NCBI RefSeq assembly: GCF_034343125.1
Contig: NZ_CP139957.1
Coordinates: forward strand, 643,001 to 707,000
DNA from: Caldicellulosiruptor danielii
GTDB lineage: Bacteria > Bacillota > Thermoanaerobacteria > Caldicellulosiruptorales > Caldicellulosiruptoraceae
Length of the DNA stretch: 64,000 nucleotides
Direction: 5' to 3'
In this document: positions 1 through 64,000 of the stretch, one piece after another
Layout of the letters: each line of letters opens with the position of its first letter
Numbering within the stretch: position 1 is the stretch's first letter
Notes under the pieces: model-generated
Databases searched by the model: none
Seen by the model: only the letters and a program-made list of their open reading frames with translations
Told to the model about the DNA's origin: nothing
Translations under genes and position numbers: made by a program

Positions 1-1701
1 TTTGGTATATTTTCTCTTATGAACTACGTTATTGTTGGAAGGGATGTTGAAAAACAGGCTATTTATTCTTCTGGTAAGATTGTGGACCAGACAGCTTCTT
101 TCTTGGAAAATAGAGTTTCGTCTATAAAAAATGTACTGAACATTTTGGCTCTTGATTCAACCGTGCAAGAACTTGTAAACAGGCCGGATGACTACTACTA
201 CGAAAACATAGGTAACTGGCTTGTAGACTCCCAGAGGTTTACAAAACTTTTTTACAGCACGTGTCAGAACTTTGACATACTAAGCATCTCAATTTATATG
301 ACACAGGGATTAGCAAAACTCAGCGAGACAGATAGCTATTTTCTTTTTGAGCGGATTGAAAAGCTTCCATGGTATCAGCAAATGGTTTTAAAAGGAGAGC
401 TTTTTACTTGGGTGACGCCCAAAATGCTAAATATTGCGCGAAAAGATGTGGTGTCTTTGATAAGACTAATTCCAGACCCTAAAAATATTAGTGAATACAA
501 AGCTGCGCTCAGAGCTGATATTTCAATTGCTGAAATCGAAAGAATTCTAAATCAGGCTTTGTTTACAAACAGAACACTTGCTTTTATTGTCAATTCAAAT
601 AGTGAAGTGGTTGCACGTTCTTTAAATAGAACACACTTATCTATTGGGGAGATAATAAAAGGGATAGAAAAGAATATATCATCTCAAGAGGCAAATGTTA
701 TTGAGATGGAGGTAAGGGGAGAGAAACTTCTTGTTCGAACGAGGATTATTAGTGATACAGATTGGTATCTTGTACTTGTTACACCTTACAAAGAGATTCA
801 TGAGCTTAATATAAAGACTATTAAACAGGTCTTTTTCATGATATTCTTGATTACACCTTTTACATTAATATTTGCTTTCTGGGCGGCAACATCAAGCACA
901 TCAAGAATTAAAAGGCTTACTCATAATATGAAAAAGGTGATTGAAAAAGGTGATTTTAATATAGAATTGGATTCCCACTCTCAAGATGAGGTGGGGCAGC
1001 TCATATATACCTTTAACTATATGCTAAAAAAGATAAAAGAACTTTTGCATGAGCAGTACCAGCTTGGCAAAGAGAAGAAAAATTTGGAGCTCAAAGCCCT
1101 TCAGTCTCAGATAAATCCTCATTTTCTGTACAACACCCTTGATCTTATAAACTGGATTGCAATTAAGAACAAAAATGAAGATATTTCAAGGCTTGTAACC
1201 TCTCTTTCTCAGTTTTATAAGTTAAGTCTTAGCAAGGGTGAGGATGTTGTAACTGTGGAAAATGAAATAGAACATGTAAAAGCCTATGTAATGATTCAAA
1301 ATTACAGGTTTGACAACTGCATTGAACTTAAAATAGATGTCCCACAAAAACTTCTACAAGCGCGGATACCAAAACTAACTCTTCAGCCGCTTGTTGAAAA
1401 TTCTATTCACCATGGAATTTTGGAAAAAGACGAACAGAAAGGTACTATAATCATAAAAGGCGAAATAATAGATGACAAAATGGCTGCGATATATGTTATT
1501 GATGATGGCGTTGGAATCAGTAAAGAAGTTCTTGAAAAGATAAAAAGGGGAGAGGTTGAGACTACAAGAGGACATGGTTTTGGTATAAAAAATATAAATG
1601 AGAGATTAAAAATCTATTTTGGAAACCAGGCTGGACTGTTTTACGAGAGCAAAATCAACGAGAAAACAGTTGCAAAAGTCCTGTTTCCTGTTGAAGAATA
1701 G
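1..1701 (+). CDS. YesM-type sensor histidine kinase, 5' end cut by window edge
   Basis: Membrane sensor kinase that would autophosphorylate on His and pass phosphate to a YesN-type AraC response regulator, presumably encoded upstream. The frame is open to base 1 and reads into hydrophobic sequence, so the ATG at 19 is probably internal and the first membrane helix is partly missing. Visible in order: an extracellular dCache-like region, a second membrane helix around codons 280-300, a HAMP linker, a His_kinase box QINPHFLYNTL (His codon at 1120-1122), and an ATPase domain with LVENSIHHG, DDGVGIS and GHGFGIKN boxes. Such kinases usually control adjacent sugar-uptake genes, here the CUT1 transporter from 1927. 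A terminator follows the stop, so the two are separate transcripts. Confidence 0.9.
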   Translation, partial: FGIFSLMNYVIVGRDVEKQAIYSSGKIVDQTASFLENRVSSIKNVLNILALDSTVQELVNRPDDYYYENIGNWLVDSQRFTKLFYSTCQNFDILSISIYMTQGLAKLSETDSYFLFERIEKLPWYQQMVLKGELFTWVTPKMLNIARKDVVSLIRLIPDPKNISEYKAALRADISIAEIERILNQALFTNRTLAFIVNSNSEVVARSLNRTHLSIGEIIKGIEKNISSQEANVIEMEVRGEKLLVRTRIISDTDWYLVLVTPYKEIHELNIKTIKQVFFMIFLITPFTLIFAFWAATSSTSRIKRLTHNMKKVIEKGDFNIELDSHSQDEVGQLIYTFNYMLKKIKELLHEQYQLGKEKKNLELKALQSQINPHFLYNTLDLINWIAIKNKNEDISRLVTSLSQFYKLSLSKGEDVVTVENEIEHVKAYVMIQNYRFDNCIELKIDVPQKLLQARIPKLTLQPLVENSIHHGILEKDEQKGTIIIKGEIIDDKMAAIYVIDDGVGISKEVLEKIKRGEVETTRGHGFGIKNINERLKIYFGNQAGLFYESKINEKTVAKVLFPVEE

Positions 1702-1749
1702 TGATAAAACAGCAGGTAAATTTTTATCCTTTCAATACTCAAAAAATGC

Positions 1750-1787
1750 GGGGGCTGGTTTTACAATCAAATCAGCTCCCATTTTTT
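1750..1787 (+). terminator. Rho-independent terminator after the sensor kinase
   Basis: GGGGGCTG (1750-1757) pairs with CAGCTCCC (1773-1780) with one G-T wobble, followed by a T run. It separates the kinase from the transporter genes. Confidence 0.75.
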
Positions 1788-1926
1788 GTTTGATTTTTAT
1801 TATCTTAATTTTACAAAGAAAATATTAATTCTGTCTGATATGAATTTTTAACTGACTTTTTATAATAAGAATTAGAAGAAACAAGGATAAATGATTTGTT
1901 CAATCACTACAAAGGAGTGGCAGAAA

Positions 1927-2847
1927 TTGAAAAAGAATGGTTTTTGGTATGAAATAAAAAAGAACAAGGTACTTTATGCCATGTTCTTACCAGTAGCAAT
2001 TTACTACATTCTGTTTGCCTACATACCAATGGGTGGAATTGTTCTTGCTTTTAAAGAGTTTAATTATCGAGATGGGATACTTTTCAGTCCATGGAACGGC
2101 TTCAAAAACTTTGAGTATTTCTTTGCTTCGGGCAGAGCTTGGCTTGTCACAAAAAACACTATTCTTTACAACTTAGCTTTTTTAGCTGCATACACAGTAT
2201 TTTCAGTTGCGTGTGCAATTTTTATAGCTGAGCTTGCAGGTAAGATATTTAAAAAGTTCATCCAGTCTGTTATGTTTTTACCGTATTTTGTATCATGGGT
2301 TGTTGTGGCAGCTATGATGTACAATTTTTTCAACTATGATTATGGTCTTATTAACACCTTGATAAAAAACATTGGTGGTGAGCCTATAGATATCTACTCA
2401 AATCCTACTTACTGGTATTTTCTTTTGCCAATGTTATATGTATGGAAATGGGTAGGTTATGGAAGTGTTTTATATCTTGCAGCTATAATGGGATTTGACG
2501 AAGAGTGTTATGAGGCAGCAATAATTGATGGCGCAAATATCTTCCAGAGAATCTTTTATATCACAATCCCGATGTTAAAACCGACAATGATAATATTAAT
2601 TTTACTTGCGCTTGGAAGGATTTTACGTGGCGAGTTTGATATGTTTTATCAGATAATAGGTAATAACGGTCTTTTGCTTGACTATACAGATATCATAGAC
2701 ACTCTTGTGTTCAGAAGCCTTATGCAGGTCCAAGACATTGGGATGGCGTCAGCAGCAGGTGCTTATCAGTCTGTGCTGTGCTTTGTGATTATAATGCTTG
2801 TCAACTGGCTTGTCAGAAGATATGACAAAGACTATGCACTGTTTTAA
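1927..2847 (+). CDS. CUT1 ABC transporter permease (LplB-like)
   Basis: Integral membrane subunit of a binding-protein-dependent carbohydrate importer. About six hydrophobic helices are visible, and the permease EAA loop reads EAAIIDGANIFQRIFYITIP. I chose TTG at 1927 because a strong AAGGAG lies about ten bases upstream; the in-frame ATG at 1891 lies before that ribosome site and has none of its own. The resulting 306 residues is normal for the family. It forms an operon with the second permease and the binding protein. No ATPase gene is present, as is usual for CUT1 systems that share one MsmK-type ATPase. The substrate is not shown by sequence; the GH53 galactanase downstream suggests galacto-oligosaccharides. 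Confidence 0.9.
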   Translation: MKKNGFWYEIKKNKVLYAMFLPVAIYYILFAYIPMGGIVLAFKEFNYRDGILFSPWNGFKNFEYFFASGRAWLVTKNTILYNLAFLAAYTVFSVACAIFIAELAGKIFKKFIQSVMFLPYFVSWVVVAAMMYNFFNYDYGLINTLIKNIGGEPIDIYSNPTYWYFLLPMLYVWKWVGYGSVLYLAAIMGFDEECYEAAIIDGANIFQRIFYITIPMLKPTMIILILLALGRILRGEFDMFYQIIGNNGLLLDYTDIIDTLVFRSLMQVQDIGMASAAGAYQSVLCFVIIMLVNWLVRRYDKDYALF

Positions 2848-2873
2848 ATCTTGACTTAAAAGGGGAGAGAAGA

Positions 2874-3752
2874 TTGAGAAAAGGTAAGGATTATATACTT
2901 TTCAATGTTATTGGATATATATTCATAACAATAATCGGACTATTTACATTCATACCTTTTGTTATGCTTGTGGTAAGCTCATTTACTTCAGAAAACTATA
3001 TTATAAACCACGGTTACACACTGATTCCAAAAGAATTTTCACTCAGTGCATATAAGCTCATTTTTCAAAACCCTCAAAGAATTTTCAGAGCTTACTTGGT
3101 AACAATTGTGGTAACAAGTGTTGGTACAAGTTTGTCGTTGTTTCTTTCCACAATGGCTGCGTATGTCATGTACAGAAAAGATGTAAGATATAGAAATGCA
3201 TTAGCTTTCTTCCTGTACTTCACAACACTTTTCAACGGTGGCCTTGCTCCGTACTATATAATCTTGGCAAATTACTATCATTTAAAAAACAATGTACTTG
3301 TTCTCATACTTGTGCCACTTTTCAATGTGTTTTACATTTTAATCTTACGCAACTTTATTAGAGGTTCTATTCCAGACTCTTTAATAGAGTCAGCAAAGAT
3401 TGACGGTGCAGGAGATTTTACAGTATTCCTTAGAATTGTTTTGCCACTTTCAAAACCAGCTTTGGCCTCTATTGGACTTTTCATAGCTCTCAATTACTGG
3501 AATGACTGGTGGACGCCAATGATGTTCATAGAAAAACAAAGCTTGTATCCTTTGCAGTATACTCTGTATTTAATTCTTTCAAGTGTCAATGTTGCGGCAA
3601 ATATTCTGCAAAATGTTGTGCGAATAGATATGCCAAAAGAAAGTTTAAAACTTGCAATGACAGTTGTTGCAACAGGTCCGATAATTTTCTTGTACCCGTT
3701 TGTTCAAAGGTATTTTGTCAGAGGCATAACACTTGGTGCTGTAAAAGGTTAA
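2874..3752 (+). CDS. CUT1 ABC transporter permease (YtcP/AraQ-like)
   Basis: Second membrane subunit of the same importer. The TTG start at 2874 has GGGGAGAG just upstream. Six predicted helices are visible, with the conserved loop ESAKIDGAGDFTVFLRIVLP, and the C-terminus ends in GAVKG as is common in this permease family. At 292 residues it is full length. It lies 26 bases after the first permease, consistent with co-transcription. A wobble-containing hairpin (3760-3789) separates it from the binding-protein gene. Confidence 0.9.
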   Translation: MRKGKDYILFNVIGYIFITIIGLFTFIPFVMLVVSSFTSENYIINHGYTLIPKEFSLSAYKLIFQNPQRIFRAYLVTIVVTSVGTSLSLFLSTMAAYVMYRKDVRYRNALAFFLYFTTLFNGGLAPYYIILANYYHLKNNVLVLILVPLFNVFYILILRNFIRGSIPDSLIESAKIDGAGDFTVFLRIVLPLSKPALASIGLFIALNYWNDWWTPMMFIEKQSLYPLQYTLYLILSSVNVAANILQNVVRIDMPKESLKLAMTVVATGPIIFLYPFVQRYFVRGITLGAVKG

Positions 3753-3759
3753 AAAAGGT

Positions 3760-3789
3760 ATCAACAGGTTTTCTGTAATGCCTGTTGGT
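3760..3789 (+). other. Intercistronic hairpin before the binding-protein gene
   Basis: ATCAACAGG (3760-3768) can pair with CCTGTTGGT (3781-3789) with one wobble. There is no T run, so it looks more like an RNA-stability or processing element than a terminator. Confidence 0.45.
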
Positions 3790-3821
3790 ATAGATTAAAA
3801 TAAATCAGGGAGGGTGATTGT

Positions 3822-5411
3822 GTGATGAAAAAGAACTTCAGGCTTTTAGTGCTTACTTTGACAGTATGTTTTGTCCTCTCAACTCTTTTAGTTTCAATGT
3901 TTGCGGTTGGTTTTGGTGCACAAACAAAGGCGAAAAGAACTGCACCCGGTTTTGACCCGAGCATTGATGTATCAAAACCTGTTAAAATTGTTGGATATCT
4001 TTTGGGTGATGCACCGGCTGAATTTCCAAACGTTATGAAAGAGCTCAACAAAAAACTTCAAAAAGACATCAACGCTACAATGGAGATTAACTATATTGGC
4101 TGGGGTGATTTGAACTACAAATATCCACTTATTTTGGCATCAGGCGAAAATGTTGACTGGATGTACGCAGCAAACTGGTGCTTCTACTTTCAAGAAGCTG
4201 CAAAAGGTGGATTTAAGGAACTTACAATGGATATGATCAAAAAATACATGCCAAGACACTACAAGGCAACACCTTCTGTTGCATGGCAGGAAGCAAAAGT
4301 AAAAGGGAAAATCTATATGATTCCTACTGCAACACCTGACAGAAAAGCTGACGTTGTGATTTTAAGAGGCGATTTGAGAGAAAAGTATAAAGTACCGCCA
4401 ATCAAAAAGTACAACGATATTGAACCATTCCTTGCTGCAATAAAGAAAAATGAAAAGACAATGATGCCAATGAACTTAGACAACCAATATGACCTCAATT
4501 CTGTCATGTGGAGACTTCTTGTTGAAAAGACAGACTACTTAGAAGATGTTGCGAGAGTTTCAACAGGTGGAACAGGTCTTTTCACAACCATTTATGATAC
4601 AAAACCAAAGGTATACTATATTATGGATAAAGAGATTTTACCTGCTTTCAAAGAGGCAGCAAAGAAAGTAAAGTCATGGTATGACAAAGGTTACATCAAC
4701 AGAAATGCATATGCTAACAAAGTAAGAAGCAAAGACGCGTTTGACCAAGGAAAGTCAGCAGTTGCATTTGGAAATAGCCAAGATATACAATCCAATCTTG
4801 CAAATGCAAAAGCTAAGGGCTGGAAAGTTGAGATTATCCCAATATTTGACAAAAGAGGTCACAGACCAGCTGACCCATACATCAACAATGGTGTTGCTCT
4901 GGTTGCAAAGACAAAGAACGCAGAGAGAACACTTATGGCACTTGACCTAATTATGGAAGAAAAGTCATATAACTATCTTGTTTACTTTGGTATTCAGGGC
5001 AAAAACTATATCATTAAAAACAACAAAATTGACCTGCCAAAAGGCGTAACAGCTGAGAACAACACATATCCACCTGATGCAGCAGGATTCTGGTTTACAA
5101 ACAAAGACCAGTTCTTGCCACTTGCAAGCTGGGATGACAATTACATTGCGCTCAGGAACGCAATCAAAAAGGCACTTGTAAGCTCACCACTTTCTTCATT
5201 CTCACTTGACCAAACAAAAGTCAAGACAGAGATTGCAAACCTAAACAGCGTCATGACACAGTATTACAACCCAATTTGTATAGGTATGGTAAAGAATGTA
5301 GACCAGGCGTTTGCAACACTTGACAAAAAGCTCAAAGCAGCAGGTGTTGATAAGGTAAAAGCTGAGGCACTGAGGCAGCTAACTCAGTACTTCAAGGAGA
5401 GAAATCAGTAA
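3822..5411 (+). CDS. Extracellular sugar-binding protein of the CUT1 transporter
   Basis: Secreted solute-binding protein of 529 residues, long like the LplA/YtcQ-type binding proteins paired with YtcP/LplB permeases. The signal peptide is visible (MMKKNFRLLVLTLTV then a hydrophobic core to about residue 33), but no lipobox cysteine follows, so membrane attachment is unclear. The mature protein is rich in aromatic and Lys residues typical of carbohydrate-binding proteins. GTG at 3822 and ATG at 3825 are both possible starts behind GGGAGGGTG. It is the last gene of the transporter operon. The ligand is inferred from the neighbouring GH53 enzyme only. Confidence 0.88.
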   Translation: MMKKNFRLLVLTLTVCFVLSTLLVSMFAVGFGAQTKAKRTAPGFDPSIDVSKPVKIVGYLLGDAPAEFPNVMKELNKKLQKDINATMEINYIGWGDLNYKYPLILASGENVDWMYAANWCFYFQEAAKGGFKELTMDMIKKYMPRHYKATPSVAWQEAKVKGKIYMIPTATPDRKADVVILRGDLREKYKVPPIKKYNDIEPFLAAIKKNEKTMMPMNLDNQYDLNSVMWRLLVEKTDYLEDVARVSTGGTGLFTTIYDTKPKVYYIMDKEILPAFKEAAKKVKSWYDKGYINRNAYANKVRSKDAFDQGKSAVAFGNSQDIQSNLANAKAKGWKVEIIPIFDKRGHRPADPYINNGVALVAKTKNAERTLMALDLIMEEKSYNYLVYFGIQGKNYIIKNNKIDLPKGVTAENNTYPPDAAGFWFTNKDQFLPLASWDDNYIALRNAIKKALVSSPLSSFSLDQTKVKTEIANLNSVMTQYYNPICIGMVKNVDQAFATLDKKLKAAGVDKVKAEALRQLTQYFKERNQ

Positions 5412-5440
5412 GGTTATAGAATAGTTTTTAGTAAAAGAAA

Positions 5441-5486
5441 GAGGCTACCAGTGCTTAAAGAAGTGTGGTGCTTTGCTGGTAGCCTC
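5441..5486 (+). terminator. Long hairpin after the binding-protein gene
   Basis: GAGGCTACCAG (5441-5451) is perfectly repeated inverted at 5476-5486. The T run is poor (TACACTAATTT), so it may be a weak terminator or a 3' mRNA stabiliser allowing partial read-through to the galactanase gene. Confidence 0.6.
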
Positions 5487-5619
5487 TACACTAATTTAGT
5501 CAGAAAATAGAGCATAAAGGAGTTTTAAGTTAAATTATAAAGTAGCTTATTGAGTAATGCAAATTTTTGAGGCAAGTTTTTACCGGCTTTTAAACAACAA
5601 TAAAGGGGTGGAACAAAAA

Positions 5620-8600
5620 ATGAAAAAAGTGTTTGCCTTTTTTGTATTGTTCATTTTTATCATTTCTTTTACTTTTCCTTTGTTGCCAGCCAAGATTTTT
5701 GCACAGAATTCAACTCAAATAAAAAAGCAAATAGGGATAAAAGTTGACCCAATTGGTCCCAATATAGCTATAGACAAGAATATTTTTTCTGACAGTGAAG
5801 CGCCAACAAATCCGGCAACCTTTGCAAATGATGGTGATGAGACTACTTTTTGGAGCGCACAGGATGCAGGCATTCATTGGCTGAAGATTGATTTGGGAGA
5901 TGTTTTTGCAAATATCTTTGCAACCGAAATAGTTTTTAATGGAAATGGAATTTATCAATATAAAATTGAGTATTCATTAGATGACAATGAGTGGACAGTA
6001 TTAGTAGACAAATCGAGCAATACCGACATTTCACAAACACAGTATGACAAGTTTGTACCACCTACCTCAGGGATAAGATATATCCGTGTCACAATCACCT
6101 CGACACCAAACAATCAGCCAGCTTCAATAAAGGAGTTCAAGATATACAAAATGGTTGATGATACTTTCATAAAAGGTGCAGATGTATCAATGTTAAAGCA
6201 AATAGAAGATTGTGGCGGAAAGTTTTATTTGAACGGAGTCCAAATGGATGCACTTGAGATTTTGAAGTATTTTGGTATTAACTGGATAAGATTGAGAATC
6301 TGGAATGACCCAAAAGATGCTAATGGTAATCCATTGGGAGGTGGAAATTGCAGTGCTGATAATATGCTTGTAATTGCTAAACGGGCAAAGGCCTTAGGTA
6401 TGAAACTCTTACTTGATTTTCATTACAGTGACTTCTGGGCAGATCCAGGAAAACAAGACAAGCCAAAGGCGTGGGCAAATCTTTCATTTGACCAACTAAA
6501 ACAAGCTGTATATCAGTACACTTACGATGTAATAAAGATGTACAAAGATCAAGGTGCTCTTCCTGACATGGTTCAGGTTGGAAATGAAGTTAATGGCGGT
6601 ATGCTCTGGCCAGATGGGAAAACATGGGGCGAAGATGCTGGAGGATATGACAATTTTGCAGACCTTCTGAAGGCAGGAATTAGAGGTGTAAAAGATGCAG
6701 CTGGTCCTGATAATCAGGTGAAGATTATGATTCATCTTGCTAACGGAGGGGACAATGAACTTTACAGAAGAGTATTTGACAATTTGACCCAGCGCGGTGT
6801 TGAGTTTGATGTAATTGGACTTTCATATTACCCATACTGGCACGGAAAGCTTAGTGACTTAATCTACAATATGAATGATATTAGTAAAAGATATAACAAA
6901 GAGATACTTATTGCAGAAACAGCATATGCGTACACTTTAGAAAATGGAGATGGACTGAACAACATCTTTGGCACAAGAGAAGCTGCAACAGCAGGATATG
7001 AGCCATCAGTTCAAAATCAAGCATTGGTTATAAGGAACATTGCAAACGCTGTAGCACAAGTTCCAGATGGCAAAGGGCTTGGCGTATTCTATTGGGAGCC
7101 AGATTGGATACCTGTTGAAGGTGCTGGCTGGAAAACAGGTGAGGGGAATGGATGGGATAACCAAGCCATGTTCGATTTTAATGGAAATGCTTTGGATTCT
7201 TTGTATGTGTTCAAGATGCTCAATAACGTCATGATTGTAGGTTACAAACCAGTTGTTGTTGGAACAGCTCCAGGTGAGATACCAAAACTTCCTGCTAAGA
7301 TCACGGCCATTTTGAGCAATGGTCTTACAAAGGAGGTTGATGTCACGTGGGATAGTATTGACCCGTCAAAATATGCTCAAGCTGGTAGCTTTGAAGTTTA
7401 CGGGCATGTTGCAGGAAGCGAGGTTACACCTGTTGCAAAAGTAAAAGTAGCTAATCTTGTACAAAATTCTGGATTTGAAGAAGATTTAACTGGCTGGAAT
7501 ATTGAGGGGCAGACTGGAGCAGCAAATGCAAACAGCAGTGCTCCTGTCCGTTCAGGAAATAAGAAATTAAATATTTGGTATGGCTCACCATACAATCTTG
7601 TAATATCTCAAACAATATCAGGCTTAGGGCAAGGCAAGTATACATTTAAAGCATGGTTTGTTAACACTGGTAGTGCTCAAAAACGTGATATTGTAATAAA
7701 GGATTATGGTGGACAGGAGACAAGGATACAAATTCCACAATCAGCTTCATGGGATGTTTGGACACCTGTTGAAATAAGTAATATTAGCGTAACAACAGGA
7801 AAATGCACAATTTCATTTGAAATTGCTGCTGATTCGGGTTTTTGGTGTGCAATAGACGACGTTTTATTCTACCGTCAAGACCCCGATATCGAAAAGAGTA
7901 TTGTGAGTGTTGAAAGATTAGATATTGCAACAGAGGTAGGGCAAAAGCCTCAGCTTCCGCCAACTGTCATGGTGGTTTATGATGATGGTACATCCTCTGA
8001 GGCAAATGTTACATGGGAAGCTATTGATGAGAGTAAATATTCAGCGATTGGGGAATTTACTGTGACTGGTACTGTTGAAGGTACAACTCTAAAAGCATAT
8101 GCCAAAGTCAAGGTTATCAACAGCAAAAACCTTGTAAAAAATTACAGTTTTGAAGAAGGACTAAAGTATTGGATAAGTGAAGGAGATACAAATGCAGTCA
8201 AAACTGAAACTGGTGGACATTCTGGAGGAACACAGCTTACTCACTGGAGTGACAAGCCTTACAAAGTGGTGACATATCAGACAATAGAAAATATACCAAA
8301 TGGTATCTACATTTTCAGAGCATTTGCAAATGGTGGCGGCGGTCAGAATGCTAACTACCTGTTTATAAAAGACTATGGTGGAGAAGAATTGAGGATAAAT
8401 ATGCCAACCAAATGGGTTGCTGAATGGCATAGAATGGTAATTACTAACATTAGAGTCACCACTGGACGCGTTACAATAGGGCTTTATTCGGATTCAGAGA
8501 ATGCAGGAGGTACATGGTGTAACCTTGACGATATTGAATTTTTCAAAGTTGCTGACAGGGAATTTGAAATTTCAAATGTAAGCCTACAAAAAGATAAAGG

Positions 8601-8868
8601 ACTTATTGCAAGTGTTACGGTGAAACAATCAGAAGGTATTCAGCACGATGGCAAAGAAGTTGTAGTGTTTGAACTATTAAAAGGAACAACTCCTATTTCA
8701 ATTGTTGCTGCTGAAAAAGATATAGTAGAAGCTGAAGACTTTAAAGTGTATTTTAATGTAAGTGATTATTTAAGTTCTGACTACAGGGTAAAAGTATTTG
8801 TGTTTGACAAATTTGACACAAGCCCTACCACTCCAAATAGCCTTGCTGAGCCTATTGAGCTTCGATGA
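5620..8868 (+). CDS. Secreted GH53 endo-beta-1,4-galactanase with discoidin-like and CBM61-like modules
   Basis: Arabinogalactan endo-1,4-beta-galactosidase that cleaves beta-1,4-galactan side chains of pectin outside the cell. ATG at 5620 is the start because AAAGGGGTGG sits nine bases upstream and a signal peptide follows directly. Modules in order: signal peptide (1-30), F5/8 type C/discoidin-like domain (about 45-165), GH53 TIM barrel (about 180-560) with acid/base E323 in QVGNEV and nucleophile E433 in LIAETAY, Ig-like Big_4 domain, CBM61-like module (about 608-755, starting NLVQNSGFEE), a second Big_4, a second CBM61-like module (about 842-985, starting NLVKNYSFEE), and an uncharacterised C-terminal domain. 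There is no SLH anchor. The catalytic family is secure; the CBM61 naming is from remembered similarity. Confidence 0.92.
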   Translation: MKKVFAFFVLFIFIISFTFPLLPAKIFAQNSTQIKKQIGIKVDPIGPNIAIDKNIFSDSEAPTNPATFANDGDETTFWSAQDAGIHWLKIDLGDVFANIFATEIVFNGNGIYQYKIEYSLDDNEWTVLVDKSSNTDISQTQYDKFVPPTSGIRYIRVTITSTPNNQPASIKEFKIYKMVDDTFIKGADVSMLKQIEDCGGKFYLNGVQMDALEILKYFGINWIRLRIWNDPKDANGNPLGGGNCSADNMLVIAKRAKALGMKLLLDFHYSDFWADPGKQDKPKAWANLSFDQLKQAVYQYTYDVIKMYKDQGALPDMVQVGNEVNGGMLWPDGKTWGEDAGGYDNFADLLKAGIRGVKDAAGPDNQVKIMIHLANGGDNELYRRVFDNLTQRGVEFDVIGLSYYPYWHGKLSDLIYNMNDISKRYNKEILIAETAYAYTLENGDGLNNIFGTREAATAGYEPSVQNQALVIRNIANAVAQVPDGKGLGVFYWEPDWIPVEGAGWKTGEGNGWDNQAMFDFNGNALDSLYVFKMLNNVMIVGYKPVVVGTAPGEIPKLPAKITAILSNGLTKEVDVTWDSIDPSKYAQAGSFEVYGHVAGSEVTPVAKVKVANLVQNSGFEEDLTGWNIEGQTGAANANSSAPVRSGNKKLNIWYGSPYNLVISQTISGLGQGKYTFKAWFVNTGSAQKRDIVIKDYGGQETRIQIPQSASWDVWTPVEISNISVTTGKCTISFEIAADSGFWCAIDDVLFYRQDPDIEKSIVSVERLDIATEVGQKPQLPPTVMVVYDDGTSSEANVTWEAIDESKYSAIGEFTVTGTVEGTTLKAYAKVKVINSKNLVKNYSFEEGLKYWISEGDTNAVKTETGGHSGGTQLTHWSDKPYKVVTYQTIENIPNGIYIFRAFANGGGGQNANYLFIKDYGGEELRINMPTKWVAEWHRMVITNIRVTTGRVTIGLYSDSENAGGTWCNLDDIEFFKVADREFEISNVSLQKDKGLIASVTVKQSEGIQHDGKEVVVFELLKGTTPISIVAAEKDIVEAEDFKVYFNVSDYLSSDYRVKVFVFDKFDTSPTTPNSLAEPIELR

Positions 8869-8877
8869 GGTTGTTAA

Positions 8878-8916
8878 CTGCCCGGCAACCGTTTTTTTGG
8901 TTGTCGGGCAGATTTT
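8878..8916 (+). terminator. Terminator after the galactanase gene
   Basis: CTGCCCGGCAACC (8878-8890) and GGTTGTCGGGCAG (8899-8911) form a 13-pair stem with one wobble, followed by ATTTT. Confidence 0.8.
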
Positions 8917-8959
8917 AAAGGCTTTATAAGGCTATAATTCCAAGAGGAGGATTTTAGTA

Positions 8960-10603
8960 ATGAAAAAAAGAACAAGGATTGTTTCAAGTATATTGTTAGT
9001 TTTTGTGTTATTAGTTTCTTTATTATCTATGGGATATTCTGCTCAAGAAGTTATTTTAAATTCCATACCTAATAAAAGTCCAGGTGAAGACGTTATAATT
9101 TCTGGACAAACTGTGTTTGATGAGATTGTTATCAAAGTATTGAGACCAAATTCTACCATACTTTATGTAAATACCCTCAAGGGAAAAAACTTCAGTGACA
9201 AATTTACTTTACCAGCAGATTCGCCTGAGGGTACTTACACAGTTGTGGCCGGTAAGGGTTCTATTGTCGACATAAAAACTTTCAATGTAATAAGGAAACA
9301 GCCATCTTTACCTTCTTCATCCTCTGCGATTTTAATCCCTAATTTCAAAGAATCTGAAAAGCAGGCAGGTGCGCAATCATCTCAAAAGGAAGATATTAAA
9401 CAAAGTGATAAAGAGGCTTTGTCTGAAGTTACGATTGATAATAATGGGATAATTAGGCCCAAAATATCTCAGCTATCAGGGGAAAGATTAGAGGTTAGAT
9501 TAGATGAGGCATTAGTACAAAAGGCACTACAGATGCAGGTGGCAAAAGACAAAATTTTAACATTGGACCTAAAAAGCAACAAGCCTTTAATACAATACAA
9601 TATTACGCTTCCATCAAAAATATTTACAGCCTCTTTTGATGTAAAAGAAGTTTTAGTTAATACAAATGAATTAAGCTTAAAACTTCCAGCTGACTTATTA
9701 AAGGGAAAGAGCATAGACAATAACAAGCAAATTGAGATATTTATAAAGAAAGTAGAAAATTCTAATATACCTTCAGAAATTCGAGCGACAGTTGGAAATA
9801 GACCAATATATGAAATTGGATTTTATCAAGATTTGAAAAAGTTGTATGTTGAAAAATCTACAAATTCTATAAAAATATCTATTGCTTATACTCCTGGAGT
9901 AGATGAGCTGAGCAGCATTGAAAATTTGGTATTGCTGCATATAAAAGAGGACGGGAAAGTGGAGATTTTATCAAATAGCAAATATATAAGGACATCGAAA
10001 TGTGTTGTTGCAAATGTAAATAGCTTTAGCAAGTTTGCAATAGGGTATGTTACCAAAAAATTTGACGATTTGAAGAATTATTCGTGGGCTGAAAAAGCTG
10101 TATCTTCCCTGGCTGCGAGAAATATTATAAGTGGTATTGACCAAAATAGTTTTAGGCCTCAAGAGTATATAAAGCGTGGAGAGTTTGTCAAGTGGCTGGT
10201 AAATACTTTTGGTTTTGATGCTCAGTATTTTTCGAACTTTGAGGATGTGAAAAAAGATAGCAGCTACTGGCGTGAAGTTGGAATTGCAAAGGCACTCGGT
10301 ATCGCAAAAGGTTATGCGAATAAGTTTAAACCAGAAAATTATATAACAAGGCAAGATATGATGGTACTTGTACAAAGAGCATTAGAGGTTGCAAACAAAC
10401 CAATTGTAAAAACAAAAAGTAGCCTTGCAACTGAATTTTGTGATTCATCTGATATATCTTCGTATGCTCAAGATAGTATTTCTGTTTTGGTTGCAAATGA
10501 TTTAATAAAAGGAAATGGTAAAAATCAAATGTTACCTCGAAAGTTTGCAACTCGTGCAGAAGCAGCTCAGATCTTGTTCAGAGTATTTTTCAAATGGGAG
10601 TAA
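8960..10603 (+). CDS. S-layer homology (SLH) domain surface protein of unknown role
   Basis: Exported, 547 residues. It has an N-terminal signal peptide (1-27), a beta-rich region (about 30-115) resembling an Ig-like or macroglobulin-type domain, a low-complexity Ser/Pro/Gln linker (about 118-155), a central region of unknown family (about 160-360), and three C-terminal SLH repeats (about 372-547: YSWAEKAV..., YWREVGIAKA..., YAQDSISVLV...). SLH repeats bind pyruvylated secondary cell-wall polymers, so the protein should sit on the cell surface. No catalytic or carbohydrate-binding family is recognisable. AGAGGAGG upstream supports the start. Position behind the galactanase suggests a surface accessory, but that is only context. 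Confidence 0.85.
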   Translation: MKKRTRIVSSILLVFVLLVSLLSMGYSAQEVILNSIPNKSPGEDVIISGQTVFDEIVIKVLRPNSTILYVNTLKGKNFSDKFTLPADSPEGTYTVVAGKGSIVDIKTFNVIRKQPSLPSSSSAILIPNFKESEKQAGAQSSQKEDIKQSDKEALSEVTIDNNGIIRPKISQLSGERLEVRLDEALVQKALQMQVAKDKILTLDLKSNKPLIQYNITLPSKIFTASFDVKEVLVNTNELSLKLPADLLKGKSIDNNKQIEIFIKKVENSNIPSEIRATVGNRPIYEIGFYQDLKKLYVEKSTNSIKISIAYTPGVDELSSIENLVLLHIKEDGKVEILSNSKYIRTSKCVVANVNSFSKFAIGYVTKKFDDLKNYSWAEKAVSSLAARNIISGIDQNSFRPQEYIKRGEFVKWLVNTFGFDAQYFSNFEDVKKDSSYWREVGIAKALGIAKGYANKFKPENYITRQDMMVLVQRALEVANKPIVKTKSSLATEFCDSSDISSYAQDSISVLVANDLIKGNGKNQMLPRKFATRAEAAQILFRVFFKWE

Positions 10604-10630
10604 AAAATAAACTTTTCAACTTTTCAATAA

Positions 10631-10669
10631 GGCAGTCTACACAGTAGATGGAGACTGCCATTTTTATTT
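10631..10669 (+). terminator. Terminator after the SLH protein gene
   Basis: GGCAGTCT (10631-10638) pairs with AGACTGCC (10652-10659), followed by ATTTTTATTTA. Confidence 0.85.
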
Positions 10670-10714
10670 ACTTTTCACAATTTCAAGTCTTAAATTTATT
10701 CAAATTGCAGCATA

Positions 10715-10743
10715 TTGACAATTTTAATAAAAAGATATATAAT
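10715..10743 (+). promoter_or_regulatory. Sigma-A promoter for pullulanase
   Basis: TTGACA (10715-10720), 17-base spacer, TATAAT (10738-10743): a consensus match to both boxes with ideal spacing. The transcription start should fall near 10750. Confidence 0.85.
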
Positions 10744-10758
10744 CATTACAAAGTTAAG

Positions 10759-10770
10759 GCAAACATTTGC
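10759..10770 (+). promoter_or_regulatory. Putative LacI-family operator (GCAAACATTTGC)
   Basis: The 12-base near-palindrome GCAAA-CA-TTTGC lies just after the expected transcription start of the pullulanase gene, where a repressor would block transcription. It resembles maltose-type LacI/MalR operators (GCAAACGTTTGC). The regulator is not encoded in this window. Confidence 0.5.
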
Positions 10771-10859
10771 ATTCACAAAAGAGACTTTTGAATTTTTAAA
10801 GCTATTGGATAGGTGAATTGTTTTAAAAGACTAACCATATTTATTGGGAGGTAAGAAAG

Positions 10860-13800
10860 ATGGCGAAGTATTTTAAAAGCAAACGTTTTATGAGTATTGT
10901 TATGACGTTTATATTTTTCGCTACTCTTATTTTGCCACTGTCTATTCTTGGAGCAGATGAAAAAACAACTCTCATCATTCACTACTACAGGTATAACGAA
11001 GACTATCAGGGTTGGAACCTCTGGATTTGGCCTGTTGAGCCAGTTGGTGCAGAAGGAAAAGCTTATGAGTTTACTTCTAAAGATGACTTCGGAGTAAAAG
11101 CAGTTGTAGAGCTTCCTGGTAAAATAACCAAAGTAGGTATTATCGTAAGAAAGGGCAACTGGGAAGCAAAAGATGTTGCTGTTGATAGGTTCATCTCAGG
11201 AATCAATGGAACAAAAGAGGTTTGGCTAATTGAAGGTGAAGAGCAAATCTATACATCCCAGCCTCAGAAAACTCCTAAGATGACAGCTTTTATCGATGGC
11301 CTTAATACAATCGTTGTGAAGCTTGCGAAGAAAGCAGATATCCTTTCGAATAATAAAACTCAAGGGTTTAAAGTGACAGCGTTTTATGATGAAATTCCTA
11401 TCAAAAAAGTTGAGCCAGTTTTGCCCAAGATAAATAAGAACTTTAAGCCGGAAGAAGCAGGGTATGAGCTCATTGATGGCGGCACAAAAGTGAAATTTAT
11501 CTTAAAACCAGGTGCAGGTGATTTTAAGTTTACAGATACAACTGGTAAACTTGATGTATACGTATCAGGAACTATGAACGACTGGGGCGGAACAGCTTCT
11601 CCTGAAGGAAAATATAAACCACTTCCTGAATGGAAAATGACATGGAATTCGCAGAAAGGATACTATGAGCTTGTAAAAGAGCTTGGCAAAGACGGTGTTG
11701 TAATTGGCGCTAAGTTTAAGTTCACATCATGGGATGGTACATCTGCAAAGTGGTACCCAGATGGAATGGGAAATGACAAAGTAATTGAGGAGCTTTACAC
11801 AGGTAATGAGAAGATAACAAAAGTTGATACCTTCAAGATTACAACTGAGGAAGAGCTTGAGCCACAGGTCCCATATGTTATTTCTAAAGATGGCTTTAAA
11901 TCTGCAATTGCTCAGGCAAGAAATATATTAGACAATCCGAAATATTACTATAAAGGTAGCGATTTGGGATGCACATATACAAAAGCTTATTCAACATTCA
12001 GACTATGGGCACCAACAGCAATTGGAGTTATATTGAGACTCTACGATGATTATAAGACTACAAAATACAAAGAGTATGAAATGGAGCAGTCTGTAAATGG
12101 AACATGGTATCTTAAGATAGATGGTGATTTGAAAGGTAAATATTACCAATATGAGGTTTGGCATGCTTCAAATTCGTTGACAGATGATACAATTAGAAAA
12201 TATGTTGTGCCAGACCCATATTCAAGAGCAACATCTGCGAACTCTGAAAGAACTTTAATTTTTGACCCCAAAGATACAAACCCCGTTGGCTGGGAAAAAG
12301 ATACATTTATAAAGCTTGAAAACCAAGAAGACGCAATAATTTATGAGACGCATGTAAGAGACTTTACAATAGATGATTCAAGTGGTGTAAGGCCAGAGTT
12401 TAGAGGCAAATACTTAGGATTCACTCAAACAGGGACAAAAGGACCAAATGGTGTAAAAACAGGGATTGACCATTTGAAAGAACTTGGTATAACCCATGTA
12501 CATCTTCTTCCAACATATGACTTTGGTTCGGTTGATGAGACAAATCCTGACAAAGGCTATAACTGGGGATATGATCCTGTTTTATATCAAAACGTTGAAG
12601 GTTCCTATGCTACAAATCCAAACACAGTTGCGAGGATAAAAGAGTACAAACAAATGGTTATGGCTCTGCACAAGGCAGGAATAGGTATTATCCAGGATGT
12701 TGTCTTTAATCATACATTCCAGATAGGTGACGCTAAATTCTCAATATTTGACAAGATAGTACCAGGGTACTTTTACAGAAAAGATAAAGATGGTAACTAC
12801 TCAAATGCATCAGGTTGCGGCAATGAAATTGCAACCGAAAAACCAATGGTCAGAAAGTTTATAATTGATACATTGGTGTACCTCACGAAAGAATATCATA
12901 TAGATGGTTTCAGATTCGACTTAATGGCAGCAATAGACAGGGTTACTATGGCAAAAGCACAAGGAGAAATAAGGAAGATAAATCCATCAGCAGTAATCTA
13001 CGGTGAAGGTTGGATGGCAGGTGCATCACCGCTTGACCCGTCACTTAGAATGGAAATAGGCTCATTCAATCAAGCAGGACTTCACATAGGGCTTTTTAAT
13101 GACAGGATTAGAGAAGCAATCAGAGGTAACCTTGACAATGAGTCTAAAGGATTTATGCAAGGGAACTACTCATTTAGACTTGAAGACCTCAAGAGAGGTA
13201 TCCAGGGTGGACTTGGTGATTTTGCTACAGACCCTGATGAATCTATAAATTATGTATCTGCCCATGATAACTTGACTTTGTGGGATAAACTTCAAAAGAG
13301 TGTGCCAAATGAGCCAGATTATATCAAGGATAAAATGGGAAGACTTGCGAATGCAATCGTTTTGACAGCACAAGGTGTTCCATTCTTACATGGTGGAGTT
13401 GAATTCAACAGAACAAAATATATGAATCATAACTCATACAATGCGGGCGATAAAATTAATAAATATAACTGGACTCTGAAAGTAAAGTGGTACAATACTT
13501 TCAAGTACTATCAGGGATTAATTGCACTAAGAAAAGCTCATCCAGCTTTCAGAATGACCACTGCAGAAGACATCCAGAAATATCTTACATTTATACAAAC
13601 ACCGAAAGGAACATTAGGATTTAGACTCACATATCCAAAAGATACTTGGAATGACATTATAGTTGTATATAACTCAACAAAGAAAGCTCAGGAGATAACC
13701 TTACCAGAAGGAAACTGGGTTGTTGTTGCAAATGGTGATGAGGTAGGAACAACACCAATTAAAAATCTTACAAACTTTGTTGCTGGCAAGGCATTAGTTG

Positions 13801-14270
13801 CACCAATTTCTATGTTTGTTGCATACAAGAGCAATGAATTTCCTCAAGGCTTTACTAAGGTAACTGGGAAAGACCCCGTATCATTAGAAAGCTCAAGCAC
13901 AGTAGCAGTTCCAAAAGTTTATGGTAATGGAAATATTGAAGTTACATTTAAAGTCAAGGTACCAGCAGGAACTGACGATGATGTTATATATTTAGCAGGT
14001 TCGTTTGGAAAAGCTGGGCTTTCTGATTGGAATCCGGGAGATAAAGATGGCGCAATAGAACTTGTTAGATTGCAAGATGGAACATATAGTGTGACCGTGA
14101 AACTTAACGCAGGTGAAACATTCGAATACAAATACACAAGAGGTAGCTGGTCTACAGTTGAGAAAGGTGCAAATAAAGAGGAGATAGAGAATAGAAAACT
14201 TACTGTTAAGGATGAAGGCGGCGGGAAGATGACAGTTACCGACACCGTTTTGAACTGGGCTGATAAATAA
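10860..14270 (+). CDS. pulA: Secreted type I pullulanase (GH13) with CBM41, CBM48 and CBM20
   Basis: Hydrolyses alpha-1,6 branches of pullulan, amylopectin and glycogen outside the cell. Order of parts: signal peptide (1-31), CBM41/PUD-like domain (about 36-130), an intermediate N-terminal domain, a beta-domain containing GTMNDWGG (about 215-320), CBM48 (about 365-455), the GH13 barrel, and a C-terminal CBM20 (about 1023-1136). The type I pullulanase signature YNWGYDP is near residue 566. Catalytic residues visible are Asp in DGFRFDLM (about 686), Glu in IYGEGW (about 715) and Asp in SAHDN (about 803). Start ATG 10860 follows GGGAGGT. It has its own strong promoter with a LacI-like operator. 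The CBM20 closely resembles those of the next gene. Confidence 0.95.
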
Positions 14271-14274
14271 GGCA
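14256..14274 (+). repeat. 19-base direct repeat, copy 1 (end of pulA)
   Basis: TGGGCTGATAAATAAGGCA spans the last codons (WADK), the stop and four downstream bases. It is identical to 17666-17684 at the end of the next gene, so the two 3' ends are related at DNA level. Confidence 0.8.
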
Positions 14275-14291
14275 AGATTATTTGCCCACCT

Positions 14292-14350
14292 TGCACACCA
14301 TCCAAGCCCTAAGAGAGGTGGATAGGTGTGCAGGGTTGGGTATTTACCCA
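14292..14350 (+). other. Two stacked hairpins between pulA and the starch-binding SLH gene
   Basis: TGCACACC (14292-14299) pairs with GGTGTGCA (14325-14332), extended inward by ATCCA/TGGAT with one bulge. A second palindrome, TGGGTA-TT-TACCCA (14337-14350), follows. Neither has a T run. They could process or stabilise a pulA-SLH bicistronic message or act as a leader. Confidence 0.55.
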
Positions 14351-14389
14351 CTTAAAACCCAAATAAAAAAATAGGAGGTCAAGAGAAGG

Positions 14390-17300
14390 ATGAGAATGCT
14401 ATTAAAAAGGTCTCTTGCTCTGCTGGTAAGTATTGTTTTAGTATTTTCGTTGATTTTAAATATCTTACCTCAGCAAGCAAGGGCACAAGATACTATCAAA
14501 ATTGTTGGTAACTGGCCAGATGCAGGTAATTGGAGCTTTGACAATTCAACCATTGTTTTAAACGAAACCTCTACTCCGGGACTTTATTATGGTGTGTATA
14601 CATTTACAACTGGAGGTTCTTATGAGTTCAAAGCAGTTATAAATGGTAGTACATGGTGTACAGGTGTTCCCAAAGTGGCAGATAACAATTCAAACATACC
14701 TCTTAATGTTACAGGTGGTCAGACAGTTAAGTTTTGGTTTTTCAAAAATTCTCAGCTTGTAATTGACAGTACTCATTTTCCTAATGGGCCTGAAGATTTA
14801 GTTGGACAAAATTCTTTTAAATTTGTAGGGCTAAATAATGAGTGGGATCCTAATGATGGTAAATATCAATTTGTAAAAGTGCCAGATGCAACATATACTT
14901 ATGCATATGAGAATACTTACAATGATTTTTCGATACCATATGGATTTAAGATTATAATAGGTGGTTTTGGGAATCTTTCATGGGTATGGAATGGTACAAG
15001 TGATGGAACATCAGTTAAATTTCAAGACGGTGGCGGAAATATTGAGTTAGCTCAGTTAAAAGAATCAAATGGTAATTTGCTCAAAACAAAATTTTACCTT
15101 GATGTCTTGAACGGTTGGCTCTTTACAGAAAAAGATTTGACAAACATCCAACCAGTAGATTTTGCAAATAACGGCTCTGTAATTGGGGGAAGTTCAATTC
15201 ACCTTGCGTGGGCACCATATACACCGAATGCAAATCCTCTGTCAGCCAAGCTTTACTACAAAATAATTGATGCAAGCAATAACAGTGAATTAGTTAGCCT
15301 GAGTGATTACAGCACGAGCAACAGAATAGATATTCCAAGAGAGTGGATAGGGAAAACAATTAAAATTGTTGCAAATGCCAAGATAGGTGAAATAACAGGA
15401 CCTGATATTGAGTTTACATTAAATATTGTGGACTTGCCACAAAACTTAATAGTTGAAGCAGCTAACTATATCACGTATAACTCCATAGATGAGACATTTT
15501 TAAATCTGGCTCAAGGCGATACAATCCAGAGTATAACTTCAAATTTCTCAGTTGTTACTACACACGTTTATGATGTTGTTTATGAAGGTAACAGCTATCC
15601 ATTAACATTTAATATTGACTGGGAGAGCAGCAATTCATCTATATTATCAATAAATGGAAATACAGTTACAGTTACAAGGCCAACTCAAGGTGACCTTCAG
15701 GTTGAGTTGAGAGCAAGAGCAAGGTTTGGTACTGCTTTAGCAGATGGGCAGAAAATATTTACTCTTACAGTAAAGAAATTTTTATTAGGAGTAGATGGTG
15801 GAATACCTGTTACATTTAATGTGACAGTTCCAGATTATACTCCTGCTAATGACAATATCTATATTGCTGGTGATTTTAAAACTGACAAACTGCCAAAATG
15901 GGATCCTTCAGGAATTAAATTAACAAAAGTTGGAGAGAAAAAATATAGTGTAACAATGTATCTTCCACCGAATGTAACAATTGAATATAAATATACTCGA
16001 GGAAGCTGGTCAAAAGTAGAAAAGGATGCTTTTGGCAATGAAATACCAAATAGAGTACTGCAAGTAAATAGTCAGGCTGTGACAAAAAATGATGTAATTG
16101 AAGCATTTGCAGACCTTGGAGCAGTAAGGCAAGGGCTTCCATCAGTGAATTTGGTCATTAATGTTCCTCAACAGACTGTGATTGATACAGGTGATGGTGG
16201 AAAGGTAATAAAAGCAGAAGGCGGTGCCATTTCGGTTGCAAATAATAAAAATATAGTAGTAATAGACTACCGTAGTGTGATGAACACAATCCTCAAGAGT
16301 GAAAATTATTCTATTGCCATTAAAAGTTCTCAACAATCTTATCCGGTAGTAAATATTGAAAAACAAGCGGTAGAAACTTTAAAGCAAAAGGGTGCAAAGA
16401 ATATAGAAATTAAATATCCTGATACATCAGTTTTTGTGGATATATACAATTCAGCTCCAAGTGATATTCATGTGCAGACTTTGCAGATACCAAAAGAGAG
16501 AATAAAGATAGAAGAGTCAAAGCTTTTAACGGGTGTAGATGATTACACAAATATAAAGATTCTTAGTATGAGGAACTTTAAAATAGTGCGTGGAGAAGAA
16601 GTTGATAAATCTAATAATGCAATCTATGTGTTCAGGTTTAATTCACCAATTGATGATGGCGTTGTACCTGTTACATTCAATGACAATGGAATAACACCAA
16701 TAAAGGACTTTTATATAGACGGTGAATATGTCATTGTAAAGGGCAAAGGTAGTCAGACAATAGGTTTTGCTAAAGTTGAAAAGAAGTTCAGTGATGTTGA
16801 TTCAGTTGAAAATGATGTAGCTACTCTTGTAAGTTTTGGCATAGTTCAAGGCGATAATGAAAATTGCCTCAATCTTGACAAGTTTGTTTCACGTGCCGAG
16901 TTGGCAGCATTGCTTGGTAGAACTTTTGACCTATCTCAGAAATATTATAAGGGTTATTTTGCTGATATTTCAAAGTACAATTGGTATGCACCATATGTAG
17001 AAGCACTAAAAGAAAATGGCATTTTAGATGGGTATAATAATAAGTTTAATCCTAATGGGCTTGTCACAAGAGAACAGCTTTCTAAAATTGCTGTTAATAT
17101 TGCTGAAAAATATACAGGTGAAACATTACAGAAAAAAGATATAGCTGATTTGGAGAAAGCGTCGGGATGGGCAAAAGAATATATTCAAAAAGCCTTGGCA
17201 TATAAAGTTATGGATGTAGATGATCAGGGCTATTTCAGACCACAGGACTATGCAACAAGAAGTGAAGTTTTCAATACACTTTATAACCTGATAGTGTTGA

Positions 17301-17680
17301 AAAACAAAGGTTTAAAGAATTATATAACATCTGATTTAAAACCCTTAGGTGTTGAAGTAACGTTTAAAGTTAAAGTTCCACAAAATACACCGGATGATAA
17401 CATTCATATTGCTGGAACGTTCAGTTCAATTGGCTACAGTGATTGGAATCCATCTGATAACAATTTGAAGCTTACAAAGAATACAGATGGTACTTATTCA
17501 ATCACAATGTATATTCCTGAGGGAACAACCATTGAGTACAAATATGTCAGAGGCGAGTGGAGCAAGGTAGAAAAAGGACCAAATGGTGAGGAATTATCGA
17601 ATAGAAGTGTAACAATCAAGAAAGGAACAGATAACAAAATGCTCATAGAAGATACTGTTGCAAAGTGGGCTGATAAATAA
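14390..17680 (+). CDS. Non-catalytic starch-binding SLH surface protein with two CBM20 modules
   Basis: Exported 1096-residue protein with no glycosidase domain. Visible parts: signal peptide (1-32), two X25-like amylopullulanase-associated modules (about 34-130 and 140-245), Ig/Fn3-like and Big_2-like segments, a CBM20 near 480-560, a region of unknown family (about 585-800), SLH repeats (about 800-970; VENDVATLVSFGIV, YVEALKENGILDGY, AKEYIQKALAYKVM), and a C-terminal CBM20 (about 985-1096). The SLH repeats should hold it on the S-layer so that it tethers starch near the pullulanase. AGGAGGT precedes ATG 14390. The two CBM20s share YKY.RG.WSKVEK and the terminal WADK with PulA, indicating module duplication. 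The X25-like call is tentative. Confidence 0.85.
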   Translation: MRMLLKRSLALLVSIVLVFSLILNILPQQARAQDTIKIVGNWPDAGNWSFDNSTIVLNETSTPGLYYGVYTFTTGGSYEFKAVINGSTWCTGVPKVADNNSNIPLNVTGGQTVKFWFFKNSQLVIDSTHFPNGPEDLVGQNSFKFVGLNNEWDPNDGKYQFVKVPDATYTYAYENTYNDFSIPYGFKIIIGGFGNLSWVWNGTSDGTSVKFQDGGGNIELAQLKESNGNLLKTKFYLDVLNGWLFTEKDLTNIQPVDFANNGSVIGGSSIHLAWAPYTPNANPLSAKLYYKIIDASNNSELVSLSDYSTSNRIDIPREWIGKTIKIVANAKIGEITGPDIEFTLNIVDLPQNLIVEAANYITYNSIDETFLNLAQGDTIQSITSNFSVVTTHVYDVVYEGNSYPLTFNIDWESSNSSILSINGNTVTVTRPTQGDLQVELRARARFGTALADGQKIFTLTVKKFLLGVDGGIPVTFNVTVPDYTPANDNIYIAGDFKTDKLPKWDPSGIKLTKVGEKKYSVTMYLPPNVTIEYKYTRGSWSKVEKDAFGNEIPNRVLQVNSQAVTKNDVIEAFADLGAVRQGLPSVNLVINVPQQTVIDTGDGGKVIKAEGGAISVANNKNIVVIDYRSVMNTILKSENYSIAIKSSQQSYPVVNIEKQAVETLKQKGAKNIEIKYPDTSVFVDIYNSAPSDIHVQTLQIPKERIKIEESKLLTGVDDYTNIKILSMRNFKIVRGEEVDKSNNAIYVFRFNSPIDDGVVPVTFNDNGITPIKDFYIDGEYVIVKGKGSQTIGFAKVEKKFSDVDSVENDVATLVSFGIVQGDNENCLNLDKFVSRAELAALLGRTFDLSQKYYKGYFADISKYNWYAPYVEALKENGILDGYNNKFNPNGLVTREQLSKIAVNIAEKYTGETLQKKDIADLEKASGWAKEYIQKALAYKVMDVDDQGYFRPQDYATRSEVFNTLYNLIVLKNKGLKNYITSDLKPLGVEVTFKVKVPQNTPDDNIHIAGTFSSIGYSDWNPSDNNLKLTKNTDGTYSITMYIPEGTTIEYKYVRGEWSKVEKGPNGEELSNRSVTIKKGTDNKMLIEDTVAKWADK

Positions 17681-17684
17681 GGCA
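17666..17684 (+). repeat. 19-base direct repeat, copy 2 (end of SLH/CBM20 gene)
   Basis: Identical to 14256-14274. It covers the final codons, the stop and four bases beyond. Confidence 0.8.
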
Positions 17685-17701
17685 TGCCTTGTGATTTTAA
17701 G

Positions 17702-17750
17702 AGATAGGATTGAGAGCCAACTCTCAATCCTATCTTACTATTTTTAAAAA
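17702..17750 (+). terminator. Strong terminator closing the starch cluster
   Basis: AGATAGGATTGAGAG (17702-17716) and CTCTCAATCCTATCT (17721-17735) form a perfect 15-pair stem with a CCAA loop, followed by TACTATTTTTA. Confidence 0.85.
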
Positions 17751-17814
17751 TATAGACAAACTGTTGCTGAATACATTAATTGTTATCATACGATAGCAAA
17801 GGTGTGAAGCTAAG

Positions 17815-19770
17815 ATGAAATTTGTAATGAAAACTTCAGAATTTATCAAAAAATATCTAAGAAACAAGTTGAACTTTGCAAAAGTGGTCAGCTTTTCCTT
17901 GATTGTTTTATTAGCGTTTTTGATAATATTCTCAACTTACTATTTAGCAAAGAGCATAGCCATTTCGGCTGAGTTAAAATCAGCTAAAAATGTTAGTTAT
18001 TTGATAGCTCAGTTTTTGAAATACAAGCTTAACTTAATAGAAGTGCAAGCCGATTCTTTTGCCAGCAATCCCCAGGTAGTAAAATTAGTGACACAATATG
18101 ATGGTCTTGATGATTATGAAAAGTATGCAATTGATAATGCAATTCAGCAGTATCTTAATGCTATTTCGGATACTGCAAAAGTTATTTCATTTATTTTATA
18201 TATCCCAAAGCATCCTAATATAACTCCCCAATTGAGAGGGCAAAGTCCTTACAACGTGAATGATATAGGGCAAAATAGGAGCTTAATAAGTCAATTAAAA
18301 GAAGAAGGATGGCGAATTTTCCCAATTAATTTAGAAATTAAATTTGGAGCTGATAAAGATACAGTAAATCAATCTATTTGTTATTTTAAGTGGATTGGAG
18401 ATAAAAACAAAAAAGAAGGAATAGTAATATTTGGAGTTAATTTTGAATTACTTAACGAATTGCTGGATGAAGCTTATGGTAGCAGTGCTGATGAATTTAT
18501 GCTTGTTTCTTATGGAAAAGTTGTTTATAGCAAGACAAAAATAAGTTTGGATGCTGTAAAGTATATTGGATTAGATAAATTTGTTGTAAAAGACAAGAAA
18601 TTAATTTATCACTATAAAGTAGCAAATTTTCCACTGGAAATATATGTAGCAAAACAAATTGATTTCAAAAGTTTAGCGTATATTCCTTTTATGATATTTT
18701 TATTTATGCTATTGTTGGCTTGGAGAATTTTTTCTATGATAATGAAAAACATAAAGAAGGAACTAATGGCAATTGATACATATATGAATACAATGCAACC
18801 TACAAATGATATAAAGTTATTGTATGAGTTTTACAATTCTGCTCAAGAATTGATAGAGACTAAAGAAGAAATTTTAAGTATGAATCTTGATATAACCAAA
18901 AAGTTTAGCATATATTTGGAGAATGCGCTGAAAAGTGTTAATATAATGATTGATGAAATTCGAGGTATAGAAAATAATTTAAAGAGTATAGAAGGAATAT
19001 GGCATAAAATGAAAGAATTATTTTTAAGTATTTCAGATAATATAAACAAAATAATAGTGTCTGAAGATAAATTTTCTATATATTTTATTGAAAGCAATCA
19101 AAAGATTCAAGAAGAAGCTCAGAAATTAAAAGACGTTATTGGTAGTTATAAACATAGAATGGAAGATATAGTAAATAAGAAAATGGTGGCATTGACGAAG
19201 ATAGATCGTATTTCCTTACAACTTGAAAAAATAAAAGAATTAGAGAGTTTCAATAGGCAGAACGTAAATTCAGTTGAACAATTAGACATAATATCAATAA
19301 ATTCTATAATAAAAACAGCAAAAGAGGAATCAAACAGGACATTAAATATGATTAGTCAGCAGCTGATTAATCAAACAAAACTATTAAAGTCAGATTTGTT
19401 AAATATTACCAAAATAATTCAAGATATAAAAAAAAGCACGCCTTCCATGCCAAAATATAACAATGCTATAAATAACACAGATTTATACATAAATTATGAT
19501 ATGCATTTTGATGAAATAAAAAGAATATTACGTGAAATGTCAGAAAATGTTATAGAAGTTAACGATAAGACTAAACAACAGAAAGATGTTTTAAGAAAGA
19601 TGATAGACAACTATAATATAGCGTTTGATGAGATTACAAACATGAAAGATTATTTTTATGAGCTTACAAGTAGTTTAAGAGCATATAGAACATCTGTAGA
19701 AGGTCTGAAAAACCAGTTAGAAGAAATAATGGACATAATAACAAAGATAAAAAAGTATTGGAGTGAATAA
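17815..19770 (+). CDS. Membrane coiled-coil protein resembling a degenerate methyl-accepting chemotaxis protein
   Basis: 651 residues. It has a membrane helix near 22-44, an extracellular Cache-like region to about 285, a second helix near 287-303, and a long cytoplasmic helical region to the end. The classic MCP hairpin (about LLALNAAIEAARAGE) is not conserved, but ISINSIIKTAKEE near residue 500 aligns with its pattern of hydrophobics, Asn and Ala. This suggests a decayed or highly specialised chemoreceptor-like signalling domain. The DNA is visibly more AT-rich than the flanking glycosidase genes. It is translationally close to the next gene, which has the same layout. Function unknown; no kinase or cyclase output domain is present. 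Confidence 0.6.
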   Translation: MKFVMKTSEFIKKYLRNKLNFAKVVSFSLIVLLAFLIIFSTYYLAKSIAISAELKSAKNVSYLIAQFLKYKLNLIEVQADSFASNPQVVKLVTQYDGLDDYEKYAIDNAIQQYLNAISDTAKVISFILYIPKHPNITPQLRGQSPYNVNDIGQNRSLISQLKEEGWRIFPINLEIKFGADKDTVNQSICYFKWIGDKNKKEGIVIFGVNFELLNELLDEAYGSSADEFMLVSYGKVVYSKTKISLDAVKYIGLDKFVVKDKKLIYHYKVANFPLEIYVAKQIDFKSLAYIPFMIFLFMLLLAWRIFSMIMKNIKKELMAIDTYMNTMQPTNDIKLLYEFYNSAQELIETKEEILSMNLDITKKFSIYLENALKSVNIMIDEIRGIENNLKSIEGIWHKMKELFLSISDNINKIIVSEDKFSIYFIESNQKIQEEAQKLKDVIGSYKHRMEDIVNKKMVALTKIDRISLQLEKIKELESFNRQNVNSVEQLDIISINSIIKTAKEESNRTLNMISQQLINQTKLLKSDLLNITKIIQDIKKSTPSMPKYNNAINNTDLYINYDMHFDEIKRILREMSENVIEVNDKTKQQKDVLRKMIDNYNIAFDEITNMKDYFYELTSSLRAYRTSVEGLKNQLEEIMDIITKIKKYWSE

Positions 19771-19771
19771 G

Positions 19772-21676
19772 ATGGTGGGCACGTCAAACCTTTTAAGAAG
19801 ACAAGTTGCAGGGTTTTTGTTTTTTTTGTATACGCTTTTGTTGATTGTTTCGATATTAGTAAATTATGCTGTTCCCAAGAGGACTTTGGAAATAGAACTT
19901 AAAAAAAGCTTTGAAGGTGATGCTAAAGCAATAGCTGAGCAATTTGAGAGTTATTTTAAGTTTGTGAATGACATGCTTTTGTCGTTTTCATTAAATAGAG
20001 AGGTTTCAAGAATTCTTACTTTGACTCAAGAAGATGCTAAAAGTGAAGATAATATAGCGTCATATGAAATAATAATTTCAAGCTTAAAATATGCAGCTCA
20101 GCGATTGGGTGGAGAATTATATCTCCATGTTAAAGATACTTATTTGTTTGCAAATAATAAAGGAGAAATTGGGAATGCTAAGTATGATGAACTTGCTATG
20201 TTAGAAAAAGTTGCTTCTTTAGAAGCAGATATTCCGCTTATTGTATATTCTGACAAGGATAAATTAGTGTTTGAAATGCCAGTCTTGAATTTCATGACTT
20301 TTAGTAAGATTGGAGAAATATATCTTGTAGTGAAAAAAACAAGTATATTGCAAAATATACTCAAAACCTATGAACACTATCAGTTTGTTGTGAAAAACAA
20401 AAACGGTGAAGTGTTAATAAGCAAGGGAAAAGTGAGAAAAAATCAACTTATATATTCACAGAATGTGGTTGGTAATAATTTTAACTTGACTGTAAGTGGT
20501 GCTAAAGACTATATATATAGGCAAATAAGCTTTATTCGTTGGCTATTTTTGATACTAACTTTTATATCAATGCTCTTTATTATTGTACTGTCGTTGCTTA
20601 TTTCTAATGTTGTAGTTAATCCTTTAAAAAGCTTGGAACAATTATTCAAAAAAATAAAACAGAAAGATTTGAGTGTTGAGAGAAAGATAAGTCAAATAAA
20701 TGATGAAATAGACAAAATTTATGATTCCTTCTTTAAAATTCTACAATTCATAAAAAGGCCAATAATGTATTTTAATGAAATAGCATATAATCCAAATATA
20801 TCCAAAAGTAAATTTGAAAGTATAATTCAACAGAGTGAAGATATAAACAAAGAAATTAATGAAAAATCAATAAAATTTTTAAATTCATTGGAAAGGCAAA
20901 AAGATTGTTTGAAAGTTTTAAGTGAAAGCATGGACATGTATATGCATAATCTAAAGGATATCAAAGTATATTTAATGAATCAATGTAATAGATTAAAGAC
21001 ATTAAATAGTTTATGCAGTTCATTTAAGTTAGAGATTGGGAAAGTAGAAAATTATACTGAGAAAATAAAAGAAATACTGTTTCACTATAATAATATTGTT
21101 AGCGATTTAAGCAATAAGATAAAAGAATTAATAAAGCTGGTCAACAATTCTGGAAGATTAGCAAGAGGATTAAAAATAGTACAAATTTCAGTTAAAGTAG
21201 AGTTAATAAATAACAAAATTGCAAATTTTATAGATATTTCAGCACTTGAAACACTAATAAGCGGTATTGAGCAACTAATTACAAGATTTTATGATGTGCT
21301 AAAAAATATTGATGATATGAATCAAGATGTTATAAAAGAAATTTGGAATCTACACTGTGATTTAAAAAGAGACCAAGGTTTACAAGAGCAATTTTTGTCG
21401 ATACTAAACAAAATGGAAAGCAACATTTTGGGAGTGTACCAAAAAATTAATGATGTAGTTAATGAAATTGATACATTGAAGTCAAAAATTGAAGAGATTA
21501 ACAATGAGATTGATATAGACATTGCGAAACTAAATAATACCAAAAATAATGTTCAGCAAGTGCTGACTGATTGTTTTTCAATAAAGGAAAATATAGAAAA
21601 CATGATAAATGAAATTGGTAAGGTGGAACAACTTTCAAAAGAAATAAAAGAATATGTATCTGCTTATAAGCTTTAA
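19772..21676 (+). CDS. Second membrane coiled-coil, MCP-like protein
   Basis: 634 residues from ATG 19772, chosen because GGAG lies eight bases upstream; a GTG at 19763 inside the previous gene has no ribosome site. The layout matches the preceding protein: membrane helix (about 10-35), extracellular region, second helix (about 255-278), a HAMP-like stretch (VVVNPLKSLEQLFKKI), then a long cytoplasmic coiled coil. A weak counterpart of the MCP hairpin is seen at ISVKVELINNK. It starts one base after the upstream stop, so the two are probably co-expressed and may work together. Sequence is very AT-rich and Asn/Ile/Lys-rich. No recognised output domain. Confidence 0.6.
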   Translation: MVGTSNLLRRQVAGFLFFLYTLLLIVSILVNYAVPKRTLEIELKKSFEGDAKAIAEQFESYFKFVNDMLLSFSLNREVSRILTLTQEDAKSEDNIASYEIIISSLKYAAQRLGGELYLHVKDTYLFANNKGEIGNAKYDELAMLEKVASLEADIPLIVYSDKDKLVFEMPVLNFMTFSKIGEIYLVVKKTSILQNILKTYEHYQFVVKNKNGEVLISKGKVRKNQLIYSQNVVGNNFNLTVSGAKDYIYRQISFIRWLFLILTFISMLFIIVLSLLISNVVVNPLKSLEQLFKKIKQKDLSVERKISQINDEIDKIYDSFFKILQFIKRPIMYFNEIAYNPNISKSKFESIIQQSEDINKEINEKSIKFLNSLERQKDCLKVLSESMDMYMHNLKDIKVYLMNQCNRLKTLNSLCSSFKLEIGKVENYTEKIKEILFHYNNIVSDLSNKIKELIKLVNNSGRLARGLKIVQISVKVELINNKIANFIDISALETLISGIEQLITRFYDVLKNIDDMNQDVIKEIWNLHCDLKRDQGLQEQFLSILNKMESNILGVYQKINDVVNEIDTLKSKIEEINNEIDIDIAKLNNTKNNVQQVLTDCFSIKENIENMINEIGKVEQLSKEIKEYVSAYKL

Positions 21677-21689
21677 AAGAGAAAAGTAG

Positions 21690-21721
21690 GCTGTCCGACT
21701 CAAATTGGACAGCTTTTTTTT
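21690..21721 (+). terminator. Terminator between convergent genes
   Basis: GCTGTCC (21690-21696) pairs with GGACAGC (21707-21713), followed by eight Ts on the + strand. It ends the MCP-like pair; the reverse-strand glycosylase gene ends just beyond it. Confidence 0.85.
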
Positions 21722-21723
21722 AA

Positions 21724-22425
21724 TTACTTTTTATTAAAATAATTGCAAATTAACATTAAACAGCATTTATTACAGATTGACTTTTTACTTCTACAAATTT
21801 CTTTGCAATGTTTTACAATTAAAGCATGAAACTCATTATAAAGTTGAGTTTGTGGAATCAGATTGGTCATAATAATTGCTTGTAAATCATTGTATGATAT
21901 TTTTTCACTTTTTATTAAACCCAGCCTATAAAAAAGTCTTTTTGTATAACTATCTACTACAAAGATGGGTTTTTCAGCACCGTACAAAATTATGCTATCA
22001 GCTGTTTCAAATCCTATACCTTTTTGAGAAAGTAGAACTTGTCTCAAACTTGAGATATCAAGAGCAAACAATTTTTCTAAGTCAGAGTTAAATTCTCTTT
22101 TCAAAAAGTTACAAAATTCTTTAAGTCTTTTGGTTTTTTGGTTATAATACCCTGCAGGTTTGATTAATTCAGCCAGCTTCTCATCAGAAGTTTGCAAAAT
22201 TTTTTCAACTGAGAGGATATTTGCTCTTTTCAGATTACAAATAGCCTTTTCTGCAGAGTTCCAAGAGATATTTTGAGCTAAGATAGCGCCAATTACCATC
22301 TCAAATTTGGTTTCAGCAGGCCACCAGTGTTGAGGTCCCCAAAATTCATAAAGCTTGTTATAAATATTATAAAGAAATTGCGAAATATCATTAGAGATAG
22401 CTAATTTTGTAATGCCTTGTTTCAT
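21724..22425 (-). CDS. Endonuclease III-family (HhH-GPD) DNA glycosylase, MagIII-like
   Basis: Base-excision repair protein of 233 residues. The helix-hairpin-helix reads QKGIGFETADSI, followed by the catalytic Asp in FVVDSYTKR. A C-terminal C-x6-C-x2-C-x5-C cluster (CRSKKSICNKCCLMLIC) should bind a [4Fe-4S] centre. In E. coli Nth the hairpin is GVGRKTAN, where Lys is the lyase nucleophile; here that Lys is Glu, so the protein is predicted to be a monofunctional glycosylase. Helicobacter MagIII, a 3-methyladenine glycosylase, has a similar replacement as I recall it. Substrate is therefore uncertain. It follows the unknown membrane-protein gene by nine bases and is probably co-transcribed. 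Confidence 0.82.
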   Translation of the reverse strand: MKQGITKLAISNDISQFLYNIYNKLYEFWGPQHWWPAETKFEMVIGAILAQNISWNSAEKAICNLKRANILSVEKILQTSDEKLAELIKPAGYYNQKTKRLKEFCNFLKREFNSDLEKLFALDISSLRQVLLSQKGIGFETADSIILYGAEKPIFVVDSYTKRLFYRLGLIKSEKISYNDLQAIIMTNLIPQTQLYNEFHALIVKHCKEICRSKKSICNKCCLMLICNYFNKK

Positions 22426-22434
22426 AGCGCTTTT

Positions 22435-23130
22435 CTAATTTTCTTCTCCTTTCTTTATCACAGTAAATTTATAAACCGACTTTAAAAACACATTAAAAAA
22501 GTCATTTGGGCTGTGGTCTTTTATCAAAGATAAGAGCGAATATTCCTCTGGTTTTTTGTTTCTGTCAACAAAAACTGTAAGGACAATCATTCTACCTTCG
22601 ATTAGTGAATTTTTGCTACTCTCAATCTTTTCTAAAGGATAAAACATCACAGCAGCATTTATGTACTTTGATTCAATATCAATCTTTTCAATGTACACAT
22701 CGTAAATTCCTCTTTCAAACACGTTCGACATCAATATTTGAGACTTGATAAAGCTTATAACAGGATTGTAATATTTCATTTCAGATGTAGAAACCTTGTT
22801 TTTATAATAAATTTTCTGAGTTGTGATTCCATTTGAGTTTTTGCTGCTCACAATGTATATAGAATCTGAAACCTTTTGAGTGTAAATGGCATCGGAGATG
22901 GTAAGATTTTCACTTGACTGCCAGCTTTCATATGGCTTTGAGTACACAGCAACTGGAAGTTGTGAGCTCCTATCAGAAGTTTTGTTAGGTGCTGTTATAT
23001 AATATTGCCGGTTAAAAGTAGGCAGAACCTCATTTTTTAGCTTTATATTTTTAACAATAGTAGTTATGATATACATAGGTACAAGTAAAAACGCAAGAAT
23101 AGTAAAAAGTTTTACTATTGTTCTATTCAT
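22435..23130 (-). CDS. Hypothetical membrane-anchored protein
   Basis: I do not recognise the family. From ATG 23130 (AGGAG eleven bases upstream) it has a short basic N-terminus (MNRTIVK), one membrane helix (about 8-28) and an extracytoplasmic domain of about 200 residues rich in Ser, Tyr and Lys. A longer frame from 23160 exists but lacks a ribosome site. No lipobox, no known enzymatic motif. It lies directly upstream of the DNA glycosylase gene on the same strand, with nine bases between them. Confidence 0.6.
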   Translation of the reverse strand: MNRTIVKLFTILAFLLVPMYIITTIVKNIKLKNEVLPTFNRQYYITAPNKTSDRSSQLPVAVYSKPYESWQSSENLTISDAIYTQKVSDSIYIVSSKNSNGITTQKIYYKNKVSTSEMKYYNPVISFIKSQILMSNVFERGIYDVYIEKIDIESKYINAAVMFYPLEKIESSKNSLIEGRMIVLTVFVDRNKKPEEYSLLSLIKDHSPNDFFNVFLKSVYKFTVIKKGEEN

Positions 23131-23387
23131 AGCTCTATAGACTCCTAAATAAAAATACATAACAAAGAATCTAATTAGATTATAAAGTATTTTAACTAAA
23201 AAATCAGCATCAAAAGTCTTATCTTAGATTATTAACATCTAATAAAATAAAGGAGTTAATTTTGGCATAAAGCATAATAAATATTATATCAAAAATGTAT
23301 GTAATTGCAAACTGCTATTACGACATATTCCATAAAAGATAGAAAAAATGGAGAAGGAATTTTAAAATTTGTAGCGAATTATATTAA

Positions 23388-23410
23388 TAGTTTGTTTATT
23401 AAATAAACTA
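23388..23410 (+). promoter_or_regulatory. 23-base palindromic operator, ROK/XylR type
   Basis: TAGTTTGTTTA (23388-23398) and AAATAAACTA (23401-23410) form a near-perfect inverted repeat with two symmetric mismatched positions. It sits immediately before the ribosome site of the binding-protein gene. It fits the remembered consensus of ROK-family XylR operators (TTAGTTTGTTT..AAATAAACTAA), and a ROK repressor is encoded in the same cluster. Confidence 0.7.
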
Positions 23411-23428
23411 ATAAGGAGTGAGGATGCT

Positions 23429-24736
23429 GTGAAAAGATTTTCTAAAGTGTTAGCAGTTGTTACGTTGGTTATTTTTATGTTAAGCATGGTTTTTGTTTTA
23501 TCTCAATCCGAAAAGGCTTTCAGCTCAAGCGGTGCCACAAAGAAGATTGTCTTTTGGCACATTACAACTGATGCTGTCGGTAAGCAGATGATTCAAAATC
23601 AAGTAAACAGGTTTTTAAAAGCGCACCCAGATTTTAAGGTTGAAGTTGTTCCGCTCCAAAATGATTCTTTCAAGACAAAGCTTAAAATTGCTATGGGTTC
23701 TAATCAAGCACCAGATGTATTTGTTACATGGGGTGGGGGCCCGTTCTTTGAATATGTAAGAGCTGGTAAAGTAAAAGATATCACAACTTATATGAATGAG
23801 AAAAATTACAAGAGTAGATTTGTTGATGCAGCATTTGGTCCAATAACTTATAACAAAAAAATATGGGCTGTTCCCGTTGAGGGTGCTGGTGTCGCACTGA
23901 TATGGTACAACAAAGAAATATTCAAGAAATATAATTTAAAAGTTCCAACAACATACGATGAGTTTTTAAACATCATCAAAAAATTAAAGTCAAAAGGCAT
24001 AATTCCAATTACACTTGCTAACAAAACAAAATGGCCAGGCTGCTTCTGGTATTGGCATTTTGTAGATAAGTTAGGCGGTTCATCTGCATTTGTGAATGCA
24101 GCAGAAAGAACAGGCGGTAGCTTTGCTGATACGCCGTTTGTTAAAGCTGGTGAGATGCTTCAGGAACTTGTTAAAATGGGTGCGTTCCCCAAAGGGTTCA
24201 ACGGCCTTGACTGGGACACAGGACAATCAAGAATGCTTTTGTATTCTGGCAAAGCTGCAATGGAACTTATGGGGACATGGCAGATACCAATTATAAAAGC
24301 TGAAAATAAGAAGTTCTATCAAAATAATCTTGATTTCTTCCCATTCCCGACAATAAAAGGTGGTAAGGGAGATCCAACCAGTTTAGTTGGAATGGCATCT
24401 TCAAACTACTACGCTGTAACAAAAAATTGCAAATATCCGAAAGAAGCATTCAATATGATTCAATATTTAATTGATGATCAGGCTGTAAAAGAAAGAATCA
24501 ACTATGGACAGATACCACCTGTAAAAGGTTTGAAATTTACAGACCCAATGCTTCAAAAGGTTTACAACATAGTTGCAAAGGCAAAGAGTATTCAGCTTTG
24601 GTGGGACCAGTATCTACCACCACAACTTGCAGAAACTCACAAAGATATTGTCCAGTCTTTATTTGGTTTGACAATAACACCAAAGGCTGCAGCAGAAAAG
24701 ATGGAAAAAGCAGTAAAGGACTATTTCAAGAAATAA
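23429..24736 (+). CDS. Extracellular sugar-binding protein, probable xylo-oligosaccharide ABC transporter
   Basis: 435-residue family 1 solute-binding protein. The signal peptide spans about 1-31; no lipobox cysteine is visible. Typical fold motifs include FWHITTDAVGKQMI, PDVFVTWGGGPF and a C-terminal NMIQYLID segment. GTG at 23429 follows AAGGAGTGAGG. It heads a cluster with two permeases, a ROK repressor and a GH10 xylanase, and has a ROK-type palindrome at its 5' end. Xylan-derived oligosaccharides are therefore the likely ligand; this rests on context. Confidence 0.88.
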   Translation: MKRFSKVLAVVTLVIFMLSMVFVLSQSEKAFSSSGATKKIVFWHITTDAVGKQMIQNQVNRFLKAHPDFKVEVVPLQNDSFKTKLKIAMGSNQAPDVFVTWGGGPFFEYVRAGKVKDITTYMNEKNYKSRFVDAAFGPITYNKKIWAVPVEGAGVALIWYNKEIFKKYNLKVPTTYDEFLNIIKKLKSKGIIPITLANKTKWPGCFWYWHFVDKLGGSSAFVNAAERTGGSFADTPFVKAGEMLQELVKMGAFPKGFNGLDWDTGQSRMLLYSGKAAMELMGTWQIPIIKAENKKFYQNNLDFFPFPTIKGGKGDPTSLVGMASSNYYAVTKNCKYPKEAFNMIQYLIDDQAVKERINYGQIPPVKGLKFTDPMLQKVYNIVAKAKSIQLWWDQYLPPQLAETHKDIVQSLFGLTITPKAAAEKMEKAVKDYFKK

Positions 24737-24763
24737 TCTTAGATGATAAATATTTTGAGTAAG

Positions 24764-24805
24764 AATTGGTATTAGCTGTGGAATATTCCGCAGCTAATAC
24801 CAATT
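24764..24805 (+). other. Very stable intercistronic hairpin after the binding-protein gene
   Basis: AATTGGTATTAGCTG (24764-24778) is exactly complementary to CAGCTAATACCAATT (24791-24805), with GGAATATTCC inside extending the stem. Only a delayed T run follows. The design fits differential expression, protecting the binding-protein mRNA while limiting read-through into the permease genes. Confidence 0.75.
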
Positions 24806-24856
24806 AACATTTTTATAGATTAAAGAAAAATTTCAACATAAGGAGGAATGCAAAAG

Positions 24857-25747
24857 TTGCAGAGAGATAAAACAACTGTAATTAAGGAAAATTTGGGTAT
24901 ATTTTTATTCTTAGCACCTGCATTAATACTTATTGGCATATATATAATTTGGCCTATCATCATGTCTTTTAATTTAAGCATGTTTGAATGGGACGGTATT
25001 TCGCCTAAGAAGATATATGTGGGATTTAAGAATTGGCAAGAGCTTTTGCATGATGCAATATTTTGGCATGCATTTGGAAACAATATTAAATTTATATTTC
25101 TTTCAATAATTATTGAAATGCCGATTGCTATTTTGTTAGCAGTCCTGCTTGACAGAGGTGGAAAGAAATTTGACATATTCAAGTCATTATTTTATCTTCC
25201 AATGCTAATGTCCTCTGTTGCAATTGGTGTATTGTATAAATATATATACGATCCACAATTTGGACTTTTGAGCGGAATACTGAACTTTTTACATCTTGAC
25301 TTTCTGAACCAGGATTGGTTGGGCGATCCTAAAATAGCTTTTTATTCTGTTGTTGCTGTTATTTGTTGGCAATACATACCATTTTATATGATATTTTTTA
25401 TTGCCGCCCTGTCAAATATTCCGCATGAACTGTATGAAGCTGCAAAGATTGACGGAGCGACCCAGGGTCAATATTTTTGGAGGATTGAACTTCCACTATT
25501 ATCACCAGCAATAAAAACAGCTTGTATTTTGTCTTTAATAGGTTCGCTCAAATATTTTGATTTGATTTATGTTATGACAGAAGGTGGGCCATCGAACGCA
25601 ACAGAGCTCATGGCAACTTATATGTACAAAAATGCATTTGCTTCGTTCAAGATGGGATATGGTTCCACAGTTGCTTCTGCTATGTTTGTGATAATCACAA
25701 CAGCAGGCATCTTGGCATATTTTGCAACTAAAAAGGAAGAAGTATGA
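24857..25747 (+). CDS. CUT1 ABC transporter permease (MalF/UgpA-like)
   Basis: Membrane subunit of the probable xylo-oligosaccharide importer. Six hydrophobic helices; the EAA loop is YEAAKIDGATQGQYFWRIEL. TTG at 24857 is preferred: AAGGAGG ends at 24846, leaving ten bases, whereas the in-frame ATG at 24848 would abut the ribosome site. This gives 296 residues, normal for the family. It is followed by the partner permease after 41 bases. Confidence 0.9.
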   Translation: MQRDKTTVIKENLGIFLFLAPALILIGIYIIWPIIMSFNLSMFEWDGISPKKIYVGFKNWQELLHDAIFWHAFGNNIKFIFLSIIIEMPIAILLAVLLDRGGKKFDIFKSLFYLPMLMSSVAIGVLYKYIYDPQFGLLSGILNFLHLDFLNQDWLGDPKIAFYSVVAVICWQYIPFYMIFFIAALSNIPHELYEAAKIDGATQGQYFWRIELPLLSPAIKTACILSLIGSLKYFDLIYVMTEGGPSNATELMATYMYKNAFASFKMGYGSTVASAMFVIITTAGILAYFATKKEEV

Positions 25748-25788
25748 AAATTCACAAAATATGACCTTCAAGGAGGTAAGTAAACCCA

Positions 25789-26616
25789 ATGAGTTCAGTA
25801 AAAGAGACAAAAAAGTGGTATTTCATATTTTTGGCCCTTTGGACTTTAATTGCTGATATACCTTTTTTATTTATGTTTTTTACATCTATAAAGACGCAAA
25901 CAGAGCTTTTAATGGGCAATACATGGCAAATTCCCAAAGATCCAACAATTGGGAATTATTCAACTGTTATTCATGGAAGTTTTTTTTACTATCTTAAAAA
26001 CAGTCTTGTTGCTGTTTCTATTTCTGTTATATTGATTTTAATAGTATCATCTATGGCGGCTTATGTATTTTCAAGGTTGAAATTTGCTCTAAATAATATA
26101 TTATACTCTTTAATAATTGCAGGAATGGCAATACCTATACATGTTACTCTCATTCCAATATATATTCTTACAAACAAAATAAAGCTCTATGATACAATTT
26201 TTGCTCTGATTGGTCCATATGTTGCTTTAAGCCTTCCAATGTCAATATTTATTCTCACAGAATTTATGCGAGAGATTCCATTAGAACTGGAAGAAGCAGC
26301 TAAAATTGACGGGTGCTCCATGTTCAGACTATATTCTGATATAATTTTGCCTCTTTCAAGGCCTGCACTTATTACAGTTGGTATATACAATGGAACGTAC
26401 CTTTGGAACGAGTTTGTATTTGCTCTTGTTTTGACAAGTTCGCCAGAAAAAAGGACTCTACCCCTTGGTATTTGGGATTTCCAAGCAAGATATGGTTCAG
26501 ATATTCCTGCTATAATGGCATTTTTGACTCTATCTTTACTTCCAATGTTAATTGCTTATATTTTGGGACAGGACAAGATAATTAAAGGAATGATGGCTGG
26601 GGCTGTAAAAGGTTAA
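25789..26616 (+). CDS. CUT1 ABC transporter permease (MalG/UgpE-like)
   Basis: Second membrane subunit of the importer, 275 residues, with six hydrophobic helices and the loop LEEAAKIDGCSMFRLYSDIILP. AAGGAGG lies upstream of ATG 25789. Ends in GAVKG as expected. It closes the transporter operon; the ROK repressor gene follows with its own promoter. No ATPase subunit is encoded nearby. Confidence 0.9.
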   Translation: MSSVKETKKWYFIFLALWTLIADIPFLFMFFTSIKTQTELLMGNTWQIPKDPTIGNYSTVIHGSFFYYLKNSLVAVSISVILILIVSSMAAYVFSRLKFALNNILYSLIIAGMAIPIHVTLIPIYILTNKIKLYDTIFALIGPYVALSLPMSIFILTEFMREIPLELEEAAKIDGCSMFRLYSDIILPLSRPALITVGIYNGTYLWNEFVFALVLTSSPEKRTLPLGIWDFQARYGSDIPAIMAFLTLSLLPMLIAYILGQDKIIKGMMAGAVKG

Positions 26617-26632
26617 ATTGCATTTAATGTTA

Positions 26633-26662
26633 TAGACACTTTCTATCGTTTTGTTGTATAAT
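26633..26662 (+). promoter_or_regulatory. Probable sigma-A promoter for the ROK repressor and xylanase
   Basis: TAGACA (26633-26638), 18-base spacer, TATAAT (26657-26662), 38 bases before the chosen start codon. Confidence 0.6.
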
Positions 26663-26700
26663 AATTTGCAAACTCAAACTGTGTGAAGGATAATGACAAA

Positions 26701-27900
26701 ATGGGGAACCATTCACTGATAAAGCAGATAAATAAACTATTGATACTGAAAACAATTTTAGATCATAAAGTAATTTCACGTGCGAAGATTTCAAGACTTG
26801 TAGATTTGAATAAAGCTACTGTTTCTAATTTGACTGATGAATTGATAAAAGAAGGTTATGTTATAGAAAAAGGATATGGAAAGTCAAAAGGTGGCAGACG
26901 ACCGGTTCTTTTGCAAGTTAACAAGGATGTGGGCTCAATAATTGGAATTGATTTAGGTGTTGATTATATTCATTTAATTCTTTCCAATTTTGTTGGCGAA
27001 ATTATATTTGAAGAGTATGTCAATTTAAGATTTGGAGAGAATAAAGAAAAATTTTTGAATACTCTCTTTGCTCTAATACAAAAAGCAATAGATAAATCTC
27101 CCCAGACACCTAAGGGTATTCTTGGAATAGGTATAGGTGTGCCAGGAATTGTAGAGAAAGAATCTGGAGTTGTACTTATTGCCCCAAACTTGAAGTGGGT
27201 CAATATACCTTTAAAAGAGATTTTGGAGGATAGATTTAAACTTCCTGTTTATATAGATAACGAAGCCAACGCAGGTGCACTGGGCGAAAAATGGTTTGGA
27301 GAATGGGGAAAAGTTAGTGATCTAATTTATTTGAGTGTCGGGATTGGACTTGGAGCAGGAATTATTATAGACAACAAACTTTTCAGAGGCGCTGCAGGAT
27401 TTGCTGGCGAGGTTGGACATACCACCATCAATTTTCAGGATGATGTTTGTAGCTGCGGTAACATCGGCTGCCTTGAGAACTTTGCATCTGAGAGGGCACT
27501 TTTGAGTGTTATCAAAAAACTTGTAAAAGAAGGAACAGAAGACAGGTATGTGAGCTGTGAAAATGTAGATGAAATCACGCCTTCTCAAATAATACAAGCA
27601 GCGAAGGATGGAAGTAGAGTTTGCAGAATGGCTGTACTCGAGATTGCTGAAAAGATGGGGATAGGCGTGGCAAATCTTGTAAATATTTTTAATCCTGAAA
27701 TAGTGATTATAGGTAACAAGGCATCATTTTTTGGAGACTTGTTTTTAGAAAAATTGAGGGAAGTAGTTAACCAGAAATCCTTTATTGCCCAGTTTTATAA
27801 TCTTAAAATTGAAGTTTCAAAGCTAAAGGACAAAGCTGTGGTTTTGGGGTGCATAGCAATGGTAATCTCTGATATGCTTTCTTTTCCAGAGTATGCATGA
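26701..27900 (+). CDS. ROK-family transcriptional repressor (XylR-like)
   Basis: 400 residues from ATG 26701, which follows AAGGA by ten bases; a GTG at 26683 is in frame but lacks a ribosome site. The N-terminal winged helix-turn-helix (about 15-65; SRAKISRLVDLNKATVSNLT) precedes a ROK sugar-kinase-like domain with GIDLG, GIGVPG and the zinc motif CSCGNIGCLE (Cys near 250, 252, 257). Such proteins repress xylose or xylan genes until a sugar binds. The probable operator is the palindrome at 23388-23410. Its stop lies 14 bases before the xylanase start, so the two are likely co-transcribed. Confidence 0.9.
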   Translation: MGNHSLIKQINKLLILKTILDHKVISRAKISRLVDLNKATVSNLTDELIKEGYVIEKGYGKSKGGRRPVLLQVNKDVGSIIGIDLGVDYIHLILSNFVGEIIFEEYVNLRFGENKEKFLNTLFALIQKAIDKSPQTPKGILGIGIGVPGIVEKESGVVLIAPNLKWVNIPLKEILEDRFKLPVYIDNEANAGALGEKWFGEWGKVSDLIYLSVGIGLGAGIIIDNKLFRGAAGFAGEVGHTTINFQDDVCSCGNIGCLENFASERALLSVIKKLVKEGTEDRYVSCENVDEITPSQIIQAAKDGSRVCRMAVLEIAEKMGIGVANLVNIFNPEIVIIGNKASFFGDLFLEKLREVVNQKSFIAQFYNLKIEVSKLKDKAVVLGCIAMVISDMLSFPEYA

Positions 27901-27914
27901 GGAGGAATAATAAG

Positions 27915-29984
27915 ATGGAGTGTGGTATTTATGGAAAAATGAAAAGGTTTTCAGCTATGCTTTTAACAATTTTAATTTTAACTACAACCCTCATAGGGTT
28001 AGAAGGTGTTAAATTTGGTAGAGTCAACGGAGCAACTAAAAAGAGTTTTATTGGATTTAATTTTGAGAATAAATTGGCAACTCCATTTAAAGCATCGGGC
28101 AAATCTGTTGTTTTAAAGATTGACAGTACAACAGCAGCTGAAGGATCCATTTCCCTTCTTGTAAGTGGGAGAAAGCAAATATATGATGGAGTTTTGCTTG
28201 ATGCGACCAATCTGATAGATTATTCAAATGAATATACAATCACTCTTTATGTTTATCACAAGTCCAGCAGACTACAACGTTTTGTTGTAAGTAGTGAAAT
28301 TGAGACAAAGAGCGGAAAAGAAACTAAACTACTGTGTGAAAAGGTTGTAATGCCAAATAGTTGGAAAAAACTTGATGCAAATTTAAACTTAGCTGAGCTA
28401 AGGGGTATTAAAAAGGTTTTACTAAAAGTGTATGTACCAACCTCAACCATTAATTTTTACATTGACCTTTTTGCCATCAAAGTTTACGATAGTTCTCACA
28501 TCATAAAATATGAAAGCTTTGAAGATAAAAACGTGGCAGGATTTATGCCTCAGGATAAAAAATGTAAATTAGCCATCTCAAAAGAAAAAGCATACCAGGG
28601 TACATATAGCATAAAGCTTCAGCAGACTGACAAAAAGCAAAATACGACAGTTTTTCTGCCTGTAAAAGGTACAATTGAAAAGGGTAAGAGCTATTCAATA
28701 TCTTTTTATGTATATCAGCCTGTTCTAAAGAGTTTAAACTTAGCAGTTGGTGTTAGGTTTTTAGAAAACCGAAAAAACACAAAAGAGATTATACTTGCCA
28801 AATTGGCTGTTCCAATGAATAAGTGGACAGAAGCATTTGCAAGTTATAGGCCTTCTTTGGAATCAAAGGTAAAAGACTTTGTCATTTTCATAAGGCCTCT
28901 TTCAGATGTTTCTTATTATTACCTTGACAGCTTCACAATCTTAGATGATGAGTGGTATTCAGCTGTGCCTGATTTAGATTTGCCTTCTTTAAGTGAGAAA
29001 TATAAAAACTACTTTAAAGTTGGTGTTGCTGTACCCTACAAGGCTTTAACAAATCCTGTTGATGTTGCGCTAATAAAGAGACATTTTAACAGCATTACAG
29101 CAGAAAATGAGATGAAGCCAGAAGCACTTGAGCCGTTTGAAGGGACTTTTAGCTTTTCAATTGCTGATGAGTATCTGGATTTTTGCAAGAAGAATAATAT
29201 AGCTATCCGAGGGCATACCCTTGTGTGGCATCAGCAAACACCCAGCTGGTTTTTCCAGAACCCTCAGACAGGGAAGAAGCTGACAAACAGTGAAAAAGAC
29301 AAGAATATACTTTTAGAGAGGTTAAAAAAATATATCCAGACAGTTGTTTCAAGATACAGGGGCAAGATTTATGCTTGGGATGTTGTCAATGAAGCAATAG
29401 ACGAAAATGAGCCTGATGGATTTAGAAAAAGTGATTGGTTTAAGATATTGGGGCCTGAATATATTGAAAAAGCCTTTATTTTTGCGCATCAGGCAGACCC
29501 GAATGCACTGCTATTTTACAATGATTATTCAACAGAAAACCCGATAAAAAGAGAGTATATCTATAAGCTTGTTAAGAATTTAAAGGCAAAGGGGATACCA
29601 ATTCATGGTGTTGGTCTTCAGTGCCATATTTCTGTGAGCTGGCCAAGCGTTGAAGAGGTTGAAAGAACCATAAAACTTTTTAGCAGCATTCCTGGTATTA
29701 AGATACATGTCACAGAAATTGATATAAGTGTGGCAAAAGAATTTGGTGAAGATATAGATGAGGAAACAAAGAGATATCTTTTGATTCAGCAGGCAAGAAA
29801 ATTAAATGACCTTTTTGAAGTTTTTAAAAAATACAAAAATGTGGTAACAAGTGTTTCGTTCTGGGGGCTTAAAGATGACTATTCATGGCTAAAAGGCGAC
29901 TACCCACTTTTATTTGACAAGAACTATCAGCCAAAATTTGCTTTTTGGAGTTTAATAGACCCATCAGTTGTGCCAGAGGAATAA
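27915..29984 (+). CDS. Secreted GH10 endo-1,4-beta-xylanase with two CBM22-like modules
   Basis: Hydrolyses internal beta-1,4 bonds of xylan. ATG 27915 is chosen since GGAGG at 27901-27905 sits nine bases upstream; an upstream ATG at 27897 overlaps the ROK stop. Layout of the 689 residues: signal peptide (about 1-37), two CBM22-like beta-sandwich modules (about 42-190 and 195-345), and the GH10 barrel (about 355-685) with acid/base E493 in WDVVNEAI and nucleophile E601 in HVTEIDI; HTLVWHQQ is also conserved. No SLH or dockerin is present, so the enzyme should be released or held loosely. Linked to the xylo-oligosaccharide transporter and XylR-like regulator. Confidence 0.95.
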   Translation: MECGIYGKMKRFSAMLLTILILTTTLIGLEGVKFGRVNGATKKSFIGFNFENKLATPFKASGKSVVLKIDSTTAAEGSISLLVSGRKQIYDGVLLDATNLIDYSNEYTITLYVYHKSSRLQRFVVSSEIETKSGKETKLLCEKVVMPNSWKKLDANLNLAELRGIKKVLLKVYVPTSTINFYIDLFAIKVYDSSHIIKYESFEDKNVAGFMPQDKKCKLAISKEKAYQGTYSIKLQQTDKKQNTTVFLPVKGTIEKGKSYSISFYVYQPVLKSLNLAVGVRFLENRKNTKEIILAKLAVPMNKWTEAFASYRPSLESKVKDFVIFIRPLSDVSYYYLDSFTILDDEWYSAVPDLDLPSLSEKYKNYFKVGVAVPYKALTNPVDVALIKRHFNSITAENEMKPEALEPFEGTFSFSIADEYLDFCKKNNIAIRGHTLVWHQQTPSWFFQNPQTGKKLTNSEKDKNILLERLKKYIQTVVSRYRGKIYAWDVVNEAIDENEPDGFRKSDWFKILGPEYIEKAFIFAHQADPNALLFYNDYSTENPIKREYIYKLVKNLKAKGIPIHGVGLQCHISVSWPSVEEVERTIKLFSSIPGIKIHVTEIDISVAKEFGEDIDEETKRYLLIQQARKLNDLFEVFKKYKNVVTSVSFWGLKDDYSWLKGDYPLLFDKNYQPKFAFWSLIDPSVVPEE

Positions 29985-29999
29985 AAAGCAGATAGAATT

Positions 30000-30057
30000 G
30001 GGAAGCACCACAAGAAGGTTTTAAACTTCTTTAGAATTGGTGCTTTCCTATTTTTTG
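30000..30057 (+). terminator. Terminator after the xylanase gene
   Basis: GGGAAGCACCA (30000-30010) pairs with TGGTGCTTTCC (30038-30048) with a one-base bulge; an inner AGAAG/CTTCT stem and the run ATTTTTT support it. Confidence 0.75.
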
Positions 30058-30070
30058 TGTGGTTTTGAAG

Positions 30071-30099
30071 TTGAAAAAACTGAAAAATTGTTATATTAT
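30071..30099 (+). promoter_or_regulatory. Probable sigma-A promoter for the sugar-phosphate isomerase gene
   Basis: TTGAAA (30071-30076), 17-base spacer, TATTAT (30094-30099). Confidence 0.65.
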
Positions 30100-30134
30100 G
30101 AAATAGAAAATTTTAAAGAAAGGAGCCTGGGAAA

Positions 30135-31199
30135 ATGCTTGATAATTTAGAGACAATTGCACAGAATGATCCAAGCGGTATGTTTGAGGCAGTGTATAAT
30201 CTTCCTGAGCAAATTCAAAAAGCATACGAGATAGGCAAAAATATTAGCGTGAATGTAAAAACAGAAGATATAGATAAGGTTGTGATTACAGGTCTTGGTG
30301 GTTCAGCAATAGGTGGGAACCTTTTGAGAGTATTTGTCCTTGACAAGTGCAAAATTCCTGTGATTGTTAACAGAGACTATGTACTTCCTGCTTATGTTGA
30401 TTCTAAAACTCTTATCATAGCGTCCAGCTACTCAGGTAACACCGAAGAGACACTTTCTGCATACCAGGATGCAAAGGCAAAAGGAGCAAAGATCATTGCA
30501 ATCACAACAGGCGGAAAGTTAAAAGAGTTTGCCGAAAAAGACGGATTTGATGTAATCACAATTCCAAGCGGACTTCAACCAAGAGCTGCACTTGGATACT
30601 CATTCATTCCTCTCTTGATGCTATTTGTTAAACTTGGGCTGATTGAACCTGTTGATGACCAGATAGAGGAAACAATAAAGGTTTTGAGTGATCTGAGAGA
30701 AAGATATAAACCAGAGGTGCCTGAAGAGAAAAACCTTGCAAAGAGACTTACACTAAAACTTTGGAACAAGCTTCCAATCATATATGGCATTAGCGGAACC
30801 ACAGAAGTCATTGCAGAGAGATGGAAAGGTCAGATTTGTGAAAATTCAAAGTCGCCAGCATATTTCAATGTGTTTTCTGAACTCAACCACAACGAAATAG
30901 TTGGAACTGAGTCGCCAAAGCATATTCTTGGACTTTTTGAAATTGTAATGCTCCATGACACAGAAGACCACAAGAGAAATGCAATTAGAATGGATATTAC
31001 AAAGGACCTTGTAAAAGGTGTTGTATCTGGAGTAAATGATATATACTCAATTGGAAATTCAAGACTTGCAAGAATGTTTTCTCTAATCTACTTAGGTGAC
31101 TATGTATCACTTTATCTTGCAACACTTTACCAGAATGATCCAACTCCTGTGAAAAAGATTGATATTTTGAAGAACAAACTTGCAGAGATTAAAGACTAA
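30135..31199 (+). CDS. Glucose-6-phosphate isomerase, bifunctional PGI/PMI (SIS) family
   Basis: Interconverts glucose-6-phosphate and fructose-6-phosphate, possibly also mannose-6-phosphate, in glycolysis. At 354 residues it is shorter than classical PGI and matches the PGI/PMI family: an SIS domain with GLGGSAIGGNLL and SSYSGNTEETL, then GYSFIPLLML and SELNHNEIVG, where Glu and His would be catalytic. AAAGGAGCC precedes ATG 30135. It is followed by a PHP hydrolase and class II aldolase, consistent with a glycolytic setting. Dual PMI activity is inferred from family membership. Confidence 0.88.
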   Translation: MLDNLETIAQNDPSGMFEAVYNLPEQIQKAYEIGKNISVNVKTEDIDKVVITGLGGSAIGGNLLRVFVLDKCKIPVIVNRDYVLPAYVDSKTLIIASSYSGNTEETLSAYQDAKAKGAKIIAITTGGKLKEFAEKDGFDVITIPSGLQPRAALGYSFIPLLMLFVKLGLIEPVDDQIEETIKVLSDLRERYKPEVPEEKNLAKRLTLKLWNKLPIIYGISGTTEVIAERWKGQICENSKSPAYFNVFSELNHNEIVGTESPKHILGLFEIVMLHDTEDHKRNAIRMDITKDLVKGVVSGVNDIYSIGNSRLARMFSLIYLGDYVSLYLATLYQNDPTPVKKIDILKNKLAEIKD

Positions 31200-31238
31200 T
31201 ATTTTGAATTTCTATAAAAATTTTTAATGAGAGCTGAG

Positions 31239-31979
31239 ATGAAAATGTTTTTGGAAGTGGAGACGCACTGTCATACCATTGCAAGCGGTCATGCTTACAA
31301 TACCTTGGAAGAGATGGTACTTGAGGCACAAAGAAAAGGTTTGAAAGGAATATGTATAACTGACCACGGCCCTGAGATGCCAGGGTCGTGTAGCAGTTTA
31401 TATTTTTACAATCTGGTAGTTGTGCCGAGAAGAATAAATGGTATAATGGTATTTAGAGGGTGCGAGGCAAATATTGTTGACTACGAAGGCAACATAGACA
31501 TCCCGGAAGCAGCCCTCAAAAGGCTTGATTTTGTTATTGCAAGCCTGCATGATGTTTGCATCCCGAGTGGGACAGTTTCTGACCATACCAGGGCACTCAT
31601 TGGTGCTATCAAAAATCCTTATATACATTGCATAGGGCATCCGGGGAATCCACTATATGAAATTGACAAAGAAGAGGTTGTGCTTGCTGCGATGGAATAT
31701 AAAAAAGCAATTGAGATAAACAACTCTTCGTTTTATGTTCGAGAAAAGAGTAAGGAAAACTGCATAGAGATTTTAAAACTGTGCAAAAAACATGGTGTGT
31801 ATATTGCCTTAGGCTCAGATGCACATTACAAAGCAGACATCGGCAGATGCGAAATTACTCAAAAACTTGTCTGTGAATATGAATTTCCGCCTGAGCTTAT
31901 TGTCAACAAAAGCTTAGAAAGCTTTATAAGCTTTCTAAAGCTTCATGGAAAGGATTTAGATTTAAAACAAAAATTTTAA
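31239..31979 (+). CDS. PHP-domain metal-dependent hydrolase (YcdX-like)
   Basis: Predicted phosphoesterase with a trinuclear metal site. Motifs: ETHCHTIASGHA near the N-terminus, ITDHGPEMPG, a Glu in FRGCEANI, ASLHD, CIGHPGN and GSDAHY, together the PHP-family metal ligands in order. Three starts are possible (31227, 31239, 31245) and none has a good ribosome site; 31239 is a compromise. About 246 residues, normal for YcdX. It lies between the isomerase and the aldolase. Substrate unknown. Confidence 0.85.
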   Translation: MKMFLEVETHCHTIASGHAYNTLEEMVLEAQRKGLKGICITDHGPEMPGSCSSLYFYNLVVVPRRINGIMVFRGCEANIVDYEGNIDIPEAALKRLDFVIASLHDVCIPSGTVSDHTRALIGAIKNPYIHCIGHPGNPLYEIDKEEVVLAAMEYKKAIEINNSSFYVREKSKENCIEILKLCKKHGVYIALGSDAHYKADIGRCEITQKLVCEYEFPPELIVNKSLESFISFLKLHGKDLDLKQKF

Positions 31980-31993
31980 GGAGGTAATTTAAA

Positions 31994-32965
31994 ATGCCGT
32001 TAGTTACCACAAGAGAAATGTTTAAAAAAGCGGCCGAAGGTAAGTACGCAATAGGTGCATTTAACGTCAACAACATGGAGATTATCCAAGGAATTGTTGA
32101 GGCTGCAAAGGAGGAACAGGCACCGCTTATTTTACAGGTTTCAGCAGGTGCGAGAAAGTATGCAAAGCACATCTATCTTATCAAGCTTGTTGAAGCAGCA
32201 CTTGAAGATTCAGGAGACCTTCCAATTGCCCTTCATCTTGACCATGGCGAGGATTTTGAAATATGCAAAGCTTGTATTGACGGTGGTTTTACTTCTGTTA
32301 TGATTGATGGGTCAAGGCTTCCTTTTGAGGAGAATATTGCTCTTACAAAAAAGGTTGTTGAATATGCTCATGAACGTGGTGTTGTTGTTGAAGCAGAGCT
32401 TGGTAAGCTTGCCGGAATTGAAGATAACGTAAAGGTTGCAGAGCATGAAGCGGCTTTTACAGACCCTGACCAGGCGGCAGAGTTTGTTGAAAGAACAGGT
32501 GTTGACTCTTTGGCTGTTGCAATTGGAACAAGCCATGGAGCTTACAAATTCAAAGGCGACCCAAGACTTGATTTTGAAAGACTTCAGAAGATTGTTGAAA
32601 AACTTCCAAAAGATTTTCCAATTGTTCTTCACGGTGCATCAACAGTTTTGCCAGAATTTGTTGAGATGTGCAACAAGTACGGTGGAAACATTCCAGGGGC
32701 AAAAGGTGTACCAGAAGATATGCTCAGAAAAGCAGCAGAGCTTGGTGTCCGAAAGATTAACATTGACACTGACTTGAGACTTGCAATGACTGCAGCCATC
32801 AGAAAACATCTATATGAGTATCCTGACCATTTTGACCCAAGACAATATCTTAAAGATGGAAGAGAAGCAATAAAGGAGATGGTAAAACACAAGCTTAAAA
32901 ATGTTCTTGGCTGTGCAGGCAAGGCTCCCGAGATTTTAGAGGAAATAAAGAAAAACAGAGGTTAA
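31994..32965 (+). CDS. fba: Class II fructose-1,6-bisphosphate aldolase
   Basis: Zinc-dependent aldolase splitting fructose-1,6-bisphosphate into DHAP and glyceraldehyde-3-phosphate. Metal and active-site motifs are ALHLDHGEDFE (Asp/His), VEAELGKLAG, AIGTSHGAYKF and LHGAS, followed by INIDTDLRLA for phosphate binding. 323 residues, typical of the Firmicute FbaA-like group. AAGGAGGT lies upstream and a terminator immediately downstream. Confidence 0.96.
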   Translation: MPLVTTREMFKKAAEGKYAIGAFNVNNMEIIQGIVEAAKEEQAPLILQVSAGARKYAKHIYLIKLVEAALEDSGDLPIALHLDHGEDFEICKACIDGGFTSVMIDGSRLPFEENIALTKKVVEYAHERGVVVEAELGKLAGIEDNVKVAEHEAAFTDPDQAAEFVERTGVDSLAVAIGTSHGAYKFKGDPRLDFERLQKIVEKLPKDFPIVLHGASTVLPEFVEMCNKYGGNIPGAKGVPEDMLRKAAELGVRKINIDTDLRLAMTAAIRKHLYEYPDHFDPRQYLKDGREAIKEMVKHKLKNVLGCAGKAPEILEEIKKNRG

Positions 32966-32980
32966 AAAGTGCTGCAAAGT

Positions 32981-33012
32981 AAAGGGCGAAGGGGAACCTT
33001 GCCCTTTTTCTT
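32981..33012 (+). terminator. Terminator after fba
   Basis: AAAGGGC (32981-32987) and GCCCTTT (33001-33007), with inner AAGG/CCTT and a one-base bulge, followed by TTTC. Confidence 0.8.
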
Positions 33013-33072
33013 TATTAAAAAAATTCTGCAGAAAGTTTCACGATTTTTTAGGTCGGGAGTGAGGTCAAAAAA

Positions 33073-33101
33073 TTGTATTGTAAAATAGTTTGTGATAAAA
33101 T
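33073..33101 (+). promoter_or_regulatory. Probable sigma-A promoter for the SCIFF operon
   Basis: TTGTAT (33073-33078), 17-base spacer, TAAAAT (33096-33101). Confidence 0.55.
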
Positions 33102-33192
33102 ACTATTTGTTGTTTATGCATATAAAGAATATTTTTGCGTGAAAAGAATAAGTTTTATTCTAACTTTTAAAAAAGGGAGGTTTGAGGTTTTT

Positions 33193-33336
33193 ATGAAGCA
33201 TATAAAGGTTGTTGTAAAAAATGCTCTTTCAAAAACAGTTGTCTCTGGCGGCTGTGGTGAGTGCCAGGCATCCTGCCAGTCAGCTTGCAAGACATCTTGT
33301 ACTGTTGGAAACCAAATTTGCAAAAATAGAAAATAA
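33193..33336 (+). CDS. scfA: SCIFF ranthipeptide precursor (six cysteines in forty-five residues)
   Basis: 47-residue precursor with cysteines at 21, 24, 28, 32, 36 and 43 (motif GGCGECQASCQSACKTSC), the defining pattern of SCIFF peptides, which are nearly universal in Clostridia. A radical SAM maturase adds thioether crosslinks. GGGAGG and GAGG precede ATG 33193. A longer frame opens upstream at 33073 but is not supported by a ribosome site. A hairpin separates it from the maturase gene. The cellular role of the product is poorly known; quorum or stress signalling has been proposed for relatives. Confidence 0.93.
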   Translation: MKHIKVVVKNALSKTVVSGGCGECQASCQSACKTSCTVGNQICKNRK

Positions 33337-33349
33337 TCTTTCTTTGGGT

Positions 33350-33380
33350 GGGCTGTCAAAAAATTTTTTAAGGGCAGCCC
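33350..33380 (+). other. Hairpin between SCIFF precursor and maturase genes
   Basis: GGGCTGTC (33350-33357) pairs with GGCAGCCC (33373-33380) with one wobble. No T run follows. It probably lets the peptide mRNA outnumber the maturase mRNA. Confidence 0.55.
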
Positions 33381-33439
33381 TATGCAAAACTTTTTTAATT
33401 TAAAATGTGATAAAGCAGGAGGAAGACAAGCAGGAAAAG

Positions 33440-34801
33440 ATGGTTCATACGTTTGAGAAGTTTGGACTTAAAATAGTGGTAGATGTGGCATCAGGTTCAA
33501 TTTTCACAGTTGATAGCATTGCTTATGATGTAATAAAGTATTACAAAGAAAATGGAAGTTTTGATGGAGTAGAAGATGCACTTGAGTTTGATAGACAGCA
33601 GATAGCTGAGGCAGTTTTTGAAGTAAAAAGCTTAATTGAACAAGGAGTTTTGTTTTCTGAGGATACATATAAGGATATGAATTTAATTGAAAAGAGAAAT
33701 CCAGTTATAAAGGCAATGTGCCTTCACGTTGCCCACGACTGTGACCTGAGATGCAGATACTGTTTTGCATCAAGTGGCAGTTTCAAACAAGAAAGAAAAC
33801 TTATGAGCTTTGATGTGGGCAAAAAGGCAATAGATTTTCTGCTTCAAAACTCTGGTTCAAGACAGAACTTAGAGGTTGATTTTTTTGGCGGAGAGCCACT
33901 TTTGAATTTTGATGTAGTAAAAAATATTGTTGAGTATGCAAGGCAAGAGGAAAAGAAGTATAACAAAAAAATATCTTTTACACTGACAACAAATGCAACA
34001 AACCTCTCAGACGATATAATTGAATATCTAAACCAGAACATGGAAAATGTTGTACTCAGCCATGATGGAAGACCTGAAGTTAATGACTTTATGAGAATTG
34101 ACAGAAACGGCAATAGCACCTATAGCAAAATCACAGACAACATTTTGAGGTTTATCCAAAAAAGAAATGGGAAAACTTATTACGTGAGAGGAACATTTAC
34201 AGCAAAGAACTTGGATTTTTCAAAGGATGTTATGCACCTTTATAGCCTTGGGATAAAAGAAATTTCGATTGAACCTGTTGTGCTTTCCAAAGACAGTCCC
34301 TGGGCAATACGTGAGAGTCACATTGAAAAAATAAAACAAGAGTATGATATTTTGGCGGAAGAGTTTATAAATGCGAAACTTAAAGGAGAAGGTTTTAACT
34401 TCTTCCATTTCAGTATAGACTTAAGTGGTGGTCCGTGCGTGTCAAAAAGACTTTCAGGGTGTGGTGCTGGGTTTGAATATGTAGCAGTTGACCCGGAAGG
34501 GAATATCTTCCCATGCCACCAGTTTGTTGACAAGCCAGATTTTAAACTTGGTAACCTCTTTGAAGGTATAAAGAGGTATGATTTAGTTGAGGAGTTTAAG
34601 AAAAATACTATTTATGAAAAAGATGAATGTTCACAGTGCTGGGCGAGGTTTTACTGTAGTGGTGGGTGCGCTGCTGCGAATTATAATATGAACGGTGATG
34701 TTAAGAAATCTTACATTGTTGGTTGTGAACTTGAAAGAAAGAGGGTGGAAAATGCAATAGCAATAAAGCTTTATCTTATGGAAAAGGGGATAAGAAGCTA
34801 A
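33440..34801 (+). CDS. scfB: SCIFF radical SAM maturase with SPASM domain
   Basis: Installs thioether crosslinks in the SCIFF peptide. The radical SAM cluster motif C-x3-C-x2-C is CDLRCRYC (Cys 101, 105, 108). A FFGGEPLLN segment contacts SAM, and the C-terminal SPASM region has many Cys (GPCVSKRLSGCGAGFEYVAV, FPCHQF, CSQCWARFYCSGGC). ATG 33440 gives the family's usual start MVHTFEKFG; a GTG at 33407 opens an extension with no homologous feel. The N-terminal part resembles a peptide-recognition (RRE-type) fold. Stop and the next gene's start are separated by one base. Confidence 0.93.
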   Translation: MVHTFEKFGLKIVVDVASGSIFTVDSIAYDVIKYYKENGSFDGVEDALEFDRQQIAEAVFEVKSLIEQGVLFSEDTYKDMNLIEKRNPVIKAMCLHVAHDCDLRCRYCFASSGSFKQERKLMSFDVGKKAIDFLLQNSGSRQNLEVDFFGGEPLLNFDVVKNIVEYARQEEKKYNKKISFTLTTNATNLSDDIIEYLNQNMENVVLSHDGRPEVNDFMRIDRNGNSTYSKITDNILRFIQKRNGKTYYVRGTFTAKNLDFSKDVMHLYSLGIKEISIEPVVLSKDSPWAIRESHIEKIKQEYDILAEEFINAKLKGEGFNFFHFSIDLSGGPCVSKRLSGCGAGFEYVAVDPEGNIFPCHQFVDKPDFKLGNLFEGIKRYDLVEEFKKNTIYEKDECSQCWARFYCSGGCAAANYNMNGDVKKSYIVGCELERKRVENAIAIKLYLMEKGIRS

Positions 34802-34802
34802 A

Positions 34803-35318
34803 ATGATTATTACTTATAAAGGCAAGACACCTAAAATTGCGCCTTCTGCTTTTGTAGCAGAGAATGCAGTTATAATAGGCGATGTTGAGATTGGAGAGAA
34901 TTCAAGTGTGTGGTTTGGCTGTGTTTTAAGGTGTGAAGAGAATAGAATTATAATTGGAAAGAATACAAATATACAAGACCTTACAACAATACACACAGAC
35001 CATTGCTGCTCTGTTATAATAGGCGACAATGTTACTATTGGTCATAATGTGGTTCTTCATGGTTGTGAGATAGGCAACAATGTTTTAATTGGAATGGGCA
35101 GTATTGTTATGAACGGAAGCAAAATAGGTGACAATAGCTTGATTGGAGCAGGAAGTCTTATAACTCAAAACATGGTCATCCCGCCAAATACCCTTGTGTT
35201 TGGCAGACCTGCTAAAGTAATAAGAGAGCTTAAGCCAGAGGAGATTGATAAAATTGCAATTTCTGCAAAGGAGTATATAGAGCTTAGCAATGAGTATATA
35301 AAGATAAAAGAATATTAG
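34803..35318 (+). CDS. Gamma-carbonic-anhydrase-like hexapeptide-repeat protein
   Basis: 171-residue left-handed beta-helix protein (repeats such as IIGDVEIG, IIGDNVTIG, LIGMGSIV). Likely zinc ligands are His64, His81 and His86, with the last two at the spacing seen in gamma-carbonic anhydrases. Many family members have not been shown to be active anhydrases. The gene starts one base after the SCIFF maturase stop, implying translational coupling, but a functional link is not evident. Confidence 0.85.
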   Translation: MIITYKGKTPKIAPSAFVAENAVIIGDVEIGENSSVWFGCVLRCEENRIIIGKNTNIQDLTTIHTDHCCSVIIGDNVTIGHNVVLHGCEIGNNVLIGMGSIVMNGSKIGDNSLIGAGSLITQNMVIPPNTLVFGRPAKVIRELKPEEIDKIAISAKEYIELSNEYIKIKEY

Positions 35319-35328
35319 ATTTTGTTTG

Positions 35329-35358
35329 TTGACTTTTTATCAAGCAGAGGATTATAAT
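35329..35358 (+). promoter_or_regulatory. Probable sigma-A promoter for secDF
   Basis: TTGACT (35329-35334), 18-base spacer, TATAAT (35353-35358). Confidence 0.7.
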
Positions 35359-35444
35359 TTTACTGAATGAGTATTTGCCAGAAATATAAATTAAATTTAC
35401 TGCTTGTTTTTTCTTAACCTTCTAAAAAGAAAGGAGAAAGGGTT

Positions 35445-36692
35445 ATGCAAAATAAAAGCTTCGCAAAGTTTCTGATAGGATGCTTGGTAATAGCCTTTGC
35501 ATTTTACATAGTGTTTTTTGGGCTGGAAATTGGAACTGCAAGCATCCCGTCAGTCCAAAAAGTTATAAGGTATGGTCTTGACTTAAAAGGCGGCGTTTAC
35601 ATTGTATATGAGGCTGCAAAAGAAAATCCAACAAGAAGAGAAATGGAATCAGCATTGCAGCTTATCAGGACAAGACTTGACATGAGAAACTTTTATGATG
35701 CAACGGCCACAATTCAAGGCTCAAAAAGAATAAGGGTAGAAATTCCAGGGGTCAAAGACCCTGATGAAGCTATACAATATATAGGAAGAACAGCTTTGAT
35801 TGAATTCAAAGGACCTTCTGGAGATTTGATTGTTTCAGGTAGAAATGTTGTTGATGCATATGCACAGCAGACAACATCAGGATATGTTGTTGCACTTAAA
35901 TTTGACAAAGAAGGTGCAAAGAAGTTTGCAGAAGGGACAAGAAAGTATTTAGGACAAAATATTGGAATTTATCTTGACGGAAAGCTCATTTCAAACCCTG
36001 TTGTACGAGCTGAAATTGACAACGGCGAAGCTGTGATTGAAGGTATGAAAGACTTGGAAGAGGCAAAAACACTTGCACAGCAAATTAAAGCTGGTGCACT
36101 GCCATTTGCTTTGAATGTGATAGAGAGCAAGGCTATAGGACCTTCACTTGGAAATGAGGCTTTTAAATCAACTTTAAAGGCTGGAATTATTGGAATATTG
36201 CTTGTGTTCCTGTTCATGATAATTTTCTACAGACTACCAGGGCTTGTTGCAGATATAGCTTTAGTTGCTTATATAGTTATTCTGGTTGCAATTGTGGGGT
36301 ATGCTAAGATAACTTTGACCCTCCCTGGTATAGCAGGTATAATTCTGTCTGCCGGCATGGCGGTTGATGCGAATATCTTGATCTTTGCAAGATTAAAAGA
36401 GGAGCTGAGAAGTGGAAAAACTTTGAGGGCTGCTATGGATGCAGGTTTTAAGCGGGCACTAAATGCTGTTATTGACTCTAATGTAACAACGATAATAGCA
36501 GGAATTGTGCTTTTGTTTTTAGGAACAGGTCCTATTAAAGGTTTTGCATGGACTCTCACCATAGGTATTGTGGTATCGTTCTTCACAGCAATTACAGTTA
36601 CAAGATTCTTGCTTACATCAATTATAAATACAGGGTTATTCAAAGATATTAGGTGGTATGGTGGTAAGAAAACCAGGGAGGTGAATGCTTAA
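35445..36692 (+). CDS. secD: Protein translocase subunit SecD
   Basis: RND-type membrane protein that uses proton motive force to help SecYEG export proteins, important for a cell secreting large glycosidases. 415 residues: N-terminal helix, periplasmic-type region containing YGLDLKGGVYIVYEA, then five helices with AGMAVDANILIFARLKEELR. AAAGGAG precedes ATG 35445. Stop and the secF start abut. Confidence 0.96.
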   Translation: MQNKSFAKFLIGCLVIAFAFYIVFFGLEIGTASIPSVQKVIRYGLDLKGGVYIVYEAAKENPTRREMESALQLIRTRLDMRNFYDATATIQGSKRIRVEIPGVKDPDEAIQYIGRTALIEFKGPSGDLIVSGRNVVDAYAQQTTSGYVVALKFDKEGAKKFAEGTRKYLGQNIGIYLDGKLISNPVVRAEIDNGEAVIEGMKDLEEAKTLAQQIKAGALPFALNVIESKAIGPSLGNEAFKSTLKAGIIGILLVFLFMIIFYRLPGLVADIALVAYIVILVAIVGYAKITLTLPGIAGIILSAGMAVDANILIFARLKEELRSGKTLRAAMDAGFKRALNAVIDSNVTTIIAGIVLLFLGTGPIKGFAWTLTIGIVVSFFTAITVTRFLLTSIINTGLFKDIRWYGGKKTREVNA

Positions 36693-37625
36693 ATGACCAA
36701 GATTGATTTTATGGGGAAAAGAAAATACTTTTATATAGTTTCAATTTTGGTTATGGTAATTGGATTAATATCATATTTAGTACAGGGTTTTAACTATGAC
36801 ATAGACTTTACAGGAGGTACAGTTTTAGAGATAAACCTTCATAAAGTTCCGACAGCTCAAGAGATATCAGAGCTTGAAAAGCTGACAAAGAAAATTACAG
36901 GTACCCAAACACCTATTGTCAGAAAGGTTGAAGATGGCAAAAAGATAATGATCAACGCACATGAGGTTCATGGCAAAAAGAAGTCAGAGCTTTCAAAAGA
37001 GACAAGAGATAAGCTCTTTGGCGAGATTGCAAAAAGATATAATCTGAAAAAAGAAGATTTAATTTCGTACCAGAATGTTGGTGCAGTGGTGTCGTCTGAG
37101 TTGAAATCTCAAGCTATCTGGGCGGTTGTGATTGCATCAGTTCTGATGCTCATTTATATTGCTATTAGATTTGAGTTTAGGTTTGGTACAACTGCAGTTG
37201 CTGCACTAATTCATGACCTCCTGATTGTATTGACAGTTTATACTCTCTTTAGAATACCTCTAAATTCCACTTTTATAGCAGCAATTCTTACCGTCCTTGG
37301 TTATTCTATAAACGATACCATTGTTGTGTTTGATAGAATAAGAGAAAACAGAAGAATAGCTGGCAAGATGGAACTCAAAGACCTTGTAAACCTTAGCATG
37401 AACCAGACGATAGGAAGGTCAATTGCAACAGCAATGAGCGTCATTATAGTTCTTGTTGTTCTGTATATTATGGGTGTTCAGGCAATAAAAGAATTTGCGT
37501 TCCCTCTTTTGATTGGTGTTATATCAGGTACTTATTCTTCTATATTTATAGCAACTGCACTGTGGTTTGACTGGGAGCTCAGCACAAGAAAGAAGAAACT
37601 TCAGGCAAAGCCGAAAAGAGCATAA
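36693..37625 (+). CDS. secF: Protein translocase subunit SecF
   Basis: Partner of SecD, 310 residues. Family motifs FTGGTVLEINL near the N-terminus and LGYSINDTIVVFDRIRENRR in the C-terminal membrane part are present. The ATG follows the secD stop directly, with GGGAGGT inside secD, so translation is coupled. A terminator follows. Confidence 0.96.
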   Translation: MTKIDFMGKRKYFYIVSILVMVIGLISYLVQGFNYDIDFTGGTVLEINLHKVPTAQEISELEKLTKKITGTQTPIVRKVEDGKKIMINAHEVHGKKKSELSKETRDKLFGEIAKRYNLKKEDLISYQNVGAVVSSELKSQAIWAVVIASVLMLIYIAIRFEFRFGTTAVAALIHDLLIVLTVYTLFRIPLNSTFIAAILTVLGYSINDTIVVFDRIRENRRIAGKMELKDLVNLSMNQTIGRSIATAMSVIIVLVVLYIMGVQAIKEFAFPLLIGVISGTYSSIFIATALWFDWELSTRKKKLQAKPKRA

Positions 37626-37664
37626 AAGAATGCTGATTTTTATGACCTATTTTTAAATTCTTCA

Positions 37665-37705
37665 AAAAAGCTCTTGCGAAAGCCATTTTCGTAAGGGCTT
37701 TTTTA
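37665..37705 (+). terminator. Terminator after secF
   Basis: An interrupted 15-pair stem, AAAGCTCTTGCGAAA with TTTCGTAAGGGCTTT, and a T run; it ends just before the RNase J gene. Confidence 0.8.
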
Positions 37706-37743
37706 AAATGTCTTTTTATTTTGATTTTTTGGAGGAATTCTTT

Positions 37744-39411
37744 ATGAAGAAAAAGCAAGAGCATCGAATAAGAATCATACCACTTGGTGGGCTTAACGAA
37801 ATTGGAAAAAACATGCTTGTTATTGAAGTAAACGACGAAATAGTTGTCATTGACTGTGGTCTTGCATTTCCAGAAGATGAGATGCTTGGCGTTGACCTTG
37901 TAATACCTGACATATCATATCTTATCAAGAATAAGGAAAAGGTAAAGGCTTTGATTCTTACGCACGGTCATGAAGACCATATTGGAGCTATACCGTATGT
38001 ATTGCGGGATTTAAATATTCCAATTTATGGTACAAAACTTACCTTAGGGCTTGTTGAGATAAAGCTTATGGAATTTGGCATAGATTTAAACTCTGTAAAG
38101 CTTTTTACTGTAAGGGCAGGAGATGTAATTAGTTTTAACAACATGCGAGTTGAGTTTATAAGGACTACACATTCGATAGCTGACTCTGTTGCCGTTGCTA
38201 TACACACACCGCTTGGTCCCATTGTCCACACAGGTGATTTCAAGGTGGACTTTACACCAATTGAAGGTGAACCAATTGACCTAATAAGATTTGCAGAGCT
38301 TGGTAAACAAGGAGTTCTTGCGCTTTTATGTGACTCAACAAATGCAGAGCGGCCAGGTTTTACATTGTCTGAGAAGACTGTTGGTGCGACATTCGACAGG
38401 ATATTTTCCCAGGCTCAGGGAAGAGTTATTGTTGCAACATTTTCTTCGCACATTCACAGAGTACAGCAGGTCATAAACTCAGCTGAAAAGCAAGGAAGAA
38501 AGATTTGCGTCTTGGGAAGAAGCATGGTGAATGTTGTGAACAAAGCGCTTGAACTTGGATATCTGAAGATGCCAGACGGGATGCTAATGGACGTTGATGA
38601 GCTTGACAACTATCCTTTGAACAAGATTGTTCTTATCACCACAGGAAGCCAGGGCGAGCCCATGTCTGCCCTATCAAGAATGGCGTCTGCCGAGCACAAA
38701 AAGGTGGGTATTATCCCCGGAGATGTTGTTATAATCTCGGCAGCACCCATTCCCGGAAATGAAAAGTTTGTAAATAGAGTAATAAACGATTTATTTAAGC
38801 AAGGTGCACAGGTAATATATGAAGACATTGATGACATTCATGTGTCAGGTCATGCCTGCCAAGAAGAGATAAAACTTATACACAATCTTACAAGACCGAA
38901 ATACAGTATTCCCGTGCATGGAGAGTTCAAGCACTTGATACACCATGCAAAGCTTGCAATGGAGCTTGGGGAGAGAAATGTGTTTGTGCTGGAAAATGGT
39001 AAGGTCCTGGAGATTACAAAAGACGGTGCAAAGGTTGTTGGAATGGTTCAGGCAGGCAATGTTCTTGTTGACGGCCTTGGAGTTGGAGATGTGGGGAACG
39101 TGGTTCTGCGTGACAGGCGTCATCTTGCCCAGGACGGGCTTTTCATTGTTGTGCTCACAATTGATTCAGCAACAAAAGATGTCATCTCAGGTCCCGATAT
39201 AATCACAAGAGGTTTTATATATATAAGAGAATCTGAGCCTCTGATTGAGGAGGCAAAAAAAGTTATAAAGGATGTTCTTTACTTTTGCAATAAAAACGAT
39301 ATTACTGAGCCTAACGCAATAAAGGTAATTTTAAAAGATAATCTGAGGAATTTCTTGTTTGAAAAGACAAGAAGAAATCCGATGATAATTCCAATCATAA
39401 CCGAGATTTAA
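37744..39411 (+). CDS. rnj: Ribonuclease J
   Basis: Metallo-beta-lactamase/beta-CASP nuclease with endonuclease and 5'-3' exonuclease activity in mRNA decay and rRNA maturation. Zinc motif HGHEDH begins at His74; later ligands are in HTGDF and in VHGEFKHL, and the beta-CASP region includes ATFSSHIHRVQQ and TTGSQGEP. ATG 37744 is chosen because GGAGG lies nine bases upstream; an in-frame ATG at 37708 lies in the terminator tail. 555 residues, normal. This is the only copy in the window, so J1/J2 assignment is open. Confidence 0.95.
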   Translation: MKKKQEHRIRIIPLGGLNEIGKNMLVIEVNDEIVVIDCGLAFPEDEMLGVDLVIPDISYLIKNKEKVKALILTHGHEDHIGAIPYVLRDLNIPIYGTKLTLGLVEIKLMEFGIDLNSVKLFTVRAGDVISFNNMRVEFIRTTHSIADSVAVAIHTPLGPIVHTGDFKVDFTPIEGEPIDLIRFAELGKQGVLALLCDSTNAERPGFTLSEKTVGATFDRIFSQAQGRVIVATFSSHIHRVQQVINSAEKQGRKICVLGRSMVNVVNKALELGYLKMPDGMLMDVDELDNYPLNKIVLITTGSQGEPMSALSRMASAEHKKVGIIPGDVVIISAAPIPGNEKFVNRVINDLFKQGAQVIYEDIDDIHVSGHACQEEIKLIHNLTRPKYSIPVHGEFKHLIHHAKLAMELGERNVFVLENGKVLEITKDGAKVVGMVQAGNVLVDGLGVGDVGNVVLRDRRHLAQDGLFIVVLTIDSATKDVISGPDIITRGFIYIRESEPLIEEAKKVIKDVLYFCNKNDITEPNAIKVILKDNLRNFLFEKTRRNPMIIPIITEI

Positions 39412-39433
39412 ATATACTTACTCATGCAAATAT

Positions 39434-39472
39434 AGCCGCAAGCAAATAGAGGGCAGCTGCGGCTTTTTTTTT
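39434..39472 (+). terminator. Terminator after the RNase J gene
   Basis: AGCCGCA (39434-39440) pairs with TGCGGCT (39458-39464), then eight further Ts. Confidence 0.85.
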
Positions 39473-39554
39473 CTGTGAAATTTTCACATGAAAAAAACTT
39501 TTGCATATAATAAAATAAAGAACAACAGTACTTTAAAAAGTGATAAAAAAGAAG

Positions 39555-39785
39555 ATGTATAAGTCTTCAGATTTGAGAGAAAAGGATGTAATAAACATTT
39601 CTGATGGTAAAAAGCTTGGCAAGGTTTGTGATTTAGAAGTTAATGTGAAAACAGGCAAAGTTGATGCTATTGTTGTCCCTGCGCCTTTTTCTGTAGGAAG
39701 TATCTTTTCAAAAGAAAAAGACTATGTAATTCCATGGGACAGGATAAAAAAGATTGGTGAAGATGTGATTCTGGTTGAGATATAG
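39555..39785 (+). CDS. YlmC/YmxH-family PRC-barrel protein
   Basis: Small 76-residue protein with a PRC-barrel-like core (INISDGKKLGKVCDLEVN ... VIPWDRIKKIG). Relatives in spore-formers are annotated as YlmC/YmxH sporulation-associated proteins; the role is unknown. ATG 39555 is chosen since the family begins at this point; the longer GTG start at 39540 adds only basic residues. The ribosome site is weak either way. Flanked by terminators, so monocistronic. Confidence 0.8.
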   Translation: MYKSSDLREKDVINISDGKKLGKVCDLEVNVKTGKVDAIVVPAPFSVGSIFSKEKDYVIPWDRIKKIGEDVILVEI

Positions 39786-39790
39786 GTTAA

Positions 39791-39832
39791 GCCACCTGAT
39801 GGTTAGAATTTACAGGTGGCTTTTTTGTTTTT
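39791..39832 (+). terminator. Terminator after the YlmC-type gene
   Basis: GCCACCTG (39791-39798) pairs with CAGGTGGC (39813-39820), then TTTTTTGTTTTTT. Confidence 0.9.
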
Positions 39833-39928
39833 TATGCTTTTTTTACTCCCTCTCAATGAAAAATGTAACTATAATTTTATTTGTAATTCTGAGGGAAAGC
39901 TATTTTAAGGTTGAGGAGGAGAAAGAAA

Positions 39929-39991
39929 ATGTTAGAACTTATAATAGGTGTGGTAACATTTGTGGGAGTGTTGGCCTATTTGTTTTATTAG
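39929..39991 (+). pseudogene. kdpF: kdpF remnant, truncated at a deletion junction
   Basis: A 20-residue frame behind a strong GAGGAGG site reads MLELIIGVVTFVGVLAYLFY and then stops. This matches the single hydrophobic helix of KdpF, the small subunit that begins the kdpFABC potassium ATPase operon, but lacks its usual C-terminal tail (around RPEKF). The stop lies exactly where kdpD sequence begins in another frame. The simplest reading is one deletion removing the rest of kdpF, all of kdpA, kdpB and kdpC, and most of kdpD. Confidence 0.75.
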
Positions 39992-40353
39992 AACAAGTGT
40001 TTGTGAATCTCTTAGATAATGCAGTAAAATATTCCAAACCAAATAGTAAAATATATTTAAATGTTAAGCCAACAAGTAAATGGATAGAAGTTTCAATTAG
40101 TAATAAAGGTCCTAAGCTTTCTGATGAAGATTTGGAAAGAATTTTTGATAAATTCTATCGAGTGCCATCTTCTTCGGATGTCACAGGTACGGGATTGGGC
40201 TTGACTATTTATAAAGAGATAGTAGAGGCTCATAAAGGTGGAATCTGGGCATATAATCATGCAGAGGGTCTAACAATAGCATTTACCATACCATTGCCAG
40301 AAGTAGAGATAGGAGAAATTCCTCCGACTAAAAGAGGTGATGCAGGTGAGTGA
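39985..40353 (+). pseudogene. kdpD: kdpD remnant: C-terminal ATPase domain only
   Basis: About 122 codons matching the end of the KdpD sensor kinase: LLEQVFVNLLDNAVKYS (N box), LSDEDLERIFDKFYRV and GTGLGLTIYKEIVEAHKG (F/G boxes). The N-terminal KdpD and USP domains, membrane helices and phosphoacceptor His are all missing; the full protein is normally about 900 residues. The frame runs back to 39775 through unrelated terminator sequence, so it has no real start. It overlaps the kdpF remnant by seven bases and kdpE by eight. Not expected to be a functional kinase. Confidence 0.85.
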
Positions 40354-41029
40354 TAAAAATGTAAAAGTATTGGTTATTGAAGATGAGGTGCAAATTCGTA
40401 ATCTATTGCGGATGGCATTAAGTGGCTATGGATATGTGGTTAAGGAAGCTGCTAACGGTGAGGAAAGGCTAAACTTTGCACTGACTTTTAAGCCTGACAT
40501 AATCATTTTGGATTTAGGTTTACCTGATGCAAATGGTATAGAAGTAATTAAAAAATTAAGAGAATGGAGTTCAACTCCAATAATTGTATTGTCAGTAAGA
40601 GAACAGGAAAATGATAAGATTATGGCTTTAGATTCTGGGGCTGATGATTATGTTACCAAACCTTTTGGTATGAGAGAATTACTTGCGCGTATAAGGACTG
40701 CATTGAGGCATAGAACTATGGTTACCCCTCAGACCTCTATAGAACTTGACGATTTAAAAATTGATTTAGCAACAAGAAAGATAATGGTAGGGGAAAAAGA
40801 AGTAAAACTCACACCCACCGAATATGAAATATTAAAAATTTTAGCGCTAAATGCAGGGAAAGTTGTGTATCACAAGCAATTATTAAAAGAAGTATGGGGG
40901 CCCATGTATGAAAATGAAGTTCACTATTTACGAATATATATAGCTCAAATTCGAAAAAAAATAGAAGCTGATCCATCAAGGCCTCGGCATTTAATTACAG
41001 AACCTGGAGTAGGTTATAGATTAATATAG
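40346..41029 (+). CDS. kdpE: KdpE-type response regulator (orphaned)
   Basis: OmpR/PhoB-family regulator, 227 residues from GTG 40346 (AGAGG eight bases upstream, overlapping the kdpD remnant stop). The receiver domain has acidic pocket EDE (12-14), phospho-Asp56 in ILDLGLPD, and Lys in VTKPFG; the winged-helix domain ends GVGYRLI. It looks intact, with no lesions, although its kinase and the transporter it would control are deleted. Whether it is still translated depends on the kdpF ribosome site or its own. Confidence 0.88.
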   Translation: MSDKNVKVLVIEDEVQIRNLLRMALSGYGYVVKEAANGEERLNFALTFKPDIIILDLGLPDANGIEVIKKLREWSSTPIIVLSVREQENDKIMALDSGADDYVTKPFGMRELLARIRTALRHRTMVTPQTSIELDDLKIDLATRKIMVGEKEVKLTPTEYEILKILALNAGKVVYHKQLLKEVWGPMYENEVHYLRIYIAQIRKKIEADPSRPRHLITEPGVGYRLI

Positions 41030-41041
41030 AATTGCAAATAT

Positions 41042-41767
41042 TTATAATTCTATACTCAACAGATATTCACCGACTTCATCTGCTTCACACAGAACGCAGC
41101 CATCGCCGTCTACAATTAAGCTGTGTCCAAGGCTTATCATATTTAAATGAGGTCCTACTGCATTTGCTAAAAATACAAAGTAACCATTTTCTACAGCTCT
41201 TGTTATAGGGATAGCTTTATTTTTGTCAATCTTCCACCTTGCCTCTTTTGGACTGTAAAAATGTGCAGCTAAAATGAACACACCGCTGCAGTCAGCTTCT
41301 TTGTATTTTTTGAATATCTCATAAAAGTTTTGGTCTCTACAGATTGCAATGCCAAATCTTTTCTGCTTGAATTCAAATACAAGAGTCTCTTCGCCTTGCG
41401 AGAATATCTTCTTTTCAAGCTCAGTTGGATGAATCTTATCATATTTCAAGCTTTCACCTGTTGGGAAGATTACTGTTGCTCTGTTTAAAAGCCTTTCTTC
41501 TTGCCTAAAAGGATGACCTATTATACTGCAGATAGAATATTCTTTGCACTTTTTTGATATTTGTTCTAAAAAATCCGAAACTATATGATTCAAATTTTGA
41601 GATTGCAAAAGTTCAATGTTATAACCTGTCAGCGCCATCTCAGGGAAACACACCAAATCCACCTGTTCACTTTTGGCTTTGTCCAAAAAATAAACTATTT
41701 TACAAAAGTTTCTTTCCAATGAATCACAAATTTTCATCTGAACAACTCCAATCTTCAATTCTACCAT
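41042..41767 (-). CDS. Carbon-nitrogen hydrolase (nitrilase superfamily)
   Basis: Predicted amidase of 241 residues with the complete Glu-Lys-Cys triad: Glu43 in FPEMALTGY, Lys111 in YDKIHP and Cys143 in AICRDQN. Substrate cannot be told from sequence; relatives include omega-amidases and N-carbamoyl hydrolases. It runs toward kdpE, with only 12 bases between the two stops and no obvious terminator, and is divergent from murA. Confidence 0.88.
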   Translation of the reverse strand: MVELKIGVVQMKICDSLERNFCKIVYFLDKAKSEQVDLVCFPEMALTGYNIELLQSQNLNHIVSDFLEQISKKCKEYSICSIIGHPFRQEERLLNRATVIFPTGESLKYDKIHPTELEKKIFSQGEETLVFEFKQKRFGIAICRDQNFYEIFKKYKEADCSGVFILAAHFYSPKEARWKIDKNKAIPITRAVENGYFVFLANAVGPHLNMISLGHSLIVDGDGCVLCEADEVGEYLLSIEL

Positions 41768-41895
41768 CTCCTCAATATTTTTTCTAAAGACCAGCCACCA
41801 ATTTCTATTTTGACTTTATGATATCATTTTTTCAACAGAAGCATCTATTGTCCATTTTAAACAACTGCCAAGTTGCTCAAAAAAGAATATTCTTC

Positions 41896-41924
41896 TTTTC
41901 ATATTTCGCTACAATAGATATAAT
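41896..41924 (+). promoter_or_regulatory. Probable sigma-A promoter for murA
   Basis: TTTTCA (41896-41901, weak), 17-base spacer, TATAAT (41919-41924). Confidence 0.5.
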
Positions 41925-41975
41925 ATAAAAGAATGGGAATAGTGAAAAGCCTTTTTAGAGAGAGGGTGCAAGAAC

Positions 41976-43235
41976 TTGAAACCAGATCATGAAAAACTAA
42001 TCATTGAAGGTGGAAATCCCCTTTTTGGAGAGGTTACAATAAATGGTGCAAAAAATGCAGCAGTTGCTGTGATTCCTGCTGCTCTGATGGCAGAGGGAGA
42101 GAGTATAATTGAAAATCTCCCGCTGATTGAAGATGTGTTTGCTATGGATGACATCTTACTTAGACTTGGAGCAAAGATTGAATATGACAATCATTCATTG
42201 AAGATAGATGCAAGCAATTTACAAAGTTATATAGCACCATATGAAAGTGTTCGTAAAATAAGAGCTTCGTACTACTTGATTGGAGCGCTTCTTACACGTT
42301 TTGGCAAGGCAGAGGTGGCAATGCCGGGCGGGTGCAATTTTGGCGCGCGTCCAATTGATCAGCATATAAAAGGTTTTAGAGCGCTTGGTGCTGATGTTAA
42401 AATTGAAAATGGTATGATAAAGGCATATGCAGAAGAACTTGTTGGAACTAAAATCTATTTAGATGTTGTATCTGTTGGTGCCACAATTAATCTCATGCTT
42501 GCAGCTGTGAAGGCAAAAGGCACAACAATAATAGAAAATGCAGCAAAAGAGCCTCATGTTGTTGATGTTGCCAATTTCATGAATGCCATGGGTGCAAAGA
42601 TTAAAGGAGCAGGGACTGATGTCATTAGAATTGAAGGTGTGAGGGAGCTTCATCCTACAAGGTATGCAATCATTCCTGATCAGATAGAAGCTGGTACATA
42701 CATGATAGCTGCATGTGCAACAAAAGGACACATTAGAGTAAAAAACATAATCCCAAAACATTTAGAATCCCTGACTGCAAAGCTGCTTGAGATGGGTGCT
42801 GAGGTAAATGTATATGAAGACAGTATTGAGGTAAGATGCAAAGAAAGGCTGAGAGCCTCAAGTATAAAGACAATGCCATATCCAGGTTTTCCAACTGACC
42901 TTCAACCCCAGATGACAGTGCTTTTGAGCCTTTGCAGTGGAACAAGTGTTGTCACAGAAGGTGTGTGGGAAAACAGGTATCAGTACGTAGATGAGCTGAA
43001 AAAGATGGGGGCAAATATCAAGGTGGAAGGCAGAGTGGCCATTGTTGAAGGTGTTGAGAGTTTGCAAGGTGCAGAAGTTGTAGCGGTTGACCTTCGAGCA
43101 GGTGCTGCTTTGATTGTTGCGGGGCTTGCTGCAAAAGGAAAGACAGTAATATACAATACAAAAAACGTTGACAGGGGCTATGAGAACATAGATTATAAAC
43201 TCAAACTTTTGGGTGCAAAAATCTCAAGAGTTTAA
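41976..43235 (+). CDS. murA: UDP-N-acetylglucosamine 1-carboxyvinyltransferase
   Basis: First committed step of peptidoglycan synthesis: transfers enolpyruvate from PEP to UDP-GlcNAc. 419 residues. The N-terminus has INGAKNAAV, and the active-site Cys is Cys120 in [12 protein letters not shown], the position targeted by fosfomycin in the family. TTG 41976 follows GAGAGGGTG. Followed after 21 bases by a WalJ-like hydrolase gene. Firmicutes often carry two MurA paralogues; I cannot tell which this is. Confidence 0.95.
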
Positions 43236-43256
43236 GCCAAAAGGGGAAAGATCATA

Positions 43257-44054
43257 ATGTCTTATGAAATAGTCTTTTGTCCGCTTTATAGTGGTAGCAG
43301 TGGAAATGTTGTACTGGTTTCATATAAAGACACGACAATCTTGGTGGATGCGGGTGTGAGTTTTAGAAAGCTAACATGCGCTTTGAATAAAGTTGGCTTT
43401 AACAAGAAAATTGATGCCATTTTACTATCCCACGACCATTCTGACCATGTTAAATGTGCAGGTGTGTATTTTAGAAAGCTGAATGTGCCAATTATAACAA
43501 ATTACAAAACCTGGGAAGCAGTAAAAAATTCACTTGGCAAGATTGACGGAAGAAATGTACATCTGATTGAGACAGGCACAAGCTTTTCAATTGGAAGCAT
43601 TGGCGTTGACACATTTTCAATTCCACACGATGCAAAAGACCCAATGGGCTTTTGCTTTTATCTTGGGAGAAAAAAGATTTCAATATCAACTGATTTGGGG
43701 CACGTAAATGAGAACGTTGCTCAAAAGATTGATTTTTCTGATATTATCCTGCTTGAGGCAAACCATGATATTGAGATGCTATTGACTGGTCCTTACCCTT
43801 ATTATTTAAAGCAGAGGATAAAAAGCGATACTGGACATTTGTCAAATGAGCAGGCAGCACAGATGATTTTAAAACTAAATCTTAAGAGGACAAAGAGGAT
43901 TTACCTGGGGCACCTGAGTGAGGAGAACAATCACCCTGATGTTGCTCTGATGACTGTAAAATCCATCTTAAAAGAAAAGGGTGTGTTTGAAAGTTTTGAT
44001 TTTAGCTTAGATGTGGCACAAAGATATCAGCCATCTTTGTGCTCTGTATTATAA
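43257..44054 (+). CDS. Metallo-beta-lactamase-fold hydrolase (YycJ/WalJ-like)
   Basis: 265 residues with the dinuclear metal motif SHDHSDH, then IPHDAKDPMGF, STDLGHV, a long insertion and YLGHLSEENN. This order matches YycJ/WalJ, a predicted nuclease encoded near the WalRK cell-wall regulon in Bacilli, though walRK is not here. GGGGAAAG precedes ATG 43257. Likely co-transcribed with murA. Confidence 0.85.
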   Translation: MSYEIVFCPLYSGSSGNVVLVSYKDTTILVDAGVSFRKLTCALNKVGFNKKIDAILLSHDHSDHVKCAGVYFRKLNVPIITNYKTWEAVKNSLGKIDGRNVHLIETGTSFSIGSIGVDTFSIPHDAKDPMGFCFYLGRKKISISTDLGHVNENVAQKIDFSDIILLEANHDIEMLLTGPYPYYLKQRIKSDTGHLSNEQAAQMILKLNLKRTKRIYLGHLSEENNHPDVALMTVKSILKEKGVFESFDFSLDVAQRYQPSLCSVL

Positions 44055-44090
44055 AAAATATACTAATAAAGTAATTAAATAGGAGGAGAG

Positions 44091-44543
44091 ATGAAGTTGA
44101 AATTAGCAATAGGTGCTGACCATGCAGGTTTTAGATTAAAAGAGGCTGTAAAGAAGCATCTTGACAAAAGAGGAATTGAGTACAAAGATTTTGGCACATA
44201 TTCTGAAGAGTCCTGTGACTATCCAGACATTGCGAGGGATGTAGCAGTTGCAGTGAAAAACGGCGAGTTTGACTTTGGGATTTTAATCTGTGGCACAGGA
44301 ATTGGTATTTCAATTGCTGCAAATAAAATAAAAGGCATCAGAGCTGCACTTTGCCATGACACATTCTCAGCAAAGGCAGCCCGCGCGCATAACAACGCAA
44401 ACATCCTTGCAATGGGTGCAAGGGTTATTGGAGAAGGACTTGCATGCGAAATCGTAGATAGTTTTCTGTCAGCCCAATTTGAAGGTGGAAGGCACCAAAG
44501 AAGAGTGGACAAGATACATGAGATTGAAAACCGTCAGGATTAA
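44091..44543 (+). CDS. rpiB: Ribose-5-phosphate isomerase B
   Basis: Interconverts ribose-5-phosphate and ribulose-5-phosphate. 150 residues with IGADHAGF near the N-terminus, the Cys base in ILICGTGIGISIAANK, and the phosphate-binding HNNANILAMGAR. GGAGGAG lies close upstream of ATG 44091. It leads into nucleotide-salvage genes upp and dCMP deaminase, fitting supply of ribose phosphate. Confidence 0.95.
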   Translation: MKLKLAIGADHAGFRLKEAVKKHLDKRGIEYKDFGTYSEESCDYPDIARDVAVAVKNGEFDFGILICGTGIGISIAANKIKGIRAALCHDTFSAKAARAHNNANILAMGARVIGEGLACEIVDSFLSAQFEGGRHQRRVDKIHEIENRQD

Positions 44544-44582
44544 ATAATGGTTTCTAAAATTATACAGAAAGGAGAAAGGATT

Positions 44583-45224
44583 ATGGTAGAGTACAAGAAG
44601 AATGTGTATGTATTTGACCATCCTTTGATTCAACACAAGCTGACCTTAATTCGTGACAAAAACACAGGCGTCAAAGAGTTCAGAGAACTTGTTGAAGAGA
44701 TAGCCATGCTAATGGCATATGAGGTTACGAGAAATCTACCTTTAAAAGAGGTGGAAATTGAAACACCTGTTGGAGTTGCAAAGTGCAAAGTAATCTCTGG
44801 GAGAAAACTTGCAATTGTACCTATTCTGCGCGCTGGACTTGGTATGGTAGATGGACTTTTAAAGCTAATTCCTGCGGCAAAGGTTGGGCATATTGGCCTT
44901 TACAGAGACCCTGAGACTTTAAAGCCTGTTGAGTATTACTGCAAACTTCCGCAGGATGTCCATGAAAGGGACATAATTGTGCTTGACCCCATGCTTGCAA
45001 CAGGTGGGTCTGCTTCTGCTGCGTTTGATTACATCAAAAGGTACAATCCACAGAGCCTGAAACTTATGTGCCTGATTGCAGCACCAGAGGGGATTGAAAG
45101 GTTGACTAAAGACCATCCTGACGTTGAGATTTATTGTGCTGCAGTTGATGAGAAGCTAAACGATCATGGCTATATTGTTCCAGGGCTTGGTGATGCTGGT
45201 GATAGGCTATTTGGTACAAAGTAG
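44583..45224 (+). CDS. upp: Uracil phosphoribosyltransferase
   Basis: Salvages uracil with PRPP to UMP. 213 residues from ATG 44583 (AAAGGAG upstream; an ATG at 44547 is in frame but lies before that site). Motifs: [27 protein letters not shown], and the PRPP loop [10 protein letters not shown], then [13 protein letters not shown] at the C-terminus. Confidence 0.96.
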
Positions 45225-45277
45225 TATTGGATAAGTTACAAACACAAGTTTAAAGAAGTTGTGTGGAGGATTTTGAA

Positions 45278-45742
45278 ATGAGACCTACATGGGATGAATA
45301 TTTTATGCAGATTGTGGATATAGTAAAAGAGCGCTCCACTTGCCTCAGAAGGAAGGTTGGAGCTTTGATTGTAAAAGACAAAAGAATTCTTGCAACAGGG
45401 TACAATGGAGCACCAACAGGTCTTCCTCACTGTGAAGAGGTTGGGTGTTTAAGAGAAAAGCTAAATGTTCCTTCAGGGCAGAGACACGAGCTTTGCAGAG
45501 GACTTCATGCAGAACAAAACGCCATAATCCAGGCGGCAAAAATGGGTGTTGTGATAGACCAAAGTGTAATTTACACAACAACATATCCTTGTGTTATATG
45601 CGCAAAGATGATAGTAAACGCAGGGATAAAAAAGGTGATATACAAAGGTTCATATCCCGATGAGATGAGCCAGAAAATCTTTGATGAGGCTGGAATAGAA
45701 GTTGTAAAGTTTGAAGAAAATGGTGAAGGTGATTTGAAATGA
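45278..45742 (+). CDS. Deoxycytidylate (dCMP) deaminase
   Basis: Zinc enzyme converting dCMP to dUMP for thymidylate synthesis. 154 residues from ATG 45278 (GGAGG seven bases upstream; a GTG at 45263 precedes it). Zinc motifs LHAEQNAI and PCVICAKMI are visible. A ComE-like late-competence role is possible for this family but needs no assumption here. Stop overlaps glmU by four bases. Confidence 0.92.
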
Positions 45743-47136
45743 AGAGGCAAACGTTTATTGTACTTGCTGCTGGTGAAGGCAAAAGAATGAAGTCAAAGTA
45801 TTCCAAGGTTGTACAAAAGATAATGGGAAAGCCAATGATACTTTATCTAATTGACGAGATTGAGAAAAACTTTGAAGATAGCCAGATAATAGTTGTTGTA
45901 GGTAATAAAAAAGAGGATGTCTACAAGGTATTAGAAGGTAAAAATGTGAAATTTGCTCATCAAGAAAAACAGCTTGGGACTGCTCATGCAGTGATGTGTG
46001 CAATGAACATGGTATCAACAGATGCAGAAGATGTGTTTGTGCTTTACGCAGATGCACCTTTTATTAAAGCAGATACACTAAAAAGAATCTCTGAAAAAAG
46101 AAAAAAAGAACAAGCATCTCTCTGTCTTTTAACAGCCGTTTTTGAAAACCCGTATGGGTATGGGAGAATAATTTCTGATGAGAATGGTAATGTATTAAAG
46201 ATTGTCGAGGAGAAGGATGCAACTGATGAACAAAGGCGAATAAAAGAAATAAATCCAGGATTTTATTGCTTTGAAAGAAATGCACTTGCAAGTATTTTAA
46301 CAAAGATAGACAATAACAACAGCCAGCAAGAGTATTATCTTACAGACAGCATAGAGATACTGAATAGAGAAGGCAAGAAGGTAGTAAAAATCCTATGTGA
46401 TGATAATTTTGAGGTTATGGGCATAAACTCAAGGTATGAATTATTTTTGGCTGAGCAGGAGCTGAAAATAAGAATAAATAAAAAGCACCTTGCAGAAGGT
46501 GTTCAAATGATAGATATGCATTCTGTTTACATTCATCCAGATGTGCAGATAGGCAAAGACACAGTGATATATCCTGGCACATTCATACTTGGCAACACTA
46601 CAATAGGAGAAGAGTGCATAATTGGTCCAAACTCATACATTGTAAATTCAAAAATAGGTAATAAGTGCCATGTGTGGTTTTCGGTGATTGAGGAGTCTGA
46701 GATAAAAGACAAAGTAAAGGTTGGACCTTATGCGCACTTACGACCAAACAGCATCTTAGAAGAAGGAGTCAAGATTGGTAACTTTGTTGAGGTGAAAAAC
46801 TCAAAGGTGGGGAGAAACACAAAGTCAGCGCACCTTACCTACATTGGAGATGCTGACATAGGCGAAAATGTGAATTTAGGCTGTGGAACCATATTTGTAA
46901 ACTATGATGGGTATAAAAAGCACAGAACGGTTGTTGAAGATAATGCGTTTATTGGTTGTAACTCAAATCTTGTAGCACCTGTTAAAATAGGGAGGAACGC
47001 CTACATTGCGGCAGGTTCTACAATCACAGATGATGTTCCTGCAGATGCTCTTGCGATTGCCCGTGAAAGGCAGACTATAAAAGAAGGCTGGGTTTTAAAG
47101 CGCAAGCAAATGCATGAAAACCACAATAATAAATAA
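45739..47136 (+). CDS. glmU: Bifunctional GlmU: GlcNAc-1-phosphate uridyltransferase and GlcN-1-P acetyltransferase
   Basis: Makes UDP-GlcNAc for cell-wall synthesis. 465 residues: N-terminal nucleotidyltransferase ([20 protein letters not shown]), then a hexapeptide-repeat acetyltransferase (about 255-450; ARPN-like [33 protein letters not shown]). The active-site-proximal loop reads YADAPFI where many homologues have GDVPL. ATGA overlap with the deaminase gene implies coupling. prs follows with its own probable promoter. Confidence 0.95.
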
Positions 47137-47253
47137 TAAAATGAATAGATTTTTTAAACATTTTGAGATAAATTTATTGAATGTTTTGTGTTATAATATA
47201 GTTTGCGTGGGAAAAGAGTAGAAAAACTATCTTTTATGCTGGGGGTAAAAAAA

Positions 47254-48231
47254 GTGATAACACATGGTAAAGAGATAAAAATATTTACCGGTAATTCTAA
47301 CAAGGAGCTTGCAGAAGAGATAGCCAGTCACTTAGGCAAGAAACTTGGTGATGCAGAGATTGGCAGGTTTTCAGACGGTGAGATATCAGTTAGAATAAAC
47401 GAGACTGTGCGCGGTGCAGATGTTTTTGTAGTCCAGTCAACCTGTCATCCTGTAAATGAAAATCTTATGGAACTTTTGATCATGATTGATGCTTTCAAAA
47501 GAGCCTCGGCAGGAAGAATTACAGCTGTGATACCATACTATGGATATGCAAGACAAGACAGAAAAGCACGGGCTCGCGACCCAATTACAGCAAAACTTGT
47601 TGCAAATTTAATAACATCTGCAGGGGCAGATAGGGTCTTGACAATGGACCTTCATGCACCTCAAATTCAAGGATTTTTTGACATCCCGCTTGACCATCTG
47701 ATTGGTGTTCCGATTTTAGCAAAATATTTTATGGAAAATGTGAACTTAGAGAATGCTGTTGTTGTATCGCCAGACCTTGGAAGTGTTACACGTGCACGAA
47801 ACTTTGCAACAAAGCTTGACCTGCCGCTTGCCATAGTTGACAAGAGAAGACCAAAGGCGAATGTTGCTGAGATTATGAACATAATTGGTGATGTGAAAGA
47901 TAAGACATGTTTGATGGTTGATGATATGATAGATACGGCAGGTACTATTGTTGCTGCAGCTCAAGCTCTTATGGATTACGGCGCAAATGAAGTTTACGCG
48001 TGCTGTACGCACCCGGTTTTATCCGGACCTGCTGTTGAAAGAATACAACAGTCGCCTATTAAAGAACTTGTTGTTCTAAACACAATTCCTCTTCCACCAG
48101 AAAAAAGGATAGATAAGATAAAGGTGTTATCTGTTGCAAGCCTTTTTGCTGAAGCAATAACAAGAATATATGAGGATGTGGCTATTTCTACCCTTTTTGA
48201 TGAATATATAAGCACAAAAGGGAACAGATGA
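47254..48231 (+). CDS. prs: Ribose-phosphate pyrophosphokinase
   Basis: Synthesises PRPP from ribose-5-phosphate and ATP. 325 residues from GTG 47254, with GGGGGT seven bases upstream; this fits the usual length (about 315-320) better than the longer frame from 47203. Motifs: [25 protein letters not shown] (ATP loop), [11 protein letters not shown] and the PRPP loop [18 protein letters not shown] at 47192-47197 may be its -10 box. A terminator follows. Confidence 0.95.
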
Positions 48232-48257
48232 AAATTGCTCTCAAAGAAGATAAATAA

Positions 48258-48297
48258 AGGCTGTCTTTTGATGTATTTTGAAAGGCAGCCTGTTTTT
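48258..48297 (+). terminator. Terminator after prs
   Basis: AGGCTGTCTTT (48258-48268) pairs with AAAGGCAGCCT (48281-48291) with one wobble, then GTTTTT. Confidence 0.8.
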
Positions 48298-48323
48298 GTA
48301 ACTAAAAAAGGAGTGAGTAAGAA

Positions 48324-48893
48324 TTGGACTATATCATTGCAGGACTTGGGAATCCTGGTGAAAAATATACCTTTACAAGACACAATGCAGGTTTTTTAGC
48401 CATTGATTATTTAGCACAGCTTTTCGATACAAAGGTAGATAAAATAAAGTTCAAAGGGTTGGTTGGCAGCTTTGAATATGCCGGTAAAAAGATATTGCTT
48501 TTGAAGCCAATGACATATATGAATGCAAGTGGTGACAGCATCATAGAAGCAGTTAACTTTTACAAAATGAAACCAGAAAAACTTATTGTCATTTACGATG
48601 ACATAGCATTTGATGTTGGGGTTGTAAAAATGAGAAAAAAAGGGTCTGATGGAGGGCACAACGGCGTAAAATCAATAATACAACGCCTTGGTACAGAAGA
48701 GTTTCCCAGAATAAGAATAGGGATTGGTATTCCAAAATATGATATGGTAAAATATGTTTTATCTGAGTTTGAAGATGGTGAAAAAGAAAAGGTGTTCAAA
48801 GCAATTGAAAAAGCAGCAAACGGGATAAAAATCTTGCTTGAAAGTGACATAGACAGGGCAATGAACTATATAAACGGGGATGTGGTGGTGTAG
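48324..48893 (+). CDS. pth: Peptidyl-tRNA hydrolase
   Basis: Releases tRNA from prematurely dropped peptidyl-tRNA. 189 residues. Motifs IAGLGNPGEKYTFTRHNAGF (catalytic His in RHN), PMTYMNASG and GSDGGHNGVKSI are conserved. TTG 48324 follows AAAGGAGTG. mfd follows within four bases, the usual pth-mfd pairing in Firmicutes. Confidence 0.96.
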   Translation: MDYIIAGLGNPGEKYTFTRHNAGFLAIDYLAQLFDTKVDKIKFKGLVGSFEYAGKKILLLKPMTYMNASGDSIIEAVNFYKMKPEKLIVIYDDIAFDVGVVKMRKKGSDGGHNGVKSIIQRLGTEEFPRIRIGIGIPKYDMVKYVLSEFEDGEKEKVFKAIEKAANGIKILLESDIDRAMNYINGDVVV

Positions 48894-48896
48894 GCT

Positions 48897-51800
48897 TTGT
48901 TAAAGGTTTTAGAAAGGCTTGATAGCTTCAAAACTCTTGAAGATATTGTTGCTAAGAAAAGCCTGCCTGTTGTTATTACGGGCATTGGTGAAATGGGGAA
49001 GGCTTTTGTGGTCAAATCTCTATGTGAAAAATTTAACAAAAAGGCATTGTTTATAACAACTCAAAGATCAAAACTCGAGTGGGAGCGAAGGTTCAAAAGC
49101 TTTTTTGGTAATGTGGTGAGTCTGCAGGAAAGAGAAAATCCTTATGTTGCATCTTTTGCAAAGAGCAAAGATTCTGAAATTAGCAGAATGGAGCAGTTTG
49201 TAAGAATTTTTGAAGAAGGTTTTGACATTCTAATATTAAGTGGCCAAAGTCTTTTTGAAAAGTACGCAAATTTAAAGTTTGATTATATCCTTATTACAGA
49301 AGGGCTTGACATTCAGCTTGAAACCCTTATACAAAAGCTTTTAAAATTCGGGTATGAAAGAGTTAAAACTGTCGAAAAGAAAGGACAGTTTTCTCAAAAG
49401 GGTGGCATAGTTGATATATATCCTGTAGCGAACACATATCCTGTGAGAATTGAGTTTTTTGGAGATACCATAGACACAATTAGACTTTTTGATGTTGGAA
49501 CCCAAAAGTCTTTTGAAAAAATAGATAGTATTAAAATTTACAAGGCAATTGAGTGGGATTTGCAAGAAGACTTTTCAGAAGCCTCAAAACATATAAAAGA
49601 TGACTACAAAAAAATGAAATCTAAGCTGAAAGAAGAGAGCAGAAAGAATTTAGAAGAGACTTTCAAAGAAGTGGTAGAAGGACTTCGGCTGGATGTTGAA
49701 AGACTATATCCATATTATTATAAACAGTTTTTATCATTAATTGATATTTTTGCTGAATGTCTTATTTTTATTGACGAGTATAATCAAGTCTTCAGTAGCT
49801 TGAAAGCTTTTGAGCAAGAGATGCAAGAGATGTTTTCAGACCTTTTAGAAAAAGGATTTGTGCTTCCGAAGATGGTTGACTGTTATTATACTGTTGATGA
49901 GATTTTGCAAAAGCTCTCAAATGCAATAATTCTTCAAACGTTTGCATCATCTATTAGAGAGCTTGAGCTGAAAGAGATTATATCTTTCAATTTCTTTCGA
50001 GAACTTCCCACCTACAATGCTCAGAAAGAGGTTTTAATTGATGATTTGAAGTATTATATGTCAAAAAACTATACCATAAACCTCTTTACAGGAAGTCGAA
50101 CATCCCTTGAGGATTTAAAAGAGATACTTTTAAAAGAAAATACACAGTTTTTTGAGCTTGATGAGCCAGAAGCAGAAAAACCGGGAATATATCTAATTGC
50201 CCAGTCTGTCGAAAAGGGCATTGAAATACATGATATCAGATGGGTTTGCCTTTCATTTTTCCATCTTGAAAAGAAAAAGGAAACAGAAGCAAAAAAGAGG
50301 GTAAAATCTAAAAAGGATGCTTTTTATACCATTGAAGATTTAAAACCAGGTGATTTTGTTGTTCACAGGACACATGGTATTGGCAAATTCTTGGGATTTG
50401 AAAAGATTACAGTTGAGGGTACAACAAAAGAGTATGTAAAACTTGAATATGCCAACTCTTCTTACCTTTATGTTCCAACCACGAACTTAGATGTGATTGA
50501 AAAGTATATTGGAACTGATGATGTACAGCCAAAACTATCTAAGCTTGGTTCGCAGGAGTGGCAAAAACAAAAACAAAAAGTGAGAAAATCCCTTGAGATT
50601 GTTGCAAAAGATATAGTTCAGCTGTATGCCAAAAGACAGCTTGGTAAGGGTTTTAAATTTTCAAAAGATACGCTGTGGCAAAAAGAGTTTGAGGAAAAGT
50701 TTCCATATACCGAAACAGAAGGTCAACTTCAGGCCATAGAAGAGATAAAAAGAGATATGGAAAGTGAAAAGCCGATGGACAGGATACTTTGTGGCGATGT
50801 TGGTTATGGCAAGACTGAGGTTGCAATGCGAGCTGCTTTCAAAGCTGTGATGGATTCAAAACAGGTGGCAGTACTTGTTCCCACAACTATACTTGCGCAG
50901 CAGCATTACATGACATTTTCTGCACGAATGAAAGATTTTCCAGTAACAATTGAGGTTCTCTCACGTTTGAAAAATGAGACACAACAAAAGAAGATAATAA
51001 AAGGGTTAAAAGAAGGTACAATTGACATTGTGATTGGTACGCACAGGCTATTATCAAACGATGTTAAGTTCAAAGACCTTGGTCTTTTGATTATTGATGA
51101 AGAGCACAAGTTTGGTGTGGAGGCAAAGGAAAAGATTAAAAAACTAAAAACAAATGTAGATGTTCTAACCCTTACCGCAACACCTATACCAAGGACACTT
51201 AACATGGCACTTTTGGGAATCAGGGATTTGAGTGTAATTGAAGACCCGCCGGAAGACAGGTTTCCAGTGCAGACATTTGTGCTTGAGTACAATGAAAGGA
51301 TAATAAAGGAGGCTATTTTAAGAGAAATTTCAAGAGGAGGTCAGGTATTTTATCTTTATAACAGAGTAAAAGATATACAAGAGGTGGCTGCTAAGCTACA
51401 AAACCTTGTGGGTGAGGGTGTGAAAATTGCGTGTGCTCATGGGCAAATGCCCGAAGAAGAGTTGGAAAGAGTCTTGCTTGATTTTATTGAAGGCAGGTAC
51501 GATGTGCTTGTGTGCACAACGATAATAGAATCTGGGGTTGACATGCCAAACGTCAATACACTTATTGTGGAAGACAGTGACAGGCTTGGTCTTGCACAGC
51601 TTTATCAGCTAAGAGGAAGGGTAGGTCGGTCTAACAGGCTGGCATATGCATATTTTACATTTAGAAAAGACAAGGTACTGTCCGAACAGGCACAGAAAAG
51701 ACTTGCTGCAATAAAGGAGTTTACAGAACTCGGGTCTGGTTTTAAAATTGCAATGAGGGATCTTGAGATAAGAGGTGCTGGGTCTATGCTTGGGAAACTT

Positions 51801-52322
51801 CAGCACGGGCATATAAACAGTGTTGGGTATGACATGTATATTAGACTTCTTTCAGAAGAGATAAGGCGGCTTAAAGGCGAAAATATACAGCCAGAGATTG
51901 AACCTCAGATAGATGTAAAGGTAAGTGCGTTTATTAGCAGCGGTTACATTGACGATGAAAAAGAGAGAATTAATATGTACAAAAAAATTTCGTCAATCGA
52001 GTCAAAAGATGATGTAAACGATATTTATGATGAGCTGATAGATAGATTCGGAGATGTGCCGAAAGAGGTTGACAATTTAATAAAAGTTGCGTATTTGAAA
52101 TGTTTGTGTAAAAAAGCAGGTATAATAAGTATTTTGCAGCTTCAAGAATGTCTTTTTAGACTTCAGTTTGTTAATAGTGAAATGCTTTTTAAAGCAATGA
52201 ACAAGTTTTTGCAGAAAAAGCTTTCATGTTCGCAAAACAAGGACGACTGCTTACAGCTCTTTATAGAGAATAACTGGCTTGATACCATGATAGCTATTTT
52301 AGAAGATTTACAAGAAAGTTAA
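48897..52322 (+). CDS. mfd: Transcription-repair coupling factor
   Basis: Large ATP-dependent translocase that removes RNA polymerase stalled at DNA damage and recruits UvrA. 1141 residues: UvrB-like N-terminal part (GQFSQKGGIVDIYP), RNA polymerase-interaction domain (about 480-560; LKPGDFVVHRTHGIGKFLG), RecG-like helicase with Walker A GDVGYGKTEV near 633 and DEEH near 734, TATPIPRTL, and a C-terminal TRCF domain. TTG at 48897 starts three bases after the pth stop; the ribosome site (GGTGGTGTAGG) is weak. Confidence 0.95.
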   Translation: MLKVLERLDSFKTLEDIVAKKSLPVVITGIGEMGKAFVVKSLCEKFNKKALFITTQRSKLEWERRFKSFFGNVVSLQERENPYVASFAKSKDSEISRMEQFVRIFEEGFDILILSGQSLFEKYANLKFDYILITEGLDIQLETLIQKLLKFGYERVKTVEKKGQFSQKGGIVDIYPVANTYPVRIEFFGDTIDTIRLFDVGTQKSFEKIDSIKIYKAIEWDLQEDFSEASKHIKDDYKKMKSKLKEESRKNLEETFKEVVEGLRLDVERLYPYYYKQFLSLIDIFAECLIFIDEYNQVFSSLKAFEQEMQEMFSDLLEKGFVLPKMVDCYYTVDEILQKLSNAIILQTFASSIRELELKEIISFNFFRELPTYNAQKEVLIDDLKYYMSKNYTINLFTGSRTSLEDLKEILLKENTQFFELDEPEAEKPGIYLIAQSVEKGIEIHDIRWVCLSFFHLEKKKETEAKKRVKSKKDAFYTIEDLKPGDFVVHRTHGIGKFLGFEKITVEGTTKEYVKLEYANSSYLYVPTTNLDVIEKYIGTDDVQPKLSKLGSQEWQKQKQKVRKSLEIVAKDIVQLYAKRQLGKGFKFSKDTLWQKEFEEKFPYTETEGQLQAIEEIKRDMESEKPMDRILCGDVGYGKTEVAMRAAFKAVMDSKQVAVLVPTTILAQQHYMTFSARMKDFPVTIEVLSRLKNETQQKKIIKGLKEGTIDIVIGTHRLLSNDVKFKDLGLLIIDEEHKFGVEAKEKIKKLKTNVDVLTLTATPIPRTLNMALLGIRDLSVIEDPPEDRFPVQTFVLEYNERIIKEAILREISRGGQVFYLYNRVKDIQEVAAKLQNLVGEGVKIACAHGQMPEEELERVLLDFIEGRYDVLVCTTIIESGVDMPNVNTLIVEDSDRLGLAQLYQLRGRVGRSNRLAYAYFTFRKDKVLSEQAQKRLAAIKEFTELGSGFKIAMRDLEIRGAGSMLGKLQHGHINSVGYDMYIRLLSEEIRRLKGENIQPEIEPQIDVKVSAFISSGYIDDEKERINMYKKISSIESKDDVNDIYDELIDRFGDVPKEVDNLIKVAYLKCLCKKAGIISILQLQECLFRLQFVNSEMLFKAMNKFLQKKLSCSQNKDDCLQLFIENNWLDTMIAILEDLQES

Positions 52323-52416
52323 AAAAGTTTTTACAATTGGGGTGCTTTAAATTGGTCATTTATTGTTTTATAATATTAATATTATCAAAATACTCTTAAC
52401 AAAGGAGAAGGGATGT

Positions 52417-53424
52417 ATGGATAAAAAGACTAAAATTTTACTTTTTTCTATTGCAGCAGTTGTAATTCTTATAATTCTCATTGCTGTAACACCTGAGATT
52501 GTAAGGTATGTAGATGAAAACAGGGCAGTTGCCATAGTAAATGGCGAAAAAATAACAAAAAAGGAGTTTACCATCAATTACAGGTCGCAGATAAACTACT
52601 ATGGACTTGACAAAGCATTTTTATCTCAAAAAGTTGGAGACAAGACATATGAGCAGCAGATAAAGGAGAACATTTTAGATAGTCTTATAATAAGACAGAT
52701 TGAGCTTCAGCAAGCAAGAAAGAGAAACATTAATTTAACTCAAGCAGAAAAGAAGGCAATAGACCAGCAAATTGACCAGTACAAATCAGACTCTCAATCA
52801 GGTGCTGAGTTCAAACAATATCTTCAGACAATTGGTGCAACTGAGAATGAATATAAGGACCAGGTAATAAAATCACAAATTGTTTCAAAGCTGTACGCTG
52901 AGGTAACAAAAAATCAGAAGGTGTCAGATGCTGAGATAGAACACTATTATAATTCACATAGATCAGACTTTATTGAGGTAAAGGCAAGCCACATTTTACT
53001 TAAGGTAAGTGACTCAAAAGAAGAAGCTGCAAAAAAGAAGAAGGCTGAAGAGGTTTTGCGGATGATAAAAGATGGGCAGAACTTTGAAAAGCTTGCACAA
53101 AAGTATTCTGAAGATGAAAATACAAAACAAAAGGGAGGAGACCTTGGGTATTTTAGAAAAGGGCAAATGGTCAAGGAATTTGAAGATGCTGCCTTTTCTC
53201 TCAGTATTGGTGAGATAAGCAGCATTGTCAAAACAAGTTACGGGTTTCACATTATAAAGGTTACAGATAGAAAACAGCTTACACTCAACGAGGTCAAGGA
53301 TGAAATAAAGTCCACAATTGAGAGTCAAAAGAAGGATGAATATTACCAGAGCTTACTTGAGAAGTGGAAAAAGGAAGCGAAGATAAAGAAGTTTGAGGAT
53401 GTTTTGAAAAGCGTGTCAATATAA
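52417..53424 (+). CDS. Membrane-anchored peptidyl-prolyl isomerase (PrsA/SurA-like foldase)
   Basis: Extracytoplasmic foldase of 335 residues that would help secreted proteins fold. ATG 52417 is chosen behind AAAGGAGAAGGG; the frame from 52363 has no site. It has an uncleaved-looking N-terminal helix (about 7-25) without a lipobox Cys, a SurA-N-like helical domain, and a parvulin domain (about 190-285; KASHILLKV, GGDLGYFRKGQMVKEFEDAA, TSYGFHIIKV). Unlike Bacillus PrsA it is apparently not a lipoprotein. Confidence 0.9.
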   Translation: MDKKTKILLFSIAAVVILIILIAVTPEIVRYVDENRAVAIVNGEKITKKEFTINYRSQINYYGLDKAFLSQKVGDKTYEQQIKENILDSLIIRQIELQQARKRNINLTQAEKKAIDQQIDQYKSDSQSGAEFKQYLQTIGATENEYKDQVIKSQIVSKLYAEVTKNQKVSDAEIEHYYNSHRSDFIEVKASHILLKVSDSKEEAAKKKKAEEVLRMIKDGQNFEKLAQKYSEDENTKQKGGDLGYFRKGQMVKEFEDAAFSLSIGEISSIVKTSYGFHIIKVTDRKQLTLNEVKDEIKSTIESQKKDEYYQSLLEKWKKEAKIKKFEDVLKSVSI

Positions 53425-53461
53425 TATTTTTTAGCTTTTAATCTTGAGGTGTGAATTTAAA

Positions 53462-54832
53462 GTGAATTTATTGGATAAGGTAAGGAACAACATAGAGAAA
53501 TATGAAATGCTAAAAAAAGGCTTTAAGGTATTGATAGGATGTTCGGGTGGCGTTGACTCAATGGTGCTACTTGATTGCATCTGCAGGCTAAAAGATGAGT
53601 ACAACTTAGACATAACGGTTGCACACCTTAATCATATGCTAAGACCAGAGGCAGATGATGATGAGAAATTTGTAATTGAGATGTGCAAGAGGTATAATAT
53701 TAAGTGTGTTACACGAAAAGTTGATGTTGCAAAACTAAAAAAAGAAAAAGGGCTTTCTGAAGAGGAAGCAGGAAGAAGTGCAAGATATAGTTTTTTTTAT
53801 GAGATAGCTGAAGAGCTTAATATCGACAGAATACTTCTGGGGCACAACAAAAACGATGTGGTTGAAACCTTCTTTTTGAATCTGTTCAGAGGAAGTGGCT
53901 TGGAAGGTCTTGCATCTGTGCCGCCTGTGCGTGATATTGTTGCGAGACCTCTAATAAATATCTCAAGAGAAGAGATTGAGGAGTTTGCAAAAGTTAATAA
54001 CATCCCATTTGTTGTCGATAAGACAAACTTCAGTCTTAAATATAAAAGGAACATAGTAAGAAACGAAATTTTACCGCTGATAAGAGAAAAATTTGGTAAA
54101 AGTGTATTAAATACTATTTTTCGCACAGTCGAAATAATAAGAGAAGAAAATGACCAAATAGAAAAACTTGCTCAAAAGTTTTTCGAGGAATATGTTCAAA
54201 AAGAAGATATTTACTATGTTTTGAATATTGAAAAGACAAAAAATCTTCCAGTTTTTTTGCAAAGAAGAATTATAAAAATGATACTTGAATATTTTAACTC
54301 TGCAATTTCGTATGATATTTTAAAAGAGATTGAAAAGCTTGTTTCTCTTTCGTCTGGCAAGAAAAAGGTATATAAGAATCTGATTGTTGAGAAGCAAAAT
54401 GATACGCTGGTATTTTATAGAAAGGCTGAAGAGAGTTCTTTTTGTTTTGAAATATCTTTAGACAAGGAACATCAAGTATTTTACAAAAATTTTATATTCA
54501 ACATTAAAGTTACTGACAGAATAAAAAATCAAAAGAGCATATACATTGATGCTCGGCAGATTGCCGAAAATAAGATCTTTCTAAGAACAAGAAGAGATGG
54601 TGATTTTATTTATCTTCAAGCGGGTAAGAAAAAATTAAAAGAATGGTTCATCGACAAAAAGGTCCCCAGACGATGGCGCGACTCCATTTTGCTACTTGCA
54701 AAAGGCAGTGAAGTGATTGTAATATTTGATATTTATTCAAATATAGTTACCATAAATCAGAAGTACAAAGTAAAACCAGATACAAAGACTTTCTTAGAAA
54801 TTCAATTTGTAAAAATGGAAGGAGACGGATGA
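53462..54832 (+). CDS. tilS: tRNA(Ile)-lysidine synthetase
   Basis: Modifies the AUA-decoding tRNA(Ile) anticodon with lysine. 456 residues. PP-loop ATPase motif GCSGGVDSMVLLD near the N-terminus, HLNHMLRPEADDDE, and a C-terminal TilS domain (FLRTRRDGDFI ... KKLKEWFIDKKVPRRWRD). GTG 53462 is preferred because GAGGTG lies upstream, while the TTG at 53444 precedes that site. Followed by hpt with an ATGA overlap, the classic tilS-hpt-ftsH order. Confidence 0.95.
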   Translation: MNLLDKVRNNIEKYEMLKKGFKVLIGCSGGVDSMVLLDCICRLKDEYNLDITVAHLNHMLRPEADDDEKFVIEMCKRYNIKCVTRKVDVAKLKKEKGLSEEEAGRSARYSFFYEIAEELNIDRILLGHNKNDVVETFFLNLFRGSGLEGLASVPPVRDIVARPLINISREEIEEFAKVNNIPFVVDKTNFSLKYKRNIVRNEILPLIREKFGKSVLNTIFRTVEIIREENDQIEKLAQKFFEEYVQKEDIYYVLNIEKTKNLPVFLQRRIIKMILEYFNSAISYDILKEIEKLVSLSSGKKKVYKNLIVEKQNDTLVFYRKAEESSFCFEISLDKEHQVFYKNFIFNIKVTDRIKNQKSIYIDARQIAENKIFLRTRRDGDFIYLQAGKKKLKEWFIDKKVPRRWRDSILLLAKGSEVIVIFDIYSNIVTINQKYKVKPDTKTFLEIQFVKMEGDG

Positions 54833-55368
54833 CAGTGAGAGACATATCATTCAAAGTAAAAGAGATTTTAATCACTGAGGAGCAGATAAAACAAAAGGTA
54901 GAAGAGCTTGGACAAAAAATTTCTGAAGATTATAAAGATAGTGACGATTTTTTGATGGTATGTATTTTAAAAGGTGGAGTCATTTTCATGGCAGATTTAC
55001 TCAGGAGAATAACAATTCCTGTTAAGATAGAATTTATGGCAGTGTCAAGTTATGGAAACTCAACCTCTTCATCAGGAATTGTAAGAATTCTAAAAGACCT
55101 TGACACAAGCATAGAAGGCAAGGATGTTTTGCTTGTTGAGGATATAGTTGACACAGGTCTGACGTTGAGGTATATAACCGAATATTTGAGGGGAAGAAAA
55201 CCAAGGAGTCTAAAAATTTGTACCATGCTTGACAAACCCAGCAGACGAAAGGTGGATGTGGAGATACATTACAAGGGGTTTGAAATACCAGACAAGTTTG
55301 TGATTGGTTATGGGCTTGATTATGCCGGACTTTACAGGAACCTGCCTTATATAGGTGTTTTGGAATAG
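54829..55368 (+). CDS. hpt: Hypoxanthine-guanine phosphoribosyltransferase
   Basis: Purine salvage: converts hypoxanthine or guanine with PRPP to IMP or GMP. 179 residues with CILKGGVIFMADLLR, the PRPP loop LLVEDIVDTGLTL and the C-terminal VIGYGLDYAGLYRNLPYIGV. Translationally coupled to tilS by a four-base overlap; ftsH follows. Confidence 0.96.
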   Translation: MTVRDISFKVKEILITEEQIKQKVEELGQKISEDYKDSDDFLMVCILKGGVIFMADLLRRITIPVKIEFMAVSSYGNSTSSSGIVRILKDLDTSIEGKDVLLVEDIVDTGLTLRYITEYLRGRKPRSLKICTMLDKPSRRKVDVEIHYKGFEIPDKFVIGYGLDYAGLYRNLPYIGVLE

Positions 55369-55414
55369 AATAAAATTTAATTTTAGAATATTTGAAGGGA
55401 GTGCCTATTAACAA

Positions 55415-57266
55415 TTGAGGAACCTATTTAAAACTGCAACAATTTATATTTTGATAGCCCTTGTGATTTTGCTACTTGTAGATATTTTAAGTGGAGGGCT
55501 TTCGTACAATCAACTCTTTTCTAATTTGAGCGAAAGAAGAGAGGTCATTTATTCAGAGCTCATAAATGACATAAACGATGGAAAAGTGACAAGGATTGTT
55601 TTGAGCTACAACAATGTGTCTGGACAATATGCAGACGGTACCAAGTTTGACAATGTGTTTGTACCATCCCCAGACAAGTTTTTGGACCAGATACAACCAG
55701 CCATCCAGGCAAAGAAGATTCAAATAGTGACAAAAGAACCGCCACAAGTGCCATGGTGGCTTTCCACCTTTTTGCCGATGCTAATCTTTGCTGGCTTGAT
55801 GATTTTTGTATGGATATTCATGCTGCAACAGACCCAGGGCGGCGGCAGCAAAATAATGTCGTTTACAAAATCGCGTGCAAAGACAATCCAGGACCTTAAA
55901 AAGAAGGTCACGTTTGCAGACGTTGCAGGCGCGGATGAAGAAAAAGAGGAGCTCAAAGAAGTTATTGATTTTCTTAAGAATCCAAGAAAGTATATCGAGC
56001 TTGGTGCGAGAATTCCGAAAGGGATTTTGCTTGTTGGACCGCCTGGAACAGGTAAAACCCTTTTAGCAAAAGCAGTTGCAGGTGAGGCAGGAGTTCCGTT
56101 TTTTAGCATTTCAGGTTCTGACTTTGTTGAGATGTTTGTTGGTGTTGGTGCAGCAAGAGTAAGGGACCTTTTTGACCAGGCAAAACGAAACGCACCCTGT
56201 GTTGTGTTCATAGACGAGATAGACGCAGTTGGCCGTCACAGAGGAGCGGGGCTTGGCGGAGGTCATGACGAAAGAGAGCAGACACTAAACCAGCTTCTTG
56301 TTGAGATGGACGGGTTTGGAACAAATGAAGGAATAATTGTAATGGCTGCAACTAACAGACCTGACATATTGGACCCTGCACTTTTGCGACCGGGCAGATT
56401 TGACAGACAGATTGTTGTAAATGTTCCAGACGCAAAGGCTCGAGAAGAGATTTTAAAAGTTCATGCACGCAACAAACCTCTTGGTGAAGATGTTGATTTA
56501 TCTCAAATAGCGAAGATTACAGCTGGATTTACTGGTGCTGACCTTGAAAATCTTTTGAATGAAGCAGCGCTTTTGGCAGCAAGAAAAGGTAAAAGACAGA
56601 TTAACATGGAAGAGGTTCAGGAAGCTGTAGCAAAGGTGTTGATGGGTCCCGAAAAAAGGAGCAGAGTTTACACTGAAAAAGAAAAGAAACTTACAGCATA
56701 CCATGAAGCAGGTCATGCAATTGTTCGAACCATGATTCCTGATTCTGAACCTGTACATGAGGTTTCAATTATACCAAGAGGGTATGCCGGCGGATATACT
56801 ATGTATCTTCCAAAGGAAGACAAGTTTTATGCATCAAAATCTGATATGATGAGGGAGATTGTAACTTTGCTTAGGCGGAAGAGTTGCAGAAAAGCTTGTG
56901 CTTGAGGATGTATCAACTGGGGCAGCATCTGATATAAAAAGAGCAACCAAGATTGCAAGGGACATGGTAACAAAATATGGAATGTCTGATAAACTTGGTC
57001 CTATGACCTTTGGGACAGAGCAGGAAGAGGTGTTCTTGGGAAGAGACCTTGCACTTGCAAGGAACTACTCAGAAGAGGTTGCTGCTGAGATAGACAGAGA
57101 AATAAAGAGTATCATTGAAGAAGCCTATAAAAAGGCTGAAGAGATACTAAAACAGAACATTGATAAGCTTCACAAGGTAGCAAACGCACTTTTAGAAAAA
57201 GAAAAGCTCACTGGTGAAGAGTTCAGAAAACTTGTTTTTGAAGATGTTCAACCACAGCTTGCTTAA
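55415..57266 (+). CDS. ftsH: ATP-dependent zinc metalloprotease FtsH, interrupted by a +1 frameshift
   Basis: Membrane AAA+ protease for quality control. Read as written, the first frame stops at 56905 after 496 residues, and the remaining ~120 residues lie in the +1 frame to 57266. Ignoring one base at 56873 restores continuous FtsH sequence ([20 protein letters not shown]), total 616 residues, a normal length. Parts: N-terminal helix, extracytoplasmic domain, second helix (about 115-135), Walker [11 protein letters not shown] near 208, [27 protein letters not shown], and zinc motif HEAGH at 430-434. The third zinc ligand (Asp in ASDIKRAT) lies after the shift, so the short product should lack proteolysis but keep its ATPase. 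Start TTG 55415 follows AAGGGAGTG. Could be sequencing error, mutation, or programmed frameshift. Confidence 0.9.
56870..56876 (+). other. Frameshift site CTT AGG C in ftsH
   Basis: The zero-frame codons CTT AGG followed by C form the heptamer CTTAGGC. A +1 slip on CTT gives Leu then GGC Gly, exactly the sequence FtsH needs. This is the same heptamer used for +1 frameshifting by yeast Ty1. Confidence 0.6.
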
Positions 57267-57292
57267 AAGTATGAAAGATTATAAAAATATAG

Positions 57293-57321
57293 TTGCATTT
57301 TTTCAAAGAATGTAATATAAT
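57293..57321 (+). promoter_or_regulatory. Probable sigma-A promoter upstream of the glnA leader
   Basis: TTGCAT (57293-57298), 17-base spacer, TATAAT (57316-57321). The predicted start near 57328 would place the following hairpin at the very 5' end of the glnA message. Confidence 0.6.
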
Positions 57322-57329
57322 TAAAAATG

Positions 57330-57379
57330 AAAGGACAAAGGCGTCCTGAAGTTCAAGATAGGCGTCTTTGTCCTTTTTT
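57330..57379 (+). terminator. Terminator/attenuator in the ftsH-glnA interval
   Basis: AAAGGACAAAG (57330-57340) pairs perfectly with CTTTGTCCTTT (57366-57376), followed by Ts. It may simply end ftsH, but it lies after the likely glnA promoter, so it could attenuate glnA. The alternative hairpin AGGAC-AAAGGC-GTCCT (57332-57347) uses the same 5' strand and would compete with it. Confidence 0.65.
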
Positions 57380-57430
57380 GTTTATTCAGCAAGTATTATA
57401 AAAAATCTTTAAATGGAGGGGAATTTAGTA

Positions 57431-58768
57431 ATGAAGAATTACACCAAGGAAGACATCATTCGCATATGCAAAGAGCAGGATGTAAAGTTTATAAGGCTTC
57501 AGTTTGTGGACATTTTCGGGATTTTAAAGAATGTTGCGGTCCCTGTTGAACAGCTTGAAGCAGTGTTGAACAATGAGATTATGTTTGATGGTTCGTCAAT
57601 CGAAGGGTTTGTAAGAATTCAAGAATCAGACATGTATTTAAGACCAGACCTGAACACATTCACAATCTTTCCATGGAGACCGTCACCAAACAAAGTAGCA
57701 AGGCTGATTTGTGATGTTTACCTTCCAGATGGAACACCGTTCCCTGGCTGTCCACGCGGTGTGTTAAAAAAGATGCTCAAAAAGGCTGAAGAAATGGGAT
57801 TTAAGTTTTTTGTTGGGCCAGAGATAGAATTTTTCCTGTTCCTTACAGACGAAAATGGCAACCCAACTTTGCAGACACATGACCAAGGCGGATATTTTGA
57901 TTTAGCACCTGTTGATTTAGGTGAGGATGCAAGAAGAGACATGGTACTTACCTTAGAGGAGATGGGATTTGAGATAGAAGCATCTCACCATGAAGTTGCA
58001 CCTGGCCAGCATGAGATTGACTTTAAATACGACGATGCACTCTATACAGCTGACAATGTTGTAACATTCAAGCTTGTTGTAAAGACAATTGCACAAAGAC
58101 ATGGTCTGCATGCAACATTTATGCCAAAACCAATATTTGGCATCAATGGTTCTGGAATGCATACAAATATGTCTCTTGCAAGGGTATCTGATGGTAAGAA
58201 TGCGTTCTTGGACCCAAATGACAAGCTTCAACTTTCAAAAGAGGCATACTACTTCATTGGTGGGCTTATGAAACACGCAAGAGAGTTTGCACTTGTTACA
58301 AATCCGCTTGTTAACTCATACAAGAGACTTGTACCAGGCTATGAAGCACCAGTTTACATTGCATGGTCACCAAGAAACAGAAGTCCACTTATAAGAGTTC
58401 CAGCAAAGAGAGGTCAAGCAACAAGAGTTGAGCTCAGATGTCCAGACCCATCAGCAAATCCATACCTTGCATTTGCAGCAGTTTTGGCAGCAGGGCTTGA
58501 TGGAATAAAGAACAAGATTGAGCCGCCAGAGCCAGTTGAAGAGAACATCTTTATAATGAGCGATGAAGAAAGAGCAAAGCATGGCATTGGTAGCCTGCCA
58601 GGAAGCCTTGAGGAGGCAATTAAAGAGTTTGAGAATAGCCAGCTCATGAGAGAGACTCTTGGCGACCATATATTTGAAAAGTACTTAGAGGCAAAGAAGC
58701 TTGAATGGGACGACTACAGAACAAAGGTACATCAATGGGAGATTGATGCGTATTTAACAAAGTACTAA
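57431..58768 (+). CDS. glnA: Glutamine synthetase, type I (short GSI-alpha form)
   Basis: ATP-dependent synthesis of glutamine from glutamate and ammonia. 445 residues from ATG 57431 (GGAGGGG about ten bases upstream; the ATG at 57413 overlaps that site). Motifs: [20 protein letters not shown], the ATP-binding [17 protein letters not shown] and NRSPLIRVP. The length and absence of the extra C-terminal adenylylation segment fit GSI-alpha, controlled by feedback and expression, not adenylylation. A leader hairpin may regulate it. The convergent NfnAB genes on the other strand are separated by a shared terminator. Confidence 0.95.
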
Positions 58769-58779
58769 TTAATAAGTTT

Positions 58780-58816
58780 AGGCTGCCAACTCAAATGAGA
58801 GAAGGCAGCCTTTATT
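58780..58816 (+). terminator. Terminator between convergent glnA and nfnB
   Basis: AGGCTGCC (58780-58787) pairs with GGCAGCCT (58804-58811), then TTATTT. The hairpin is symmetrical and may serve both strands. Confidence 0.75.
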
Positions 58817-58834
58817 TGTATTTTAATTAAAGGA

Positions 58835-61076
<2,242 letters not shown>

Positions 61077-61203
61077 CTTTTATCACCTACGTCAAAGACA
61101 GATTTTAATATATAGTACCAAAAAAGCTCTGAAAATTCAAACATAAAGTTTGACAAAAACTTGACTATTACTCTTTTGTAGGGAAAGCTTCTTTGAGATG
61201 TAG

Positions 61204-61211
61204 CATATAAT
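61204..61211 (+). promoter_or_regulatory. Possible sporulation sigma (SigE-like) -10 element upstream of spoIIID
   Basis: CATATAAT resembles the mother-cell SigE -10 consensus CATACANT (and also a sigma-A -10). In Bacillus subtilis spoIIID is transcribed by SigE. I could not identify a convincing -35. Confidence 0.35.
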
Positions 61212-61245
61212 CCTAAGTAAGAGGAATGTTCTGGAGGACAAGAAT

Positions 61246-61530
61246 TTGAAGGAGGATATTGAAAAAAGAGTGATTTTGGCAGCAGAGATTATGGTTAAAT
61301 ACAATGCAACTGTTAGAAAGGTTGCAAGAATTTTGGGTGTGTCAAAATCCACAATTCACAATGACCTTACAGAAAGACTTTTGTACATCGACAAAGGGCT
61401 TTACAGGCAGGTAAGAGCTATATTGGAGAAGAATAAGCAAGAGAGGCACATAAGAGGAGGGCTTGCAACCAAGAGAAAGTACCTTATAAAAAAATCACAG
61501 CTTCTTTCTAAAAATAGTGGTATAATATAG
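61246..61530 (+). CDS. spoIIID: Sporulation transcriptional regulator SpoIIID
   Basis: Mother-cell DNA-binding regulator of sporulation genes, 94 residues. The helix-turn-helix reads TVRKVARILGVSKSTIHNDL, followed by the basic C-terminal segment RGGLATKRKY. TTG 61246 has GGAGG eight bases upstream. Length is typical. It leads the group mazG, hup, rqcP, yabP, yabQ and divIC. Confidence 0.94.
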   Translation: MKEDIEKRVILAAEIMVKYNATVRKVARILGVSKSTIHNDLTERLLYIDKGLYRQVRAILEKNKQERHIRGGLATKRKYLIKKSQLLSKNSGII

Positions 61531-61563
61531 GTTATAAAATTGCCATGCAGGAGAGGTCAGAAG

Positions 61564-62334
61564 ATGAGAGCAAGCTTTGAGGAACTTGTAGAAATAATGG
61601 ACATACTCAGGAACAAATGTCCGTGGGATAGGCAGCAGACACATGAAAGTCTTAAAAAGTACCTCATCGAAGAGACATATGAGGTTATTGAAGCCATAGA
61701 CGAGAAAGACTTTATAAAACTTAAAGAAGAACTTGGAGACCTGCTTTTACAAGTAGTATTTCATGCCAAAATTGCTCAGGAAAACGGTAAGTTTGATATC
61801 TACGAGGTTATTTATGACATCTGTCAGAAGATGAAGAGAAGGCATACACATGTATTTGGTGGCGACAACTTTTCAACCGCTGAAGAGGTGCTTCAAAACT
61901 GGGATAAAATTAAAAACAGTGAAAAAGAAGTTGAAACGGTTACAGACAGCATGAAAAGAATTCCAAAACATCTTCCAGCTCTTATGAGAAGTTATAAGGT
62001 TCAAGAAAAAGCAGCTAAAGTGGGATTTGATTGGGAAAGTTATGAAGGTGCTCTGAATAAGGTGTATGAAGAGCTTGAAGAGTTAAAAGAGTGTTTGTCG
62101 AAGAATGAGAAAAAAGAGAAGATTGAAGAAGAAATTGGTGATATTCTTTTTGCGGTTGTGAATATAGCCAGATTTTTCAATGTTGATCCTGAAGAAGCCT
62201 TGCACAGAACAGCTGAGAAGTTCATAACCAGATTTTCTTATGTAGAGGAAAGTGTATCTAAACAAGGCAAAAAATTGAATGAAATGAGCCTTGAAGATAT
62301 GGACAAATTTTGGGAAGAGGCAAAAAAAGTTTAG
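61564..62334 (+). CDS. mazG: Nucleoside triphosphate pyrophosphohydrolase MazG
   Basis: House-cleaning NTP pyrophosphatase of 256 residues with two MazG repeats: first CPWDRQQTHESLKKYL with EETYEVIEAI and EELGDLLLQVVFHA, second KVGFDWESYEGAL with EELEELKE and EEIGDILFAVVNIA. ATG 61564 follows GGAGAGG; an ATG at 61540 lies before that site. A TATAAT at 61521-61526 could be a promoter. Confidence 0.94.
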   Translation: MRASFEELVEIMDILRNKCPWDRQQTHESLKKYLIEETYEVIEAIDEKDFIKLKEELGDLLLQVVFHAKIAQENGKFDIYEVIYDICQKMKRRHTHVFGGDNFSTAEEVLQNWDKIKNSEKEVETVTDSMKRIPKHLPALMRSYKVQEKAAKVGFDWESYEGALNKVYEELEELKECLSKNEKKEKIEEEIGDILFAVVNIARFFNVDPEEALHRTAEKFITRFSYVEESVSKQGKKLNEMSLEDMDKFWEEAKKV

Positions 62335-62422
62335 AAAAGGCTTGAAAAAAGAAGGATTTTTGATATAAATATAGAATAGAAATATTTAGAATATCACAAA
62401 ATACGCGAGGAGGTAAGAAAAA

Positions 62423-62698
62423 ATGAACAAAACAGATTTGATTTCGGCAATGGCAGAGAAGAGCGGTCTTACAAAGAAGGATGCTGAAAAGGCACTCAAT
62501 GCGTTTGTAGATGCGGTAACAGAGGCACTCTCTAAGGGGGAAAAGGTTCAGCTTGTTGGTTTTGGTTCATTTGAGGTAAGAGAGAGGGCAGAAAGGGTTG
62601 GTAGAAATCCTCAAACTCAAGAAGAGATAAAGATTCCTGCAACAAAGGTACCTGTATTCAAAGCAGGCAAGATGTTGAAAGATGCTGTTGCAAAATAG
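62423..62698 (+). CDS. hup: HU-family DNA-binding protein
   Basis: Histone-like nucleoid protein, 91 residues, with [20 protein letters not shown], the [14 protein letters not shown] strand and the DNA-contacting [16 protein letters not shown] arm. GAGGAGGT lies upstream. A strong terminator follows. Confidence 0.97.
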
Positions 62699-62761
62699 GT
62701 TTTTTGGTCGATATAGAGATTTTTAAAAAAGAGGGGCTAAACTTTACTTTAATGTTAACTC

Positions 62762-62797
62762 GGCTGCAGCCAGTTTTTAGCTGCAGCCATAAATTTT
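62762..62797 (+). terminator. Terminator after hup
   Basis: GGCTGCAGC (62762-62770) and GCTGCAGCC (62780-62788) form a perfect stem, then ATAAATTTTT. Confidence 0.8.
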
Positions 62798-62849
62798 TCA
62801 CCACTTTTATAATTTTTCAGAAGGCTCAAAGAAGGTGGGACTTTAAAAA

Positions 62850-63092
62850 ATGCGAATAGACAAGTATCTGAAAGTGTCGAGAATTATAAAAAGAAGGACT
62901 TTGGCTCAGCAAGCATGTGAAGCGGGAAGAGTATTTGTGAATGGAAAAGTAGCAAAACCATCAACAAATGTAAAAGTTGGCGATCTCATTGAGGTGCACT
63001 TTGGTGATAGGATATTTAAATGCAAAGTGACAAGCGTTGATGAAAAGGTCCAAAAGAGTCTGGCAAGTTCAATGTATGAAGTAATGGAATAA
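62850..63092 (+). CDS. rqcP: S4-domain RNA-binding protein RqcP (YabO/Hsp15-like)
   Basis: 80 residues, an S4 domain (MRIDKYLKVSRIIKRRTLAQ, VFVNGKVAKPSTNVKVGD). In Firmicutes RqcP works with RqcH on stalled 60S-like 50S subunits to add alanine tails. GAAGGTGGG precedes ATG 62850. It sits in the conserved order hup-rqcP-yabP-yabQ-divIC. Confidence 0.92.
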   Translation: MRIDKYLKVSRIIKRRTLAQQACEAGRVFVNGKVAKPSTNVKVGDLIEVHFGDRIFKCKVTSVDEKVQKSLASSMYEVME

Positions 63093-63181
63093 GTTTTTCT
63101 GAAGAGGTTTTGACATAATTTTTTGTCAGGAGAAATATAGTTATTATTGTGATACTGAGAGTATTTTTTGAAGGATGCCAC

Positions 63182-63463
63182 ATGGTAATGGATGAAAGAA
63201 AAAATATAAAATCCAAAATTCACAGTGTGCTTATTGAGAACAGGGAAAAGATAACAATAAATGGTGTTGACGATGTTGAGAGCTTTGATGAGAACAATAT
63301 CATCTTGATTGTCAATGATGAATTGCTTGTAATAAAAGGATTTGACCTTAGAATAAATAAAATAAACACAGAGACGGGTGAGGTATTCATAGAAGGGCAA
63401 ATTTATTCGCTTGAATTTGGTGAAAGTCCTAAAAAAGGTTTGCTCTCACGACTTTTTAAATGA
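63182..63463 (+). CDS. yabP: Sporulation protein YabP
   Basis: 93-residue protein of the YabP/YqfC family involved in spore coat assembly, with ENREKITINGVDDVESFDEN and IKGFDLRINKINTETGEVFI. ATG 63182 is preferred (AAGGA six bases upstream). The C-terminus ends in basic residues, SPKKGLLSRLFK. yabQ follows within 13 bases. Confidence 0.88.
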   Translation: MVMDERKNIKSKIHSVLIENREKITINGVDDVESFDENNIILIVNDELLVIKGFDLRINKINTETGEVFIEGQIYSLEFGESPKKGLLSRLFK

Positions 63464-63476
63464 GAGGCGAAAAAGA

Positions 63477-63797
63477 TTGCCGGCAAGCGTATTTGAGCAA
63501 ATTTCGGATTTTACAAGCTGTTTTTTCCTTGGGTTTGCAGTAGGAGTTGTATTTGATTCGTTCTTTTTCAAAAGAATATTGAAACGCCGCACAAAAGAAC
63601 TTTTATTTTTTATATCTTCGATTATATCCACGGCAATATTGATAGCAGGTCTTATGTTTATAAATTTTTATACACTCAAATGGTACACTTTTTTGGCAGT
63701 AACTTGCGGTATTTATGTTCACAAAAATACCATTTCACCACTCTATAGAGGATTTTTAAAAAAGGTGAACAAAGTTTTATCTTTTAATAAAAGATAA
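63477..63797 (+). CDS. yabQ: Sporulation membrane protein YabQ
   Basis: 106 residues with three or so hydrophobic helices (FTSCFFLGFAVGVVFDSFF; LLFFISSIISTAILIAGLMF; YTFLAVTCGIYVHK). TTG 63477 has GAGAGG nine bases upstream; the frame opens earlier but overlaps yabP. The GVVFDSF segment fits the YabQ family. Needed for the spore cortex in Bacillus. The stop overlaps an AT-only hairpin at 63776-63798, whose role is unclear. Confidence 0.8.
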   Translation: MPASVFEQISDFTSCFFLGFAVGVVFDSFFFKRILKRRTKELLFFISSIISTAILIAGLMFINFYTLKWYTFLAVTCGIYVHKNTISPLYRGFLKKVNKVLSFNKR

Positions 63798-63851
63798 ATT
63801 GTGATAGAATATAACTACACTTTTGAGAGTTTCCAAAAAGGAAGACAAGCC

Positions 63852-64000
63852 GTGAAAAAATTATTTAAAGTTCTCAAGCGAGTTTTTGTGCTTATATTTG
63901 TAATAGCCTTTTTTGTATATTCTGCTACTACAGTTTTTAAACAGCAAATGATTTTAAGACAGGTAAAGGCTCAGCAGCGGGAAGTTATTGTCCAGATAGA
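63852..64000 (+). CDS. DivIC/FtsL-like septum formation initiator, 3' end cut by window edge
   Basis: An uninterrupted frame from GTG 63852 (AAGGAAG upstream) to the edge encodes a basic N-terminus (MKKLFKVLKR), one membrane helix (VFVLIFVIAFFVYSATTVF) and the start of a coiled coil (QQMILRQVKAQQREVIVQI). This is the DivIC/FtsB layout, and divIC normally follows yabQ in Firmicutes. About 49 residues are visible. Confidence 0.8.
   Translation, partial: MKKLFKVLKRVFVLIFVIAFFVYSATTVFKQQMILRQVKAQQREVIVQI

What the first reader, a model, noticed from the sequence alone, without database searches (positions are those of the whole stretch)
23388..23410. ROK/XylR-type palindrome immediately upstream of the transporter gene
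A 23-base near-perfect inverted repeat overlaps the start region of the binding-protein gene and matches the remembered XylR operator pattern; a ROK repressor gene sits downstream in the same cluster. I saw no second copy upstream of the repressor itself, so autoregulation is not evident.
Basis: partly seen in the sequence, partly recalled or inferred. Interest (0 to 1): 0.5.

Follow-up and report, generated by a model that had tools for sequence, protein, structure and literature searches.

The report
Known XylR operator before xylan-sugar transporter
This short mirrored DNA motif is the likely docking site of the xylose-type repressor XylR in front of a xylan-sugar uptake operon of a heat-loving plant-degrading bacterium; the same switch has already been described and tested in a close relative, so it is real but ordinary.

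Summary
The palindrome is real: TAGTTTGTTTATTAAATAAACTA at 23388-23410, 10 of 11 arm pairs. Self-complementarity alone is not unusual: 33 of 50 random 64-kb sequences hold one as good. The sequence is: it is the window's only place within 3 mismatches of the operator, with none in 100 shuffles.

The genome has one other copy, before a xylose isomerase gene 4.3 kb outside the window. In 12 of 12 genomes of the genus the motif lies about 3.3 kb upstream of the XylR orthologue; a second copy occurs in exactly the 8 that have a close xylA and in none of the 4 that do not.

The system is published. PMC8579813 predicted the regulon; PMC12285236 showed XylR binding to both operators in Anaerocellum (Caldicellulosiruptor) bescii.

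The repressor gene lies in the operon that the operator controls, so feedback by read-through is likely, although xylR also has a conserved promoter-like site without an operator.

Open: XylR's effector, and the role of two other conserved elements (AGAAGGA box, intergenic hairpin).

The parts
23388..23410 (.). XylR operator: 23-bp palindrome TAGTTTGTTTATTAAATAAACTA
   Evidence: orthologous sites in 12 of 12 genus genomes; binding of the A. bescii sites by XylR published in PMC12285236
23340..23385 (+). Candidate promoter region of the operon: TAGAAA-17-TAAAAT (23340-23368) by consensus scan; an alternative -10 TATATT at 23380-23385 read by eye. Not mapped here.
   Evidence: consensus match only; such matches are common there, 52 found against 32 expected; conserved block in the 12-genome alignment
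23352..23358 (+). AGAAGGA box, starting 36-37 bp upstream of the operator in 12 of 12 genomes; also 40-45 bp upstream of the xylA operator in 8 of 8. Role unknown.
   Evidence: likeness between the two promoters is weak by itself
23413..23418 (+). Likely ribosome-binding site AAGGAG of xynU
   Evidence: read directly
23429..24736 (+). xynU orthologue: sugar-binding protein of an ABC transporter (SBP_bac_1)
24764..24805 (+). Strong intergenic hairpin between xynU and xynV (19 pairs, partial T tail); possible attenuator or RNA-processing/stability element
   Evidence: a strong hairpin folds there in 12 of 12 genomes
24848..25747 (+). xynV orthologue: permease (BPD_transp_1)
25789..26616 (+). xynW orthologue: permease (BPD_transp_1)
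26633..26662 (+). Promoter-like TAGACA-18-TATAAT before xylR, without a XylR palindrome; TATAATA kept in 12 of 12 genomes
26701..27900 (+). xylR orthologue: ROK repressor with N-terminal winged helix. The listed ORF starts at GTG 26683; start set at ATG 26701 (MGNHSLIK) by analogy with the published primer for A. bescii XylR
27897..29984 (+). xynA orthologue: GH10 xylanase with two CBM_4_9 stretches

Best explanation
23388-23410 is the operator of the ROK-family repressor XylR (gene at 26701-27900) in the promoter/5' leader of the operon xynU-xynV-xynW-xylR-xynA of a Caldicellulosiruptor/Anaerocellum species. Without inducer, a XylR dimer binds the two half-sites and blocks RNA polymerase at or just downstream of the promoter. 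When a xylose-type sugar is present, XylR lets go and the operon for uptake and hydrolysis of xylo-oligosaccharides is expressed, together with xylA, which has the only other strong site in the genome. Because xylR is the fourth gene of the operon, induction should also raise the repressor level by read-through. Shown here: the palindrome, its conservation, and the second site. Published for the A. bescii orthologue: XylR binding to both sites, and higher expression of xynUVW and xylA on xylan, xylose and cellulose. Inferred: that the same holds in this species, dimer occupancy, the promoter position, the identity of the inducer, and the read-through feedback.
For: Near-identity to the published operators tagtttgtttaataaacaaacta (xylA; also the exact sequence before xylA in this genome) and tagtttgtttaagaaataaacca (xynUVW) (PMC12285236 Table 1). 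XylR there bound xynUVW with Kd 165 nM by fluorescence polarization, and xylA by biolayer interferometry. Same gene order in this window. Operator in 12 of 12 genus genomes about 3.3 kb upstream of xylR, reversed-pattern control 0 in 13 of 13 genomes. Second copy in 8 of 8 genomes with a close xylA and 0 of 4 without. Reported expression of xynUVW and xylA on xylan, xylose and cellulose, and XylR sites within 5' UTRs or over promoter elements (PMC8579813).
Against: No binding or expression data for this species. In PMC12285236 XylR did not bind xylA in fluorescence polarization (only in BLI), and Hill coefficients were below 1. The effector could not be determined there. Self-complementarity alone is not significant. 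The one genome of another genus, G012, has xylA but no such palindrome, so the pairing is shown only within the genus. Table 3 of PMC8579813 lists xylR without a regulon and an xynA under XynR, so the five-gene operon may not be one transcript throughout.
Confidence: 0.96

Rival explanations
1. The palindrome is a chance AT-rich inverted repeat, or an RNA hairpin in the 5' leader, not a protein-binding site.
For: Palindromes this good occur by chance in 33 of 50 random 64-kb sequences.
Against: Sequence, not only symmetry, is kept in 12 of 12 genomes and shared with the xylA leader; none in 100 shuffles; XylR binding to the A. bescii sites is published. One base between the arms leaves no loop for a full-length RNA stem (inference).
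Confidence: 0.02
2. The site is bound in the cell mainly by another regulator (for example LacI-type XynR) and the neighbouring ROK protein controls something else.
For: XynR is the larger xylan regulator in A. bescii (PMC12285236); the genome has a second ROK protein (G000:C1:575613-576536, 30% identical over residues 80-385 only).
Against: The XynR operators are a different sequence; a one-mismatch scan for them in the window is at chance level, 5 matches (none exact) against 4.87 expected. The second ROK match does not cover the N-terminal DNA-binding region. [quoted passage not shown]
Confidence: 0.02

Closest known systems
XylR (Athe_0617) and its operators in Anaerocellum (Caldicellulosiruptor) bescii (PMC8579813, PMC12285236)
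   Same: Same gene order xynUVW-xylR-xynA, operator before xynU, second operator before xylA, ROK repressor 88% identical (to G002, taken to be A. bescii)
   Different: The window's xynU operator differs from the published one at 3 of 23 positions and is more symmetrical
XylR of Bacillus subtilis and Geobacillus stearothermophilus
   Same: ROK repressor, very similar operator consensus; A. bescii XylR is 43% identical (as stated in PMC12285236)
   Different: Those regulons hold xylAB and further xylan/XOS loci; here only two strong sites
XylR of Thermotoga maritima
   Same: ROK regulator of xylan/xylose genes
   Different: 33% identical to A. bescii XylR and a broader regulon (PMC8579813)

Membership tests
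ROK-family XylR repressor | ROK domain plus N-terminal winged helix-turn-helix | tested here: met
   PF00480 E 4.2e-71 over residues 87-395; N-terminal HTH_24 (residues 17-60) just over its cut-off, MarR and Fe_dep_repress just under theirs; long matches to ROK repressors 5f7p (Lmo0178, residues 6-404) and 1z6r (Mlc, 6-391), and to 4ija (named XylR protein, 17-364). No NCBIfam model for XylR was matched; the matches to NagC, Mlc and ROK kinase models are all below their cut-offs
ROK-family XylR repressor | ROK zinc motif present, kinase catalytic Asp lost | tested here: inconclusive
   Read by eye: CSCGNIGCLE present; DNEAN where ROK kinases have NDAN (motifs recalled, no alignment made)
ROK-family XylR repressor | Palindromic TTAGTTTGTTT-type operator before xylose/xylan genes | tested here: met
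ROK-family XylR repressor | Operator and regulator gene kept together across species | tested here: met
   12 of 12 genus genomes; not in the 1 genome of another genus, which has no close orthologue (best 30%)
ROK-family XylR repressor | Direct binding of the protein to the operator | not testable with these tools
   Published for the A. bescii orthologue (PMC12285236)
ROK-family XylR repressor | Release by xylose | not testable with these tools
   Effector not determined in PMC12285236; higher expression of the target genes on xylose reported in PMC8579813

The most novel reading that the evidence does not exclude
The XylR promoters of this genus carry a second conserved control element, the AGAAGGA box 36-45 bp upstream of the operator (12 of 12 xynU and 8 of 8 xylA promoters), bound by a so far unnamed factor or forming an unusual promoter element, so that xylA and xynUVW are under joint control of XylR and something else.
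Probability: 0.12. Interest if true: 0.35.

Novelty: already known. Interest (0 to 1): 0.13.

Why it matters
It confirms, in a further species, a sugar switch already described in A. bescii, where the xylA promoter with its operator has been reported as a xylose-inducible promoter (passage in PMC12285236). The exact match between presence of a close xylA and presence of the second operator across 12 genomes is a tidy check of the regulon. The open points are the inducer of XylR at growth temperature and the role of the two other conserved elements.

Tried and rejected
Chance palindrome: kept as rival, rejected on sequence conservation. XynR site in the cluster: scan at chance level; two of the 5 one-mismatch matches are the two strands of one place just inside xynA (27940-27953), another lies in xynU (23510-23522), none exact. 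More XylR sites in the window: none. A third target, msmK, which PMC8579813 gives a low-scoring site: the only match to the OB_MalK family in the genome lies in an ORF whose best-scoring 23-mer nearby is about 45 bp upstream of the listed TTG start (L117:2464-2486, score -2.8 against 28.5 to 37.9 for the 20 sites used to build the matrix); this is within the random range for 64 kb and is not counted as evidence.

Search of the order (up to 300 genomes asked) returned the same 13 genomes as the family search and the same sites, so it added no wider sampling.

Shared promoter cassette between xynU and xylA beyond the operator: alignment scores were reached by 20 to 181 of 1000 random pairs, depending on the genome (8 genomes), and in G000 2 of the 46 other upstream regions compared scored higher than xynU (20 and 19 against 17), so the similarity itself is weak. 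AGAAGGA-TTTT as a genome-wide motif: 20+13 matches against 12+10 for the control, not a clear excess; the longer composite pattern gave 18 matches in 13 genomes against 19 for the control and did not list the XylR promoters. Of the three exact matches one is the xylA promoter; the other two begin 6 bases after the end of a phosphate-transporter permease ORF and inside a HisA-like ORF (gene names by eye). A short upstream ORF at the AGAAGGA box was considered by eye and dropped because the frame is not kept between genomes. A search for papers with Caldicellulosiruptor, stem-loop, substrate-binding protein, operon and transcript together found 0; this does not show that the hairpin is unpublished, since supplements could not be read.

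Full report
Observation. Positions 23388-23410 read TAGTTTGTTTATTAAATAAACTA, an inverted repeat around one central base with 10 of 11 pairs. It ends 18 nt before the GTG of the binding-protein gene at 23429, just before the likely ribosome-binding site AAGGAG (23413-23418); it is upstream of, not overlapping, the start. Symmetry alone says little in this 36% GC sequence: the window holds four 23-mers this symmetrical and 33 of 50 random sequences hold at least one. The sequence is what counts: within 3 mismatches of the operator pattern this is the only place in 64 kb, with none in 100 shuffles.

Surroundings. The genes that follow are a sugar ABC transporter (binding protein and two permeases), a ROK repressor and a GH10 xylanase with two CBM_4_9 stretches, all on the + strand. 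There is no XylR-like site before the ROK gene, but there is a promoter-like TAGACA-18-TATAAT at 26633-26662 (such matches are frequent in this region, 52 found against 32 expected), whose TATAATA is invariant in 12 of 12 genomes. No terminator-like site was listed between the last permease gene and the ROK gene, so read-through from the operator-controlled promoter is likely.

Genome. The window is G000:C1:643001-707000 of a 2.82-Mb genome. The only other near-exact site is at 638676-638698, 4.3 kb before the window begins and upstream of a xylose isomerase gene (TIGR02630 over its cut-off). With 3 mismatches allowed the reversed control pattern has as many hits as the real one, so no weaker site is claimed.

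Relatives. Of 13 genomes in the family, all 12 of the same genus have the site (reversed-pattern control 0 in all 13). In each of the 12 it lies about 3.3 kb upstream of the XylR orthologue (72-92% identical to the window's protein in the 11 others) and directly before the ribosome-binding site of the binding-protein gene (AAGGAG, or AAGAAG in G008). The second site is present in 8 genomes, the same 8 that have a close xylA (94-100% identical), and absent in the 4 (G003, G007, G008, G011) that have only weak matches of 28-31%; in 8 of 8 it precedes xylA. The remaining genome, G012 of another genus, has a xylA 84% identical beside a ROK gene only 30% identical, and lacks the palindrome. A search of the whole order returned the same 13 genomes.

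Literature. PMC8579813 (passages read) predicted that XylR of C. bescii controls xylA and xynUVW-xylR-xynA, reported that xynUVW and xylA are raised on xylan, xylose and cellulose, and placed XylR sites within 5' UTRs or over promoter elements, hence a repressor. PMC12285236 (abstract, results, discussion and probe section read, other passages seen) gave the operators and showed binding: xynUVW by fluorescence polarization with Kd 165 nM, xylA by biolayer interferometry but not by fluorescence polarization. Its authors could not determine the effector. One genome here, G002, has exactly the published xynUVW operator and a start of xylR matching the published primer, so I take it to be A. bescii; the window's species is a close relative. 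PMC2873477 (passages read) reconstructed XylR regulons in Firmicutes and noted motif groups. Other papers were seen only in listings.

Mechanism. The best account is repression by XylR at the start of the transport operon and of xylA, lifted by a xylose-type sugar. Binding and expression changes are reported for the orthologue; in this species they are inferred. How far its own promoter-like site bypasses this is unknown. Table 3 of PMC8579813 lists xylR separately, changed on xylan only and with no regulon named, whereas xynUVW and xylA responded to xylan, cellulose and xylose; the same table lists an xynA under XynR, while the text of that paper and PMC12285236 put xynA in the XylR operon. 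I found no convincing XynR site in the window. This leaves room for separate expression of the downstream genes.

Loose ends. An AGAAGGA box starts 36-37 bp before the operator in 12 of 12 xynU promoters and 40-45 bp before it in 8 of 8 xylA promoters. The conservation inside each promoter is clear, but the likeness between the two promoters is only weakly above chance and the motif is not clearly enriched in the genome. A strong hairpin lies between the binding-protein and permease genes in 12 of 12 genomes, with a different stem sequence in two of them (G003, G008); a role in giving more binding protein than permease is a guess.

Verdict.

Noticed in passing
24764-24805: Strong hairpin (19 pairs) with a partial T tail between the binding-protein and first permease gene; a strong hairpin folds there in 12 of 12 genus genomes, with an unrelated stem sequence in two.
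   Followed up: partly
23352-23358: AGAAGGA box at nearly fixed distance upstream of both XylR operators (12 of 12 xynU, 8 of 8 xylA promoters); weak as a shared motif.
   Followed up: partly
26633-26662: Conserved promoter-like sequence before xylR without an operator.
   Followed up: partly
33193-33336 and 33407-34801: Six-cysteine small peptide (MKHIKVVVKNALSK..., read inside the ORF listed at 33073-33336) followed by a protein that looks like a radical SAM maturase: resembles the known SCIFF peptide and its maturase (names recalled, no family search made; ORFs).
   Followed up: no
L072 / G012:C2:77516-80016: In the genome of another genus xylA (84% identical) lies next to a ROK gene only 30% identical to the window's XylR, and the palindrome is absent: the xylA regulator may have been exchanged or have diverged.
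   Followed up: no
63776-63798: Perfect 23-bp AT-rich palindrome TTTATCTTTTAATAAAAGATAAA (11 of 11 pairs).
   Followed up: no
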